DNA of 64,000 nt from Paracoccaceae bacterium (GTDB lineage: Bacteria; Pseudomonadota; Alphaproteobacteria; Rhodobacterales; Rhodobacteraceae). The translations under genes and the position numbers were made by a program. Of this stretch, positions 1 through 64,000 are shown in pieces; position 1 is the first letter of the stretch; the number at the start of each line of letters is the position of its first letter. The notes beneath the pieces are model-generated. The model was not told the origin of the DNA and did no database searches. It worked only from the letters and a program-made list of their open reading frames with translations. The stretch covers positions 1 to 64,000 of the forward strand of contig JADHOV010000005.1 of the NCBI GenBank assembly GCA_016778765.1, read 5' to 3'.

Positions 1-570
1 CCACATATTGCCCAAATCGCTGCAGAACTGATGGGATCAGATATCGTGCAATTGTTCCACGAGCATGTTTTGGTCAAAGAACCGGGCACGTCAAAACCCA
101 CGCCATGGCATTCGGATGCACCATATTACTTCACCGGTGGCCAGCAAAATATAAGCTTTTGGGTGCCCCTTGATCCAGTAAAAGACAACAGTTTGCGCGT
201 GGTTGCCGGATCGCATAAATGGCAAAAGCCTGTGCTGCCAACCCGCTGGCTATCAGAACAAAACTTTTATCCCGATAGCGATCTCTACCAACCCGTGCCC
301 GATCCGGATGCCGAGGGCATGAACATCATCGAATATAACATGCAGCCCGGAGATGCGGTTGCATTTCACTTTAATGCCCTGCACGGCGCGCGCGGCAATC
401 ATAGCGCCAAGAGGCGCAGGGCGTTTTCACTTCGCTTGCTTGGGGATGACGCGCACTATATCGAGCGCCCGGGTCCAACCTCACCGCCCTTTCCCGGCCA
501 TGCCATGCAACCTGGCGAGCGGTTGCGCGAAGACTGGTTTCCTATTCTACTTGACCAAAGCCGCTTATAA
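1..570 (+). CDS. Phytanoyl-CoA dioxygenase (PhyH) family protein, 5' end outside window
   Basis: C-terminal part of a non-haem Fe(II)/2-oxoglutarate dioxygenase of the PhyH family. The frame is open from base 1, and the first ATG (31) lies inside the domain, so the true start is upstream of the window. The WHSDAPYY segment at about 106-129 supplies the His and Asp iron ligands. The later LHGARGN segment supplies the distal His, followed by an Arg-rich RRRAFSLR strand that normally binds 2-oxoglutarate. The substrate cannot be read from the sequence; PhyH proteins act on lipids, small metabolites and secondary metabolites. The stop is 16 bases before waaA on the same strand, so the two may be co-transcribed. 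Family call is firm, function open. Confidence 0.85.
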   Translation, partial: PHIAQIAAELMGSDIVQLFHEHVLVKEPGTSKPTPWHSDAPYYFTGGQQNISFWVPLDPVKDNSLRVVAGSHKWQKPVLPTRWLSEQNFYPDSDLYQPVPDPDAEGMNIIEYNMQPGDAVAFHFNALHGARGNHSAKRRRAFSLRLLGDDAHYIERPGPTSPPFPGHAMQPGERLREDWFPILLDQSRL

Positions 571-586
571 CCCCTACGGCCTGCGC

Positions 587-1837
587 ATGTTTATATACCG
601 CCTCTTCTTAAACTTTGCCGCCTTCCCGCTTGGGCTCCTTTTGATGATACGCTGTTTAAAAGGGACCGAAGACTGGGCAGATTTCTGGCAAAGGTTTGGA
701 AAACCAGTGGCCATGAAACGCCCTGAGCAAAAATGGCTCTGGGTACACGCCGCTTCAAATGGTGAGCTGCAATCCGCTAAACCAGTTTTGGACGCGCTTG
801 CAGCGCGTTACGGTCAAACCAGCTTATTGATCACCTGTAATTCGCTTTCCGGGCGTCTCTGGGCGGAAGAGCTTGGATATCACGCAGTGCTCTCACCGTT
901 AGATTTACGCTGGGCACAACGCAGGTTCATGAGCGCATATCCAATCGCAGCGCATGTGACTTTTGAGGCCGAATTATGGCCCAACCGTATCGCCATCTTG
1001 GCCGCGGCGGGCATCCCAATCGCCGCCTTGGGGGCTCGGATGAGCGCGCGCGGTCAGAATCTCTGGCGCCGGTTTCCAAGGCTCAGCGCCAAATTATTGA
1101 ACGCTTTAGCCTATCTGCAACCGCAAGATGCAGATTCTGACCAGCGCTTCAAAAGCTTTGGGATTGATCCCAGAAAAATGGGTCCTGTGCTCAATTGGAA
1201 ATCATTATATCAACCCCAAACGATCGATTTGGATTTAACAAAACGCCGCAATATATGCCTGGCCGCCTCCACGCATCCCGGCGAAGACGAGATCATTTTA
1301 AAAGCATTTGGCTTGGTGAGGCAAACATGGCCCGAATTACAGCTGATTATTGCGCCGCGCCATCCCAAGCGCGGCGCCGAGATTGCTGATCTTATCCTGT
1401 CGCAGGGCTGGCGACTACAACGCTATAGCCAAGACCAAGCGAGCGGGCCTGAAAAGGTTGACGTGATCCTGGCAGATACTCTGGGCGAGATGCCCAAATG
1501 GTACGCTGCTTCGGGCCTATGTATCGTTGGTGGGGCTTTCAAAAATCACGGTGGACACACCCCTTACGAACCTGCAGCTTATGGATGCGCGCTGATCACG
1601 GGCACCCATACGCGCAATTTCAGCGCTGAATACGAAACGCTCGCCCAAAACAAGGCGGCGATACGCGCAACAGATGCTGAGGCATTATCCAAAGCCCTGT
1701 TATTGTTAAAGACGCCCAGCGCGCAACAAAACCTTGCGCAGCGCGCCGCAAAAGCGCTGTCTCATGGCGTAGATATAAGTGTTATTATGGATGAGTTGGA
1801 ACACCTAGTGCCCATATCAAATACCGATTTAACTTGA
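587..1837 (+). CDS. waaA: 3-deoxy-D-manno-octulosonic acid (Kdo) transferase
   Basis: Transfers Kdo from CMP-Kdo to lipid A precursor at the inner face of the cytoplasmic membrane (family GT30), an essential step of LPS inner-core synthesis. A 416-residue protein with an N-terminal hydrophobic anchor (about residues 1-21). HAASNGE ends in Glu60, the family's catalytic base position. FEAELWP lies at about 126-132, APRHPKR at about 256-262, and the CMP-Kdo-binding GGAFKNHGGHTPYEP segment at about 315-329. An upstream in-frame ATG at 353 would overlap the PhyH gene in another frame. The ATG at 587 gives the normal family length and puts Glu60 where it is expected, so I chose it. Confidence 0.92.
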   Translation: MFIYRLFLNFAAFPLGLLLMIRCLKGTEDWADFWQRFGKPVAMKRPEQKWLWVHAASNGELQSAKPVLDALAARYGQTSLLITCNSLSGRLWAEELGYHAVLSPLDLRWAQRRFMSAYPIAAHVTFEAELWPNRIAILAAAGIPIAALGARMSARGQNLWRRFPRLSAKLLNALAYLQPQDADSDQRFKSFGIDPRKMGPVLNWKSLYQPQTIDLDLTKRRNICLAASTHPGEDEIILKAFGLVRQTWPELQLIIAPRHPKRGAEIADLILSQGWRLQRYSQDQASGPEKVDVILADTLGEMPKWYAASGLCIVGGAFKNHGGHTPYEPAAYGCALITGTHTRNFSAEYETLAQNKAAIRATDAEALSKALLLLKTPSAQQNLAQRAAKALSHGVDISVIMDELEHLVPISNTDLT

Positions 1838-1888
1838 TTCCAAATCCGCAATCGTTGACAAGGCAGAGCGAATAGAGCACCGCGAGAG

Positions 1889-2335
1889 ATGATCAATTAT
1901 TCCTTAAAATGCAGCAATAAGCACAGTTTTGACAGCTGGTTCCAATCTGCCGATGCGTTTGAGAAACTGCAAAAGGCCGGAATGGTGACCTGTGCAATCT
2001 GCGGCTCTACCCAGGTGACAAAAGCGATTATGGCACCCCGGGTCAACACCGCCGCGGCGCCCGCGCCGATAGCGCAACCCAACGCCGCTCAAAAGTCCTT
2101 GCAAGGCCCCCCCCATCCTGCGCAACAGGCTCTAAAAGACTTCAAGGCGCATATGGAAAAAAATGCCGATTATGTCGGATCCGATTTTGCTCAAGAGGCT
2201 CGGGATATGCATTACGGATTAACGCCAGAGCGGGCAATTTACGGTGAAGCCAAAGTTACAGAGGCAAAAAAACTTATGGAAGAGGGGATACCCGTCGCCC
2301 CCCTGCCCTTTGATCCTAAGCGTAAAACCAACTGA
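1889..2335 (+). CDS. DUF1178 family protein
   Basis: Small cytoplasmic protein (148 aa) of the DUF1178 family, widespread in Alphaproteobacteria and of unknown function. The N-terminus MINYSLKCSNKHSFDSWF, with Cys8 and the CAICGS pair about 30 residues later, looks like a zinc ribbon. A low-complexity Ala/Pro linker follows, then a helical C-terminal region. A run of eight C bases (about 2107-2114) lies in the linker, but the frame continues intact across it. It sits between waaA and lysC on the same strand with its own start 51 bases after waaA. Confidence 0.85.
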   Translation: MINYSLKCSNKHSFDSWFQSADAFEKLQKAGMVTCAICGSTQVTKAIMAPRVNTAAAPAPIAQPNAAQKSLQGPPHPAQQALKDFKAHMEKNADYVGSDFAQEARDMHYGLTPERAIYGEAKVTEAKKLMEEGIPVAPLPFDPKRKTN

Positions 2336-2400
2336 ACAGCCCTTGCGCTTGGCTCTACTTCGCCCTAAACCGCGGTGCAATTTAGCTTTAGAGGACCATT

Positions 2401-3636
2401 ATGCCGGTTTTGGTAATGAAGTTTGGTGGCACATCGGTTGCCTCAATCGACCGCATCACGCGCGCTGCCAAACGCGTGGCGCGAGAAGTGGCTCTGGGAT
2501 ATGATGTTATCGTGATCGTATCAGCCATGTCGGGCAAAACGAATGAATTGGCAGGCTGGGTAAATGATATCTCTCCTTTACATGATGCGCGCGAATATGA
2601 TGCGGTTGTGTCCTCTGGCGAAAATGTCACCGCCGGGCTGATGGCGCTGGTGTTGCAAGAAATGGAAATCCCCGCGCGCAGCTGGCAAGGCTGGCAGGTG
2701 CCCTTGAACACCAGCTCTACCCATTCGGCCGCGCGGATCGAAGAAATTCCAACCGAGAATATTAACGGCAAGTTTGCCGATGGCATGCGGGTGGCGGTGG
2801 TCGCTGGTTTTCAGGGGTTAAGCCCCGAGGGGCGGATTACCACGTTGGGCCGCGGTGGATCCGATACCACGGCAGTCGCATTCGCGGCAGCTTTTGACGC
2901 AGAGCGCTGCGATATCTACACCGATGTTGACGGAATTTACACCACCGATCCTCGGATCGAAGCCAATGCCCGCAAATTGAACAAAATTTCCTTTGAAGAA
3001 ATGTTAGAACTGGCATCGCTGGGGGCAAAAGTTTTACAAACCCGATCTGTAGAACTGGCGATGCGCTACCGCGTTAAACTAAGAGTATTGTCAAGCTTTG
3101 AGGAACCATCGGAAACGGCCGGCACTTTGGTCTGTAGCGAGGAAGAAATTATGGAATCCAATGTTGTTTCAGGAATAGCATATTCGCGCGATGAAGCGAA
3201 GATGACGCTGGTCTCGGTTGAGGATCGCCCCGGCACGGCTGCCGCTATTTTCGGACGGCTTTCAGAGGCCAATGTTAATGTAGATATGATCATTCAAAAT
3301 ATCGCCGAAGATGGCCGCACCGATATGACCTTTTCCTGCCCCACCGATCAGGTCGCCCGCGCTGAAAAAGCGCTTTTGGATGCAAAGGCTGAAAGCCATG
3401 TTGATTTCGTCGACCTGATCGCAGATATGAACGCCGCCAAAGTATCGGCAGTAGGAATTGGCATGCGAAGCCAATCCGGCGTTGCGGCAAAAATGTTCAA
3501 AACATTATCTGATGAAGGCATTAACATCAAAGTCATCGCCACGTCAGAAATCAAGATTTCCGTTCTTATTGATAGGAAATATATGGAACTTGCCGTACAA
3601 TCCCTGCATCATGCATTTGGGCTCGAAAGCGCCTAA
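2401..3636 (+). CDS. lysC: Aspartate kinase
   Basis: Phosphorylates L-aspartate, the first step to lysine, threonine, methionine and diaminopimelate. The 411-residue length fits the bacterial class with one kinase domain and two C-terminal ACT domains. The kinase signature KFGGTSVA is at residues 7-14 and GRGGSDTTA near 157-165. The ACT region (about 265-411) includes VSVEDRPGTAAAIF and a second repeat near VGIGMRSQSGVAAKMF, implying allosteric feedback by pathway amino acids. AGAGGA about 6 bases before the ATG is a good ribosome binding site. ptsP follows after 28 bases, an order I remember from other Rhodobacterales. Confidence 0.95.
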   Translation: MPVLVMKFGGTSVASIDRITRAAKRVAREVALGYDVIVIVSAMSGKTNELAGWVNDISPLHDAREYDAVVSSGENVTAGLMALVLQEMEIPARSWQGWQVPLNTSSTHSAARIEEIPTENINGKFADGMRVAVVAGFQGLSPEGRITTLGRGGSDTTAVAFAAAFDAERCDIYTDVDGIYTTDPRIEANARKLNKISFEEMLELASLGAKVLQTRSVELAMRYRVKLRVLSSFEEPSETAGTLVCSEEEIMESNVVSGIAYSRDEAKMTLVSVEDRPGTAAAIFGRLSEANVNVDMIIQNIAEDGRTDMTFSCPTDQVARAEKALLDAKAESHVDFVDLIADMNAAKVSAVGIGMRSQSGVAAKMFKTLSDEGINIKVIATSEIKISVLIDRKYMELAVQSLHHAFGLESA

Positions 3637-3664
3637 GCCAAGGGAAACGGGGGGCGCGCCGCCC

Positions 3665-5911
3665 ATGGAAGACACCACGGGAACCAACAGCCGCAAGCTG
3701 CTAAAGCGCTTGCGTGGCACGCTGGCAGAAGATTCAGCCGGCCAAGCCCGTTTGGATAAAATCACACATTTGATCGCCGATTCAATGGGCACGGAAGTGT
3801 GCTCGATCTACCTTTTTAGAGACAAGAGCACGCTGGAGCTTTGCGCCACCGAAGGCCTGCATGCCGACGCCGTTCACAAAACACGCCTACGCCTTGGGGA
3901 AGGCTTGGTAGGGCGGGTGGCCGCGCGCAAGAACACCATCAATGCGGCGAATGCCCCAGCCACCAAAGGCTTTCGGTTTATGCCGGAAACGGGCGAAGAA
4001 ATTTACTCGTCCTTTTTGGGCGTGCCCATTCAGCGCCTCGGATCGGGCCTTGGTGTCTTGGTCGTTCAATCGAAAACCGCGCGTGAATTTTCATCGGATG
4101 AAATTTACGGGCTGGAAATTGTGGCGATGGTTCTGGCAGAAATGGCCGAACTAGGCGCTTTTGTGGGTGAAGGCGCAGCATTAAGGCCCCAACATCAGGA
4201 ACCGGCTTTGTTTCGCGGCACCCCTGTGCAAGAGGGCACCGCTTCTGGCCATGTTTGGCTGCACGAACCCCGCGTTGTGGTTACCAATCCAATCGCTGAA
4301 GATCCGCAAGTTGAAAAACAGCGCCTGTCCTCAGCCTTGGAAAAGCTGCGCAGCGGCATCGATGATTTGCTGGATGCGGCGCATTTTGGCGATAAAGAGC
4401 CAAGGGCAATCTTGGAAGCCTATCGTATGTTTGCCAATTCGCGCGGCTGGCTGCAGCGGATGAACACCGATATTGATCAGGGGCTTTCGGCAGAGGCCGC
4501 CGTCGAAAAAGAGCAATCGGCGGCGCGGGCTCGGCTGTCACAAGTTTCCGACCCTTATTTACGCGACCGCCTGCATGATTTGGATGATCTATCGAACCGT
4601 TTGTTGCGCAGCCTAACAGGACAGGGCCGCAACACGGGCGCGGTGATTCCGAGCGATGCGATTTTGGTAGCGCGAAATATTGGCACCGCCGAGCTCTTGG
4701 AATATGGGCGCAGCCTAAAAGGTTTGGCGCTTGAAGAAGGGTCGGTGGGATCGCATGCCGCAATCGTGGCGCGGGCCCTAGCGATTCCGCTTGTCATTCA
4801 CGCCGAAAATCTCACCACCGAGGCCTTAAACGGCGATCCCATCATGATCGATGGCGATGCCGGTGTGATCCATCTGCGCCCAGATGACAGCGTGGCCAGC
4901 GCCGTCAAAGATAAAATCGCTATGCAAGCAAAAGCGCAAAAGCGCTATGCCGCCCTTCGCGACAGCCCCGCCATCGCTGCCTGCAAGACGCGCGTCACTT
5001 TGCTGATGAATGCCGGGTTAATGGCTGATCTGCCTAGCCTCGAAAGCTCTGGCGCCGAAGGCGTTGGGCTTTTTCGCACCGAATTGCAGTTTTTACTGCG
5101 CAGTCAAATGCCCAAACGCTCAGAGCTAAGCGCAATCTATGCGCGGGTTTTAGAATCAGCTCAAAACAAACCCGTCACTTTCAGAACGCTTGATATCGGC
5201 TCGGATAAAGTGCTGCCCTATATGACCGAAGTGAAAGAGCCTAATCCGGCGCTGGGCTGGCGCGCGATCCGCGTTGGCTTGGACAAACCAGGCGTGTTGC
5301 GCATGCAGTTACAAGCATTGTTGCGCGGCGCAAACGGGCGTGATCTGTCGATTATGTTCCCCTTTATCGCGCAATATGAAGAATTTCGTCAAGCGCGCAG
5401 CGAAATAGACAAAGCTCTCGAGCGCGAGAAAATCCTAGGTCATCCGCTGCCAAAGAACCTGCGGGTTGGCGCGATGATCGAAACCCCTTCGATCCATTAC
5501 GCCCCCAAAGCATTTTTTGACTCGGTGGATTTTTTATCGATCGGGGGCAATGATCTGAAACAATTCTTCTTCGCTGCGGATCGCGAAAATGAATTGGTGC
5601 GCAAACGTTATGATACGTTGAGCAGCAGCTTTCTCAGCTTTCTTGAAGACATTGTGACAAAGTGCCAAGCGCATAAAACACCGCTGTCTTTTTGTGGTGA
5701 GGATGCGGGGCGCCCGCTAGAAGCCGTCTGCCTGGCGGCTTTGGGTCTTCATACGTTATCAATGCGCCCCGCCTCTATTGGCCCTGTCAAACAGGCCCTA
5801 ATGAGTACCGACTTGAAAGCTTTGAAGGTGGAACTGGATCGGGCCCGCTTGGAAGGTGTCGATAATTTACGAAAGACGGCAGCCAATTTCATGGCCAAGC
5901 ATGGCGGATAA
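3665..5911 (+). CDS. ptsP: Phosphoenolpyruvate-protein phosphotransferase PtsP (EI-Ntr)
   Basis: First component of the nitrogen-related phosphotransferase relay: autophosphorylates from PEP and passes the phosphate to NPr. The 748-residue protein has an N-terminal GAF domain (about 20-165) that distinguishes EI-Ntr from sugar EI. The swivelling His domain carries the phospho-accepting His364 in GSVGSHAAIVAR. The C-terminal PEP-binding barrel shows GAEGVGLFRTE, RTLDIGSDK, SIGGNDL and Cys677 in FCGEDAGRP. The frame is open further upstream into lysC, but ATG 3665 gives the family length and lies just after the lysC stop. The partner genes npr and EIIA-Ntr are not in the window. Confidence 0.93.
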   Translation: MEDTTGTNSRKLLKRLRGTLAEDSAGQARLDKITHLIADSMGTEVCSIYLFRDKSTLELCATEGLHADAVHKTRLRLGEGLVGRVAARKNTINAANAPATKGFRFMPETGEEIYSSFLGVPIQRLGSGLGVLVVQSKTAREFSSDEIYGLEIVAMVLAEMAELGAFVGEGAALRPQHQEPALFRGTPVQEGTASGHVWLHEPRVVVTNPIAEDPQVEKQRLSSALEKLRSGIDDLLDAAHFGDKEPRAILEAYRMFANSRGWLQRMNTDIDQGLSAEAAVEKEQSAARARLSQVSDPYLRDRLHDLDDLSNRLLRSLTGQGRNTGAVIPSDAILVARNIGTAELLEYGRSLKGLALEEGSVGSHAAIVARALAIPLVIHAENLTTEALNGDPIMIDGDAGVIHLRPDDSVASAVKDKIAMQAKAQKRYAALRDSPAIAACKTRVTLLMNAGLMADLPSLESSGAEGVGLFRTELQFLLRSQMPKRSELSAIYARVLESAQNKPVTFRTLDIGSDKVLPYMTEVKEPNPALGWRAIRVGLDKPGVLRMQLQALLRGANGRDLSIMFPFIAQYEEFRQARSEIDKALEREKILGHPLPKNLRVGAMIETPSIHYAPKAFFDSVDFLSIGGNDLKQFFFAADRENELVRKRYDTLSSSFLSFLEDIVTKCQAHKTPLSFCGEDAGRPLEAVCLAALGLHTLSMRPASIGPVKQALMSTDLKALKVELDRARLEGVDNLRKTAANFMAKHGG

Positions 5912-6052
5912 AAGCGCAAAGGCACCCTTTTGCAAAATTGAGGCAGAAAACTGTTCTGCAACAGGGTCGGAAGGGTCTAGACCCGCAGGCGAGAGGGGCC
6001 TATAAGCGCTCTTAATGGCTGTTTTTTGTACATCATATCATCGAATTATTTA

Positions 6053-6082
6053 CCCGGCGCTCTAAGCATAAGAGCGGCCGGG
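6053..6082. other. Imperfect stem-loop in the ptsP-ileS spacer
   Basis: In the 236-bp spacer, CCCGGCGCTCT and AGAGCGGCCGGG can pair with one bulged base around a short loop. No T run follows, so it is not a classical intrinsic terminator. It may be part of the ileS leader or a weak ptsP terminator. A separate perfect 12-bp palindrome, GGGTCTAGACCC, lies at 5973-5984. Nothing resembling a T-box was seen. Confidence 0.35.
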
Positions 6083-6147
6083 AAAACGCGTACGCGCCAG
6101 CCCGCCGTACATTATACGATCTTCTCACGCCCCAAGGATACCAAACC

Positions 6148-9051
6148 ATGTGCGCCGAAACACCCGATTATAAAGAGACTTTGAACCTTCCAAAAACCAA
6201 TTTCCCTATGCGGGCTGGTTTGCCAAAACGCGAACCGGAATGGTTGCAAAAATGGGAAAACATGGGCCTCTACAATCGACTCAGGGAAAAGCAGGGCCGT
6301 AAACCCTTTACCCTCCACGATGGCCCACCTTATGCGAACGGGCATTTGCATATTGGCCATGCGCTCAACAAGATTTTAAAAGACATGGTTGTGCGCAGCC
6401 AACAAATGATGGGAAAAGATGCCCGCTATATCCCAGGTTGGGATTGTCACGGCTTGCCAATTGAATGGAAAATCGAGGAACAATATCGCAAAAATGGCCG
6501 CGATAAAGACACAGTGCCCGTGGTCGATTTCCGCCAAGAATGCCGCAAATTTGCTGCTGAATGGGTGGATGTTCAGCGCGCAGAATTCAAACGACTTGGG
6601 ATTACCGGCAATTGGGAAATGCCTTATTTAACCATGGATTATCATGCAGAACGCGTGATCGCAGAAGAATTCATGACGTTTCTGATGACGGGCACGCTGT
6701 ATCAAGGCTCAAAGCCGGTCATGTGGTCCCCCGTTGAAAAAACCGCATTGGCAGAGGCAGAAGTGGAATATCATGACAAAGAGAGCTTCACCATTTGGGT
6801 GCGTTTTCCGGTTCTAAACAGCGATAACTTAGCGCTAGAAGGCGCTGATGTGGTGATCTGGACCACCACGCCCTGGACCATCCCCTCAAACCGCGGTGTG
6901 GTCTATCACCAAGACATCTCTTATGGCGTTTATGAGGTGACAGCCGCCCCCGAAGACAATTGGGTCAAAACCGGCGATCGCGTTCTTCTGGCGGATAAAC
7001 AGGCAGCTTCGGTTCTGGAAAAGGCTCGAGTCGAAAGTTTTTCGCGCATCAGTGATGCGGGCGATTTATCAAATACAAGCCTGTCGCATCCATTGGCCGG
7101 TATGGAGGGCAGCAAGGGTGAATGGGATGAGCCGCGCGATTTTCGCGCCGCGCCCTTTGTGACCGAAGAGGATGGCACCGGATTTGTCCATTGTGCCCCC
7201 AGCCATGGTATGGATGAATTTGAGCTGTATCGCGATGCGGGCATGCTGGAGCAAGTGCTTACCTATAATGTAATGGAAGATGGCACGATGCGGGCCGATT
7301 TGCCGTTTTTCGGCGGCAAAAGAATTCTCAAGCCCAATGGCAAAGAAGGCAATGTGAATGCGGCGGTGATTGAGAAGCTGGCAGAAAGCGGAAAGCTTTT
7401 GGCGCGCGGAAAGATCAATCACAGTTATCCGCATAGCTGGCGCTCTAAAGCGCCTCTGGTCTATCGCAACACGCCGCAATGGTTCGCCGCAATCGATCGC
7501 CCGGTCGGCGATAATCAAGATAAATTCGGCAAAACCATTCGCGAACGGGCCCTGAATTCTATTGATAAAATGGTCGAATGGACGCCCAAAACGGGCCGAA
7601 ACCGGCTTTATTCAATGATCGAAGCCCGCCCCGATTGGGTGCTCTCGCGCCAACGCGCTTGGGGGGTTCCACTGACATGTTTCACCAAAACCGGCGGCAA
7701 ACCGACAGATCCGGATTTCTTGCTGCGCAACGGCGAAGTAAATGCCCGTATCGCCGCCGCATTTGAAAGCGAAGGCGCAGATGCGTGGTATGCTGAGGGC
7801 GCCAAAAACCGCTTCCTTGATGGTATTGTTGACCCAGAAGCTTATGAACAAGTTTTTGATATTCTTGATGTCTGGTTTGATTCTGGCTCAACGCATGCCT
7901 TTGTTTTGCGCGATCGCGATGATGGATCCCAAGACGGTATGGCTGATCTATATCTGGAAGGCACCGATCAGCATCGCGGCTGGTTCCATTCGTCGATGCT
8001 GCAATCCTGTGGCACCCGCGGCCATGCGCCGTATCGCGGAGTACTAACGCATGGCTTCACGCTCGATGAAAAAGGCATGAAAATGTCAAAATCTTTGGGC
8101 AATACGGTGGCACCCGAGCAAGTGGTAAAACAATATGGCGGCGATATTTTGCGCCTCTGGGTGGCGCAGTCAGATTATTCTGCGGATCTTAGAATTGGAC
8201 CTGAAATCTTAAAAAATACCGCCGATGCCTATCGCAGATTGCGCAATACGATGCGGTTTTTACTCGGCTCTCTGGCCGATTTTAGCGAACGCGACCGCAT
8301 CGCGCCGCAGGACATGCCCGAGCTCGAGCAATGGGTTTTGCACCGCTTGGCGGAATTGGATGAAAAGGTGCGCAGCGGCTATAATGCCTATGATTTCCAA
8401 GGCGTATTTCAAGCCGTTTTTGCCTTTGCAACCGTCGATCTGTCATCTTTTTATTTCGATATCCGCAAAGACGCGCTGTATTGCGATGGCGATACGGTCC
8501 AACGGCGCGCGGCGCGTACGGTGCTTGATATTCTGTTCCATCGGCTGACCACCTGGCTCGCCCCGGTGCTGGTCTTTACGATGGAAGAGGTCTGGCTTGA
8601 GCGGTTCCCCGGCGATGACAGCTCGGTTCACCTGCTGGATATTCCCGAGACCCCCGCGGCTTGGAGAAACCCAGAACTGGCGGAAAAATGGGCAATGATC
8701 CGCTCTGCACGCCGCGTGGTCACATCGGCTTTGGAAGTGCAACGCTCTGAAAAAGTTATTGGGGCCAGTTTGGAAGCCGCGCCAAGCGTCACCATCAGCG
8801 ATCCTGCGATGCTGGCGGCACTGCAATCTGTACCCTTTGAAGATATTTGCATAACATCGGCGCTGCAACTGACGGCAGGCCAGATAGAGCAGGGCCAGTT
8901 TACCCTTGCAGATCATCCTGGGATTGGCGTTGCCTTTTCCAAAGCAGAGGGTGAAAAGTGCCAGCGTTGCTGGAAAATTCTGCCTGATATCGGGAAAGAT
9001 CAGCATCTTGGCACCTGCCGGCGCTGCAGCACTGCTCTGAGCGCGGCTTAA
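6148..9051 (+). CDS. ileS: Isoleucyl-tRNA synthetase
   Basis: Charges tRNA-Ile with isoleucine in the cytoplasm. The 967-residue class I enzyme shows the HIGH-type motif (HLHIGH, about residues 66-71) and KMSKS at 645-649. Between them is the inserted CP1 editing domain ([11 protein letters not shown] region). The anticodon-binding domain follows, and the C-terminal zinc finger CQRCWK...CRRC is intact. The ATG at 6148 follows a purine-rich AAGGA. Its stop codon overlaps the stop of the convergent tadA in a shared TTAA, so neither gene has an intervening terminator. Confidence 0.97.
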
Positions 9052-9509
9052 CGCGCCCCGCCGCGCCGCTTGGCAAAAAAATCGCGCAGCAGCGCGGCGG
9101 CTTGCTCTTCTGCAATGCCCGAATAAACCTGAGGTTTGTGATGGCATTGCGCATGGCGGAACACCTGCGGGCCTTGCGCAACACCACCAGATTTGGGATC
9201 GCAGGCCCCATAATAAAGCCGGTCTATCCGCGCCGCCGCAATCAAGCCTGCACACATCGGGCAAGGTTCTAGCGACACATAAAGATCACAGCCCGATAAG
9301 CGTTCGGATCCCAATGCTTTGCACGCGGAACGAATGGCCAGAACTTCCGCATGCGCAGAGGGGTCCTTTTGCGCGCGCATCTGGTTTCCAGCGCGCGCCA
9401 GAACCGCGCCCTGCGGCGAGATTACGACCGCGCCCACCGGAACCTCTCCACGCGCTGCTGCCAAACGCGCTTCCTCTAACGCAATCTCCATAAAACTTTT
9501 AAACCGCAT
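9048..9509 (-). CDS. tadA: tRNA-specific adenosine deaminase
   Basis: Deaminates A34 to inosine in the anticodon of tRNA-Arg(ACG). The 153-residue cytidine-deaminase-fold protein carries the zinc/catalytic HAE motif at residues 53-55 and PCPMC at 82-86. These are the standard ligands and proton-shuttling Glu. The length is normal. It converges on ileS with stop codons overlapping, and is divergent from the downstream pseudouridine synthase gene with 63 bases between starts, which must contain both promoters. Confidence 0.95.
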
Positions 9510-9572
9510 AAGCTTTTGATGACCGCTGAATGCCCCTTTCGCAAGCCTTGTTTTTGACGTAAAGCCCCAATA

Positions 9573-10355
9573 ATGGACAGCAAAACCCCTTCAGGCGAAC
9601 GCATCGCTAAAACCATCGCCCGCGCCGGGCTTGCCAGCCGCCGCGATGCGGAAAAGATGATCCTTGCCGGTCGCGTGCGCGTAAACGGCGCCGTTATTAC
9701 ATCGCCAGCCCTGAACGTGACACAAAAAGACCAGATAAAAGTTGATGGCACCCTGCTGAAAGAGCCCGATCATGCGCGGCTTTGGCTCTATCATAAACCT
9801 AGCGGCTTGGTGACAAGTGATCGGGATGAAAAAGGCCGTACAACAATCTATGATGAAATGCCCGAAGATCTGCCCCGCGTGATGAGCGTGGGCCGGCTTG
9901 ATATAAACTCTGAGGGCCTGTTGCTATTAACCAATGACGGGGCAATCAAGCGCCAGCTGGAACTGCCTGCGACGGGATGGCTGCGCCGCTATCGCGTACG
10001 TATCAACGGGCGGCCAAGCGAAGATAGTTTTGCGCCATTGCGTGCAGGCCTGCGCATCGGTGCAGAACGGTTTCAGCCCATGAGCGTCACATTAGACCGC
10101 CAGCAGGGTGCGAATGCGTGGTTAACCATTGGTCTACGAGAAGGCAAAAACCGCGAAATTCGGCGCGCGATCGAAGCTATAGGCCTGCAGGTCAACCGAT
10201 TGATCCGCGTCTCGTTCGGTCCGTTTCAGCTGGGCACTCTGAAATTGGGCGAGGTTGAAGAAGTGCGCCGCAAAATCATGCGCGATCAATTGGGGTTGGC
10301 GCCGGTTTCTGACGAAAAGCCAAAGGCAAAAAAGCCCCAGCGCCGGCATAGATAA
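9573..10355 (+). CDS. rluB: RsuA/RluB-family pseudouridine synthase
   Basis: Converts a uridine in rRNA to pseudouridine. It has an N-terminal S4 RNA-binding domain (about residues 5-60, GERIAKTIARAGLASRRDAEK). The catalytic domain contains GRLDINSEGLLLLTNDG, where the Asp is the nucleophile, and a conserved REGKNREIRRA segment. The 260-residue length and a basic C-terminal tail suggest the large-subunit enzyme RluB rather than RsuA, but the distinction from sequence alone is moderate. Divergently arranged with tadA. Confidence 0.85.
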   Translation: MDSKTPSGERIAKTIARAGLASRRDAEKMILAGRVRVNGAVITSPALNVTQKDQIKVDGTLLKEPDHARLWLYHKPSGLVTSDRDEKGRTTIYDEMPEDLPRVMSVGRLDINSEGLLLLTNDGAIKRQLELPATGWLRRYRVRINGRPSEDSFAPLRAGLRIGAERFQPMSVTLDRQQGANAWLTIGLREGKNREIRRAIEAIGLQVNRLIRVSFGPFQLGTLKLGEVEEVRRKIMRDQLGLAPVSDEKPKAKKPQRRHR

Positions 10356-10430
10356 ACGCAGCAGCCCGTTTTTGCGCCAATCAAAATAAATCTTGTCAAA
10401 TTTATTAAACCCAGCTTAGGCTTGGGGATT

Positions 10431-11273
10431 ATGTTTGTTCTTTTTACAATAGAAAATTTTGGCAACCTGATCGTATTGTTGGTTTTACAGGCCGTGCTTG
10501 GCTTTGATAATTTGCTTTATATCTCGATCGAAAGCCAAAGGGCGCCTGTGGCCCATCAAAAAGCCGTGCGGTTTTGGGGCATCATTATCGCCGTGGTGCT
10601 CAGGGTGGTTTTGCTTTTTGCAATGATCCATTTGATCGAAGCACTTGGCGCACCCTTCTATATTTTCAGCTGGTCCGGCGTGTTGGAGGGCGGTGTGAAT
10701 TTTGCCACATGCGTGTTCGTTCTAGGCGGTATATTTTTAATGTACACAGCGGTTAAAGAAATTGGCCACCTTCTTACGATCCAACATCTGGATGCGGATC
10801 TCGATAACAAACCGGGGAAATCTGCCGTACAGGTGGGTCTGCTGATCGTTTTGATGAACCTTATTTTCTCATTCGATTCAGTCCTATCCGCCTTGGCGAT
10901 CACCAAAGTATTTGCGGTTCTGGCAACCGCAATCTTGCTATCTGGGCTGGCGATGTTGGTCTTAGCAGATGGTGTAACCGCCTTTTTGGAGAAAAACCGC
11001 ATGTACGAGGTTTTAGGCCTGTTTATTCTGCTGATTGTCGGGATTGTACTGCTTGGAGAAAGCGGTCAAGCAGCAGCACATGCGATGCATGATCCCGGCT
11101 TGGCGCTGCGCATCTTTGGGTATGAAATTATTCCTATGTCCAAAACAACATTTTATTTCAGCGTCTTGGTATTGATTGTGGTGGAGATCATCCAATCGAG
11201 ATATAGCCGAAAACTAACAATTGAGCGCAGCCATAACGGCGCTGGAACAGCAAAGCCTAAGCATCACTTATAA
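10431..11273 (+). CDS. TerC/YkoY family integral membrane protein
   Basis: Predicted inner-membrane protein with seven or more hydrophobic segments, of the TerC superfamily, whose members are linked to metal (often manganese) export or membrane-protein metalation. The family signature is visible as LQAVLGFDNLLYIS near the N-terminus and again as LIFSFDSVLSALAIT in the middle; the Asp in each transmembrane repeat is the likely metal-binding residue. I take ATG 10431 as start (280 aa). An in-frame TTG at 10422 would add three residues. No yybP-ykoY riboswitch fits in the 75-bp upstream gap. Confidence 0.8.
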   Translation: MFVLFTIENFGNLIVLLVLQAVLGFDNLLYISIESQRAPVAHQKAVRFWGIIIAVVLRVVLLFAMIHLIEALGAPFYIFSWSGVLEGGVNFATCVFVLGGIFLMYTAVKEIGHLLTIQHLDADLDNKPGKSAVQVGLLIVLMNLIFSFDSVLSALAITKVFAVLATAILLSGLAMLVLADGVTAFLEKNRMYEVLGLFILLIVGIVLLGESGQAAAHAMHDPGLALRIFGYEIIPMSKTTFYFSVLVLIVVEIIQSRYSRKLTIERSHNGAGTAKPKHHL

Positions 11274-11343
11274 GGCGGCCATGCGCGTCAAACGTAACAG
11301 GACTAGGCGCAAAAGCGAAATAGCTGCGCTGGAGATATAAGAC

Positions 11344-12315
11344 GTGCCAGATGTGACAGGCCTCACCATGTATATCGCAATGAAACCGCTCTGGAAACGC
11401 AGCCTCAAAGGCGCAGTTGCCGCCCTCGCCCTCAGCCTGAGCGGTTGCGCGGAACTTACCAATATCAAACGGGGCGCTGAGGGTGCAGACAATGCGGCTT
11501 TTGCCGCGGAAACATCGCGGCAGCTCAGACAACGCTATGACCACCTTGCCACGGGCTTAATAGCAAAGGGGCTGCTTCGAACTGATGGTGGTTCCAAAAG
11601 CCCGCGCGCGACACCAGAGGCCCTTACTGAGCTGTTTAACAGTTTGGCATTTTACGATGAATATGAACCAAGCAGCGGTTTTCAACCTGCCCAAGCGAGA
11701 CCCACGGCGCTTTCAAAATGGCAAAGGCCGGTGAAGATCAATTTGCATTTTGGGCCGTCGCTCAACTCTGAAACCCGCGTAACTGATACGAAATTTCTGT
11801 CAGATTATGCCGCGCAACTGTCTAATATCACCCGTCACCCTATTGAACTTACAACCGAGCTTGGAAATTTTCACGTGGTTGTCGTGGATGAGGTGCATCG
11901 AATGAACATGGTACAAAACCTACGCAAAAAGGATGTGCTTGTGCCCCCAAATATTCAACAAGTCATCCAACAGATGCCCGCTGACATCCACTGCATGGTG
12001 TTAACGCTTTCTGCGCGGCACAGCCCCCATATTCATGAACAAGCGCTTGCGATGATCCGTGCCGAGCATCCGCCCGTGTTAAAGGAAGCCTGTTTTCATG
12101 AGGAAATTGCTCAAGGGTTGGGGCTTCACAATGACAACCCGGCAGCGCATCCCTCCATTTTCAATGATGATGATGAATTCGCATTATTAACAGAGCAAGA
12201 TGCCCTTCTTTTGCGGATTCTCTACGATCCCCGCCTGCCCGCAGGCATTGAATTGCACGAGGCGCAACCGATCCTGAAGCAATTGATAATGGAGCATAAT
12301 GCGCCAAGCCTTTAA
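11344..12315 (+). CDS. DUF2927 family lipoprotein
   Basis: Predicted exported lipoprotein of the DUF2927 family, common in Rhodobacterales and of unknown function. A basic and hydrophobic leader ends in the lipobox LSGC, so the mature protein would start at that Cys and be membrane anchored. The domain is recognised by WQRPVKINLHFG, followed by HPIEL and NFHVVVVDE segments. The GTG at 11344 has GGAG nine bases upstream and is my choice. ATG codons at 11368 and 11380 would give a more typical signal-peptide n-region and are real alternatives. No partner gene is evident. Confidence 0.78.
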   Translation: MPDVTGLTMYIAMKPLWKRSLKGAVAALALSLSGCAELTNIKRGAEGADNAAFAAETSRQLRQRYDHLATGLIAKGLLRTDGGSKSPRATPEALTELFNSLAFYDEYEPSSGFQPAQARPTALSKWQRPVKINLHFGPSLNSETRVTDTKFLSDYAAQLSNITRHPIELTTELGNFHVVVVDEVHRMNMVQNLRKKDVLVPPNIQQVIQQMPADIHCMVLTLSARHSPHIHEQALAMIRAEHPPVLKEACFHEEIAQGLGLHNDNPAAHPSIFNDDDEFALLTEQDALLLRILYDPRLPAGIELHEAQPILKQLIMEHNAPSL

Positions 12316-12376
12316 TCTTCCCGCGAGACGCTTTGATCTTTTAAACCCCCTTCTGATAATACCATAGGAGAAACAG

Positions 12377-12823
12377 ATGCGCGCAGTGATCCAAAGGGTT
12401 CAGACAGCTTCCGTTGCCGTGAAAGGCGATCAGATCGGCACGTGCGATGCGGGTATGCTCATCCTGATTTGTGCAATGGCGGAAGATACGCCCGAGCATG
12501 CCGAGAAACTGGCGTCAAAAATCGCCAAATTGCGCATATTTGCAGATATCGAGGGGCGGATGAACAAATCCTTGCTAGACATTGGCGGCAGCGCTTTGGT
12601 TATCAGTCAATTCACGCTGGCAGCCGATACAAAGCGCGGCAACAGACCCGGGTTTTCGCGCGCAGCACCACCCGAACTGGGAAAGCAACTTTACGAAATA
12701 TTCGCAAAAGCCCTTGCTGATCTGGGCCCGCGCGTTGAAACCGGCCGTTTCGGAGCCGATATGCAGGTCAATTTGATCAATGATGGACCAGTGACAATTT
12801 GGATCGACACAGAAGGCGATTAA
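12377..12823 (+). CDS. dtd: D-aminoacyl-tRNA deacylase
   Basis: Hydrolyses D-aminoacyl-tRNAs (and glycyl-tRNA-Ala), proofreading the translation machinery. The 148 residues match the family length. The N-terminus MRAVIQRV, the SQFTLAAD strand and the C-terminal NDGPVT motif, which forms the chiral-selective cross-subunit pocket of the dimer, are all present. A strong ribosome binding site, AGGAGA, precedes the ATG. Monocistronic or following the DUF2927 gene after about 60 bases. Confidence 0.95.
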
Positions 12824-12873
12824 AGCCACTTTAGGGCTGGCCCAGTTTCGCCAGTGCGCCGAAGCGGCGGAAT

Positions 12874-14109
12874 TTATTTTTGCGTATTGCTATATTTTTT
12901 CAATTCTGCGCGGGCCACTTGGCGGCGATGCACCGCATCGGGGCCATCGGCAAAGCGCAGTGTGCGAATATGCGTCCACATATGGGCAAGATCAAAATCT
13001 TGGCTGATGCCCCCTGCGCCATGCATTTGCATGGCCTCATCCACCACTTTGCCCGCCATCAAGGGCGCGATCACTTTGATTTTTGAAATCCATGGCTGCG
13101 CCGCCCGCACCCCGGCCGTATCCATCATATAGGCCGCCTTTAAACAGAGCAGACGCGCCATTTCGATCTCCATACGCGCATTCGCGATGATATCATAATT
13201 GGCCCCCAATTCCGTAAGCTGCTTTCCAAAAGCCTCGCGTGACAAACCCCGCCGGCACATCATTTCCAAGGCTTTTTCAGCCTGCCCGATCGCGCGCATA
13301 CAATGGTGAATCCGCCCTGGCCCCAACCGGCCTTGCGCCACTTCAAACCCGCGCCCTTCGCCAAGAATAATCGCATCTTGTGAAATTCTTACATCGGTGA
13401 AGCGCAAATGCATATGACCATGGGGTGCATCATCATTGCCAAAAACCTGCATTGGCCTTAGCACCTCGATTCCAGGCGTTTTCGGATCAAGCGCAAACAT
13501 CGTATGGCGGCTATGTTTGGCCGCTTCCGGCGCGGTACTGGCCATTAAAATATACAAAGCACAACGCGGATCCCCTGCGCCAGAAATCCACCATTTTTCA
13601 CCATTTAATATAAAATCATCCCCGTCACGGCGCGCCTCAAAGGCCAATTGCGCCGCGTCAGAAGAGGCAAGCCCAGGTTCGGTCATCACATAGGCGGACC
13701 TGATCCGCCCCGCCAACAGATCACCCAGCCAACGATCTTTATGCAGCTGCGTACCGTAGCGCTCTAAAACTTCCATATTGCCGGTATCGGGGGCAGAGCA
13801 ATTGAACACTTCGGCGGCCAAAGGCACTTTGCCCATTTCTTCAGCCAAATAGGCATATTCAACCGTGCTCAAACCGTAGCCGCGATCGCTGCCAGTCAAC
13901 CAGAAATTCCATAAATTGCGCTTGCGCGCCAAAGCTTTTAATCCGTCGATAATTTCTAATTGCCGATCCGTCATGGCGAATCTGTTGCCCGACGGGTGCT
14001 TGCCCACTTCAGCATGATATTCGCGATCAAGCGGCGCAATATCATGTTCAATCATCTCGCGCACCGCGCTCAGCAGCGTTGCAACCCGTTCGGTTATACC
14101 TAAATCCAT
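12874..14109 (-). CDS. Acyl-CoA dehydrogenase, ACAD10/11-like subgroup
   Basis: FAD-dependent acyl-CoA dehydrogenase (411 aa). The central YVMTEPGLASSDAA strand is the FAD/substrate signature. WWISGAGDPRC and the C-terminal MQMHGAGGISQDF with RTLRFADGPDAVH identify the subgroup that includes the dehydrogenase domain of ACAD10/11. In animals and some bacteria this subgroup is linked to 4-hydroxyacyl-CoA catabolism together with a kinase domain; no such kinase is present here. The start lies 9 bases after the stop of the acyl-CoA ligase, so the two form an operon that activates then oxidises an acid. Substrate unknown. It is shorter than, and not a match to, DmdC of the DMSP pathway. Confidence 0.88.
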   Translation of the reverse strand: MDLGITERVATLLSAVREMIEHDIAPLDREYHAEVGKHPSGNRFAMTDRQLEIIDGLKALARKRNLWNFWLTGSDRGYGLSTVEYAYLAEEMGKVPLAAEVFNCSAPDTGNMEVLERYGTQLHKDRWLGDLLAGRIRSAYVMTEPGLASSDAAQLAFEARRDGDDFILNGEKWWISGAGDPRCALYILMASTAPEAAKHSRHTMFALDPKTPGIEVLRPMQVFGNDDAPHGHMHLRFTDVRISQDAIILGEGRGFEVAQGRLGPGRIHHCMRAIGQAEKALEMMCRRGLSREAFGKQLTELGANYDIIANARMEIEMARLLCLKAAYMMDTAGVRAAQPWISKIKVIAPLMAGKVVDEAMQMHGAGGISQDFDLAHMWTHIRTLRFADGPDAVHRRQVARAELKKYSNTQK

Positions 14110-14118
14110 ACTAATCCT

Positions 14119-15753
14119 CTATGTTTCGCGGGGTAATTCAAAGGCTGCAAATTGCTGACGCAGGGTGAGCTTTGACACTTTACCGGTAGCTGTCAGGGGC
14201 AGTTGTTCGACAAATTCGATTGCATCGGGCAATTGCCAGCGCGCCACATAGGTCAAGAGCAGATTATCTATCTCGGCCTTTGTCACCTTATAGGACCCGC
14301 GAGGCACCACAACCAAAAGCGGCCGCTCATCCCATTTGGGATGGGGCACAGCAATCACGGCACAATTTGCCACCTCCGGATGGCCCATCACAATATTTTC
14401 AAGATCGATCGAACTGATCCATTCGCCTCCCGATTTGATCAAGTCTTTCGCCCGATCCTGAATGATTAAAAACCCCTCTGGATCAATTGAAGCGACATCT
14501 CCGGTGCCAAACCAGCCGGCGCTGTCAAAGGCCGCATCGGTGGCCGCAGGATCTTCAAAATAACTAGAAATGATACCATGTCCGCGCACATAAAGATCGC
14601 CCGCAGCAACACCGTCATGCGGTAAAGCCTGCCCCGCCTCATCGACGATTTTTAAATCAACACCGAACGCACGCCGCCCCTGTCGGGCCTGCAGGTCAAG
14701 CCGCTGATCCTGCGTTAGTTCGCGATGGTGATGTTGCGATAAAAGACCATGCGTGCCCACGGGGCTCATTTCTGTCATCCCCCAGGCATGCACCACCGTC
14801 ACACCCGATGTTTCGAAAGCTTCGATCATTGAGCGCGGCGCCGCAGAGCCGCCTACGATCAAATTGTCAAACCCTTTTGGATTGCGCCCTCGCGCTGCAA
14901 TTTCACCTTGCAGACCCAACCACACGGTTGGAACCCCCCAAGCGGAAGACACTGCCTCACGCTCCATCAAATCGAATAAAGAGGCCCCATCCAGAGCTGG
15001 CCCGGGAAAAATTAATGAGCTTCCCGTCATCGGCGCCGTGTAAGGCAGACCCCATGCATTCACGTGGAACAAAGGCACGACCGGCAGAATACGCGCGCCC
15101 TCTTTAAGGCTGTTTGGGATAGAAATGGCGGTGGAATACGCGTGCAGCAGCGTTGAACGATGCGAAAACAAAGCGCCTTTCGGGTTCCCCGTGGTGCCCG
15201 AAGTGTAACACAGGCCCGATGCCGTGTTTTCTGGCAGTTCTGGCCAATCATACAGCGCGGGGTGCCCCTCCAACAAATCTTCATAAGATAAAAAATCTAA
15301 GCTTGACTGGGGCATATGCTCGGGCCCGGTCATCACCACAAATTTGAGTGATTTGGGCAATTTATCCGCCAGCGCCTGCACCAGAGGCACGAAACTGGTG
15401 TCGATAAACAAAATCTCATCGCCCGCATGGCCAATGATATAGAGCATTTGCTCAGCACTAAGGCGCGGATTGATGGTGTGGCAGACCGCACCAATCCCAG
15501 ATATCGCATAATATAATTCAAAATGCCGATAGCCATTCCAAGCTAAAGTGGCAATTCTTGCGCCCGGTGCGACGCCAAGCTTTTTTAAAGCATGCGCCAA
15601 TTGTCCAACGCGGCGTAAACTGTCAGCGTAAGTTTGGCGATGTATATCACCTTCGGTGCGCACCGAAACCATCTCGGCGCGTGGATGCGCCTCTGCCGCA
15701 AATTTTAAAATTTCGATAATCGACAACGGTCGATGCATCATTTGGCCCAGCAT
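14119..15753 (-). CDS. Acyl-CoA ligase (AMP-forming), medium/long-chain or DmdB-like
   Basis: Adenylates a carboxylic acid and transfers it to CoA. The 544-residue ANL-superfamily protein has the P-loop-like [16 protein letters not shown], the [10 protein letters not shown] adenine-binding motif, [12 protein letters not shown], and a C-terminal Lys in LTATGKVSK needed for adenylation. The N-terminus [10 protein letters not shown] resembles the roseobacter ligases annotated either as fatty acyl-CoA synthetase or as 3-methylmercaptopropionyl-CoA ligase (DmdB), and I cannot decide between them. ATG codons at residues 1, 5 and 6 are all possible. A run of nine G bases (coding strand) lies just before the start codon, overlapping the ribosome binding site region. 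Confidence 0.88.
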
Positions 15754-15759
15754 TCACCA

Positions 15760-15768
15760 CCCCCCCCC
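15760..15768. repeat. Homopolymer C9 (G9 on the coding strand) at the acyl-CoA ligase translation start
   Basis: Nine consecutive C bases read as G9 upstream of the leftward ligase gene. They end 6 bases before its ATG, in the position of a Shine-Dalgarno sequence. Such tracts can slip during replication and change spacing. No such use is documented for this gene. Confidence 0.6.
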
Positions 15769-15852
15769 TGCAGCGTCTGCTTGCCATATGAAAAGGAAAC
15801 CGCACGGTTTGCAACCCACCTTCTTGCCGCGCCCCAAGCAGAGCTGAACGGG

Positions 15853-17385
15853 TTATCCATCTTCTTGAATATCCAAAGCCAAGGGCGCCGGAGCCTGCGC
15901 GTGAAGATCATCGATCTGAAGCGGGGTTGAAGGTTTGGACAAACGGTTGCGCACCACCCAGATCAGCCGCTGCTCGGCCCGGGTGATCGCCACATAGGCA
16001 AGGCGCTTCCAAAGCGGTTGATTGGCCTCGACTCGCCCCATACGCGCAGCCATTTCCAGATCTGGTGCAAAAACCTGCACCGTTTCCCATTGGCTGCCCT
16101 GCGCTTTATGGATGGTCACGGCCGCGCCATGTAAAAAAGCGGCGCCCATATTGGCCGCAAACGGAATAAACGGTTCTTCTTCACCGGGTTTTTCAATTTT
16201 GATGATAGAAGCCGCTGAAACTTTTGGGTCTTCCGCCCCGATCACGTGCAATTTTGAAAAGCCGGCGCGCCGCCCAGGCCCCAAATAGACAACTTGCGCG
16301 CCTTTGATCAGGCCCCGCGCCTCCAAATCAAGGCGCTTCTTGCGATGTTTCAACGGCAATTCAATGCCATCGCAAATCAGTGGTTCACCCTCAAGCAGCT
16401 CGGTTTCGGGTGCATCATAAACCCTTCGAAAGGCCGAAATAAGCCGAATTCGGGTGGCATTGCGCCAAACCAAAACCGGGCTGCGGGCCATCAGATCAAC
16501 ATCGACGCGCTGGCCCAAAACAACCCGCTCATCGCGCGCGGCATAATGCGATATCATCGCTTCAAAATCAGAAAATCCAAGCGCAGGATCACCGAGCGCA
16601 TGGGCCAAATCCAAGATCGGATTATCCGCATCTTGGCGATGAACGCGTTGCAGCGTGATCTGCTTTTCTGGGTCTAATTTTTCAAATACCATTTGGCCCG
16701 ATTGGTTTACCGGGGCCAATTGCGCCGGATCTCCGAATAGAACCAATATTGGAAAAATTTGCTGTAAATCCTCAAATTGTCGATCATCCAACATTGAGGC
16801 TTCATCGATAAAGCCGATATCCAACGGATCTTCGCGGCGCTTCCAGCCGGTAATGAAATCCGAACCACGCAAGCCAGCCGCAGCCAGCGCCCCCGGAATA
16901 GATTTATTGTTTTGGTAAAACTCAAAAGCACGCGCCAGGGCCGCCTCGCTTAAATCTTCAATCTGTGGTTTTTCAGATTGACCGGCCAGCCAGTCCGCAA
17001 TTTTTTCATATTCCGGATCATAAACCGGCGTATAAAGAATGCGGTGGATGGTGGTGGCCGGCACACCTTTCATACGCAGCACGCTGGCGGCTTTATTCGT
17101 GGGTGCCAAAATCGCCAAACTGCGCTTGGTGCGATTGCGCCGCGGTTCATAATCCCCCGACACGACCTCAACACCGATGCTGCGCATCGCGTGATAAAGT
17201 TCCGACAGCAATAAGGTTTTCCCCGAACCCGCCTTACCGATCAAAGCGGTAACGCGGGCATCGCGCTCGCGCCCCGATACCAAAAGGTTGTTTTCAAGAT
17301 CTACGCCAGCGGCGCGCAGCAGCGCCGCCACATGATCATAGGCCTCTGCCTGATCTAAAGAAAGTTCAACCTGCCGCATCTGCAT
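15853..17385 (-). CDS. RecD-like superfamily 1 DNA helicase
   Basis: Predicted ATP-dependent 5'-3' DNA helicase of the RecD2/Dda type. The 510-residue protein contains Walker A GKAGSGKT (about 50-57), motif Ia-like APTNKAASVLR, Walker B FIDEASML, motif III LFGDPAQLAPV, motif V VTIHKAQGSQW and motif VI YVAITRAEQRL, the complete SF1 set. There is no RecBC or AddAB neighbour and no nuclease domain, so it probably acts alone in repair or replication. It lies immediately downstream of luxI on the same strand, 52 bases away. Cellular role unassigned. Confidence 0.88.
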   Translation of the reverse strand: MQMRQVELSLDQAEAYDHVAALLRAAGVDLENNLLVSGRERDARVTALIGKAGSGKTLLLSELYHAMRSIGVEVVSGDYEPRRNRTKRSLAILAPTNKAASVLRMKGVPATTIHRILYTPVYDPEYEKIADWLAGQSEKPQIEDLSEAALARAFEFYQNNKSIPGALAAAGLRGSDFITGWKRREDPLDIGFIDEASMLDDRQFEDLQQIFPILVLFGDPAQLAPVNQSGQMVFEKLDPEKQITLQRVHRQDADNPILDLAHALGDPALGFSDFEAMISHYAARDERVVLGQRVDVDLMARSPVLVWRNATRIRLISAFRRVYDAPETELLEGEPLICDGIELPLKHRKKRLDLEARGLIKGAQVVYLGPGRRAGFSKLHVIGAEDPKVSAASIIKIEKPGEEEPFIPFAANMGAAFLHGAAVTIHKAQGSQWETVQVFAPDLEMAARMGRVEANQPLWKRLAYVAITRAEQRLIWVVRNRLSKPSTPLQIDDLHAQAPAPLALDIQEDG

Positions 17386-17437
17386 AAGCTCAGTTTACCG
17401 GCCATGCCACCAAAGCGCCAGTGAGAAGCCACTTTCG

Positions 17438-18070
17438 CTACGGCACAGGCACCACGCGCTTGCTTGCCCCAAAAGCCAAGTCAAACCAACGGCTTGAATG
17501 TTCCGGCAAAACCTTCGCGCGGCGGGCAACCGCCTGGCGTTGCAAGGGGGAAAAACTCCATAATCCCAACCCGATATATGTTTTCCCGGCGCCCTGCTCG
17601 GCTAAAATCTCAGGGGTTGCCCCGATACGCCGATAGATGCGCCGCATCGTATGATCAAAGACCGCCACGGATTGCTCAACTCCAAACCCAAGCATGACCT
17701 CACCCGCCGCCAGCATCAATTTTGACGCGCTATGCTTGAACGCTTTCGGAGCCAGACAGAACCGCGTAGATTCCCAGATCAACGGGCTGCTCAGGCTGCT
17801 GCCTCCCAGCAAAAAACAGAACTTCTCATTAATCATACAGCGCCCCGTGGTGGGCAGCAGCCGCAAAGAGCCCTCATGCCGGCCAAGGTTGTTTTCCAAA
17901 ACCACATAAAGCGGATTAAGCGCGTCATACTCATCGCGCTCAAAGCCATTTTCATCCACATCCACCCTCCATTTAAGGCGGGTTCTAAACTGGGAGGCAC
18001 GATCACGAAACATGGTGTCGCGCAAAAGCGGGTGATCAGATAGCTGATCGCCATAAAGATATCTAAGCAA
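17438..18070 (-). CDS. luxI: Acyl-homoserine-lactone synthase (LuxI family)
   Basis: Makes an N-acyl-homoserine lactone signal from acyl-ACP and S-adenosylmethionine. All residues that define the family can be placed: Arg24, Phe28, Trp34, Asp46 and Asp49 in RDEYD, Arg70 in GSLRLLPT, Phe84, Glu100 and Arg103 in WESTRF. The protein has 210 residues, the normal size. Acyl chain length cannot be deduced. The gene is downstream of luxR on the same strand with an 83-base gap that may hold its own promoter and contains a near-match to a CtrA box. No clear lux box was found. Confidence 0.95.
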   Translation of the reverse strand: MLRYLYGDQLSDHPLLRDTMFRDRASQFRTRLKWRVDVDENGFERDEYDALNPLYVVLENNLGRHEGSLRLLPTTGRCMINEKFCFLLGGSSLSSPLIWESTRFCLAPKAFKHSASKLMLAAGEVMLGFGVEQSVAVFDHTMRRIYRRIGATPEILAEQGAGKTYIGLGLWSFSPLQRQAVARRAKVLPEHSSRWFDLAFGASKRVVPVP

Positions 18071-18114
18071 ATATATAATCCCCTGATTGCCTTAAAAAGA
18101 CTAGGATCAGAGCA

Positions 18115-18129
18115 TTAAACTTAGCTTAG
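18115..18129. promoter_or_regulatory. Near-match CtrA-type box upstream of luxI
   Basis: TTAA-N7-TTAG, one mismatch from the TTAA-N7-TTAA consensus recognised by CtrA in Alphaproteobacteria. It is centred about 52 bases upstream of the luxI start in the luxR-luxI gap. AT-rich spacers give such near-matches by chance, so this is only suggestive. Confidence 0.3.
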
Positions 18130-18153
18130 ACATGCGCGCGCAGCGCAGGCGAG

Positions 18154-18882
18154 CTAGAGCAAAATCAACCCGCGGCTGACCGCCAAAGAAACCGCATGCG
18201 TGGTATTGGCAGCGCCCAATTTATAGCGCGCACTTTCAATATATACGCGCAATGTATTTTCCGAAATGCATAATGTATGCGCAACTTGCGCCCGACTATA
18301 CCCAAGCGCCAGAAATGTCAGCGTTTCATTTTCGCGCGGGGAAAGCGCGGGGCTGGGATCTGCGATACCTTCGGCTTCGATATCTAAAATTTTTTTATTA
18401 AAATAATGCGCGATTAAAATAAGATCGCGCCGAGCTATTTCGATAAAGCCCGCCCATGCCTCATCCGAAGCGTTATGACTGATCGTAAACAAAGCGTATT
18501 GGCCTTTTGGCCCACGGATCGGAATAGACAGCCCCTGACGTCCCACCCCATGATCTAACGCGTCGGCCTGAAACGCCCGCGCCGCTTTGCTTGACCAATC
18601 AAGATCTTTCCAATCAACGGGGTGAAACCGCTGAAAGCACCCCAAAATCACCGGATCGATACGAATATAGGATTGCTGGATATAACGGCTGACCCAAGCG
18701 CCCGAATACGTGCCCACCCCCAGCCGTCCACATTTCGAATTCACCCAATGATACACCATATGATCAACAGAAAATACATCGCGAAATTCTTCAATAACGG
18801 ATTGAACATCAGCCAGCTGGCTGGCGTTCTCGAGGCGGCCCAGCGTGGGTTCGAAGGTCGTGATCTTTGTGTAACGCGTCAC
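18154..18882 (-). CDS. luxR: LuxR-family autoinducer-responsive transcriptional regulator
   Basis: Quorum-sensing regulator with an N-terminal autoinducer-binding domain and a C-terminal LuxR/GerE helix-turn-helix. The binding-pocket residues are visible: Trp63, Tyr67, Asp76-Pro77 and Trp91, plus Gly in GLSIPIRGPKG. The HTH runs from LSPRENETLTFLALG to the C-terminus. I start at GTG 18882 (242 aa) because AGGGGC lies 7 bases upstream; a TTG at 18909 is an in-frame alternative. The start lies inside the preceding small gene, an overlap of about 74 bases, suggesting translational coupling. Expected to sense the product of the adjacent luxI. Confidence 0.93.
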   Translation of the reverse strand: MTRYTKITTFEPTLGRLENASQLADVQSVIEEFRDVFSVDHMVYHWVNSKCGRLGVGTYSGAWVSRYIQQSYIRIDPVILGCFQRFHPVDWKDLDWSSKAARAFQADALDHGVGRQGLSIPIRGPKGQYALFTISHNASDEAWAGFIEIARRDLILIAHYFNKKILDIEAEGIADPSPALSPRENETLTFLALGYSRAQVAHTLCISENTLRVYIESARYKLGAANTTHAVSLAVSRGLILL

Positions 18883-19027
18883 TGCGCAGCCCCTCGGTTT
18901 TTGCCGCAATTTCCAGTGCGGCCATTAATTGCGCATTGTCTAATTGCAAAGCCAGCCCCTCTAGGCCGTTCTTCTCGGCGAAAGTACGAAGATCTGAAAG
19001 GACATCAATAATCCAATTATGCGTCAT
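18809..19027 (-). CDS. Small conserved-looking protein overlapping the luxR start
   Basis: A 72-residue protein beginning MTHNWIIDVLSDLRTFAEKN, rich in amphipathic helix, with a charged C-terminal tail. I believe short hypothetical proteins of this type accompany luxR genes in other roseobacters, but that is from memory and unverified. Its last 74 bases overlap luxR in another frame, and luxR's own ribosome binding site lies within it. A GTG at 19039 is a possible longer start. No known domain; helical size and position would fit a LuxR-interacting or helper peptide, which is inference only. Confidence 0.7.
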   Translation of the reverse strand: MTHNWIIDVLSDLRTFAEKNGLEGLALQLDNAQLMAALEIAAKTEGLRSDALHKDHDLRTHAGPPRERQPAG

Positions 19028-19048
19028 AGCGATTCTCACGAAAAATGG

Positions 19049-19063
19049 TTAACAGAGTGTTAA
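19049..19063. promoter_or_regulatory. Perfect CtrA-type box upstream of the luxR unit
   Basis: TTAACAGAGTGTTAA fits TTAA-N7-TTAA exactly and is also a perfect 15-bp inverted repeat (TTAACA/TGTTAA around GAG). It lies 22 bases before the start of the small gene that precedes luxR. CtrA is the cell-cycle/differentiation response regulator of Alphaproteobacteria. In Dinoroseobacter shibae quorum sensing and the CtrA relay are connected. At the window's composition about one such match is expected by chance in 64 kb, so its location is the main argument. Confidence 0.5.
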
Positions 19064-19233
19064 GTCTAGGATAGCAAAGCGTCTGATTTAACGAAATTCG
19101 CGTTTTCCAATTCCCCAAAAATAGTGAGGGGATTCACAATAACCCACTGAAAAGCATAGAAAGGACTTAAAAGACTGCGCCCCCCCTGACAGAAGCGCTT
19201 CGTGGCAACCTGCCCGAGGCGTCCTTTTTGAGC

Positions 19234-20511
19234 CTATAAAATCGCATCCTCAAACGTGCGCAAACCTGCCCGTGGCGCTTGTACCAAAACCGCCATATTT
19301 CCCGGCTTATGCTCATTGCGGCGCATTTTAATATGCGCGGCGGGAATCTCATTCCAACCAAAGACTTCGGACATGCAAGGATCTAACCGCCGCTCGATCA
19401 TCAGCTTATTGGCCGCTGAGGCTTGCTGCAAATGCGCAAAATGGCTGCCTTGCACGCGCTTCTGGTTCATCCAAAGATAACGTGCATCTAGCGTCAGATT
19501 ATACCCTGTGGTGCCCGCACAGATCACCACCATCCCACCTTTTTTACACACGAAGGTCGAAACGGGGAAGGTGCTTTCACCAGGGTGTTCGAACACGATA
19601 TCCACATTCACGCCCTTGCCCGTAATCTCCCAAATGGCTTTGCCAAACTTGCGCACCTCGGCGAACCAGGTTTTATATGCGTCAGAATTCACAACCGGCA
19701 ATTGTCCCCAACACTTAAAATCTTTGCGATTGATAACGCCTTTCGCGCCCAAGCTCAGCACAAAGTCGCGTTTATCTTCATCCGAAATCACGGCAATCGC
19801 ATTCCCGCCAGCCGTATTGATCAGTTGGATTGCATAAGAGCCCAAACCCCCAGACGCGCCCCAAACCAACACGTTTTGCCCCGGCTTTAGGTCATGTGGG
19901 TGGTGCCCGAATAGCATCCGATAGGCGGTCGCCAATGTCAACGTGTAACAGGCACTTTCTTCCCATGTCAGATGCTTGGGGCGCGGCATCAATTGCTGTG
20001 ATTGTACCGCCGTGAATTGTGCAAAAGATCCATCCGGTGTCTCATAACCCCAAATCCGCTGACTGGCAGAATACATCGGGTCGCCACCATTACATTCTTC
20101 ATCATCTCCATCATCCTGATTGCAATGGATCACCACCTCATCCCCGACGCGCCATCTTGTGACCTTTTCGCCGACGGCCCAAACGATCCCAGAGGCATCA
20201 GAGCCAGCGATATGATAAGGGGCTTTATGCACATCAAACGGGCTTATTGGAATGCCCAAACCAGCCCAAACTCCGTTATAGTTCACCCCGGCAGCCATTA
20301 CCAAAACCAGCACGTCATGACTGCCCAACGAAGGGACATCCACAACTTCCAATTGGAACGAGCGATCCGGTTCGCCATGCCGCTCGCGGCGAATGGCCCA
20401 GGCATGCATAGATTTTGGAACAAACCCCAATGGCGGCATTTCTCCGACATCGTATAAATCTTTTTCTTTGGCCTCATAGCGTGCCGAATCAGGCTTTACA
20501 TCAAGCGCCAT
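19234..20511 (-). CDS. ccr: Crotonyl-CoA carboxylase/reductase
   Basis: Key enzyme of the ethylmalonyl-CoA pathway: reductively carboxylates crotonyl-CoA with NADPH and CO2 to (2S)-ethylmalonyl-CoA, allowing growth on C2 and C4 compounds without isocitrate lyase. The 425-residue medium-chain dehydrogenase/reductase has the nucleotide-binding GASGGLGSYA at about 218-227. NYNGVWAGLG lies near 77-86. The RIWGYETPDG and GSHFAH segments in characterised enzymes line the CO2/active-site pocket. AGGAGAGAG precedes the ATG. It is divergent from ecm across a 424-bp AT-rich spacer that must contain both promoters. No ester-cleaving or thiolase genes are adjacent. Confidence 0.96.
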   Translation of the reverse strand: MALDVKPDSARYEAKEKDLYDVGEMPPLGFVPKSMHAWAIRRERHGEPDRSFQLEVVDVPSLGSHDVLVLVMAAGVNYNGVWAGLGIPISPFDVHKAPYHIAGSDASGIVWAVGEKVTRWRVGDEVVIHCNQDDGDDEECNGGDPMYSASQRIWGYETPDGSFAQFTAVQSQQLMPRPKHLTWEESACYTLTLATAYRMLFGHHPHDLKPGQNVLVWGASGGLGSYAIQLINTAGGNAIAVISDEDKRDFVLSLGAKGVINRKDFKCWGQLPVVNSDAYKTWFAEVRKFGKAIWEITGKGVNVDIVFEHPGESTFPVSTFVCKKGGMVVICAGTTGYNLTLDARYLWMNQKRVQGSHFAHLQQASAANKLMIERRLDPCMSEVFGWNEIPAAHIKMRRNEHKPGNMAVLVQAPRAGLRTFEDAIL

Positions 20512-20621
20512 TACTCTCTCCTATGCCCTGTCGCGCCGCAGCGCAGAAATTTTTGCCTTAGCCACCGTTATCGTCCAAGAGGTAACTTTGCAACCTTATT
20601 TAATATATTTTTGAAATATAA

Positions 20622-20637
20622 TTACATTTAAATGTAA
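20622..20637. promoter_or_regulatory. Perfect palindrome TTACATTTAAATGTAA
   Basis: Sixteen-base perfect inverted repeat in the ccr-ecm spacer, 111 bases upstream of the ccr start. A good shape for a dimeric regulator operator; the protein is unknown. Confidence 0.45.
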
Positions 20638-20865
20638 AAATAATGCAGAATAAACCCAGATGAAATTTAAATTGGCGTAGCACGCGCTGCCATAGCCAAA
20701 TCGCGGGGCAAGAAACCTATTTAAAATAATTCCAATTAAATATTCGCTAAGATCCATAAAAGATCATAACAGCCAATAAAACATTTGATTTATAAGGTTC
20801 GTCTTCGTCTACAAAGCCCAGATCAAGAAGCAGATGGAAATTTCAGCCTGCCGCAGCGCAGCGAA

Positions 20866-20893
20866 TTGACATTGGTATATTATTTCATATAAA
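20866..20893 (+). promoter_or_regulatory. Predicted sigma-70 promoter of ecm
   Basis: TTGACA (20866-20871), 16-base spacer, TATAAA (20888-20893). This is the best match to the housekeeping consensus noted in the window. Transcription would start near 20900, giving a leader of about 36 bases. Confidence 0.6.
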
Positions 20894-20919
20894 AACAAAA
20901 AATAGTAATAATATTATAT

Positions 20920-20932
20920 CGCAAAGGTTGCG
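20920..20932. promoter_or_regulatory. Inverted repeat overlapping the ecm ribosome binding site
   Basis: CGCAA-AGG-TTGCG ends three bases before the ecm ATG and includes the AAAGG that serves as Shine-Dalgarno. It could be an operator just downstream of the promoter or a small mRNA hairpin; the 3-base loop makes a stable hairpin marginal. Confidence 0.35.
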
Positions 20933-20935
20933 TAA

Positions 20936-22903
20936 ATGAGCCCATCACCAAAAGATCGTCCATGGTTGATCAGAACATATGCGGGCCATTCAACGGCGCG
21001 CGACTCAAATGCGCTTTACCGATCAAATTTGCAAAAAGGCCAGACAGGATTGTCGGTAGCCTTCGATTTACCCACTCAGACAGGCTATGACAGCGATCAT
21101 CTATTGGCGCAGGGGGAAGTTGGAAAAGTCGGGGTGCCAATTTGCCATCTTGGCGATATGCGCAGCCTGTTTGAGCAGATCCCCCTCGACCAGATGAACA
21201 CCTCAATGACGATCAATGCTACAGCCCCTTGGCTGCTGGCGTTATATATCGCGGTTGCTGAGGAGCAGGGCGCCAATATAAGAGCGCTGCAAGGCACCGT
21301 GCAAAATGATATTATCAAGGAATATTTGTCACGAGGCACCTATATTTGCCCCCCGCAACCCTCGCTCAAATTGATCGGCGATGTGGCAGAATATTGCTAT
21401 GAGCAGTTGCCAAAGTGGAACCCGATGAACGTGTGCTCTTATCATTTACAAGAAGCCGGAGCGACACCAGAACAAGAACTTGCCTTTGCTTTGGCAACCG
21501 CAACCGCGGTATTGGATGAGTTGCAAGCACGCGTGCCAGCGCATGATTTTCCCAAACTCGTCGGTCGTATCTCGTTTTTTGTGAATGCAGGCATTCGCTT
21601 CGTCACAGAAATGTGTAAGATGCGCGCTTTTGTGGAGTTGTGGGATGAAATTTGCCAATCCCGCTATGGCGTTGAAAATCCAAAATACCGACGGTTCAGA
21701 TATGGGGTGCAAGTTAATTCACTGGGGCTTACCGAACAGCAACCGGAAAACAATGTCTATCGTATTCTGATCGAAATGCTGGCGGTCACATTATCAAAAA
21801 ATGCCCGCGCGCGCGCCGTGCAATTGCCAGCTTGGAATGAAGCTTTGGGCCTACCGCGCCCCTGGGATCAACAATGGTCGATGCGGATGCAGCAGATCAT
21901 GGCCTTTGAGACGGATCTGCTGGAATATGAAGACCTGTTCGACGGCAACCCCACCATCGAGGCCAAGGTTGCGCGTTTGAAAGACGAAGCGCGCCATGAG
22001 CTGGCATCGCTTGATGCGCTGGGCGGCGCAATCGAAGCGATCGGCTACATGAAATCGCGCCTCGTGGAAAGCAACACGCAAAGGCTGAACAAGATCGCTT
22101 CGAAAGAAACCACCGTGGTTGGGGTCAATAAATTCACCACGGGAGAGCCTTCGCCGCTTACCGCCGGAGATGGTGGCATAATGACGGTTGATCCCGCCGT
22201 TGAGCAAGATCAGGTGGACCGGTTGAACGCTTGGCGCAGCGCCCGCGATGACGCATCCGTTGCAACCGCGCTGCGCAGCTTACGCGCGGCGGCGCGGGCA
22301 GGTGAGAACATCATGCCCGCTTCTATCGTTGCGGCCAAAGCCGGCGTAACAACCGGCGAATGGGCGGCGCAAATGCGGCTTATCTATGGCGAATACAGAG
22401 GGCCAACCGGCGTGGCGCATGGCGTGTCCAACCAAAGCGAAGGGCTGGATGAAATTCGCGATGCGGTCGATCTTGTAAGTCAGAAGCTGGGGCGCCGCTT
22501 GGGCTTTTTGATGGGCAAACCCGGGCTTGACGGCCATTCGAACGGGGCCGAGCAAATCGCCGCCCGCGCACGCGATTGCGGAATGAAGATTGCTTATGAT
22601 GGCATCCGCTTAACCCCCGAACAACTGATTGCCTCTGTTCAAGAGCACCAGCCCCATGTGATCGGCCTGTCAATCTTATCGGGCAGCCATATTCCTTTGG
22701 TAGAAGATATGATGAAACGCCTGCAACTGGCCCAACTTGATAATATTCCCGTGGTGGTTGGCGGCATTATCCCACAAGAGGATATGATCCGTCTGACAGC
22801 GATGGGCGTTGCAAAAATATACACCCCGAAAGATTTCGAACTGAACACCATTATGATGGATATCGTCAGTCTTGCAGATCCAACCGATTTAGCCGCAGAG
22901 TAA
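20936..22903 (+). CDS. ecm: Ethylmalonyl-CoA mutase
   Basis: Coenzyme B12-dependent conversion of (2R)-ethylmalonyl-CoA to methylsuccinyl-CoA in the ethylmalonyl-CoA pathway. The 655-residue single-chain protein has an N-terminal substrate-binding barrel (SVAFDLPTQTGYDSDH, DMRSLFEQIPL, TMTINATAPW). The C-terminal B12-binding domain carries the DxHxxG motif at Asp532-His534-Gly537. The length is shorter than MutA/ScpA methylmalonyl-CoA mutases and fits the Ecm/MeaA group. Pairing with ccr supports Ecm over other acyl-CoA mutases. Transcribed rightward from the spacer shared with ccr. Confidence 0.95.
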   Translation: MSPSPKDRPWLIRTYAGHSTARDSNALYRSNLQKGQTGLSVAFDLPTQTGYDSDHLLAQGEVGKVGVPICHLGDMRSLFEQIPLDQMNTSMTINATAPWLLALYIAVAEEQGANIRALQGTVQNDIIKEYLSRGTYICPPQPSLKLIGDVAEYCYEQLPKWNPMNVCSYHLQEAGATPEQELAFALATATAVLDELQARVPAHDFPKLVGRISFFVNAGIRFVTEMCKMRAFVELWDEICQSRYGVENPKYRRFRYGVQVNSLGLTEQQPENNVYRILIEMLAVTLSKNARARAVQLPAWNEALGLPRPWDQQWSMRMQQIMAFETDLLEYEDLFDGNPTIEAKVARLKDEARHELASLDALGGAIEAIGYMKSRLVESNTQRLNKIASKETTVVGVNKFTTGEPSPLTAGDGGIMTVDPAVEQDQVDRLNAWRSARDDASVATALRSLRAAARAGENIMPASIVAAKAGVTTGEWAAQMRLIYGEYRGPTGVAHGVSNQSEGLDEIRDAVDLVSQKLGRRLGFLMGKPGLDGHSNGAEQIAARARDCGMKIAYDGIRLTPEQLIASVQEHQPHVIGLSILSGSHIPLVEDMMKRLQLAQLDNIPVVVGGIIPQEDMIRLTAMGVAKIYTPKDFELNTIMMDIVSLADPTDLAAE

Positions 22904-23006
22904 CGCGGCCGCAGGCCCCAAAAAATCACAACCTCCGAAGAACAAGGCTGGCCTTGTCTGGCAGGCTTCGTTAGATTTTCGCCAAGAGCAAATAAAGGAA
23001 CACGCG

Positions 23007-23444
23007 GTGATCACAACGCGCAGCTTACGGCCCAACGACTATCACGCCTGGCAGGCGCTTTGGCGGGGGTATCTGGCATTTTATGAAACCGAGCTGGCGG
23101 AAAACGTATATCGCACCACCTTTGAGCGCCTCTGTTCAAACGATATCACAACGCAAAACGCAATCGTGGCCGAACTGGGCGGTGAAATGGTGGGCTTGGT
23201 GCATTATATTTTTCATCCGCATAATTGGCGGGTCGAAGATGTGGTATATCTGCAAGATTTATTCACCGCACCGCAGCAACGCGGCAAAGGGGTTGCCAAA
23301 GCTTTAATCAACGCCGTGTATCACGCCAGCGATCAGGCCGGGTGCCCAAGCGTCTATTGGATGACGCAAGAATTCAATCACCAAGCCCGCCATCTATATG
23401 ATCAGGTCGGCCAGCTTACCCCTTTCATAAAATATACACGATAG
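23007..23444 (+). CDS. GNAT family N-acetyltransferase
   Basis: A 145-residue GCN5-related acetyltransferase. The acetyl-CoA pyrophosphate loop QQRGKGVAKALI and the preceding strand VVYLQDLFTAP are clear, and a C-terminal ARHLYDQVG segment closes the fold. Substrate unknown; it could acetylate a small amine or a protein. The start is GTG with AAAGGA upstream. deoD follows after 9 bases, so they are probably co-transcribed. Confidence 0.88.
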   Translation: MITTRSLRPNDYHAWQALWRGYLAFYETELAENVYRTTFERLCSNDITTQNAIVAELGGEMVGLVHYIFHPHNWRVEDVVYLQDLFTAPQQRGKGVAKALINAVYHASDQAGCPSVYWMTQEFNHQARHLYDQVGQLTPFIKYTR

Positions 23445-23453
23445 AGGCTTTTC

Positions 23454-24161
23454 ATGACAATCCATATCGGTGCCACCCCAGATCAAATCGCAGAAACCGT
23501 GCTTTTGCCCGGCGATCCCTATCGCGCGAAATGGGCGGCGGAAACCTTCCTATCTGACGTCGCGCTTGTGAACGAAGTGCGCGGCATGCTGGGATTTACC
23601 GGGTTTTATAAAGACCAAAGGGTGACCATCCAAGGATCGGGTATGGGCATGCCATCTTTATCCATCTACGCCAATGAGCTGATCAAAGACTATGGGGCCA
23701 AAACCCTCATCCGAATTGGATCCTGTGGCGGCATGCAACCACATGTTGGGATACGCGATATCATTCTGGCAATGACCGCCAGCAGCATTTCCACCCCGTC
23801 TCTTGGCATTTTTAAAGAATTCAACTTTGCCCCTTGCGCCGATTATGCTTTGTTAGAGGCGGCAGCCCGCGCCGCGCAAGCCAAAGCCATCGCAACCCAT
23901 ATTGGCGGTATCTACTCGTCAGATGTGTTTTACGATGAGCGTCCCGACCTAAACCAAGAAATGACCCGCCATGGCATCTTGGGTGTCGAAATGGAGGCGG
24001 CCGAATTATACAATCTTGCCGCGCGATATGGCGTTCGGGCTCTGGCCGTTTTGACCGTTTCAGATCATTTGCAAACCGGCGAGGCGCTGCCGGCGGATCA
24101 GCGCGAAAAAAGCTTTGGAGATATGGTGGAAATCGCGCTGCATGCAGCTTTTGACGTATAA
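23454..24161 (+). CDS. deoD: Purine-nucleoside phosphorylase, DeoD type
   Basis: Phosphorolyses purine (deoxy)ribonucleosides to base and (deoxy)ribose-1-phosphate for salvage. The 235 residues match the hexameric bacterial class. [22 protein letters not shown] at the N-terminus, [13 protein letters not shown] (phosphate site), [17 protein letters not shown] (ribose site Glu) and VSDHLQTGE with the catalytic Asp are all present. Preceded closely by the GNAT gene and converges with the DUF1989 gene. Confidence 0.96.
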
Positions 24162-24237
24162 CAAGGCCCAGCAAAGCCGGGCACGGCGCGCGCCTTTGCC
24201 GCTCTCACAGGTTTTGCTTGGGCTCGCGCCCGCGTGA

Positions 24238-25086
24238 TTACACCCCGTGGCCGCGATCATAGCTCGACAGTGCACAGCCCTGCCAATCCGCCAGGGCATC
24301 CGGGGGCGCGCTAAAGATCTCGACCTTTAGCGGATGACATATCGCGGTATCACTGGAATGTTCCGAGGAACAATCCCCCCCAGGGCAGGCGCTTAGCGCC
24401 CCCAAAAGATCAATTTCCGCAAAAAACTCAAGATAATCACCCGGGCGCACAGGGCTGGCTTTCATGAAATACTGCCCCGTATCGCGGGTAAACCCCGTGC
24501 ACATAAACACGTTCAAAACATCATGCACCATCTCTTCCACCTCGCGCACGGGCCGTGCCAGCCTGCCCGCCAAAGCCCGGGTTAAGTTGGAATGACAGCA
24601 GTGGTGATAGGCCTCACCGCCCGAAAGCAAACCATGCGTGTACGGATCACAGCGGGTTCCAATCACGTCATGCACCGAGCCCCCATATGCATCGATTCCA
24701 TACCATGCAAGCGTATCTTCAAATACCGTTGCCATCGGCCTCAAATAGGGAAAGCATGACCACATCCGCTCTTCCTGCGTGAGATGCGTGCCATGCAGAG
24801 CGCGGGTTTTCCCAGAATAAAACCGTTCATGCAGATTTTGGGCGTTCCACAAATTCAGATCACCAACCTGCGCGCCTTCGATAGAAGAAATGCGAAAAAA
24901 CGAGCCCGCCGGCGCATCAAAACAGCTGGCATCGCGCGGTGCAATAATCACTTCATCGGATTTTACGGCGAACTGGCGCAATGTCTTCAAAGCCGCCATA
25001 TCGGGCTTGGGTAAGCTTTCAACCGGATAACAAATCACGGGCTTTATAGCTTGGCGCGCAGCGCCATCTTCAGGCATTTCCAACAT
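24238..25086 (-). CDS. DUF1989 (urea carboxylase-associated) family protein
   Basis: A 282-residue member of DUF1989, seen by PAGSFFRI, GDLNLWNAQN, ERFYSGKTRALHGTHL, HDVIGTRCDPYTHG, CCHSNLTRAL and the C-terminal VRPGDYLEFFAEIDLL. Some members form the zinc-dependent carboxyguanidine deiminase CgdAB beside guanidine carboxylase. Here there is only one subunit gene and no urea/guanidine carboxylase nearby. The Cys and His in HDVIGTRC and CCHSNL are likely metal ligands. ATG 25086 has AGGGTGG just upstream and is preferred to TTG 25104. The start is 50 bases after sdhB, so it may be read through from the sdh operon. Confidence 0.85.
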   Translation of the reverse strand: MLEMPEDGAARQAIKPVICYPVESLPKPDMAALKTLRQFAVKSDEVIIAPRDASCFDAPAGSFFRISSIEGAQVGDLNLWNAQNLHERFYSGKTRALHGTHLTQEERMWSCFPYLRPMATVFEDTLAWYGIDAYGGSVHDVIGTRCDPYTHGLLSGGEAYHHCCHSNLTRALAGRLARPVREVEEMVHDVLNVFMCTGFTRDTGQYFMKASPVRPGDYLEFFAEIDLLGALSACPGGDCSSEHSSDTAICHPLKVEIFSAPPDALADWQGCALSSYDRGHGV

Positions 25087-25136
25087 GTGACCACCCTTAT
25101 ACAAAATGACCCTGTAAACAGGCCGCTCTGTGCGCG

Positions 25137-25916
25137 CTAGACTGTCCGCTCAACCATCATCTTTTTAATTTCTGAGATCGCCTTAGCCGGGTTAAGCCCT
25201 TTGGGGCAGGTTTTGGCACAATTCATGATCGTATGACAGCGATAGAGCTTAAACGGATCTTCCAATTCATCCAACCGCTCGCCTGTAGCTTCATCGCGCG
25301 AATCAATGATCCAGCGATAGGCGTGCAGCAAGGCAGCTGGCCCCAAATAGCGATCGCCATTCCACCAGTAAGACGGGCAGGAGGTTGAGCAAGAGGCGCA
25401 CATCACGCATTCATACAGCCCATCCAGTTTTTTGCGATCTTCGATCGATTGCTTCCACTCTTTCGCCGGACGGTTGGTTTTGGTTTCCAGCCAAGGCATG
25501 ATGCTGGCATGCTGGGCATAAAAATGCGTTAGATCAGGGATCAAATCGCGAATAACGGGCATATGCGGCAAGGGATAGATCTTCACATCGCCCTTGATGT
25601 CATCCATGCCATAAATACAAGCCAGCGTGTTAATGCCATCGATATTCATCGCACAAGAGCCACAAATACCTTCCCGGCACGAGCGGCGAAAGGTCAAGGT
25701 GGGATCAATTTCGTTTTTGATTTTGATCAGCGCGTCCAAGACCATCGGGCCGCATCTATCCATATCCACGAAATAAGTATCAACGCTGGGGTTTTCTCCA
25801 TCATCTGGCGACCACCGATAGATGGAAAACTTGCGGATATTGGTTGCACCTGCTGGTTTTGGCCAGGTTTTTCCAGTGCGGATCCGTGAATTCTTAGGAA
25901 GCGTTAGCTGAACCAT
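25137..25916 (-). CDS. sdhB: Succinate dehydrogenase iron-sulfur subunit
   Basis: Electron-transfer subunit of complex II on the cytoplasmic face of the inner membrane. Of its 259 residues, the N-terminal ferredoxin domain carries the [2Fe-2S] Cys set in [12 protein letters not shown] with a distal Cys. The C-terminal domain carries [12 protein letters not shown] and [14 protein letters not shown] for the [4Fe-4S] and [3Fe-4S] clusters. Last gene of sdhCDAB, 49 bases after sdhA. Confidence 0.97.
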
Positions 25917-25965
25917 ATTGCCCTCATCTGGTCTTTATATCCCGTCTTTATTTCCACAGCCGCAC

Positions 25966-27771
25966 TCAAAATGTACGCACTTTAGGCGCGATTCTCTCAA
26001 GCGATATGCCACCCTGATCTTCATCCGTGAGGCGATCCAACACGACCGGCCGATAGCTCAGATCGCATTTGGCGCCGTCAATCACCGCCAATGTATGCAC
26101 CCGCCAAGCCGCATCATCTCGATCAGCAAAATCTTCATGGGCATGCGCGCCGCGGCTTTCTTTACGCGCCTCGGCGCCGGCGATGGTGGCCAAAGCGTTG
26201 GGCATTAGATTGCCCAATTCAAGCGTTTCCATAAGATCGCTATTCCACACGAGGCTGGTATCAGTCACTTTGATATCATCCATTTTTGCGGCGATTTCGG
26301 TCATTTTGCTGAGGCCGGCTGCCAATGTGTCCGAGGCGCGGAATACGGCCGCATCGGATTGCATGGTCTTTTGCATCTCAAGGCGCAGCTCAGCGGTTGG
26401 CACCGCGCCATTGGCATGACGTAACCCATCGAAACGGTCAAAGGCCTTATCAATTTCAGCAGCGTTCAAACTGGGGATCTGTGCGGCCCGATCGACAACC
26501 TGACCAGCCCGGATCGCGGCTGCGCGCCCAAACACGACTAGATCGATCAAAGAGTTTGAGCCAAGGCGGTTTGCGCCATGCACCGATGCGCAGCCTGCTT
26601 CACCCACAGCCATGAGCCCGGGCACCACTGCGTTTGGATTATCCGCCGTTGGGTTTAGAACTTCTCCCCAATAGTTGGTCGGAATTCCGCCCATATTATA
26701 GTGCACGGTGGGCAGAACAGGAATTGCTTCCTTGGTCACGTCAACACCGGCAAAAATCCGCGCGCTTTCCGAAATTCCGGGCAGGCGTTCGGCCAAAGCC
26801 TCGGGGGGTAAATGGCTCAAATTAAGGTGGATATGATCACCCTCTGCGCCAACGCCGCGCCCCTCACGGATTTCCATCGTCATACAGCGGCTGACGTAAT
26901 CGCGCGGCGCAAGATCTTTATAATGGGGTGCATAGCGCTCCATAAAACGCTCGCCCTCTGAATTGGTCAAATAGCCCCCTTCGCCGCGCGCGCCCTCGGT
27001 GATCAAGCACCCGGATCCATAAATGCCCGTCGGATGGAATTGTACGAATTCCATATCCTGCAGCGGCAAACCAGCCCGCGCCACCATGCCGCCACCATCC
27101 CCGGTACAGGTATGCGCAGAGGTTGCACTGAAATAAGCCCGCCCATAGCCACCCGTGGCCAAGACGACCATTTTAGCGTTGAAAACGTGCATCGTGCCAT
27201 CATCTAGCTTCCAGCAGACAACACCGGTGCACACCCCATCTTCAGACATAACCAAATCGATGGCAAAATATTCGATATAAAATTCAGCGTTATTCTTCAG
27301 CGATTGGCCATATAACGTGTGCAAAATCGCGTGGCCCGTTCGATCGGCTGCGGCGCAGGTACGCTGTACGGGAGGGCCTTCGCCAAACTCAGTAGTATGC
27401 CCGCCAAATGGCCGCTGATAAATTTTACCTTCTTTGGTGCGCGAAAATGGCACGCCATAATGCTCAAGCTCATAAACAGCTTTCGGCGCTTCGCGCGCCA
27501 GATATTCCATCGCGTCCGTATCACCAAGCCAATCGGATCCCTTGACGGTATCATACATGTGCCATTGCCAATGATCTGGACCCATATTTGAAAGCGAGGC
27601 CGCGATCCCGCCTTGCGCCGCAACCGTGTGAGAGCGGGTTGGAAACACTTTGGTGACGCAGGCGGTGCGCAACCCCTGCTCTGCCATGCCCAAAGTTGCC
27701 CGCAAGCCAGCGCCACCAGCGCCGACAACAACAACATCATATTCATGGGTTTCAAACGTATATTCTGACAT
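25966..27771 (-). CDS. sdhA: Succinate dehydrogenase flavoprotein subunit
   Basis: Catalytic subunit of complex II: oxidises succinate to fumarate with covalently bound FAD. The 601 residues include the FAD-binding [15 protein letters not shown] near residues 14-28, the [11 protein letters not shown] segment whose His carries the covalent flavin, [11 protein letters not shown], and the capping-domain catalytic Arg region. Normal length. Starts 12 bases after sdhD. Confidence 0.98.
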
Positions 27772-27783
27772 TGCTTTCGCCCT

Positions 27784-28155
27784 TTAAAGTGCCATCTTCG
27801 CGATCGCAAAAAGCCCTGTTGCCATCAAGGCATAGGACATACAAATCACCGCGATGATCCAGATCTTCTGTGCAGTCCCATGGACATAATCTTCAATTAA
27901 AACCTGCGCGCCCGACTTAAAATGCTCAAGACCAACGATCAGCGTCAGCGCCACAATCAAGGCAGGCCCGGGCCGGGTAAAATGCGCGATCACATCTTGA
28001 TGGCTTTCACCGATAACGCGCCCAAGCGTATAGACGAATAAGGGCACCAGCACCAAAAGCGCTGCAGAGCTCACTTTCATAGCCCAAAAATGCGCGGTGC
28101 CAGTTTTGGCGCTGCCCAGGCCCGTAGCACGTTTGCGATCCGTTAAATAACGCAT
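27784..28155 (-). CDS. sdhD: Succinate dehydrogenase membrane anchor subunit D
   Basis: A 123-residue protein with three predicted membrane helices. The HFKSGAQVLIEDYVH segment has the conserved pattern for the haem/quinone site of SdhD. Lies between sdhC (15 bases upstream) and sdhA (12 bases downstream), which fixes the identity despite low family conservation. Confidence 0.95.
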   Translation of the reverse strand: MRYLTDRKRATGLGSAKTGTAHFWAMKVSSAALLVLVPLFVYTLGRVIGESHQDVIAHFTRPGPALIVALTLIVGLEHFKSGAQVLIEDYVHGTAQKIWIIAVICMSYALMATGLFAIAKMAL

Positions 28156-28170
28156 GTCTGTCCCTTGCCT

Positions 28171-28554
28171 CTATAAGACCATAACGGTGATGACGCTCAG
28201 CAGCAGCGAACCTATGATAACACCCCAGCCAAGTTTTTCGGCTGTCGGCACGTCCAAACCAATAGCGTTGTCCCAAATCAGATGCCGCAAACCGGCCAAG
28301 CTATGATACCACAGCGCCCAGATCGATCCCAATAGGATTAGCTTTCCAAACCACGAGGTTACAAACCCGTTGACCAGGTCAAAATAGGCTGGCGAAGTTG
28401 CCGCCGCCAATAACCACCAAATCACCAGAATAGTGCCCAGCAATAATGCGTTGCCCGTGATCCGTGTCAAGATTGACGTAATCGAGGTCAGCTGCGGGCG
28501 ATAGATTGATAAATGCGGTGACAAAGGGCGATTGCCCCGGTTTACATCAGCCAT
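28171..28554 (-). CDS. sdhC: Succinate dehydrogenase cytochrome b556 subunit
   Basis: A 127-residue membrane anchor with three hydrophobic helices. RPLSPHLSIYR at the N-terminus and the HSLAGLRHLIWD motif (haem-ligand His region) are diagnostic. First gene of sdhCDAB. The upstream 164-bp spacer ends at a tandem TGTGATCACA operator, and AAGGGAA lies before the ATG. Confidence 0.97.
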   Translation of the reverse strand: MADVNRGNRPLSPHLSIYRPQLTSITSILTRITGNALLLGTILVIWWLLAAATSPAYFDLVNGFVTSWFGKLILLGSIWALWYHSLAGLRHLIWDNAIGLDVPTAEKLGWGVIIGSLLLSVITVMVL

Positions 28555-28692
28555 TAAAATTCCCTTACGATCTTTTTAAAGCGAAGCCTCCACAGCCATT
28601 CGCCGATACGATAGGATTCTTTTATCTTGATTTGAAGGTAATAACAGCCCCAGAAACGATATTCTTTCCTGTCTCTTGACGAAATGCAATGT

Positions 28693-28723
28693 TGTGATCA
28701 CAGAGTTTTTATTTGTGATCACA
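28693..28723. promoter_or_regulatory. Tandem TGTGATCACA operator upstream of sdhC
   Basis: Two identical perfect 10-bp palindromes at 28693-28702 and 28714-28723, 21 bases apart (two helical turns). The distal copy overlaps the stop codon of the DUF4344 gene. The same pair with identical spacing precedes sucC. On the sdh strand a weak TTGCAT/AAGAAT promoter-like pair follows directly. Shape and spacing suggest cooperative binding of a dimeric regulator, perhaps of the GntR or CRP/FNR type. Confidence 0.75.
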
Positions 28724-29453
28724 TGTTTTCAAATTGCCGGCTTAAATAGGTTTCAAATTCTGCGCAAAGCGTCACCGAACCGGTTGCTGGATCGTAAAAT
28801 GCATTAGCCTCCTCGCAAGTTTCTATCAACAATGCAAAATCAAAAGGAAAGCCCAATTGCCCATTTAAAAAAGCGATTTCTTCGGCCACCACTTGGCCAA
28901 TCAAGCTTTCAACAGGGCCCTCAAATATTATTTTTCCTTTCAGGGCCAACATCTGATCCAGCACTCCTCCCCAACTTAGAATCGCCTGATCATATTCCTC
29001 GGGGCAGCTATCAGCGCGTTCTTCTGGCAACCCAAGATCCTCGGCAAAAAAGATCCGATCGGCTGGGTTGGCTCCATAGAACAAACAAATCAGATTATAA
29101 AACCGTTGTTCGTCAAGCCCATGCACCCCCCAAAACGCCAATTCTTCCGCCTGTTCTGCATCTGCTAAAAAACTGAGCGCGGCATCATAAGCAATATCTT
29201 GGGCCGGCTCTTCGTCATAAACTTGATCGATCATTAAAATGGATAAAACATCCGCTGCGTCTTCTTCTTGGCCAAAAATCGGCACCGACATCTTATCGAT
29301 AATTGCATGCCCCAATTCATGATAAAAAATGGACACAATGTTAGAGGATAAATAGGCGTCTCGCGCGTCGATCTTCTCCGCGTTTGACTGGCCAAAAGCA
29401 GGGAGCAACCCGCCCGCAAAAAGCACCATTAAAGCCAATAATCTGATCCGCAT
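28719..29453 (-). CDS. Exported DUF4344-type putative zinc metallopeptidase
   Basis: A 244-residue protein with a cleavable-looking signal peptide (MRIRLLALMVLFAGGLLPAFG) and the zinc-protease motif HELGHAIID shortly after it. An EEDAAD segment about 20 residues on may supply the third ligand. This matches DUF4344, whose members are predicted periplasmic metallopeptidases of unknown target. GGAGAGG lies just before the ATG at 29453; an upstream TTG at 29489 is less likely. Follows mch by 14 bases and probably ends the mcl2-mch operon. Why a secreted protease sits here is unknown. Confidence 0.78.
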   Translation of the reverse strand: MRIRLLALMVLFAGGLLPAFGQSNAEKIDARDAYLSSNIVSIFYHELGHAIIDKMSVPIFGQEEDAADVLSILMIDQVYDEEPAQDIAYDAALSFLADAEQAEELAFWGVHGLDEQRFYNLICLFYGANPADRIFFAEDLGLPEERADSCPEEYDQAILSWGGVLDQMLALKGKIIFEGPVESLIGQVVAEEIAFLNGQLGFPFDFALLIETCEEANAFYDPATGSVTLCAEFETYLSRQFENM

Positions 29454-29467
29454 CACCTCTCCTCTGG

Positions 29468-30502
29468 TTACGAGGGTATCAAGGCCCAATAATCCAAATC
29501 AAGAAGAATATGAGGAAGGTAGCGTTGGTCTTCCCCGCGCAGCGGCCCCGGTCCCGCTTGGTTTTTTTGCGCCACCAATCGCAAACGCATGGCACCAATA
29601 CCTGGCACGCGGGTTTGCGCTATGTCCAGCACTTCAGACCAAGCCGAAATGGTATCGCCTGCAAAACAAGGGTTGGCATGCGCGCCGCTATTCAAAGCGA
29701 CAATCATTTGCGCATTGGCCAGGCCATTAAAGGATAAAGCCCGCGCCAAAGAAATTACATGCCCGCCATAAATCAGGCGCTTGCCATCGGCGCGGCTGGT
29801 CACATCAAAATGCACTTTGGCAGTGTTTTGCCACAGCCGCGTTGCCATCATATGCTCGGCTTCTTCGATGGTGATTGCGTCAACATGATCAATCACTTCG
29901 CCGCGCTCATACGCAGACAAATGATATGGCTCTCCGGCAAGATCAAACGCATAATTGGAAAAATCCAGCCCCTCTGGAACGCAGAGATCTGCCGGATCTA
30001 CCGCCCCGGCCAATTCGGGCAGAACAGCCTGTGGCGCTGGCGAGCTGATCTGTCTTTTGCGCAGCATTGCCCAGCGCACAAATTCAAGAACGCTGTCGCC
30101 GTGCTGGTTTACCCCGCGCGTGCGCAGATAGACGATGCCGGTTTTTCCATTAGTGTTTTCTTTCAACCCGATGACTTCTGACACCGCCCGCACCGTATCA
30201 CCCGTGAAGATTGGGGCCAGCCACCGCCCTTCTGCATAACCCAAATTAGCCACGGCATTGAGTGAAATATCCGGTACAGTTTTGCCGAACACCATATGAA
30301 ACGCGGCCCAATCGTCTATAGGGGCGCGCGGCAAACCGCAATTTCGGGCGAATTCATCCGACGAATTCAATGCATGGCGCGCAGGATAAAGCGCATGATA
30401 AAGCGCACGCTCTCCCTCGGTAAGGGTGCGAGGAACAGCGTGCGCGATCACTTCGCCAAGTGAATAATCTTCAAAAAAACGCCCAATATTCGACTTGCTC
30501 AT
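29468..30502 (-). CDS. mch: Mesaconyl-C1-CoA hydratase (beta-methylmalyl-CoA dehydratase)
   Basis: Interconverts mesaconyl-C1-CoA and beta-methylmalyl-CoA in the ethylmalonyl-CoA pathway. The 344-residue protein is a fused double hot-dog MaoC-type hydratase. FFEDYSLGEVIAHAVPRTLTEGE begins the first half, with PIFTGDTVRA in it. The second half contains GGHVISLARALSFNGLAN and ANPCFAGDTISAWSEV. The gene lies next to DUF1737 and nnrU with mcl2 two genes upstream. From memory the same order occurs in R. sphaeroides around RSP_0970-0973. Confidence 0.92.
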   Translation of the reverse strand: MSKSNIGRFFEDYSLGEVIAHAVPRTLTEGERALYHALYPARHALNSSDEFARNCGLPRAPIDDWAAFHMVFGKTVPDISLNAVANLGYAEGRWLAPIFTGDTVRAVSEVIGLKENTNGKTGIVYLRTRGVNQHGDSVLEFVRWAMLRKRQISSPAPQAVLPELAGAVDPADLCVPEGLDFSNYAFDLAGEPYHLSAYERGEVIDHVDAITIEEAEHMMATRLWQNTAKVHFDVTSRADGKRLIYGGHVISLARALSFNGLANAQMIVALNSGAHANPCFAGDTISAWSEVLDIAQTRVPGIGAMRLRLVAQKNQAGPGPLRGEDQRYLPHILLDLDYWALIPS

Positions 30503-30709
30503 TCATTGTTCTCCGAGCGCTCGGTCTGGATCATAGGCATTTAAGCTGTCTTTTATCACTGCCTGCGCGCAGCGCATTTTCTGGCTGTCTGGATCAAAAA
30601 CATACTGTGCCTCGCCATAAAGCCGCCATCCATTTGAAAGAGCCAAAGTGACTTTATGGCAGAACGCAGATCCGTCTTCACCGGTCAGCAATCGATATAA
30701 TTGGGTCAT
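30503..30709 (-). CDS. DUF1737 domain protein
   Basis: A 68-residue protein almost entirely made of the DUF1737 domain: MTQLYRLLTGEDGSAFCHKVT, SNGWRLYG and RCAQAVIKD. Function unknown. The start ATG overlaps the nnrU stop as ATGA (30706-30709), and its own stop abuts the mch ATG with no gap, so translation is almost certainly coupled through the operon. Frames further upstream are open but overlap nnrU and lack a site. Confidence 0.82.
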   Translation of the reverse strand: MTQLYRLLTGEDGSAFCHKVTLALSNGWRLYGEAQYVFDPDSQKMRCAQAVIKDSLNAYDPDRALGEQ

Positions 30710-31260
30710 GCGCCCCGAGCCCCAAAGGGCGATACGCCCAGCCACAAATGCAAACCCACCATCACGGCAAAGGTCACCACGGTCACCGCTAAAAATTTCC
30801 AATCGCGCTTATCTTCGCCGGGCTCGGGCCGCTGCCACTCTTCTGCACGGTTGATCTTAACCACCGTCCAAACAGCCCAGCCCAACATACCGCCAAATAG
30901 AATGATAGACGCCAAGTCACCATTTACCAACAAATGCGCCGCGGCCCACATTTTCACTGAGGTCAACATTGGATGGCGCATCCGGCCACGCATCCGACCT
31001 TTGGTATGCGCCATCGCAAACACAGCCACGGCGACCACCATGATCAAATTGTTGACATGAATTAAAAATTCAGGAGGTGACCAAATCTCGATAAAAGCCG
31101 CTTGCCGATAACCGATAATCATCAACACCAATCCAAGCGCAATTCCGATTGCAACCGGAGCTTTTCCTTTTTCGCCCAATGCGCTACGCCGTTCTGGGGC
31201 AAGACGCTTAAAACCATGCGCAGCGAACCACAGCGCAACACCCGCTATCAATAAAACCAT
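30706..31260 (-). CDS. NnrU family membrane protein
   Basis: A 184-residue inner-membrane protein with five or six hydrophobic segments; KGRMRGRMRHPMLTSVKMWAAAHLLVNGD is the NnrU/isoprenylcysteine-methyltransferase-like core with conserved His residues. NnrU was named from nitrite/nitric-oxide regulons, but no denitrification gene is present, and many family members, including this one in an EMC operon, have no assigned role. Three bases after mcl2 and overlapping DUF1737 by four. Confidence 0.85.
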   Translation of the reverse strand: MVLLIAGVALWFAAHGFKRLAPERRSALGEKGKAPVAIGIALGLVLMIIGYRQAAFIEIWSPPEFLIHVNNLIMVVAVAVFAMAHTKGRMRGRMRHPMLTSVKMWAAAHLLVNGDLASIILFGGMLGWAVWTVVKINRAEEWQRPEPGEDKRDWKFLAVTVVTFAVMVGLHLWLGVSPFGARGA

Positions 31261-31263
31261 TTT

Positions 31264-32124
31264 TTACTCCGTCTGCATTGCAGCAATCGCCTGCGCCATT
31301 GCCAAGGTTTTCCGCGCGGTTTCGATATGCAGGTTCTCGATGATCGTTCCATCAAGCACAGCAACACCCTGTCCAGCGGCTTCTGCTTCTTCAAAAGCAG
31401 ATATTTGGCGCTGTGCCAATTCAATTTCATCCGCTGAAGGCGCGAAACAGCGATTTGCAGCGCTTAACTGCGCCGGATGAATAAGCGTTTTGCCATCAAA
31501 GCCCAAAGCGCGGCCCTGCCTGCATTGCGCGATCAACCCTTCTTCATCGTGAAACTGATTATACACTCCGTCCAGCAAAGCCACATCATGCGCCCGCGCG
31601 GCAAGCACAAGCGCTTGCAGCGCCATTTGTAAACTGTCTCGGGTCAGCGTCAGTTGGCACTTTAGGTCTTTTGCCAAATCATTCGTGCCGGCCACCAAGG
31701 CCTGCAGCAGTGGATGAGCCGCAATTTCGCCCGCGTTTAAAATGCCCAACGGGGTTTCCAGCATCGCCCAAAGCGGCCATTTTTCTCCCATCACATCCGC
31801 CAGCGCATCCAAATCACCCGCGCTATTTACTTTCGGCAGCAGCACAGCATCAAGATCAAGCCCATCCAAAGCCTGAAGATCAGCTTCGCCCCAAGGTGTA
31901 TCAAGCGCATTTATTCTAACAATTTTCAAACGCGCGCCATAGCCGCCTTGCGCCAAAGCTGCGTGCAGGATTGCGCGCGCTTCGGATTTCGACTCCGCAG
32001 ACACGGCATCTTCAAGGTCAAAAATAATGCTATCGGTGGGTAGGTTTCGCGCTTTTTCCAAAGCCCGCGGCTTGGAACCTGGTATATAAAGCGCAGATCG
32101 AAGAGGGCGATGAGATAGGGTCAT
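31264..32124 (-). CDS. mcl2: (3S)-malyl-CoA thioesterase (Mcl2), CitE-like
   Basis: A 286-residue member of the CitE/HpcH lyase superfamily. RSALYIPGSKPRALEKARNL, IIFDLEDAVS (metal-binding Glu/Asp), the Arg in VRINALDT, MLETPLGILNA and GFDGKTLIHP are present. The N-terminal wording matches R. sphaeroides Mcl2, which hydrolyses (3S)-malyl-CoA to malate and CoA and drives the pathway forward, rather than the longer Mcl1 lyase. Lyase activity cannot be excluded from sequence. ATG 32124 has GGAAG upstream and is preferred over 32163. First gene of the mcl2-nnrU-DUF1737-mch unit. Confidence 0.88.
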   Translation of the reverse strand: MTLSHRPLRSALYIPGSKPRALEKARNLPTDSIIFDLEDAVSAESKSEARAILHAALAQGGYGARLKIVRINALDTPWGEADLQALDGLDLDAVLLPKVNSAGDLDALADVMGEKWPLWAMLETPLGILNAGEIAAHPLLQALVAGTNDLAKDLKCQLTLTRDSLQMALQALVLAARAHDVALLDGVYNQFHDEEGLIAQCRQGRALGFDGKTLIHPAQLSAANRCFAPSADEIELAQRQISAFEEAEAAGQGVAVLDGTIIENLHIETARKTLAMAQAIAAMQTE

Positions 32125-32263
32125 AAGAAGCTTCCGCAATAATATTACGAAATCAATGCGCATCTCTTGTCGAAAAGTTCAAGGCCAAAACGTTATCATG
32201 CGAGAATTGCCCCAGCCCAAAGGCCATTGCCGGCGTCTATGATGCCAAAGCGTTCGGCGCGGC

Positions 32264-33010
32264 CTAAGCCAAAGACAACCAGATAAGGCGCACAGCGGAA
32301 ACCGCCAAAGCAACATACATCAAAACAAAAAATGCTTTTTCAGGTATTTTACGATGCGCCTGCAGCCCCAGCCAAACGCCGCATAACGCAAAGGGCAACA
32401 GCATCAGGTCAAGCACGAGCGTCTCACGGCTTAGCAAACCCAGCCCCGCGTAAAACCCACCTTTTAAAATATTTATCACCCAAAACACCAAAACCGTACT
32501 GGCTTGATATTCTGTTTTGGACATATTTTTTGACAGAAGATACACCGCTGCTGCCGGACCACCAGCATGGCTGACAAAGCTGGTGAACCCCGCGACCAGA
32601 CCCGCAAGCCCCCCAACCCGGCGTGAAAACGGGCCCATTCTTGAGAAAACTGCCGATAGGTGTGAGGCGCAAAACCAGCTTAAAAACAAAAGGCTAATCA
32701 GGCCAATCAGAAATTGCAGCACCTGTTGATTGACCTGCGTGAAAAACAGCGCCCCCAGCATAACCCCAGGAATGCCGCCAAGAATTAAGGTCAGGGCATC
32801 GCTGCGCGACCATTCCCCCCAGTAGGCGCGCAGGTTCGACAGATCCATCACCATCAGCAACGGCAACATCACTCCGATGGCTTTTCCCGGATCCATCAAT
32901 CCGGCCAAAATCACGACCCCCAAGAAATCAACCTTAGAGCCAAATCCACTTTTGGAAATGCCTGTAAACAGAACAGCGGCCCCCATCAGGGCAAACATCC
33001 AAGCCTCCAT
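32264..33010 (-). CDS. TauE/SafE family sulfite-exporter-like permease
   Basis: A 248-residue inner-membrane protein with about eight hydrophobic helices. The N-terminal repeat contains GISKSGFGSKVDFLGV, and the second repeat contains AGFTSFVSHAGGPAAAVYLL, the standard TauE/SafE pattern. Members export or import sulfonates, sulfite or sulfoacetate; the substrate here is unknown and no sulfonate genes are adjacent. Upstream of mcl2 by about 140 bases and divergent from mdh. Confidence 0.88.
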   Translation of the reverse strand: MEAWMFALMGAAVLFTGISKSGFGSKVDFLGVVILAGLMDPGKAIGVMLPLLMVMDLSNLRAYWGEWSRSDALTLILGGIPGVMLGALFFTQVNQQVLQFLIGLISLLFLSWFCASHLSAVFSRMGPFSRRVGGLAGLVAGFTSFVSHAGGPAAAVYLLSKNMSKTEYQASTVLVFWVINILKGGFYAGLGLLSRETLVLDLMLLPFALCGVWLGLQAHRKIPEKAFFVLMYVALAVSAVRLIWLSLA

Positions 33011-33130
33011 AAACAGCCATCTTTCTTATCAAATGGGCCCGCGCAAACCACTTTGCATATGAAATAGCCTATGGTCTAGAACCGGGCGGTTCAACCTTTT
33101 GCACCAGGCTCAGAACAAACGCTATTTTGC

Positions 33131-33143
33131 GCTGCAATGCAGC
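33131..33143. promoter_or_regulatory. Inverted repeat upstream of mdh
   Basis: GCTGCA-A-TGCAGC, a 13-bp perfect inverted repeat in the 199-bp spacer between the divergent TauE gene and mdh, 67 bases before the mdh start. The TGTGATCACA palindrome of the sdh and suc units is absent here, so mdh seems separately controlled. Confidence 0.3.
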
Positions 33144-33173
33144 ACACTTGCTAATTTTATCAGAAAGCAGTAA

Positions 33174-34172
<999 letters not shown>

Positions 34173-34224
34173 AGGATGCGCGCCGGTGCGCTAACGCGTG
34201 CCTGTCGGGCCTTTTTACCCTGCG

Positions 34225-34258
34225 AAAAAAGCCCGCATGCACGCATGCGGGCTTTTTT
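34225..34258. terminator. Strong bidirectional-looking intrinsic terminator after mdh
   Basis: A6, then GCCCGCATG and CATGCGGGC paired around a CACG loop (34231-34252), then T6. A textbook rho-independent terminator for mdh. The 333-bp mdh-sucC spacer otherwise contains only the tandem operator at 34370-34400 and AT-rich leader sequence. Confidence 0.9.
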
Positions 34259-34369
34259 ATTTTCAGCAAGAGAACCATCTTTTATCCCAATAAATGGGGC
34301 GCCGAGGGCAAGCATGAAGCCACCATCCACAGGAGCAACCTTTCTCAAACACTCGTCAAATTTTATTTT

Positions 34370-34400
34370 GTGATCACACCTATAAAATCTGTGATCACAA
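34370..34400. promoter_or_regulatory. Tandem TGTGATCACA operator upstream of sucC
   Basis: Perfect palindromes at 34370-34379 and 34391-34400, again 21 bases apart with an 11-base AT-rich spacer that includes TATAAAAT. They end 105 bases before the sucC ATG. Identical in motif and spacing to the pair before sdhC. The promoter could overlap the spacer, which would suit a repressor, or lie downstream, which would suit an activator. Confidence 0.75.
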
Positions 34401-34505
34401 AGCATTAAAAAACGTAAAAATCGATAAAAGTTTTCAAAAAATGCTTATAACCGCCGGCTCGATGCGACTAAATGGCGCAAACTTTGAGTCATGTAGGAAC
34501 ACTCG

Positions 34506-35699
34506 ATGAATATTCATGAATATCAAGCGAAAACCTTGTTGCGCAGCTATGGCGCCCCGGTGTCAGAAGGGCGCTTTGTGCTCAAGGCAGACGATGCAAA
34601 AACGGCTGCGGGTGAACTGGATGGGCCTCTTTGGGTTGTCAAAGCGCAAATTCACGCTGGTGGCCGCGGCAAAGGCCACTTCACAGAAGCTGATGCGGGC
34701 GAAAAAGGCGGCGTTCGCATGGCCAAATCGGCCACCGAAGCGGCAGAAGAAGCCAAAAAAATGCTTGGTCGCACCTTGGTCACCCACCAAACCGGCCCCG
34801 CCGGCAAACAGGTCAACCGCATCTATATCGAAGATGGTTCAAGCATCAAGCGTGAGCTTTATCTGGCCCTATTGGTCGATCGTCAAACCAGTCGCGTGTC
34901 TTTCGTTTGCTCGACGGAGGGTGGCATGGACATTGAAGAGGTTGCAGCCGACACGCCCGAAAAAATTCTGTCTTTTTCGGTTGACCCAGCCACTGGATAT
35001 AAAGCCTATCATGGCCGTAGAATTGCTTTCATGCTGAAGCTAGAGGGCAAACAAATCAAAAAATGCGTGGCCTTAATGGGCACACTTTATCGCCTGTTTA
35101 TCGAAAAAGACGTCGAGATGCTGGAAATCAATCCTCTGATTTTGACCGATGGCGGCGATCTGAAATGTTTAGATGCAAAAATGGGGTTCGACGGCAATGC
35201 CGTCTACCGTCACCCTGATATCGCCGAGCTCAGAGATACTACCGAAGAAGACCCCAAAGAACTCGAAGCTTCAAAATACGATCTGAATTATATCGCCTTG
35301 GACGGCGAAATTGGCTGCATGGTCAACGGCGCAGGCCTTGCGATGGCGACGATGGATATTATCAAACTTTATGGCGCAGAACCGGCAAATTTCTTAGATG
35401 TTGGTGGCGGGGCAACCAAAGAAAAAGTTACAGAAGCCTTCAAAATCATCACCTCAGATCCAAATGTAAAAGGCATTTTGGTCAATATTTTTGGGGGTAT
35501 TATGCGTTGTGATGTGATCGCCGAAGGGGTAGTGGCCGCGGTAAAGGAAGTAGGCTTGAAAGTGCCTCTGGTGGTGCGGTTGGAAGGCACCAATGTCGAA
35601 CAAGGCAAAAAGATCATCAACACATCAGGATTGGATGTGATTGCAGCCGATAATCTTAAGGACGGCGCCGAAAAAATTGTAAAGGCGGTCAAGGGGTAA
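34506..35699 (+). CDS. sucC: Succinyl-CoA synthetase (ADP-forming) beta subunit
   Basis: With SucD converts succinyl-CoA to succinate while making ATP/GTP. The 397-residue ATP-grasp protein begins [16 protein letters not shown] and has the nucleotide-binding [15 protein letters not shown] carries metal-binding residues and [10 protein letters not shown] is in the C-terminal ligase domain. First gene of sucCD-sucAB-lpd, with AGGAA near the start and sucD three bases after the stop. Confidence 0.97.
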
Positions 35700-35702
35700 G
35701 AC

Positions 35703-36584
35703 ATGGCAATTCTCATAAACGAAAATACCAAAGTGATCTGTCAAGGGTTTACCGGCTCGCAAGGCAGCTTTCATTCCGAGCAAGCCATCGCATATGGCAC
35801 CAAAATGGTTGGCGGCGTTACGCCCGGAAAAGGCGGCCAAGTGCATCTTGATTTGCCTGTGTTCAATTCGGTGCATGAGGCCAAAGCCGTCACCCAAGCA
35901 AATGCCACGGTGATTTATGTCCCTCCGCCCTTTGCTGCAGACAGTCTTTTAGAGGCACTGGATGCCGAAATTGAACTGATAGTTTGTATCACAGAAGGCA
36001 TCCCTGTGTTGGATATGATGCAAGTAAAGCGGGCTTTAGAGACCAGTAATTCCGTGCTGATTGGCCCAAATTGCCCCGGTGTGATCACGCCTGATGCTTG
36101 TAAAATTGGCATCATGCCGGGGCATATCCACCGCCGTGGATCTGTCGGGGTCGTGTCGCGCTCGGGCACATTAACCTATGAAGCGGTCAAGCAAACATCG
36201 GATGTTGGGCTGGGACAATCCACCTGCGTGGGCATCGGCGGGGATCCTATCAAAGGCACCGAACATATCGATGTGCTTGAATGGTTCTTGGCCGATGAGG
36301 AAACGCAGTCAATCATTATGATTGGTGAAATTGGCGGCAGCGCCGAAGAAGAAGCCGCCCAATTTCTAAAAGATGAGGCCAAACGCGGGCGCAGCAAACC
36401 CGTGGCCGGCTTTATCGCCGGACGCACAGCCCCTCCGGGCCGCCGCATGGGCCATGCCGGTGCCATTGTTGCAGGTGGCAAAGGTGGTGCAGAAGATAAA
36501 ATTGAAGCCATGCAAGCCGCGGGCATCGTGGTTGCTGAAAGCCCAGCCGGATTGGGTGAAGCGGTTCTTAAAGCCATCGGGTAA
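35703..36584 (+). CDS. sucD: Succinyl-CoA synthetase alpha subunit
   Basis: The 293-residue CoA-binding, phosphohistidine-bearing subunit. The N-terminal Rossmann domain contains [15 protein letters not shown], followed by GPNCPGVI. The catalytic His251 lies in GHAGAI near the C-terminus, the residue that is phosphorylated during the reaction. Tight spacing to sucC; a 178-bp gap follows before sucA and may hold a further promoter. Confidence 0.97.
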
Positions 36585-36762
36585 CGTTTAATGCGCCATA
36601 TCAGCAAAAATATCAGGGCTAAATTGCCTTGTCTCACCCCGCGCAATAGGCAGGGCAAAGCTCCCTATCCACAAGGCTTGACGCAGCCATTTTTGACGCC
36701 ACCCCATTCCAAAACACCCTTGATAAGCGCCCCTTACTTTGAACATCTTAAGAGGATCTAAC

Positions 36763-39726
36763 ATGACCGATCAGTCTGCGAATGAACAGTTTCACGCCTC
36801 TTCCTTCATGCAGGGGCATAACGCGGCCTATCTTGAGCAACTCTACGCGCAATATGCCCATGACCCCAATACAGTTGATAGCGCCTGGCAAGCCTTCTTT
36901 CAGGCGTTGGGGGATGCGGATTTAGACGTGAAAGCAGACGCTTCTGGCCCGTCTTGGGCCCGCAAAGATTGGCCCCCTCAACCCACTGATGATCTAACCG
37001 CCGCCCTCACTGGTGAATGGATGCCGCCGCCGCAAGAGGCCGCAGCGGCCAAGGAAAAAATCCTTGGAAAGGCCAAAGAGCTCGACAGTACGGTCAGCCA
37101 AGAGGCTGTGAAACGCGCGGTTTTAGACAGTATCCGCGCCTTGATGATCATTCGAGCCCACCGCATCCGTGGGCATTTATCCGCAGATCTGGATCCTTTG
37201 AAACTTCAAGTCACCGGACAGCACCTTGAGTTACAGCCAAAATCTTATGGTTTTGAAGAAGCCGATATGGATCGGCCAATCTTTATTGATAATGTGCTTG
37301 GCTTGCAATTTGCCAGCATGCGCCAAATCATCGATATTCTGCAACGCACCTATTGCAGCACGTTTGCTTTGCAATACATGCATATTTCGGACCCCGAGCA
37401 ATCCTCATGGCTTAAAGAACGTATCGAGGGGCGCGATAAAGAAATCACATTCACCCGTGAGGGGCGCAAAGCAATCTTGAATAAGATGGTTGAAGCCGAA
37501 GGGTTTGAGAAATTTCTGCACGTCAAATACACCGGCACCAAACGCTTTGGCTTGGATGGCGGAGAAAGCCTGATCCCCGCGCTAGAGCAAATCATCAAGC
37601 GTGGTGGCGCGCTTGGGGTGCGCGATATTGTGATCGGCATGCCGCATCGCGGCCGCCTTTCTGTATTGGCAAATGTGATGCAAAAACCGTATCGGGCGAT
37701 TTTCAACGAATTTCAGGGCGGGTCATTCAAGCCAGAAGATGTAGACGGCTCTGGCGATGTGAAATATCATCTCGGCGCATCCTCCGACCGTGAATTTGAC
37801 GGCAATAACGTGCATCTGTCACTCACCGCAAACCCCAGCCATTTAGAGGCTGTTAACCCGGTTGTAATTGGCAAAGTGCGCGCCAAACAAGATCAAATTG
37901 GCGATGCGGATCGCACGCAGGTTTTGCCCTTATTACTGCATGGCGATGCGGCCTTTGCCGGCCAAGGTGTTGTGGCGGAATGTTTTGGGCTGTCTGGATT
38001 GGTGGGCCATCGCACGGGCGGAACAATCCATGTTGTGGTCAATAACCAGATTGGATTTACCACGGCGCCTCATTTTAGCCGCTCATCGCCCTATCCGACC
38101 GACATCGCCTTAATGGTAGAAGCCCCAATATTCCACGTGAATGGAGATGATCCAGAAGCCGTTGTGCATGCAGCCAAAGTGGCCACGGAATTCCGCCAGA
38201 AATTCCAAAAAGACGTGGTGATCGACATCTTCTGCTACCGCCGGTTTGGGCATAATGAGGGGGATGAACCGATGTTCACAAACCCCTTAATGTATAATCA
38301 AATCAAACGACAAAAGACCACGCTTTCGCTTTACACCGAACGGCTGGTCAAGGATGGGCTGATACCCGAAGGCGAAATTGAAGATATGAAAGCTGCCTTC
38401 CAAGCCAAAATGAACGAAGAATTTGAAGCCGGAAAAGACTATAAACCCAATAAGGCCGATTGGCTGGATGGCCGCTGGTCGCATTTGGATCGCCGCGGAG
38501 AGGAATATCAGCGCGGAGAAACATCAATTTCTGCCCAAACGCTGGCAGATATTGGCACTGCCTTGAGCCGCGTGCCAGATGGGTTTCCGCTTCATAAAAC
38601 CGTCGCACGAATGCTTGAGAGCAAAAAGAAAATGTTCGCCGCCGGCGAAGGCTTCGATTGGGCCACCGGCGAAGCCTTGGCCTTTGGGTCCCTATTATGC
38701 GAGGGCTTTCCGGTGCGTTTGTCCGGCCAAGACTGTACCCGCGGCACGTTCAGCCAACGCCATTCTGGCTTGATCAATCAGGATACTGAAGAGCGCTATT
38801 ACCCGCTCAATCATATTCGCGCCGGACAAAAGCGCTATGATGTGATCGATTCGATGCTGTCCGAATATGCCGTTCTTGGGTTTGAGTATGGCTATTCGCT
38901 GGCCGAGCCCAACGCTCTTACGCTTTGGGAAGCCCAATTCGGTGATTTTGCAAATGGCGCGCAAATCATGTTTGATCAATTCATCAGTTCTGGTGAAAGC
39001 AAATGGTTGCGCATGTCCGGTCTGGTGGTGTTGCTTCCCCATGGATTCGAGGGGCAAGGACCAGAACACAGCTCTGCGCGCCTCGAACGGTTTTTGCAAA
39101 TGTGCGGGCAGGACAATTGGATCATAGCCAATTGCACCACGCCCGCCAATTATTTTCATATTTTGCGCCGCCAATTGCACCGGAACTTTCGCAAACCATT
39201 GATTCTGATGACGCCAAAATCGTTGCTGCGACATAAATTAGCCGTCTCAAAAGCTGAAGATTTCACCACCGGCTCGTCTTTTCATCGGGTTCTATGGGAT
39301 GATGCGGAAGCCAGCACCTCGGCGCATAAGCTTAAACCAGATGCCAAAATCAAACGCGTCGTGATGTGCTCGGGCAAAGTTTATTATGATCTTTTAGAAG
39401 AACGAAATGCCCGCGGTCTCGATGATATTTACCTGATGCGCTTTGAGCAATTCTATCCGTTTCCGGCCATCTCAGCATTGAAGGAACTTCAGCGCTTTGA
39501 AAATGCCGAAATGATTTGGTGTCAGGAGGAACCTAAGAACCAGGGCGGCTGGAGCTTCATGGAGCCCAATTTGGAATGGGTGCTCGAACGCATGAAAGCC
39601 AAACATAACCGTCTTCGCTATGTGGGCCGCTCGGCCAGCGCCTCACCGGCCACTGGTTTAGCCGCACAACATAAATTCCAACAAGCCGCGCTAATCGATG
39701 AAGCGCTGACGATCGAAGGGAAATAA
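36763..39726 (+). CDS. sucA: 2-oxoglutarate dehydrogenase E1 component
   Basis: Thiamine-diphosphate-dependent decarboxylation of 2-oxoglutarate and transfer to the lipoyl arm of SucB. The 987 residues show the N-terminal E2-binding segment (SFMQGHNAAYLEQLYAQY), IGMPHRGRLSVLANV, RRFGHNEGDEP with metal/ThDP ligands, and a transketolase-like C-terminal domain. ATG 36763 with AGAGGA six bases upstream is clearly better than the in-frame TTG 36739. sucB starts three bases after the stop. Confidence 0.97.
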   Translation: MTDQSANEQFHASSFMQGHNAAYLEQLYAQYAHDPNTVDSAWQAFFQALGDADLDVKADASGPSWARKDWPPQPTDDLTAALTGEWMPPPQEAAAAKEKILGKAKELDSTVSQEAVKRAVLDSIRALMIIRAHRIRGHLSADLDPLKLQVTGQHLELQPKSYGFEEADMDRPIFIDNVLGLQFASMRQIIDILQRTYCSTFALQYMHISDPEQSSWLKERIEGRDKEITFTREGRKAILNKMVEAEGFEKFLHVKYTGTKRFGLDGGESLIPALEQIIKRGGALGVRDIVIGMPHRGRLSVLANVMQKPYRAIFNEFQGGSFKPEDVDGSGDVKYHLGASSDREFDGNNVHLSLTANPSHLEAVNPVVIGKVRAKQDQIGDADRTQVLPLLLHGDAAFAGQGVVAECFGLSGLVGHRTGGTIHVVVNNQIGFTTAPHFSRSSPYPTDIALMVEAPIFHVNGDDPEAVVHAAKVATEFRQKFQKDVVIDIFCYRRFGHNEGDEPMFTNPLMYNQIKRQKTTLSLYTERLVKDGLIPEGEIEDMKAAFQAKMNEEFEAGKDYKPNKADWLDGRWSHLDRRGEEYQRGETSISAQTLADIGTALSRVPDGFPLHKTVARMLESKKKMFAAGEGFDWATGEALAFGSLLCEGFPVRLSGQDCTRGTFSQRHSGLINQDTEERYYPLNHIRAGQKRYDVIDSMLSEYAVLGFEYGYSLAEPNALTLWEAQFGDFANGAQIMFDQFISSGESKWLRMSGLVVLLPHGFEGQGPEHSSARLERFLQMCGQDNWIIANCTTPANYFHILRRQLHRNFRKPLILMTPKSLLRHKLAVSKAEDFTTGSSFHRVLWDDAEASTSAHKLKPDAKIKRVVMCSGKVYYDLLEERNARGLDDIYLMRFEQFYPFPAISALKELQRFENAEMIWCQEEPKNQGGWSFMEPNLEWVLERMKAKHNRLRYVGRSASASPATGLAAQHKFQQAALIDEALTIEGK

Positions 39727-39729
39727 CCA

Positions 39730-41244
39730 ATGACAACGGAAATTCGCGTCCCGACTTTGGGCGAATCTGTCACAGAAGCGACGGTGGCCACCTGGTTTAA
39801 AAAACCGGGCGATGCTGTGGCTTTGGACGAAATGCTATGCGAGTTAGAAACCGATAAAGTCACCGTCGAAGTGCCAAGCCCGGCCGCAGGCGTTCTCAGC
39901 GATATCGTTGCAGCAGAAGGCATAACCGTCGGAGTTGATGCTTTGCTGGCCAATATTGCCAGCGGCGCGGGCAATGCCGAGGCTTCGGATGCCGCCAAAA
40001 CCCCAGCCCCTAAAGCGCCGTCAAACGCGGCAGCAGACTCATCTGATATTGAGGTTGCCGTACCAACTTTGGGGGAAAGCGTGACCGAAGCCACCGTGGC
40101 CAGCTGGTTCAAAGCGCCAGGCGACAGCGTTAAAAGCGATGAGATCCTATGCGAACTGGAAACGGATAAGGTCAGCGTGGAAGTTCCATCGCCAAGCGCA
40201 GGGGTTTTGAAAAAAATCATCGCAGCGGAAGGCAGCACAGTGGATGCAACCGCCATTTTGGCCGTGATCGGCAAAGTAGAGGAGGAAGGCAACGCGCCCG
40301 CCGCGCAGCCCATTCCAGAGGCCGCTTCAAGCACGGCCAAAGCCAGCTCGGTGGAAGACGCGCCAGCCGCAAAAAAAGCCATGGCCGAGGCGGGTCTTAA
40401 ACCCGGCACGGTGCAAGGCACCGGCCGCGATGGCCGTGTAATGAAAGAAGATGTAACACGGGCTGTTGCCGCCGCCGCGCAAGCCCCAATCACAACCGTT
40501 CAAACACCAGCCGCGCCGCGCGCCCCCGTTATGGCCAGTGATGCAGCGCGTGAAGAGCGGGTGAAAATGACGCGCTTGCGTCAAACTATTGCGCGGCGCT
40601 TAAAAGACAGCCAGAACTCAGCCGCCATGCTGACAACGTATAACGAAGTCGACATGAGCGCCGTAATGGATCTAAGATCAGAATATAAAGATCTGTTCTT
40701 AAAGAAGCATGGCGTCAAACTTGGCTTCATGTCTTTCTTCACCAAAGCCTGCTGCCATGCTTTGCAAGAGGTTCCCGAAGTCAATGCCGAAATAGATGGC
40801 ACCGATATCGTTTATAAGAACTTTGTCCATATGGGCATCGCGGCTGGCACGCCAACCGGCTTGGTTGTGCCCGTGATTCGGGATGTTGATGCGATGAGCT
40901 TTGCCGCCATCGAGCAAGCGATCAGCGAAAAGGGGCAGCGCGCTCGCGACGGCAAGCTGAGCATGGAAGAAATGCAAGGCGGCACTTTCACCATTTCCAA
41001 TGGCGGGGTTTATGGCTCATTAATGTCCTCTCCCATTTTGAACCCCCCGCAATCGGGGATCCTCGGCATGCATAAAATCCAAGACCGCCCCATCGCTGTG
41101 AATGGCCAAGTGGTAATCCGGCCGATGATGTATCTGGCCCTCAGCTATGACCACCGGATCGTGGATGGTAAAGGCGCCGTAACCTTCTTAGTCCGCGTCA
41201 AAGAAGCGCTTGAAGATCCCCGGCGCTTGCTGATGGATCTTTAG
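39730..41244 (+). CDS. sucB: Dihydrolipoyllysine succinyltransferase (E2) with two lipoyl domains
   Basis: Core of the 2-oxoglutarate dehydrogenase complex. The 504-residue chain has two very similar lipoyl domains (about 2-77 and 107-182) with lipoylated Lys43 and Lys147 in ETDKV, where the E. coli enzyme has one. An Ala/Pro-rich linker follows, then the E3-binding domain ([11 protein letters not shown]...GRDGRV) and the catalytic domain with His475 and Asp479 in SYDHRIVDG. Two lipoyl domains are, as I recall, usual in Rhodobacteraceae. lpd follows after 64 bases. Confidence 0.97.
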
Positions 41245-41308
41245 GGTGAAGCCCAAAACTGACAGCTTAGGCGGGAAACAAACTCCGCGCTGCGAAAGGA
41301 AATAACAA

Positions 41309-42697
41309 ATGGCGAGCTATGATGTAATTGTGATTGGCAGCGGGCCCGGAGGCTATGTTGCGGCGATCAGATGCGCTCAACTGGGGCTTAAAACAGCCTG
41401 TGTCGAGGGCCGAGAAACCTTGGGCGGCACCTGCCTTAACGTCGGCTGTATTCCGTCCAAAGCGCTGCTGCACGCCTCACATATGCTTCATGAAGCCGAA
41501 CATAATTTTGCAAAAATGGGCCTCAATGCCAAATCGCCAACGGTAGATTGGTCGCAGATGCAGACCCATAAAGCCGACACGATCGAAGGCAACACCAAAG
41601 GTATTGAATTTCTTTTCAAGAAGAACAAAATCGACTGGCTGAAAGGCTGGGGCAGCATTCCCGAGGCCGGTGTGGTCAAAGTGGGCAATGAACGGCATCA
41701 GGCGAAAAATATTATTATTGCCAGCGGTTCCACGCCCTCCAGCCTGCCCGGCATAGAGATCGATGAAAAAACCGTGGTCAGCTCAACCGGGGCCTTAAGC
41801 TTGGCCAAGATTCCCAAAAAACTCGTGGTGATCGGTGCGGGGGTGATTGGCTTAGAGCTTGGATCGGTTTACGCGCGGCTCGGCAGTGATGTGACCGTGG
41901 TAGAGTTTTTAAACGCGATCACACCGGGAATGGACGCTGAGGTTCAAAAAACCTTTCAGCGCATTCTGAAAAAGCAGGGCTTGAAATTCATCATGGGCGC
42001 AGCTGTAAGCAGCGTTGAAAAGCTTAAAACCAAAGCCAAAGTTAACTATACTTTGCGCAAAGATGACAGCGCGCACCAGATAGACGCAGATACGGTCTTG
42101 GTGGCAACGGGGCGAAAGCCGTTTACGGATGGGTTGGGCTTGGCCGATCTTGGGATAGAGGTCAGCGAGCGCGGTCAGATCAAAACCGATTCACATTGGC
42201 AAACCAATATTTCCGGCATCTATGCAATTGGTGATGCGATTGATGGACCAATGCTGGCTCACAAAGCCGAGGATGAGGGTATGGCCGCGGCCGAAGTAAT
42301 CGCCGGCAAGCATGGGCATGTGAATTATGATGTGATCCCAGGCGTGATCTATACGCATCCTGAAGTTGCCAATGTGGGCCAAACCGAGGCACAGCTGAAA
42401 GAACAGGGCCGCGCTTATAAAGTTGGAAAGTTCAACTTTATGGGCAATGGCCGGGCCAAGGCGAATTTTGCCGGAGACGGCTTTGTCAAATTATTGGCCG
42501 ATGCGCAAACCGACCGCATCTTGGGCGCGCATATTATAGGGCCCTCGGCCGGAGATTTAATACATGAAATCTGCGTTGCGATGGAATTTGGCGCATCCGC
42601 CGAAGATTTGGCCTTAATCTGCCACGCCCATCCCACATATTCAGAAGCGGTGCGCGAGGCCGCTCTGGCATGCGGCGATGGCGCCATTCACGCCTAA
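41309..42697 (+). CDS. lpd: Dihydrolipoyl dehydrogenase (E3)
   Basis: Reoxidises dihydrolipoamide of the 2-oxoglutarate (and perhaps pyruvate) dehydrogenase complex with NAD. The 462 residues include the FAD-binding [13 protein letters not shown] near residues 8-20, the redox disulfide [13 protein letters not shown] (Cys42, Cys47), a second Rossmann [11 protein letters not shown] for NAD, and the catalytic His-Glu region HAHPTYSEA near the C-terminus. GAAAGGA precedes the ATG. Last gene of the unit; an intrinsic terminator starts about 80 bases after the stop. Confidence 0.97.
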
Positions 42698-42777
42698 AAT
42701 CCGCTTATTGGCATCGGTCTAGGCCTTCCGAAACTCTGCCAACCGCCCGTTGGCCAAATAAATGCACGCGGCAAAAG

Positions 42778-42812
42778 AAAAAGGTGATCTAACAGTTAGA
42801 TCACCTTTTTTT
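42778..42812. terminator. Intrinsic terminator between lpd and ftsH
   Basis: A5, GGTGATCTAA (42783-42792), loop CAG, TTAGATCACC (42796-42805), T7. The flanking A and T runs make it usable in both directions, serving the converging lpd and ftsH genes. The remaining 107 bases up to the ftsH stop show no gene. Confidence 0.92.
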
Positions 42813-42919
42813 AATTGAGATGCCGTAAGGCCGTATCTGAACCCACCCTGCGCAGGCCGCGCTCCGGTGCCGCTAACCATAGCGCCCGATAGCGCGGAGG
42901 TTCTACCCAATTGGCGCGG

Positions 42920-44836
42920 CTAGGTTGGTTCAGGTGCCATATCCCCATCTGCGGATGGTTTGGCTTTCGGTTTGGTTTTGGGAATAGCGGTGATGGAGGC
43001 TGGTTTTTCATCCCCTGCCGCACTGCCCGCATCATCATCGGCTTCAGGGGGATCGCCGCGCATCACATTTTTGATTTGATCGCCCGTCAATGTTTCATAT
43101 TCAAGCAGACCCTGCGCCAAGCGTTCCCACTCATCCTTGCGTTCAATCAAGATTGCATGGGCTTTCTCATACGCGGTTGCGATAAACTGCTTCACTTCAT
43201 CTTCAATCATCTCTTTGGTATTGGCAGAAACGGACAGACCCGCCGTATTACCCGAATAGCCCTCATGCGCCTCAGAATAATCGATATTACCAACCTTATC
43301 AGACATCCCCCAGCGCAGCACCATGGCCCGCGCCAAACCCGAGGCTTGCTGAATATCTCCCGCCGGCCCATTTGACACATTCTCGGGGCCATATTTGATA
43401 ATTTCAGCGGCTTTACCAGCCATCGTCATTGCCATTTTTTCTTCGCATTCAGATTTATGCCAGTTCAACCGATCAATCTCTGGCAAGGATACAACCATCC
43501 CCAAGGCTCCGCCGCGCGGAATAATGGTTGCCTTATAAACAGGATCGCATTGCGGCAGGGCCATTCCCACAACCGCATGGCCGGCTTCATGATACGCCGT
43601 TTTTTCCTTTTGGTCTGCGGTCAGCACCATGCTGCGCCGCTCGGCCCCCATCATCACTTTATCTTTGGCATTTTCGAAATCCAACATCGCAACGGTGGAT
43701 CTGCCAATCCGCGCAGCCATCAAAGCAGCTTCATTGACCAAATTGGCCAAATCAGCCCCCGAAAACCCGGGCGTGCCGCGGGCAATCAATCGAAGATCTA
43801 CATCCGGACCAAGGGGCGTTTTGCGCGCATGCACGTTTAAAATTTTCTCACGTCCCTTGATATCAGGGTTTGGAACCGTCACTTGGCGGTCAAATCGACC
43901 CGGGCGCAGCAATGCAGGATCAAGCACATCACGCCGGTTGGTCGCAGCCAGAATGATCACACCGTCATTGGCTTCAAACCCATCCATTTCAACCAACAAC
44001 TGGTTCAACGTTTGTTCGCGCTCATCATTGCCGCCGCCATAACCCGCGCCGCGATTTCGCCCGACAGCGTCAATTTCATCGATAAACACGATACAAGGCG
44101 CATTTTTCTTGGCTTGCTCAAACATATCGCGTACGCGGCTTGCCCCAACGCCAACGAACATCTCTACAAAATCCGATCCAGAGATCGTAAAGAACGGCAC
44201 GCCCGCCTCACCCGCAATAGCGCGTGCCAACAATGTTTTACCCGTACCCGGGGGGCCCACAAGCAAAGCCCCTTTTGGGATCTTGCCTCCCAAGCGGCTA
44301 AACTTTTGCGGGTTTCTTAGAAATTCAACAATTTCTTCCAGCTCTTCTTTGGCTTCATCGATACCGGCCACATCGTCAAACGTGATGCGCCCCTGCTTTT
44401 CTGTCAGCATTTTGGCACGAGATTTCCCAAACCCCATTGCGCCGCCTTTGCCACCGCCTTGCATGCGGTTCATAAAGAAGATCCAGACCCCAATAAGCAG
44501 CAAAAATGGAAACAGCGTCACCAAAAACGATTGCAGCCCTGATTGTTGTTGTTGTTCGGCCCGAATTGCGACTTTATTTGCAATCAATAAATCGGTGACA
44601 TTCGCGTCATCTGGGCGGATCGTGATATATTCGGCATTATCAGAACCGATGAACCGCACTTTTTCGCCATCCAATGTCGCCGCGGTAACATTGCCGCTTT
44701 CCACCGATTGGACAAAATCGGAATAGCTCATCTCGCGGCTTTGCATCGCGCCACTTCCAGAGTTAAAGACGTTGAATAAAACAACGATCAATAGAAACAA
44801 AACGACCCAGAACGCTATGTTGCGGTTATTGCCCAA
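42920..44836 (-). CDS. ftsH: ATP-dependent zinc metalloprotease FtsH
   Basis: Membrane-anchored AAA protease for quality control and regulated turnover. The 638 residues comprise two N-terminal transmembrane helices (about 6-25 and 102-122) flanking a periplasmic loop, Walker A GPPGTGKT (194-201), Walker B FIDEIDA, SRH arginines, and the zinc-protease motif HEAGHA near residue 417. I choose TTG 44836: GGAG lies seven bases upstream and the resulting [14 protein letters not shown] matches my memory of Rhodobacter FtsH. ATG 44869 would add eleven residues and would place this GGAG inside the gene. The C-terminal tail is acidic and low complexity. Confidence 0.96.
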
Positions 44837-44913
44837 GGAACTTCTCCAAAAAAAATTACCCCCGTGCATAACACGGCGCTGTTACGAGTTAAATAGCCAT
44901 CAAACGCGCAGGT

Positions 44914-46197
44914 TCAATAGGGCCTAAGAGATTCAATGAAATCTCTGGGCCATATTTGGGCTTGCAGGCCAGAATGCGGGCGCAAAGCGGGTGCGCACAA
45001 AAATCCTGTTTGATTAAAAATAGCGGGCTGCGCCACCAACGCTTTAAACGGCAGGTCAATATCAAGATTCGGGCGGAGTTTCGCCGCCTCTTTAGGTCCG
45101 AGCGCTGCCACCCAAAGCGCGTCAGATTCTAAGGCCTGCGACATTGTGAGGCGCCAGCGATTATCCCATAACATCTTTGGCCGCAGCGCCACGGGCTCGG
45201 CCGCAATCGCCTGCGCTTCCCGCGTGATGTAAAGACAGTTTTTCCACAAAAACATCAAGCAACCATGAAGCGTTTGGGCTTTGCCCAAAAGCAGCAAGTC
45301 CAATGCCTGATCGCGCGCCGCCTGCCGCGGCGGATACGGGTTCGCAGACACCCAGCACAAAGCTTTTGAAAACAAACGCTTTTGTAACAACGAGGGCAGG
45401 CCACAAAAGGCGGATAAGCGCAATCTTAGATCCCCGCTATATTCTTCGGTTAACATCTCTGCCACCTGATGAACTTGCGCGTCAAATTGCATTTTCGATT
45501 TCGCCATTTTTGCGGCAATATTGGATAAATCTTGGGCGGAGATGCCCTGGCGCGCTAATTCAGGAAGATACTGGCGCATTCGCACGCGTTCATATTTTCT
45601 GTCAGAGTTTGACGGATCCTCAACCCAATCCACTGCTTGATCGTTTAAAAATGCGCGCAACCTAACGCCCGAGCTTTTCAATAAGGGGCGCAAGAGCCAA
45701 AAATCACCCTGCTGGGAAAAAACCCGCCGCTTTTGTGGTATTCCGGCCAAACCATCTATCCCGGCGGGGCGGCGCAAACGCATCAAGACGGTTTCAGCTT
45801 GATCCTCCAGCGTATGGGCCATGAGCACGACATCGGCACCATCGCGCAGTTCATCGATCAAACGATAGCGCGCCACCCTGGCTTTTTGCTGCAAATTCCC
45901 CCCATCTACGCGCTCATGCCATCGCCCGACCCGATGCGACAGGCCCATTTTTTCAGCTTGCCGTGCCACGAAAATTGCCTCATCGGCGCTGCCCGCACGC
46001 AAATCATGATCGATGGTGATCACGCTGCAACGCACGCCTTGGCTGTGACACCATTCCGCCGCAAGCACCATCAGCGCCATGCTATCGCCCCCTCCAGAAA
46101 CGGCGAGCGCAATATGGCTGGGTTTATGGGATCCTAATAATCTAACCAGCGCAGATGAAAATTCACTTTTCAACGCGCTGCTATCGCTCAAAAGCAC
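44914..46197 (-). CDS. tilS: tRNA(Ile)-lysidine synthetase
   Basis: Modifies C34 of tRNA-Ile(CAU) to lysidine with ATP and lysine, changing codon reading from AUG to AUA. The 427-residue protein has the PP-loop AVSGGGDSMAL at about 33-43, an LRAGSADEA segment, and HTLEDQAETVLMRL. The start appears to be GTG 46197, overlapping the last ten bases of cpoB; TTG 46191 is an alternative. Placed between cpoB and ftsH, a common alphaproteobacterial order. Confidence 0.94.
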   Translation of the reverse strand: MLLSDSSALKSEFSSALVRLLGSHKPSHIALAVSGGGDSMALMVLAAEWCHSQGVRCSVITIDHDLRAGSADEAIFVARQAEKMGLSHRVGRWHERVDGGNLQQKARVARYRLIDELRDGADVVLMAHTLEDQAETVLMRLRRPAGIDGLAGIPQKRRVFSQQGDFWLLRPLLKSSGVRLRAFLNDQAVDWVEDPSNSDRKYERVRMRQYLPELARQGISAQDLSNIAAKMAKSKMQFDAQVHQVAEMLTEEYSGDLRLRLSAFCGLPSLLQKRLFSKALCWVSANPYPPRQAARDQALDLLLLGKAQTLHGCLMFLWKNCLYITREAQAIAAEPVALRPKMLWDNRWRLTMSQALESDALWVAALGPKEAAKLRPNLDIDLPFKALVAQPAIFNQTGFLCAPALRPHSGLQAQIWPRDFIESLRPY

Positions 46198-46991
46198 TGC
46201 AGCCTTTGCATTTCACTTTGCGCAGCTGCCGCTTGGGATGTGCCCGGAAACAACAGTTCAACCTGCGACAACATTTGACATCCGGTCTCCATCTGCCCCA
46301 AGCTGATCAAAGAATTAGACAGCCTTTGCAGCGCATCTGGAGATTTGAGCGTGTTGTAACTTTCTAAATAAGCACGCGCGCTGGCTTTATAATCTTCTAC
46401 CGCTTCAAAGGCTTTGCCGCGCAGCAGATAGGCCTCTGCGATCAATGGGCTATCGGGATAGGCCTGGCTGAAACGGCTAAGCATTTCTGCAGCTTCAACA
46501 TAGTTTTCCGCGTCAAATGCGCTTTGTGCAAGATCAAAATCGGCCTCTTCTCCGACAGCCAATTCAGGGGGGGCTTCAATGGGCACCGTTTGTTCCTGAG
46601 GCTCTGACTCGCCGCCCAAGGTCGTGGTGTCGGCCAAGTTTGAAATATCGCCGCCTTCAAGTTCAATCAGGCGAAACTCAAGATCACCGATCCTATTTGT
46701 TCCGTCTTCAACCACGCGCTTCAGCCGATGGTCTAACTGTTCCGTTGCCCCGGTCAATCGCTGCAATTCCAATTCTATCGCATTCACCCGCTCTAAAACA
46801 CTATCGCCCGACTGCAAGCCGCTGGGCAGCTGCGTGGTCGATAATTCGCGCTTTAATTTTTGGATCTCAATGTAAAGCACGCCGAGATCTTGCCGGATAT
46901 CCGCCAACGACTGGTCTTTATCTTGAGCAAATACCGCCCCAGAGCACAGCAAAAAAGCCCATAACAAAATACGAAACAGGGGGCCGGCCAT
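46188..46991 (-). CDS. cpoB: Tol-Pal system protein CpoB (YbgF)
   Basis: Periplasmic protein coordinating peptidoglycan synthesis with outer-membrane constriction. The 267 residues have a signal peptide ending near FAQ, an N-terminal coiled coil (about 25-95, heptad-like IEIQKLKREL and VNAIELELQRL) that trimerises in the family, an acidic linker, and C-terminal TPR repeats starting DFDLAQSAFDAENYVEAAE. Four bases after pal. Confidence 0.93.
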   Translation of the reverse strand: MAGPLFRILLWAFLLCSGAVFAQDKDQSLADIRQDLGVLYIEIQKLKRELSTTQLPSGLQSGDSVLERVNAIELELQRLTGATEQLDHRLKRVVEDGTNRIGDLEFRLIELEGGDISNLADTTTLGGESEPQEQTVPIEAPPELAVGEEADFDLAQSAFDAENYVEAAEMLSRFSQAYPDSPLIAEAYLLRGKAFEAVEDYKASARAYLESYNTLKSPDALQRLSNSLISLGQMETGCQMLSQVELLFPGTSQAAAAQSEMQRLQCF

Positions 46992-46995
46992 CGGC

Positions 46996-47493
46996 TTATG
47001 ACCCCAGATTATCTAACAAGGTGACAGCGCGCCGATTCACAGAATAGCAGCTTTCTCTGCTACAAAGCTCAACCGGGCGCTCTTTGCCAAAACTCACCGT
47101 CTGAATGCGCGATCCAGCGACTCCGCGCGCCGAAAGATATTCGCGCACAGCATTGGCGCGGCGCGCACCCAGCGCGAGATTATACGCGCGTGTGCCTTGC
47201 TCGTCTGCATGCCCCTCAACCAGAATTGAGTAATCACCATTTTCCAACAACCAATCCGCCTGCCCATCCAAAACAATGCGCCCTGCCTCGGTCAAGCTTG
47301 ACTGATCAATCTCGAAAAACACCCGATCTCCAATTGCAGATTGGAAATAGGCGGGTGAGGTTGGATCCCCAACCGCGCCGGCAGGATCAGTGCCAAAGCT
47401 TGATCCGCTGCCAAACCCTCCTGTTCCGGTTTCAGAACAGGCGGCGAGGAAAAGAATTCCCGTTAAAATAAACCAACGCGCGCATCGTCTCAT
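46996..47493 (-). CDS. pal: Peptidoglycan-associated lipoprotein Pal
   Basis: Outer-membrane lipoprotein that binds peptidoglycan and TolB. The 165 residues start with a signal peptide whose lipobox LAAC places the lipidated Cys at residue 19. A Gly-rich spacer follows, then an OmpA-like domain with VEGHADEQGTRAYNLALG and RRANAVREYL contacting diaminopimelate. ATG 47493 is chosen because it gives a proper lipoprotein leader. An upstream frame to 47541 has no such support. A 91-bp gap separates it from tolB. Confidence 0.95.
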   Translation of the reverse strand: MRRCARWFILTGILFLAACSETGTGGFGSGSSFGTDPAGAVGDPTSPAYFQSAIGDRVFFEIDQSSLTEAGRIVLDGQADWLLENGDYSILVEGHADEQGTRAYNLALGARRANAVREYLSARGVAGSRIQTVSFGKERPVELCSRESCYSVNRRAVTLLDNLGS

Positions 47494-47584
47494 CACATTT
47501 GCCCCTCGCTTTTTTCTGTGCCTAGCATATTCAGAAAACATTTAAAATCATTGATCAACAATATGTCACGACGGCTTTGGTATT

Positions 47585-48931
47585 TCACCCACCCAAGGGA
47601 GACCACGCAGGATCAGACGCGCCATCCGGCGTACGAACGGGCTTTAGATTTCGCCCCGAAACATCCACAGAGTAGAGGCTGGAAGCCCCATTTGCACCTT
47701 GGGTTTCACGGGCGAACATGATCACCCGGCCATTTGGCGACCAACTCGGCCCTTCATCCAAAAACGATGCTGTTAACAAGCGCTCTTGCGATCCATCAAC
47801 GCGCATAACCCCGATGTGAAAGCGCCCCTTACTTTGCTTTGTAAAAGCAATCATATCGCCCCTTGGCGACCACACTGGCGTTCCATACCGGCCATTTCCA
47901 AAGCTGACACGCTTGGCGCTGCCGCCGCGCGCGGGCATTACATAAAGCTGCGGATCCCCCGAGCGATCGCTTTCAAACACGACCTGTGTGCCATCTGGTG
48001 AGAAACTGGGCGCGGTTTCAATCGCGGGCGAGTTGGTGAGACGCCGTTGCTTTCCCGAGGACAGGCTCATGATATAAATATCAGTATTTCCACCCTTTTC
48101 TAACGAGTATACGACCGAGCTGCCATCCGGAGAAAAGCGCGGCGCAAAGCTCATTGTGCCACTTGAGTTTTGCAAAACACGGCGGCGCGCCGAGCCAACA
48201 TCCATCAGGTAAATACGTGGAAATCCGCTTTCATAGCTGGTATATAAAAGCTTATCTCCGCTGGGGGAAAAACGTGGCGCAAGCACCAGCGCAGAGCTGT
48301 CCGTCAAATACTGCACATTTTCGCCATCATAATCCATGACAGCCAAACGTTTCTTGCGCGCCCCCTTGCGCCCAGATTCAGACACGAACACCACGCGACT
48401 GTCAAAATAGCCGGTTTCACCTGTGATCCGGCTATAGACTACATCCGCCACTTTATGCGCGATCCGGCGCCACCCATCGGCGCGCCCCGTAAATTGCAGC
48501 CCCTGCCCCATTTCCTGGCCAGCAAACACATCATAAACGCGAAATTTTACCGTTATTTGACCACCGGCTTCCGCCGTTACCGCGCCTGCGATCAACGCTT
48601 GCGCATTGATCGCCATCCAATCCGAGAATTGTACCGGAGACGAAAAACTGGTTATTTTTGAAATATGCGCGCGGCTTGGGATAGCGCGAAACAACCCGCT
48701 GCTGGTGAGATCCTGCACCACCAACTCGGCCAACTGGCTGGCATAGTCCGCCCCACCTGCATTCTCAGCGATAAAGGCGGGCGCCGCGAAGGCCAAAGGC
48801 TCAACAACCCCTTCGGTTATTTCCAAACGCAACGGCGCCGCAGCGCCAAGAGTCGCAAAAAAGGCAAGCTGAATGAGCAAAACCAAACGAAATAGGAGCG
48901 TGCCTTTGCCAAAATAGCGCATCATCTTCAT
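47585..48931 (-). CDS. tolB: Tol-Pal system protein TolB
   Basis: Periplasmic partner of Pal. The 448 residues have a signal peptide (cleavage near GAAA), an N-terminal D1 domain, and a six-bladed beta-propeller of PD40 repeats visible as repeated FSPDG, WSPNG and [13 protein letters not shown] segments. The start overlaps the tolA stop by four bases (ATGA), showing translational coupling. Confidence 0.96.
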
Positions 48932-50079
48932 CTCATTTTCTCGGGGTTAAACGTCATTTCGATCTCCCGCCAGTGTTCATATTTCTCTGTTGGTAAATTG
49001 TAGCCGCCTTTCTGGCAACGTAAAACCGCTCTGCGCGCCGCTTGAAAGGCTGTTTTTGCCGCCAAGTCGGCGCCCCCTTGGCTTGACACCAGACGCAAGC
49101 TGCCCGGTTTCACCTTGCCCTCTGGTGTCATTTGCATGCCCAAAACAACCGTGACATTGGCTGCAGGACTTCCAATATCAACCACCCAACATTTTTGCAC
49201 GGCCACGCGCAATGTATCTTCTTCGGTTTGGGTCAAAGGCGGCCCCAAAGGCGCGGTTTCGCCAATTGCATCAGCCAGCGCAGCGGCCACGGCTGCCTCT
49301 GTCTCGGCCCTGCGCGTTGGCTCTGGCGTGGGATCGACTTCGGGCTCTGGCTCGGGCAGCGGCGCTGGCTCGGGCAGCGGTTCTGGTTCTGGAGCGGGCA
49401 CCTCAGGCTGAGCCGGCGCGACGGGCCGCTTTAGCGGTCGAGCAGATTGCAGGGGCGCAAAAGATGGCATTTCTTCTGCTTCTGTTACGATTTCCCGACT
49501 TGCGGCCTCTGGCGCGCTGGCCTCTTCTTTGGGCGGCGCAACCGGCGCGTTCAAATCATCTGGAATTGCCGCTTCCTGCCGCAGATCATCAATGTTGACC
49601 TCTGGTGGCGGTGGAGCCACCTCTTCCAGCGCCACGCGCTGCGCGGAGCGCGGAACAGGGCGGTCGCTCATCTGGCTGGCCTGCGGCAAATTCTCCTGAG
49701 CAGGGGGGGCAAATTGTGGGCTGGTATCCAGAATATCAGGCGTGGGCATTTTCAAAGCTTCAGGCGTTTTTGGCGCTTTTGCGGGAAGCTCGGGGCTTTC
49801 GTTTTGCGTGGGCGCAGGCATCTTTTCCACGGCTTGCTCAGGATCAGGCGCGGCAGGGCTGTCTTCCGCCTGCACCGCAAGCGGATCCAAATCATCCAGA
49901 ACTTGCGCGGCGCTCGGCGCCGTATCCGAGAGCACCAAATCTGCAAATTCTTGCGGCGTGATCAAGGCCACATTCGACACCTCAAAAGGCACTGGCTGAG
50001 GTTGAAAAATACCCCCCAGCAGCACCCAGCTGAGCACTCCAATATGCAGCGTGGCAGAGAGATAATTACCGATATGCAT
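48928..50079 (-). CDS. tolA: Cell envelope protein TolA
   Basis: Links inner-membrane TolQR to TolB/Pal. The 383 residues have one N-terminal transmembrane helix (about 9-27). A long acidic, Pro/Ala/Glu-rich middle with imperfect PEPEP repeats replaces the Ala/Lys helical rod of E. coli. The C-terminal TonB-like domain ([20 protein letters not shown] to the end) has two Cys residues. ATG 50079 is chosen; the longer frame to 50163 would overlap tolR. The C-terminus overlaps tolB by four bases. Confidence 0.92.
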
Positions 50080-50089
50080 CGTCGGCGGC

Positions 50090-50557
50090 TCAGCCGTCCG
50101 GGTCGGCCAAGGCTGGCCCCCCGACATCGGTAACCAAACCAATATTTGAGAAGCCACCTGCATTTAGCGCGCCCATAACCTGCACCACCGCTTCATAAGA
50201 AATCGCACCATCTGCGCGTAAATACACCCGATCACTGCTCCGCTCCGAGGCAATCGCTTGCAATTTTGGGATTAAGGCGCCCGCCGGAGTAGGGGTTTCT
50301 TGGATCAGAATTTCACCCGATGCGGTTAGGGTCACGGTGAGAGGTTCTTCTTTCTCGCTGGGCAGCGCATTGGCGGCTGTTTTGGGCAGCTCAACGGGCA
50401 CGCCTACGGTCAACATCGGCGCCGCCACCATGAAAATAATCAGCAAAACCAGCATAACATCCACAAAAGGCGTGACGTTGATTTCGGCCATAGGCACCCG
50501 GCGGCGGCGTTTTCCTCGCCGGCGCTGAGAGGTGTTTTGGCCGATGCTTGCCCCCAT
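50090..50557 (-). CDS. tolR: Tol biopolymer transport protein TolR
   Basis: ExbD-family proton-channel partner of TolQ. The 155 residues have a very basic N-terminus (QRRRGKRRRR), then MAEINVTPFVDVMLVLLIIF with the functional Asp33 in its single membrane helix, and a periplasmic domain. Two bases after the tolQ stop; tolA begins ten bases after its stop. Confidence 0.96.
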   Translation of the reverse strand: MGASIGQNTSQRRRGKRRRRVPMAEINVTPFVDVMLVLLIIFMVAAPMLTVGVPVELPKTAANALPSEKEEPLTVTLTASGEILIQETPTPAGALIPKLQAIASERSSDRVYLRADGAISYEAVVQVMGALNAGGFSNIGLVTDVGGPALADPDG

Positions 50558-50559
50558 CT

Positions 50560-51255
50560 TCAGCTGTCCAACTGGCGGCTAAGGATGGTCGAAAACTCAT
50601 CCGCAAAACTCTCATAGCCAGAGATAATCCGCTCGCTATCAGCGCTTAATTTATTATAAAAAATCACCGCCGGAATCGCGGCTAAAAGGCCAAGCCCCGT
50701 GGCCAAAAGCGCTTCGGCAATGCCGGGTGCAACAACCGCCAGATTGGTGTTTTGTTGTTCGGCTATTTCGATAAAAGCATTCATGATGCCCCAGACTGTG
50801 CCGAAAAGACCAATGAACGGCGCCGTAGATCCAACCGTCGCCAAAACCGCCAAGCCCGCTTGTAAACTATCGGCTTCTTTGGCAACGGCCACATCCATAG
50901 ACCGGTCAATCCGCGCCTGCGCACCGGCGATAAGCGCGCCATCAGAGCGATGCGAGCGTTGCCATTCCGTCATCCCAGCCGCGAATATCTTTTGCGAGCG
51001 GCCTTTGGGTTCAGGCCCCAGCTTTTCAAAAAGCCCGTCCAAAGGCTCGCCTGACCAAAACGCACGATCAAAGCGTTTCGCTTCGCCACGCGCCAAACGC
51101 AAAACCCAAAGCCGTTGAAAAATCACCGACCAAGACCAGAACGAAGCCGCAATTAACATTAAAATAACTGCTTTTACGGTGAATGTTGCCCGCGCGAAAA
51201 GGGCCCAAAATGAGAAATCAATCTCTTGCGCCAGTGCCAGCGTTTCTGCTTCCAT
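50560..51255 (-). CDS. tolQ: Tol-Pal system proton channel protein TolQ
   Basis: ExbB/MotA-family inner-membrane protein. The 231 residues include three predicted membrane helices (near 18-45, about 130-160 with GLFGTVWGIMNAF, and about 175-200 with GIAEALLATGLGLLAAIPAV), the family signature that lines the proton path. ATG 51255 is chosen; a TTG at 51270 would add five residues. Preceded by a 91-bp gap after ybgC. Confidence 0.95.
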   Translation of the reverse strand: MEAETLALAQEIDFSFWALFARATFTVKAVILMLIAASFWSWSVIFQRLWVLRLARGEAKRFDRAFWSGEPLDGLFEKLGPEPKGRSQKIFAAGMTEWQRSHRSDGALIAGAQARIDRSMDVAVAKEADSLQAGLAVLATVGSTAPFIGLFGTVWGIMNAFIEIAEQQNTNLAVVAPGIAEALLATGLGLLAAIPAVIFYNKLSADSERIISGYESFADEFSTILSRQLDS

Positions 51256-51346
51256 ATTCCTGCTCTTCAATAATTGGTCGATTTACGACTTATTATCATG
51301 GCTTTTAACCTATTGCCGCTTCAAAACCAAGCCGTAACAACAGCGT

Positions 51347-51751
51347 TTACAAATCTGTGATCTTCACAAATGAATTGAGGCGAAATTCCGCTGGCAAGCG
51401 CGTGGGCTTTCCCGCCGCGTTCAGCGCAACCAAAATCACCTGCGCCTGAAATAACAGATCCAAATCTCGATAAAGGTTTTGCTGCAAATATAACCGCGCC
51501 GATGTCAGCTTAGTCATTTCTGTTGTGATTTGAAGCGGCTCATCGAAATGCGCCGGTTGCAGATAATCAGCCGTAATTTTGCGCACCGCAAACACCAATC
51601 CCTGCGCAGTTCTCAACCTGTTTTGATCAATTCCCAAGCTGCGCACCCAATCGCTGCGCGCGCGTTCAATATATTTGAGGTAATTCGCGTAATAAACGAT
51701 CCCGGCCATATCCGTATCTTCATAATACACTCTCAATGAAAACTGATGCAT
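51347..51751 (-). CDS. ybgC: Tol-Pal-associated acyl-CoA thioesterase YbgC
   Basis: Hot-dog-fold thioesterase of the 4-hydroxybenzoyl-CoA thioesterase family, always linked to tol genes. The 134 residues include YYEDTDMAGIVYYANYLKY with the catalytic Asp, and RARSDW. ATG 51751 has AGGGGG five bases upstream; the frame is open to 51847 but that would overlap the preceding gene. Native acyl substrate is uncertain; acyl-ACP or phospholipid metabolism has been proposed. Confidence 0.94.
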   Translation of the reverse strand: MHQFSLRVYYEDTDMAGIVYYANYLKYIERARSDWVRSLGIDQNRLRTAQGLVFAVRKITADYLQPAHFDEPLQITTEMTKLTSARLYLQQNLYRDLDLLFQAQVILVALNAAGKPTRLPAEFRLNSFVKITDL

Positions 51752-51761
51752 AAGCGCCCCC

Positions 51762-52394
51762 TTATTGAACCGACATCTGTGACAGGCGCGCGGACACGCG
51801 CAGCGCATGCGATTTATCTTCAGCCAGCTCGGGTAAAGTTGGATCATACGAGGCGCGGATCAGATTGCCAATTTCAGGCCGCAGCACCGCCCGGCCATCG
51901 GGCAAAATCGCCAGCGGTGATTGGCTCAGAAACGCATGGTCTGACCAAAGTAGAATAGATTGCACAACCTGCGTCAAACATAGCGTTTCAGCGGGCAATT
52001 CGCTAAGAACTGCATCCATACGCAAAAACACGAAACAGGCTTTGATCCCGCCGCTTTTTTCAAACCGAAACAACCGGTATTGATTGGCCTCTGCAGCAGC
52101 CAATTGCGCCACCAATGACGACAAATTGGGTACCAATTTATCAAGGTTTGGTACCTCCAAAAGCTCTTCCCAGTCGGAAAAGAAGAAAAACATCAAATTG
52201 GAACCCAGCTCAGGGTCGGTTTCGCTGACCTCTATCCCTGCCAGCGCCGCGACTGCCTGCACAGCGCCCTTCACCACCGGCAAAGTTGCGTCATCAACGC
52301 CAAAAACAATTGGCGCCAGCGTGCGCGCCCAACGGGCGAATTTATACGCGCCCTCGCTGCGGGTAAAATAGGCCTCTACCTCATCCGCGTTCAT
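51762..52394 (-). CDS. Unknown protein between ruvB and ybgC
   Basis: A 210-residue soluble protein I cannot assign. It starts MNADEVEAYFTRSEGAYKFARW and contains FGVDDATLPVVKGAV, SNLMFFFFSDWEELLEVP and a helical C-terminus. There is no signal peptide or membrane helix and no catalytic motif I recognise. AGGA lies seven bases before ATG 52394. It sits in the ruvCAB-ybgC-tol run with a small gap on each side, and I believe homologues occupy the same place in other Rhodobacterales, which would suggest a conserved but undefined role. Confidence 0.75.
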   Translation of the reverse strand: MNADEVEAYFTRSEGAYKFARWARTLAPIVFGVDDATLPVVKGAVQAVAALAGIEVSETDPELGSNLMFFFFSDWEELLEVPNLDKLVPNLSSLVAQLAAAEANQYRLFRFEKSGGIKACFVFLRMDAVLSELPAETLCLTQVVQSILLWSDHAFLSQSPLAILPDGRAVLRPEIGNLIRASYDPTLPELAEDKSHALRVSARLSQMSVQ

Positions 52395-52500
52395 TCTGCA
52401 TCCTTTCCGTCGCTTTTTGCCCTTTTGCGATAGCAAGCTTTGCACCGATAGCAAAGTCTTCTGATCTGGCGATAGCGGCCTCAAATACCCGCGTAGCCGG

Positions 52501-53520
52501 TTAAATCAAAAGATCACCTTGTGATTTTGGTGGGATTAGACCCAAATGCGCCCAGCCGCCCTGTGCCAACATTCTGCCCCGCGGCGTGCGCTGCACCAGA
52601 CCACGCTGCATCAAATAAGGCTCGATCACCTCTTCCAAAGCATCGCGGCTTTCCGAAAGCGCCGCGCTCAGGGTTTCTATGCCCACCGGCCCGCCCGCAT
52701 AATGCTCGGCCATCAGCATCAAATAGCGCCGATCCGCGCCATCAAGGCCCATATTATCCACGCCAAGGCGATGCAGCGCATGATCGGCCAGGTCGCGCGT
52801 GACGGTGCCATCCCCCTCGACCAAAGCGAAATCAACAACCCGGCGCAACAGACGCCCCGCAATCCGCGGCGTTCCGCGGGCGCGCCGTGCAATTTCACGC
52901 GCTCCGGCCTCATCTGCAGGGGCGCCCAATTTGCGCGCGTTACGGCTGACAATCAGAAATAATTCATCCTCGCTGTAAAACTCAAGCCGGGTCGGAATGC
53001 CAAAACGGTCACGCAACGGCGTTGTCAGCAATCCCAGCCGTGTGGTGGCTCCAACCAAGGTAAAGGGCTGCAATTCAATCCGAACGGTGCGCGCGGCGGG
53101 GCCCTCTCCGATCACCAAATCCAGTTCGAAATCCTCTAAGGCCGGATATAGAACTTCCTCGACAACCGGATTTAGACGGTGGATTTCATCAATAAACAAA
53201 ACATCGCGGGCTTCAAGATTCGTAAGAATGGCCGCCAAATCACCAGGTTTCGCCAAAACAGGGCCCGAGGTCATACGGAAATTCACCCCCAGCTCGCGGC
53301 TCATAATTTGGGCGAGCGTGGTTTTTCCCAAGCCGGGCGGGCCATAAAACAGCGTGTGATCCATGGCTTCGCCGCGTTGGCGCGCCGATTGGATAAAGAT
53401 TTTTAGATTCGAGCGGGCTTCAGCTTGCCCGATAAACTCATCCAATCCCTGCGGACGCAACGCTCGGTCATTATCCTCTGGTTGCGCGTCGGGAGTTAAA
53501 ATAGGATCGCGATCTTCCAT
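52501..53520 (-). CDS. ruvB: Holliday junction branch migration helicase RuvB
   Basis: AAA+ motor of the RuvAB complex. The 339 residues have the N-terminal [12 protein letters not shown], Walker A GPPGLGKT (60-67), Walker B FIDEIHRL, the sensor motif GATTRLGLL, and a C-terminal winged helix (RTPRGRML). Begins three bases after ruvA. Confidence 0.97.
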
Positions 53521-53523
53521 GCC

Positions 53524-54210
53524 CTATCCTTTCGGCGCCAAAAGCTGCAAAGCGGCGCGTATGATTGCAGCGCTGTCCCCCTCGGGCAGCATGCCCAACG
53601 CCTGCATCACCGCGCTGGCCGCGTCGCCGGGCGCGTATCCCAGATTTGTCAATGCAGACAGCGCATCTGCCTGCACGCTGGGATCTGGTTGCTTTGCCGG
53701 CCCGCCAGAAGCTGGCGTCGTTTCAATTGGCTCCATCACCTCTGCCTCATCGCTCAACGCGGCCGACACAAATACAGGCCCGCTGTTCTGCGCGGCCATC
53801 GCCATGACGCTGGGCGCTTTATCTTTCAGTTCAATCACCACGCGTTGCGCCGTTTTTGGCCCGATCCCTTTGGCGGCTTTCACCGCATTCCAATCGCCTA
53901 AAGCAATGGCTCGGCTGACACCATCTGCACCCAATGCCCCCAAAATGGACAGTGACGCCTTAGCGCCAACCCCCTGAACCGACATTAGCAACCGGTGCCA
54001 TTCTTTTTCAACCAGACTGGAAAACCCAAACAGCTGTAGCAGATCTTCGCGCACCAGCAGATCTGTATAAAGGGCGACCGCCTCGCCCGGCCTAGGCATG
54101 CCCATCATCGTTCGCTCAGAGCAATATACCAAATATCCGATACCTTTGACATCGAGCAGAATATGATCCTCGGCGCGATAATCTATGCGGCCTGATAATT
54201 TACCGATCAT
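53524..54210 (-). CDS. ruvA: Holliday junction DNA-binding protein RuvA
   Basis: Tetrameric junction-recognition subunit of RuvAB. The 228 residues have an N-terminal OB domain ([11 protein letters not shown]), two helix-hairpin-helix motifs ([18 protein letters not shown] and [17 protein letters not shown]), and after a flexible linker a C-terminal RuvB-binding domain ([20 protein letters not shown]). The start overlaps the ruvC stop by four bases. Confidence 0.96.
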
Positions 54211-54713
54211 ACCGCCACCTTGGCCAAGGCCTGTTCAAGTTTTCCCGATGCGCGGGCGTGATGTGCATGGCACAGCGCTATCGCCAAAGCATCGGCTGCA
54301 TCCGCATTCTTTATCTGCACACCCGGCAGCTGCAACCGTACCATGTGATCGATCTGCGCCTTATCGGCATGGCCAACACCCACGACCGTTTTTTTAACTG
54401 TATTTGGGGCATATTCCGCTACGCTCAGGCCCGCTTGCGCCGGCACCAGCAGCGCGATCGCGCGCGCTTGACCCAATTTCAGCGTTGCAACCGCGTCTTT
54501 ATTAACAAAAGTCTGCTCAACAGCCGCGGTGCTCGGCTCCCACGCCAGCATGACCGCCCGCAGCTGCTCGTAGAGCGAAAGCAACCTCAGCGCCAAATCA
54601 TCGCCTTTTGAATGACATACCCCATTGGCCACATGCGAAACCTTGCTACCGGCCACGTCGATGATGCCCCAGCCCATATTGCGCAACCCCGGATCGACAC
54701 CTAATACCCGCAT
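54207..54713 (-). CDS. ruvC: Crossover junction endodeoxyribonuclease RuvC
   Basis: Resolves Holliday junctions. The 168 residues carry the four acidic catalytic positions: Asp7 in GVDPGLRN, Glu66 in VEQTFVNKD, and the two Asp of NADAADALA near the C-terminus. ATG 54713 gives the canonical MRVLGVDPG; a GTG two codons upstream is possible. First gene of a leftward run of thirteen genes ending in ftsH. A 222-bp spacer upstream shows no gene. Confidence 0.96.
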
Positions 54714-54935
54714 CTTCACTGCCCTGTTATTTTTTAAAAAGCGTTAGCACGAAACGTGAACATAAGCCAATCAGAAAGTGACAGATCCTCTAAAGCGACC
54801 CAAAACGCACCAGTGAAACTTACATATTAGGCGATTTCTCCCCGGCCTTTTAACAAGCTAAGCGCGTGGGCTATTCGGTATTTGAATAAAAAATAAGCCC
54901 TCAATGCGCACAAATCAGCAAGCGAGCATAATCGT

Positions 54936-55808
54936 TTATCCCCGCTGTTGAAGCGTTAGCGCCGACCATTCTCCAATATCTTCTCGATATTCAAGAGTAA
55001 GATCATATTTTTCATATTGCGCCAGAATATCCTGTACCTGCGTAACCAGCAAACCAGATAGGATAAGCTTTCCGCCTAAGCGAATATGCGCCGCGAAATC
55101 CTGGGCAAGATCGATCAAAGGGCCCTTTAAGATATTGGCAAAAATCAAATCGTAAGGGGCCGCCGCCGCCAAAGCGGGATGATCAAACCCGGCGGCTTCA
55201 ATGCAAGTAACCCGGCCTGAAAGCCCATTGGCAGCAAGATTGGCTTCTGCGACCTCAACCGCCACCAGATCGATATCGCTGGCTACTATCTCACCCTGCC
55301 AAATTGAGGCTGCGGCCATCGCCAAAACTGCCGTACCGCATCCGATATCAGCAACTTTTTCGGCCTTAAATCCTTGATCCAACAGGCGGTCTAACGCCCG
55401 TAAACAGCCCAATGTTGTTCCATGATGGCCGGTTCCAAAAGCCATCGCTGCTTCGATCAATAAAGCCGTTGCATCGCTTGGTACTTTTTCTGCATCATGG
55501 CTGCCATAGACAAAAAATCGTCCCGCCTTAACCGGCGCCAATTCGCGTTTCACTTTGGACACCCAATCGGTTTCGGGCAATTCCGACACCGCAAAAGGCA
55601 CCGCATCAAACGCAGCCGCCAGCAAAGCCAACGCGACGGCATCGGGTACCTCGGTAAAATACCCTCCAACTTCCCAAAGCCCCGACCCATCCTCAAGCTC
55701 AAACACGCCGACACCCTCAGGTGGCGGATCAAGCCGCTCCATCGCCTCGCCGAGGGCCTCGGCCTGCGCAGGGCCGTTTAACGTTGTAAGCGCTGTAAAT
55801 GTAGACAT
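54936..55808 (-). CDS. prmA: Ribosomal protein L11 methyltransferase
   Basis: SAM-dependent trimethylation of ribosomal protein L11. The 290 residues have an N-terminal substrate-recognition domain and a C-terminal Rossmann methyltransferase domain with AFGTGHHGTTLGCLRAL, VADIGCGTAVLAMAA and NILKGPLI (NPPF-like position). ATG 55808 has GGAGG four bases upstream. The frame runs open for 66 more codons, but that stretch shows no homology-like features. The 214 bases up to the MFS gene contain nothing else I can identify. Confidence 0.93.
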   Translation of the reverse strand: MSTFTALTTLNGPAQAEALGEAMERLDPPPEGVGVFELEDGSGLWEVGGYFTEVPDAVALALLAAAFDAVPFAVSELPETDWVSKVKRELAPVKAGRFFVYGSHDAEKVPSDATALLIEAAMAFGTGHHGTTLGCLRALDRLLDQGFKAEKVADIGCGTAVLAMAAASIWQGEIVASDIDLVAVEVAEANLAANGLSGRVTCIEAAGFDHPALAAAAPYDLIFANILKGPLIDLAQDFAAHIRLGGKLILSGLLVTQVQDILAQYEKYDLTLEYREDIGEWSALTLQQRG

Positions 55809-56022
55809 AGAACCTCCAAAATCATGCAACTGGCGGTAGGGGGCGATGGCGCTTAGGTCAAGCCTTGATCTGCAAACATCCAAAGGCAGAAATTCAACCC
55901 CTCCCACTTGGCCGTGAAAATATGCCCCCGATGCCTTCACGCGACGCAAGTTACAAAGGGCTTGCAACGGCCAAAGGCATTGCCGCCGCGCGCACTCAAA
56001 GAGCATTAAAATACTCGGCGGT

Positions 56023-57249
56023 CTAGCTGATTGCGGGTGCCGAGCTGAAAATCGTTTCGCAGCCAGAGCGCGGATGGCGCGGGATCATCAACGCCAAAAC
56101 CAAGGATGCGAATGCCATCGCTGCGGCAATCACAAAAACCCCAGCGGGTGAATATAGCCAAAAAAATCCAAGCGCCACCGGTAAGAAAACTGCCGCAATA
56201 TGATTGATCGTGAAGGCTACCGCCGCGCTGGATGCAATATCGGCCGGATCCGCAATTTTTTGAAAATATGTTTTCAACGCCAGAGCAAGCGAGAAAAACA
56301 AATGGTCAAGCACAAACAATAAAACCGCCAAAGATAGCCCCCACCCAAAATAATAAATGCCCCCATAGGCCAAAAACACGCCTGCCAAGCCCAGATACTC
56401 AAAAGCCAATGTGGAGCGTTCCCCAAAATAGCAGACCGCGCGCCCGGCAAAAGGCGCAAGCACCGTGTTCAAGAGCAAATTCACAAGAAGCAGCCAAGCC
56501 ATTTCATGCACTTCAAATCCAAACCGCTCTACCAACATGAAGCCGGCAAAAACCACAAAAATCTGGCGCCGAGCGCCGGCCATAAACTGAAGCAGATAAT
56601 AAAGCCAATAGCGCCTGCGCAGAACCATTTTTTTGGTTTGAACATTGGCGGCTCGAAATCGCGGGTATCCAATATAGCACAATATGGCAATCAGCATGGT
56701 TGCTCCGCCGCCAGCCATATAAATAGGATTATAAGAGAGATCAAAAACCTGCGTGGCGATCAAAATCATACCATAAGCAAACAAAGCCGAGCCCGCACCA
56801 GTGGCCGTTAGAAGCCCCAAAACCCGCGGCGCCTCTGCTTTGGCAATCCATTGCAACTGCAACGATTGATTTACGGTTTCAAAATAGTGAAACCCGATTG
56901 AGCTGATCAATGTGACGGTCAAAATACCCGCCATTGACGGGAACCAGGCCGTAACGGCGGTGGCGGCTCCAAGCACGAATAGCGCGATCAGCCCAAACAC
57001 TTGTTCGTGAAAAAACAACAAAAGCGCCAGAACGCCAACCGCCAAAAATCCTGGAATTTCTCTTATCGTATGCAGCCAGCCAATATCCGCGCCATCAAAC
57101 CCGCCCACTTCGATCACAAAATTATTCAATAAGGCGGACCATACCCAAAACGCCAAGGGCATGGCCACCGCCAGCGCAAATAGCAGGGTTTTGGGTTGCT
57201 GCCATGAGGGGAGCTGCGCAGCATCTGAAAGCGGGACTTGATCAGGCAT
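56023..57249 (-). CDS. Major facilitator superfamily protein
   Basis: A 408-residue integral membrane protein with about twelve hydrophobic segments in two halves joined by a basic loop (QTKKMVLRRRYWLY). No short MFS signature sets the substrate. The N-terminus (FWVWSALLNNFVIEVGGF) and ETVNQSLQLQWIAKAEAPRV suggest one of the uncharacterised MFS groups of marine Alphaproteobacteria. Between prmA and priA on the same strand without obvious functional link. Confidence 0.8.
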   Translation of the reverse strand: MPDQVPLSDAAQLPSWQQPKTLLFALAVAMPLAFWVWSALLNNFVIEVGGFDGADIGWLHTIREIPGFLAVGVLALLLFFHEQVFGLIALFVLGAATAVTAWFPSMAGILTVTLISSIGFHYFETVNQSLQLQWIAKAEAPRVLGLLTATGAGSALFAYGMILIATQVFDLSYNPIYMAGGGATMLIAILCYIGYPRFRAANVQTKKMVLRRRYWLYYLLQFMAGARRQIFVVFAGFMLVERFGFEVHEMAWLLLVNLLLNTVLAPFAGRAVCYFGERSTLAFEYLGLAGVFLAYGGIYYFGWGLSLAVLLFVLDHLFFSLALALKTYFQKIADPADIASSAAVAFTINHIAAVFLPVALGFFWLYSPAGVFVIAAAMAFASLVLALMIPRHPRSGCETIFSSAPAIS

Positions 57250-57334
57250 TTCAGTTTTCTACTGGCTTTCCAAGGCTTTGACGAGATCAAATTACACCCT
57301 GCATAGGCCGCCGACCGTATATCCGGTTGTAGCC

Positions 57335-59527
57335 TTATAGAAAACTTTGCGGGTCAATATCGACATGCACCCGCAGGCCAGCTTTCGGTTTTACCTTCAG
57401 CCAGCGCCGAAGCGCCGGCTGCAATCGGCTTGTTTTATCCGCCTTGATCAGCAAACGCACCCGAAAACGGCCGCGCACCCGCGCGATTGGGGCCGGCGCA
57501 GGGCCGAAAACTTCCGCCCCAATCTCGGTAAGTGGCCTAGAATTGCGCGCCAAATGCTGAGCGTATTCAATCGCCTCTTCTTGCGCGACAGCGCTGATCA
57601 CCAAGCCAACAAGCCGGCCAAAGGGCGGGACCAATGCGCTTTGCCGCATCTGTGCTTCCGCATTCCAGAACGCTTCTTCATCCCCTTTTAAAATGGCTTG
57701 TATAACAGGATGCTCTGGCTGATGCGTTTGCAAATAGGCAGATCCTGCCCTTTGCGCGCGGCCGGCCCGCCCCGCCACTTGCCGCATGATTTGAAATGTA
57801 TGCTCCGCCGCCCGCAAATCAGACCCCTGCAACCCAAGATCAGCATCAATCACCCCAACCAATGTGAGATTTGGAAAATTATGACCTTTTGCCACCAATT
57901 GTGTACCAACGATAATATCCGCTGCGCCATCGCCAATTTCTTGGATTTTTTCTTTTAACGCCCGCGCCGAGGCAAATAGGTCCGAGGATAAAACCGCAAT
58001 GCGTGCCTCGGGGCAGAGCGCTGCAATTTCATCAGCCAATCTTTCGATGCCCGGCCCAATCGCGGCCATGCGCCCCGCAACCGAGCAGCTAGGGCATGCG
58101 TCTAACAACGGCTGCGTTTCGCCGCATTGATGGCACATCAGCCGCCTAGAAAACCGGTGCTCAACAAGGCGCGCGTCGCAATGCGGGCAGCCAACCTGCT
58201 CTCCACAGGCCCTGCAAAGCGTGACCGGCGCGTATCCACGCCGGTTAATAAACAATAAGGATTGCTCTCTTTTTTCCAATCGAAGTTTAATTTGCGCAAG
58301 CAAGCTCGGGGAAATCCAACGATCACTGGGCAAGGTTTCAACACGCATATCAATGGCCTGCATTTTGGGCATTTTGGCAGGCCCAAAGCGTTTTAGCAGA
58401 TCAATGCGCTGGTATTTGCCTGATGTGGCATTCACCCAACTTTCTAAGCTGGGCGTTGCGCTGGCCAGAATGACATGCGCCCCCGCGATAGAGGCCCGCA
58501 AAACCGCCATATCCCGAGCATGGTAAATCACCCCATCTTCTTGTTTGTAGGAACTGTCATGTTCTTCATCAACGATAATCAGGCGCAAGTTGCGAAAAGG
58601 CAAAAATAAGGCAGAGCGGGCACCCACAACCAATTGCGCACCGTTTTGCGCCACCATTCGCCAGCAGCGGCGCCGCTCCCGCGGCGTGATCCCCGAATGC
58701 CATTCCGCCGGGCGTGCGCCAAACCGTGCCTCGACCCGATTGATGAATTCAGCGCTTAGCGCGATTTCGGGCAATAACACCAATGCCTGACCGCCTGCAC
58801 GCAAAATATCGCCAACCGCCTCTAAATAAACCTCGGTCTTGCCCGAGCCGGTTACCCCGCGCAACAAGCTGGCGCCATAGACCTGCCGGTTTAAGGCGCC
58901 GCAAAGCTGTTGCACGGCTTTGTCTTGATCTTCGTTCAGCGCCTTGGCGCCAAATCCTGGGTTGAGCTGCGCAAAGGGGCGATCGCGCGGAATTTCATCC
59001 TCAAGCACGGCCCCCGCAGAGACCAGCCCTTTTAAAACCGAGGGCGAAACAGCCGCCGCCTCGGCCAGCTCGCTGAGCGAAAGCCCCGCGCCACCAAAGG
59101 TTTTTAGCGTTTCGAGCACGCGCAACCGCGCCGCTGTGGATTTTACCGGCCCCTCTGGCGCCAACCGATAAATTTTCTCAGTTTTCTGGCGATCGCTCAA
59201 CCCCTCCACGCGGGTTGCCAATTGCAACATCGCACTCAGCGGAGTCAGCGTGTAATCCGCTGCGCGGATCAAGAACTCTTGCAATTCTGCTTGCATCAAG
59301 GGCACATCCAGCACCCGGTTGACGGCGCGCAGTTTCGTGCGATCATAATCACCGGTGCCGGCGCCCCAAATCACGCCCAGTACTTTTCGCGGCCCCAACG
59401 GCACTTCAACAAAAGCGCGAAGCCGGCACCCGCCTGCGGGCGCATGATAGTCTAAAAGCCGGTCAATGGGTTGGCTCGTTAGAACGCAGACGGTCTCTCC
59501 TTCACTGAAAAACTCTTTTGCCTGCAC
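57335..59527 (-). CDS. priA: Primosomal protein N' (replication restart helicase PriA)
   Basis: Recognises stalled forks and reloads the replicative helicase. The 730 residues have the N-terminal 3' DNA-binding domain, Walker A GVTGSGKTEVYL, motif II VDEEHDSSYKQED, and motif III-like LASATPSLES. The zinc-binding insertion has eight Cys (CRACGEQVGCPHC, CHQCGE, CPSC), followed by QVAGRAGRAQRAG. Length is typical. Divergent from the transaldolase gene with 86 bases between starts. Confidence 0.96.
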   Translation of the reverse strand: MQAKEFFSEGETVCVLTSQPIDRLLDYHAPAGGCRLRAFVEVPLGPRKVLGVIWGAGTGDYDRTKLRAVNRVLDVPLMQAELQEFLIRAADYTLTPLSAMLQLATRVEGLSDRQKTEKIYRLAPEGPVKSTAARLRVLETLKTFGGAGLSLSELAEAAAVSPSVLKGLVSAGAVLEDEIPRDRPFAQLNPGFGAKALNEDQDKAVQQLCGALNRQVYGASLLRGVTGSGKTEVYLEAVGDILRAGGQALVLLPEIALSAEFINRVEARFGARPAEWHSGITPRERRRCWRMVAQNGAQLVVGARSALFLPFRNLRLIIVDEEHDSSYKQEDGVIYHARDMAVLRASIAGAHVILASATPSLESWVNATSGKYQRIDLLKRFGPAKMPKMQAIDMRVETLPSDRWISPSLLAQIKLRLEKREQSLLFINRRGYAPVTLCRACGEQVGCPHCDARLVEHRFSRRLMCHQCGETQPLLDACPSCSVAGRMAAIGPGIERLADEIAALCPEARIAVLSSDLFASARALKEKIQEIGDGAADIIVGTQLVAKGHNFPNLTLVGVIDADLGLQGSDLRAAEHTFQIMRQVAGRAGRAQRAGSAYLQTHQPEHPVIQAILKGDEEAFWNAEAQMRQSALVPPFGRLVGLVISAVAQEEAIEYAQHLARNSRPLTEIGAEVFGPAPAPIARVRGRFRVRLLIKADKTSRLQPALRRWLKVKPKAGLRVHVDIDPQSFL

Positions 59528-59613
59528 TTTTTACTCCATGTTGGGGTTTTCCATAGCTGAAAGTTACAGTAAAGCCAAATCACGCCTCACCCTAGCCATG
59601 CAAGGATTACGTC

Positions 59614-60267
59614 ATGAAATTTTTTGTCGATACCGCCGAAGTTTCCGAAATTATTGAGTTGAACGATCTGGGAATGGTTGATGGCGTGACCACGAACCCG
59701 TCTTTGATCAAAAAATCTGGCCGCGATATTTTGGAAGTCACCAAAGAAATTTGCGGCATTGTATCTGGTCCTGTCAGCGCCGAGGTCACAGCCATTGACG
59801 CAGATAAAATGATCGCAGAAGGACGCAAACTGGCGGAACTGGCCAGCAATATCGCCGTAAAGCTTCCCCTGACATGGGATGGTTTGAAAGCCTGCCGCGT
59901 ACTGAGCCAAGAAGGCAAAATGGTCAATGTCACTTTATGTTTTGCCGCCAACCAAGCCTTATTAGCGGCAAAAGCGGGCGCAACCTTCATTTCCCCCTTC
60001 ATCGGCCGTTTGGACGATATCAACTTGGATGGGATGGAGCTGATTGAAGATATCCGCACCATTTATGACAATTACGGCTTTGAAACGCAAATTTTGGCGG
60101 CCTCAATCCGGACCGCAAATCACGTGCTCGACAGCGCGCGCATCGGCGCCGATGTCATAACTGCCCCCCCGGCCGTCATCAAAAACCTGGCCAACCATCC
60201 CTTGACCGATAAGGGTTTGGCCAGCTTTTTGGAAGATATCAAAAAAACTGGACAAACAATTCTGTAA
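59614..60267 (+). CDS. fsa: Small transaldolase / fructose-6-phosphate aldolase family
   Basis: A 217-residue TalC/FSA-type aldolase that cleaves or forms fructose-6-phosphate or transfers dihydroxyacetone units. The Schiff-base Lys83 lies in [20 protein letters not shown] near residues 24-36 and [10 protein letters not shown] near the C-terminus are family marks. Whether it is a true transaldolase or FSA cannot be settled by sequence alone; the TalC subgroup of this length is commonly transaldolase. A possible link to the neighbouring DUF484-xerC genes is only positional. Confidence 0.9.
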
Positions 60268-60312
60268 TCGTGTTATCGTGCAATCCCAAATTGGTAGAAT
60301 GGCCAGAACGAG

Positions 60313-61026
60313 ATGCGCGTAACGTCAAAAATAGACAGCATATTAAGGCAAAAAATTATTGATCGCCCAGATGTGATTCTGGACGATCCTGATGTTATGA
60401 AAGCGCTGATTGCAGCCAATGAAACCGCGATGGGTGCAAATATTGTTGATCTGCGCGGGGTTGCGATGGATCGTTTGGAAAGCCGCCTTGACCGGTTGGA
60501 AAATACCCATCGCGGCGTCATTGCAGCCGCTTATGAAAATATGGCGGGTACGAATCAAATTCAGCGCGCTGTTTTAAGATTGCTGGAAGCACCGGATTTT
60601 GCCGCCTTCATGGAGGCGATCACCGGTGATGTCTCCGATATTCTGCGCGTTCAGTCGCTGAGGATGGTCTTAGAAACCCGCCAGAATGACGGACCAGCGC
60701 GCAATGCGCTTGAACAATATAACGACACTATAACCTTAGTGGCGCCGGGCTTTGTTGATATTTATCTGTCGCAAGGGCGCAATGCCCCGGCTTCATATAT
60801 TCTTTTGCGACAAGTTCATCGCGGCTCTGAGCAAGTGTTCGGCACAACGGCAAAATTCATTCGCTCTGAAGCGGCTTTGCCCTTGGATATGGGGCCAGGC
60901 AGATTGCCCGGAATGCTCGTTTTAGGGGCTGAAGACCCTTATCTGTTCACCGCCCAGCAGGGCACTGAATTGCTCTCATTTTTTGGCAATGTTTTTGAAA
61001 GAATGATGATACGCTGGCTTTCATGA
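60313..61026 (+). CDS. DUF484 family protein
   Basis: A 237-residue protein with an N-terminal helical region (IIDRPDVILDDPDVMKAL), a coiled-coil segment (DRLESRLDRLENTHRGVI) and a GAF-like C-terminal half (LPGMLVLGAEDPYLF). Matches DUF484. Its stop overlaps the xerC start (ATGA at 61023-61026), and the same adjacency is known in Gammaproteobacteria, implying a conserved but undescribed link with the recombinase. Confidence 0.88.
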   Translation: MRVTSKIDSILRQKIIDRPDVILDDPDVMKALIAANETAMGANIVDLRGVAMDRLESRLDRLENTHRGVIAAAYENMAGTNQIQRAVLRLLEAPDFAAFMEAITGDVSDILRVQSLRMVLETRQNDGPARNALEQYNDTITLVAPGFVDIYLSQGRNAPASYILLRQVHRGSEQVFGTTAKFIRSEAALPLDMGPGRLPGMLVLGAEDPYLFTAQQGTELLSFFGNVFERMMIRWLS

Positions 61027-61946
61027 GCCCGCTGTCACCCGCGATTCTCAAATCAATGTATGAGTGGCTTTCGACGAAAGCCGCCTTGGAGAACCTTTCG
61101 GTTCATACAGTCAGCGCGTATGAGCGCGACCTGCTGGATTACCTTGGCTTTATGTCGGCTCATTTAAACAACGGACAAGCTGTTAAATCGCTGGCGCATA
61201 TACGCGTTGGCGATTTACGTGCCTGGATGGCCGCGCTGCGCAAAAACGAGCTGAGCAGTCGTTCAATCGCCAGAAAGCTTTCTTCTCTTAAAAGCTATTA
61301 TCGATGGCTCGCGCAAAGAGAGAATTTTGATCCCAGCATTGTGCTGGCCTTTAAAGCGCCAAAATTCCAATCAAAAATACCACGCCCCCTATCCGAGGAA
61401 AGCGCCTTGCAAATGTTAGAAACCGTGCCGCAGCAAAGCCTTGAACCTTGGATAGCCGCGCGCGACTTGGCCATTGTAAGCCTGCTATACGGCTGTGGTT
61501 TGCGCATATCAGAGGCGTTGGATTTGCGGACCCGCTCCACCCCTCTTGGCAATAGCCTGAAGATCACCGGCAAGGGCGGTAAGGAACGTCTGGTGCCGAT
61601 TTTACCCCTCATTGCAGAGGCGGTGGCGCGCTACCTTCATCTTTGCCCGTTTACTTTATCGCCGCAGGATCAAATTTTTCGAGGCGCGCGCGGCGGCCCG
61701 CTGAACCCTAGGCTGGTGCAAAAAACGGTTCAGCAGGCGCGCTTGCAATTGGGGCTACCGGCCAATGCCACGCCCCATGCGATGCGCCATAGTTTCGCCA
61801 CCCACCTTCTTAGCGCGGGCGCAGATTTGCGCAGCATTCAAGAGCTGCTTGGACATGCCAGCCTCTCAACCACCCAGACCTACACGGCGGTTGATACGGC
61901 CCGCCTGATGGAGGTCTATTCACAAACACATCCCAAGGCAGAATAG
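61023..61946 (+). CDS. xerC: Tyrosine recombinase XerC
   Basis: Site-specific recombinase that with XerD resolves chromosome dimers at dif. The 307 residues have an N-terminal SAM-like DNA-binding domain (SAYERDLLDYLGFM) and the catalytic domain with all active residues placed: Arg161, Lys184, His252, Arg255, His278 and the nucleophile Tyr287. XerC is preferred to XerD by its DUF484 neighbour, though sequence alone would leave some doubt. It is a housekeeping recombinase, not evidence of an integrated element. Confidence 0.93.
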   Translation: MSPLSPAILKSMYEWLSTKAALENLSVHTVSAYERDLLDYLGFMSAHLNNGQAVKSLAHIRVGDLRAWMAALRKNELSSRSIARKLSSLKSYYRWLAQRENFDPSIVLAFKAPKFQSKIPRPLSEESALQMLETVPQQSLEPWIAARDLAIVSLLYGCGLRISEALDLRTRSTPLGNSLKITGKGGKERLVPILPLIAEAVARYLHLCPFTLSPQDQIFRGARGGPLNPRLVQKTVQQARLQLGLPANATPHAMRHSFATHLLSAGADLRSIQELLGHASLSTTQTYTAVDTARLMEVYSQTHPKAE

Positions 61947-61985
61947 AAATTTGCATTCCTGCTGAAACTGGGCCATGACGGGACT

Positions 61986-62681
61986 ATGACAAAAGAAACA
62001 AAGGCGCTGAGCGTCCATTTATTCACCGCCACGGGCGCTGTTTTTGCAATGCTGGCCATGCTGGCAGCTGCTGACGCAAAATGGAGCCTGATGTTTTTAT
62101 GGTTAATCGTCGCTTTTTTTGTGGATGGGCTCGATGGACCCTTAGCGCGCAAATATGACGTTAAAACCAATGCCGCGCGCTTTGACGGGGTGCTTCTGGA
62201 TCTGATTATCGATTATCTGACCTATGTCTTTATCCCGGCCTTTGCACTTTTTAAATCAGGGCTTTTGCCAGGGTGGACGGGCTGGATCGCGATTATTATC
62301 ATCACCTTCGCCTCGGCCATGTATTTCTGTGATGGCAATATGAAAACCAAAGACAATAGCTTTCACGGGTTTCCGGGGTGCTGGAATATGGTGGTTATCG
62401 TCTTGTTCGCGCTCTCTCCAAACTTTTGGTTTATTCTGGCACTGATCAGCCTCTTGGCTATATCGATGTTTTTACCGGTTAAATTTGTGCATCCCGTGCG
62501 TACGCTACGCTGGCGGGCGGTTACGCTTCCAATGGCGATGGCGTGGGTTGTTTTCGCAGGATGGGCCGCTTGGGTGGATTTCCATCCCCAAAGCTGGGCC
62601 CATTGGGGGCTGGTCATCACATCAATCTACCTTGCAACGGCAGGATTGTTTCAACAAATCACCCCAGCCTCTAAGGCTTAA
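61986..62681 (+). CDS. pcs: Phosphatidylcholine synthase
   Basis: Condenses choline with CDP-diacylglycerol in the inner membrane to make phosphatidylcholine. The 231-residue polytopic protein has the CDP-alcohol phosphotransferase signature with Asp47, Asp50-Gly51, Ala54-Arg55, Gly68, Asp72 and Asp76. About seven membrane helices follow, and MYFCDGNMKTKDNSF is characteristic of Pcs rather than PgsA or PssA. Converges on and overlaps the ABC permease gene by eleven bases. Confidence 0.92.
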   Translation: MTKETKALSVHLFTATGAVFAMLAMLAAADAKWSLMFLWLIVAFFVDGLDGPLARKYDVKTNAARFDGVLLDLIIDYLTYVFIPAFALFKSGLLPGWTGWIAIIIITFASAMYFCDGNMKTKDNSFHGFPGCWNMVVIVLFALSPNFWFILALISLLAISMFLPVKFVHPVRTLRWRAVTLPMAMAWVVFAGWAAWVDFHPQSWAHWGLVITSIYLATAGLFQQITPASKA

Positions 62682-63474
62682 GGCGATACCCGCGCAGCAA
62701 CATCCACCAGGCCACAAAGCCCGTGGCAAAAAAACATATCAACGAAATCATCAAACCTGGTAAAACGGGGGTATCAGACACCCCTAAAACCGAAAAACGC
62801 AGGCCATCAATCAGGTAAAAAATTGGATTGAATAAGGCGATTTTTTGCAAAACTTCGGGCAAGGCAGTGATCGAATAAAAACTGCCCGACAAAAAAGCCA
62901 ATGGGGTGATAATGAAATTTGTAATCGCCGACATCTGATCATATTTCTGCGCATAAATACCCGCAAGCAATCCCAAAGATGCCAAGAAGCCCGCCCCTGC
63001 AATGGTGAATGCCAGCGCCAAAAGCGGATGCGCCACCTCAACGCCCAGCACAAACGCGCATCCAAGCCAAAGCCCAATCGCCACAAACAGACCCCGGGCA
63101 ATCCCGCCAAGCACATAGCCTGCTAGCATTTCCCCCGCTGACAGCGGCGGCATAAGCGTATCGACAATATTGCCCTGAATTTTCGATGTCATAATCGAAG
63201 ATGAGGTATTGGCAAACGCGTTTTGGATGATACTCATCATCACAATTCCGGGCACCATAAAGATAATATAAGAATACCCCATCACAAGACCACGATTGGG
63301 GCCAACCGCGATGTTGAAAATCAACAGAAACAAACCAGATGTCACCATGGGCGCTGCGATGGTTTGGTTCCAGACGGCCAGAAAACGCATAATTTCGCGT
63401 TTCACTAGCGTCGTAACCCCGATCCAATTCACCAAACCGAAACGCCGGACGCCAATTTTATTGTCAATCTGCAT
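62671..63474 (-). CDS. ABC-2 type transporter permease
   Basis: A 267-residue membrane subunit with six helices of the ABC-2 (YadH/NodJ/Wzm-like) class. REIMRFLAVWNQTI at the N-terminus, the IMTSKIQGNIVDTLMPPLS cytoplasmic coupling loop, and FLSGSFYSITALPE are typical of YadH-like exporters. The ATPase gene is not in the window and should lie elsewhere. Divergent from gcrA. Confidence 0.88.
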   Translation of the reverse strand: MQIDNKIGVRRFGLVNWIGVTTLVKREIMRFLAVWNQTIAAPMVTSGLFLLIFNIAVGPNRGLVMGYSYIIFMVPGIVMMSIIQNAFANTSSSIMTSKIQGNIVDTLMPPLSAGEMLAGYVLGGIARGLFVAIGLWLGCAFVLGVEVAHPLLALAFTIAGAGFLASLGLLAGIYAQKYDQMSAITNFIITPLAFLSGSFYSITALPEVLQKIALFNPIFYLIDGLRFSVLGVSDTPVLPGLMISLICFFATGFVAWWMLLRGYRLKP

Positions 63475-63492
63475 GTAAACGCCTCAATCTTT

Positions 63493-63532
63493 GATTCTGA
63501 TGTCTTGTAACTCGGGACCCAATGCTTAGAAT
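63493..63532 (+). promoter_or_regulatory. Putative gcrA promoter with a GANTC site
   Basis: TTGTAA (63505-63510), 16-base spacer, TAGAAT (63527-63532). A GATTC (63493-63497), which fits the CcrM methylation target GANTC, lies just upstream of the -35. In Caulobacter, GcrA acts at promoters with methylated GANTC, so self-regulation is conceivable. Moderate promoter match only. Confidence 0.45.
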
Positions 63533-63555
63533 AGGGGCTTGTTGAATTTTTAAGG

Positions 63556-63581
63556 GCGGCCCCAGTTTATGGCCGCTTTTT
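63556..63581 (+). terminator. Terminator-like hairpin in the gcrA leader
   Basis: GCGGCC (63556-63561), nine-base loop, GGCCGC (63571-63576), then T5. It ends 15 bases before the gcrA ATG and would lie inside the leader if the promoter above is right. Either an attenuator or a chance hairpin; the stem is short. Confidence 0.45.
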
Positions 63582-63596
63582 GCATAGGAAAAACCG

Positions 63597-64000
63597 ATGT
63601 CGTGGACTGATGAGCGGGTAGAGCTGCTGACTAAAATGTGGGGCGAAGGCCAATCGGCCAGCCAGATAGCAAAAGAACTGGGCGGCGTCACCCGCAATGC
63701 GGTGATTGGCAAAGTGCACCGGTTGGGGCTCTCGAACCGCGCCACGAGCACGGCAAAGCCGGATGCAAAAGTAAAATCAGCGCTCAAGGAAGAGGTGAAA
63801 TCTGCGGCGCCGAGCGAAGCCGCGATCAAAGAGCCTGAAGCCAAAGCCCCGATTTCGCCAGCACGCCGGCAGATCATTCCGGCCGGCCAGCCTTTGCCAC
63901 CGCAACCTTCTGCCAATGAAATCAGCCCGGAAGCTTTGGCAAAAGTATCCGAAGTTGAAAAGAAATCGAAAAAAATATCTCTGATGGAATTGACCGAGCG
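63597..64000 (+). CDS. gcrA: GcrA-type cell cycle regulator, 3' end outside window
   Basis: First 134 codons of GcrA, the alphaproteobacterial sigma-70-associated cell-cycle regulator. MSWTDERVELLTKMWGEGQS, SASQIAKELGGVTRNAVIG and KVHRLGLSNR form the diagnostic N-terminal helix-turn-helix. A charged low-complexity linker follows (K/A/E/P-rich), and the conserved C-terminal zinc-binding region is cut off by the window end. The same bases also encode a long open frame on the other strand, which I treat as a shadow. Confidence 0.93.
   Translation, partial: MSWTDERVELLTKMWGEGQSASQIAKELGGVTRNAVIGKVHRLGLSNRATSTAKPDAKVKSALKEEVKSAAPSEAAIKEPEAKAPISPARRQIIPAGQPLPPQPSANEISPEALAKVSEVEKKSKKISLMELTE

Follow-up and report, generated by a model that had tools for sequence, protein, structure and literature searches.

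The identical tandem palindromes in front of the succinate-CoA ligase and succinate dehydrogenase genes of this locus raise the question whether they are operators of one shared TCA-cycle regulator, as the initial annotation had proposed, and which protein this regulator would be. A scan of the whole 64,000-nucleotide stretch that was analysed (the window) revealed exactly four perfect copies of TGTGATCACA, all of them in pairs, in agreement with the initial annotation, which had noticed no further perfect intergenic copy. The two copies of each pair lie 21 bp apart from start to start, with 11-bp spacers (GAGTTTTTATT and CCTATAAAATC), as first described; the coordinates originally given for the sdhC pair were exact, while those for the sucC pair were one base too high (34370/34391 instead of 34369/34390). 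With up to one mismatch to TGTGATCACA, seven sites were found in the window versus 1.15 expected, and none of 100 dinucleotide shuffles reached seven.

Each pair is located upstream of its own gene. The first consists of a candidate distal operator (site 1, positions 34369–34378, plus strand) and a candidate proximal operator (site 2, 34390–34399, plus strand) of the sucCD-sucAB-lpd cluster and lies 106 bp before the ATG of sucC at 34506. Downstream on the plus strand follow sucC (34506–35699, succinate-CoA ligase beta subunit, NCBIfam NF001913, E 3e-177) and, in the same operon, the second target sucD (35703–36584), named from its sequence and position. Reading of the open reading frames identified sucA (36739–39726, 2-oxoglutarate dehydrogenase E1), sucB (39730–41244, E2 component) and lpd (41309–42697, dihydrolipoamide dehydrogenase), all on the plus strand; these three genes carry no pair of their own and come after sucCD in the same direction, sucA probably on the same transcript. 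The upstream neighbour is the open reading frame of mdh (33210–34172, plus strand, malate dehydrogenase), a reference gene in our locus comparisons. Between mdh and the pair, a perfect GC-rich terminator-like hairpin (GCCCGCATGC-AC-GCATGCGGGC with a T-run; 34231–34252, plus strand) was read directly from the sequence.

The second pair, on the minus strand, consists of the candidate distal (site 1, 28714–28723) and proximal (site 2, 28693–28702) operators of the sdhCDAB operon and lies 138 bp before the ATG of sdhC at 28554. The targets, all on the minus strand, are sdhC (28171–28554, succinate dehydrogenase cytochrome b556 subunit, TIGR02970, E 7e-37) and, from their open reading frames, sdhD (27784–28155), sdhA (25966–27771) and sdhB (25137–25916). 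The distal sdhC operator overlaps the 3' end of the preceding open reading frame (28719–29489, minus strand, metallopeptidase-like by eye), and part of the operator therefore doubles as the stop codon region of that frame. A single one-mismatch copy, TGTGATCACG, within sucD (36080–36089) is probably due to chance.

Occurrence and conservation of the pair

The genome (2.74 Mb, 87 contigs, 97.5% complete) was scanned for further pairs. Rather than being scattered over unrelated sites, the pair was found only before sdhC and sucC, both as an exact match and with up to three mismatches over its 20 positions; the reversed pattern, searched with the same tolerance, gave no pair. Seven perfect 10-mers are present in the genome: the four in the pairs, two inside genes for a sugar-binding protein and a phosphate-type permease, which were set aside as probable chance occurrences, and one before a GntR/FCD gene. 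Among single genomic sites with up to one mismatch to TTGTGATCACAA, no convincing further TCA target was found.

The arrangement is kept across the family Rhodobacteraceae, before sdhC as well as sucC. In a sample of 296 family genomes, each from a different genus, 188 carried a perfect pair with a spacer of 9–13 bp and none carried the reversed pattern. All 30 loci fetched first had the pair before sucC or sdhC, and with further loci this held for 56 of 56, of which 51 had an 11-bp and five a 10-bp spacer. A wider scan covering one genome per species (84,980 GTDB species genomes) yielded at least 123 pairs in at least 119 stretches. Among the 123 pairs listed, 118 were located before sucC or sdhC and one before sucA; three lie at the edge of a contig or stretch, next to genes of this cluster, which leaves a single outlier. 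This outlier, a perfect pair with a 10-bp spacer at position 6444 of Brachybacterium timonense (Actinomycetota), has no reference gene nearby. A class-wide sample of 385 genomes contained just two pairs outside the family, with 12-bp spacers and unrelated neighbour genes. In near-perfect pairs, read by eye, the usual change is a T-to-C or A-to-G replacement at the outermost position, which gives the consensus YGTGATCACR with the core GTGATCAC.

The initial annotation had considered a chance duplication very unlikely. Nothing was found in favour of a chance duplication or of a structural repeat without a regulator, and with conservation confined to the pair, two gene targets and reversed-pattern controls of zero, this explanation is vanishingly improbable.

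A GntR/FCD regulator gene and its relation to the pair

The initial annotation had stated that the regulator is absent from the window and had named a GntR-type or CRP/FNR-type protein as candidates. Proteins of the FNR and CRP type are regulators of TCA genes in other bacteria, and TGTGA and TCACA are also the half-sites of CRP. However, a CRP site reads TGTGA-N6-TCACA and an FNR site TTGAT-N4-ATCAA, whereas in the 10-bp palindrome TGTGATCACA the halves TGTGA and TCACA abut, without the 6-bp or 4-bp gap. This geometry excludes the CRP/FNR guess; the conserved core, in which changes are mostly limited to the outer base, and a palindrome copy at a GntR gene also speak against it, and binding by a protein of this family is regarded as highly improbable.

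The GntR-type guess was borne out by a gene on another contig of the same genome (C59:1344–1994), which encodes a 216-residue protein with GntR (Pfam PF00392, E 3.5e-13) and FCD (PF07729, E 1e-16) domains, both over the cut-off. The fifth non-coding perfect copy of TGTGATCACA lies in its upstream region (C59:1327–1336) and ends 7 bp before its ATG, so that a regulator gene with its own copy, the check originally proposed, was indeed found. Its neighbours are a ygjP-like gene and accA, the latter named from sequence. Several relatives have the regulator gene within the TCA cluster, beyond sucA. On C59 it is located outside this cluster, yet beside the ygjP-like gene as in the relatives with a cluster-located gene; it seems that both genes relocate as a unit.

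Of the 30 closest orthologues that were retrieved, 27 are directly preceded by a perfect copy, and the sites of the remaining three differ by one or two outer-base changes (CGTGATCACA, TGTGATCACG, CGTGATCACG); as these 30 are the best-scoring ones, the family-wide share with an own upstream site may be lower. No such site was present within two mismatches before the regulator gene of Rhodobacter sphaeroides and none was found in one further relative, and autoregulation is therefore not universal.

In the regulator itself, FCD residues 137–168 (NLEFHRTLYLRAQAPAMLA..ETVWLQLGPTM) are nearly invariant in 39 orthologues. Metal-binding members of the FCD subgroup use an Asp and three His as ligands. 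In the same orthologues, the putative metal-ligand places, read by eye, are occupied by N137, H141, H184 and D206. The occupation of usual ligand places by N137 and D206 suggests that the ligand pocket may be unusual.

The co-occurrence of regulator and pair was determined in 149 family genomes, 133 of which have a clear orthologue (E<1e-50). A perfect pair was found in 93 of these 133 genomes versus one of the 16 others (p 9e-7), and a pair with up to three mismatches in 130 of 133 versus three of 16 (Fisher p 1.8e-13), where the p-values overstate independence because the genomes are related. The genomes with a pair and no detected orthologue are G096 (77% complete) and G114 (fragmented), with one to two mismatches, and G019, with a perfect pair.

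The pairs might instead be bound by another GntR/FCD paralogue encoded in this genome: 14 GntR-domain matches are present, a second, weaker homologue was detected at E<=1e-20, and GTGATCAC also serves related GntR proteins elsewhere (PMC6365646). Yet the C59 gene is the only one to carry a perfect palindrome at the gene start. By co-occurrence, its orthologue is linked to the pair, and this orthologue is located in or beside the TCA cluster of R. sphaeroides and of several further relatives, all of which makes a paralogue an improbable binder.

The C59 protein has a counterpart in a predicted regulon. In R. sphaeroides, the GntR family protein RSP_0981 was predicted to regulate RSP_0967-6, RSP_0974-6 and RSP_0965-62, corresponding to sucCD, sdh and sucAB-lpd (PMC4344238), and a further paper gives GTGATCAC as a motif of AkgR of this species, which it calls an activator (PMC6365646). 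The genome used for comparison, taken as R. sphaeroides (Cereibacter sphaeroides) 2.4.1 (4.6 Mb), contains a perfect sdhC pair and a sucC pair with one outer mismatch, both with 21-bp spacing; perfect 10-mers number three in all, at sucC and sdhC. The orthologue of the C59 protein (73% identity over 214 residues, the sole match there at E<=1e-20) is flanked by sdhB and ygjP, the place expected for RSP_0981. AkgR and RSP_0981 are presumably the same protein, as this gene order makes likely. Judged by titles, no relevant paper was retrieved when the literature was searched for the exact 10-mer; the primary AkgR paper is Imam et al. 2015 (mBio).

The proposal of one shared TCA-cycle regulator is thus upheld by the uniqueness of the pairs in the genome, their conservation, a regulator with its own site and the co-occurrence of both. 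Judged from sequence comparison, it is almost certain that the pairs are bound by one regulator of a known kind, AkgR/RSP_0981. We consider it very probable that both serve as tandem operators of the C59 GntR/FCD orthologue of this protein, through which the sdh and suc genes would be co-activated.

Proposed mode of action and phased A/T blocks

In this organism, two dimers of the C59 regulator would probably occupy neighbouring sites on the same face of the helix, at a distance of two helical turns; we infer that they bind cooperatively, which the near-fixed spacing of 21 bp (sometimes 20 bp) fits. Bound there, ahead of the promoters of sdhC and sucC, the dimers would co-activate the genes for succinate dehydrogenase and for succinyl-CoA ligase/2-oxoglutarate dehydrogenase, possibly in response to a 2-oxoglutarate-related signal. 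The single copy at the start of the regulator gene would probably serve autorepression.

In most relatives, a -35-like GTGAC is located 88–90 bases after the start of the sdhC pair, and a TATCAA/TATTGA-like -10 element, read by eye, about 16 bases past it. Judged from these elements, the centre of the proximal site would lie near -97. At sucC, a weaker conserved TT at 77–78 and A/T at 102–103 suggest a centre at about -87, one turn less than at sdhC, again as a putative position. The GTGAC element is absent from the sdhC region of the window itself, where the promoter is uncertain. Many GntR/FCD proteins are repressors, and the single site near the regulator's own start codon would suit repression of sdh and suc as well. 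Against this, a considerable distance separates the pairs from the inferred promoters downstream, as the sdhC position in relatives illustrates, and this agrees with activation. Together with the published description of AkgR as an activator (PMC6365646), it makes repression unlikely.

The DNA between pair and inferred promoter showed a further conserved property. In relatives, the stretch corresponding to positions 34400–34451 (plus strand) at sucC contains A/T blocks every ~9.5 bp that are phase-locked to the pair, and the family profile aligned on the pair has A/T peaks near 40, 51, 61 and 70, downstream of the proximal site. For 87 sucC sequences, none identical to those in which the pattern was first noticed, the power was 1.03 at the best period of 9.5 bp, while 2000 rotations gave at most 0.10; for the sequence upstream of the pair the value was only 0.05 (null maximum 0.04). 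The null, a rotation of each row, keeps the composition of each sequence and not the relatedness among sequences; it replaced a column-permutation null, which was dropped as too easy. The corresponding sdhC stretch (28641–28692, minus strand) has a periodicity of ~10 bp in the family profile and is less regular in this genome; 32 sdhC sequences, a set that includes sequences seen earlier, gave a power of 0.77 at 10.25 bp versus a null maximum of 0.35.

When the sequences were aligned on the ATG instead of the pair, the power dropped to 0.14 for both sucC and sdhC. Apart from the inverse agreement at half a turn, the A/T profiles of sucC and sdhC agreed best at shift zero (r 0.64). In ten sequences with a 10-bp spacer, the blocks kept register with site 2 (r 0.87) more closely than with site 1 (r 0.60). 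Relative to the inferred promoters, the blocks lie near -43, -53, -63, -73 and -83, the register familiar from work on the RNA polymerase alpha-CTD. The blocks could represent a conserved pre-bent DNA track or stacked alpha-CTD contacts that connect a GntR activator pair far upstream with the promoter, a tentative interpretation to which we give slightly less than even chances; both variants would give the same pattern. As periodic A/T patterns ahead of bacterial promoters are generally known, only the strict phase-locking to the operator pair would be new. It offers a specific, testable idea of how a distant GntR activator works.

Comparison with known systems

The proposed assignment would place the lower TCA cycle of Rhodobacteraceae, a family abundant in marine waters, under a single regulator whose operator is almost exclusive to it: R. 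sphaeroides has three perfect copies in all and this genome seven. A regulon as small and clean as this lends itself to tests of how a GntR activator acts from a distance upstream.

Several known systems resemble the one described here to different degrees. The regulon of McbR (YncC) of E. coli is a different one, concerned with biofilm and colanic acid. This protein shares the GntR/FCD architecture and is, by sequence, the closest solved structure (PDB 4p9f, E 4.6e-18). PS417_07240, the regulator of a deoxyribonate cluster in Pseudomonas simiae, was reported to be 32% identical to AkgR; it is likewise GntR-like, with the GTGATCAC palindrome proposed as the operator before its own gene, but has a single site and targets in sugar-acid catabolism (PMC6365646). 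The AkgR/RSP_0981 regulon of R. sphaeroides has in common the GntR regulator, the GTGATCAC palindrome, sucCD and sdh as targets and the 21-bp pairs. Unlike in R. sphaeroides, where the regulator gene lies beside sdhB and lacks an own operator, it is here located on another contig beside ygjP and accA and carries one. The pairs and their regulator are thus a new member of a known regulon already predicted in R. sphaeroides; the novel elements are the operator of the regulator gene itself and the location of this gene in the present genome, the quantified family-wide exclusivity of the pair and the phased A/T blocks.
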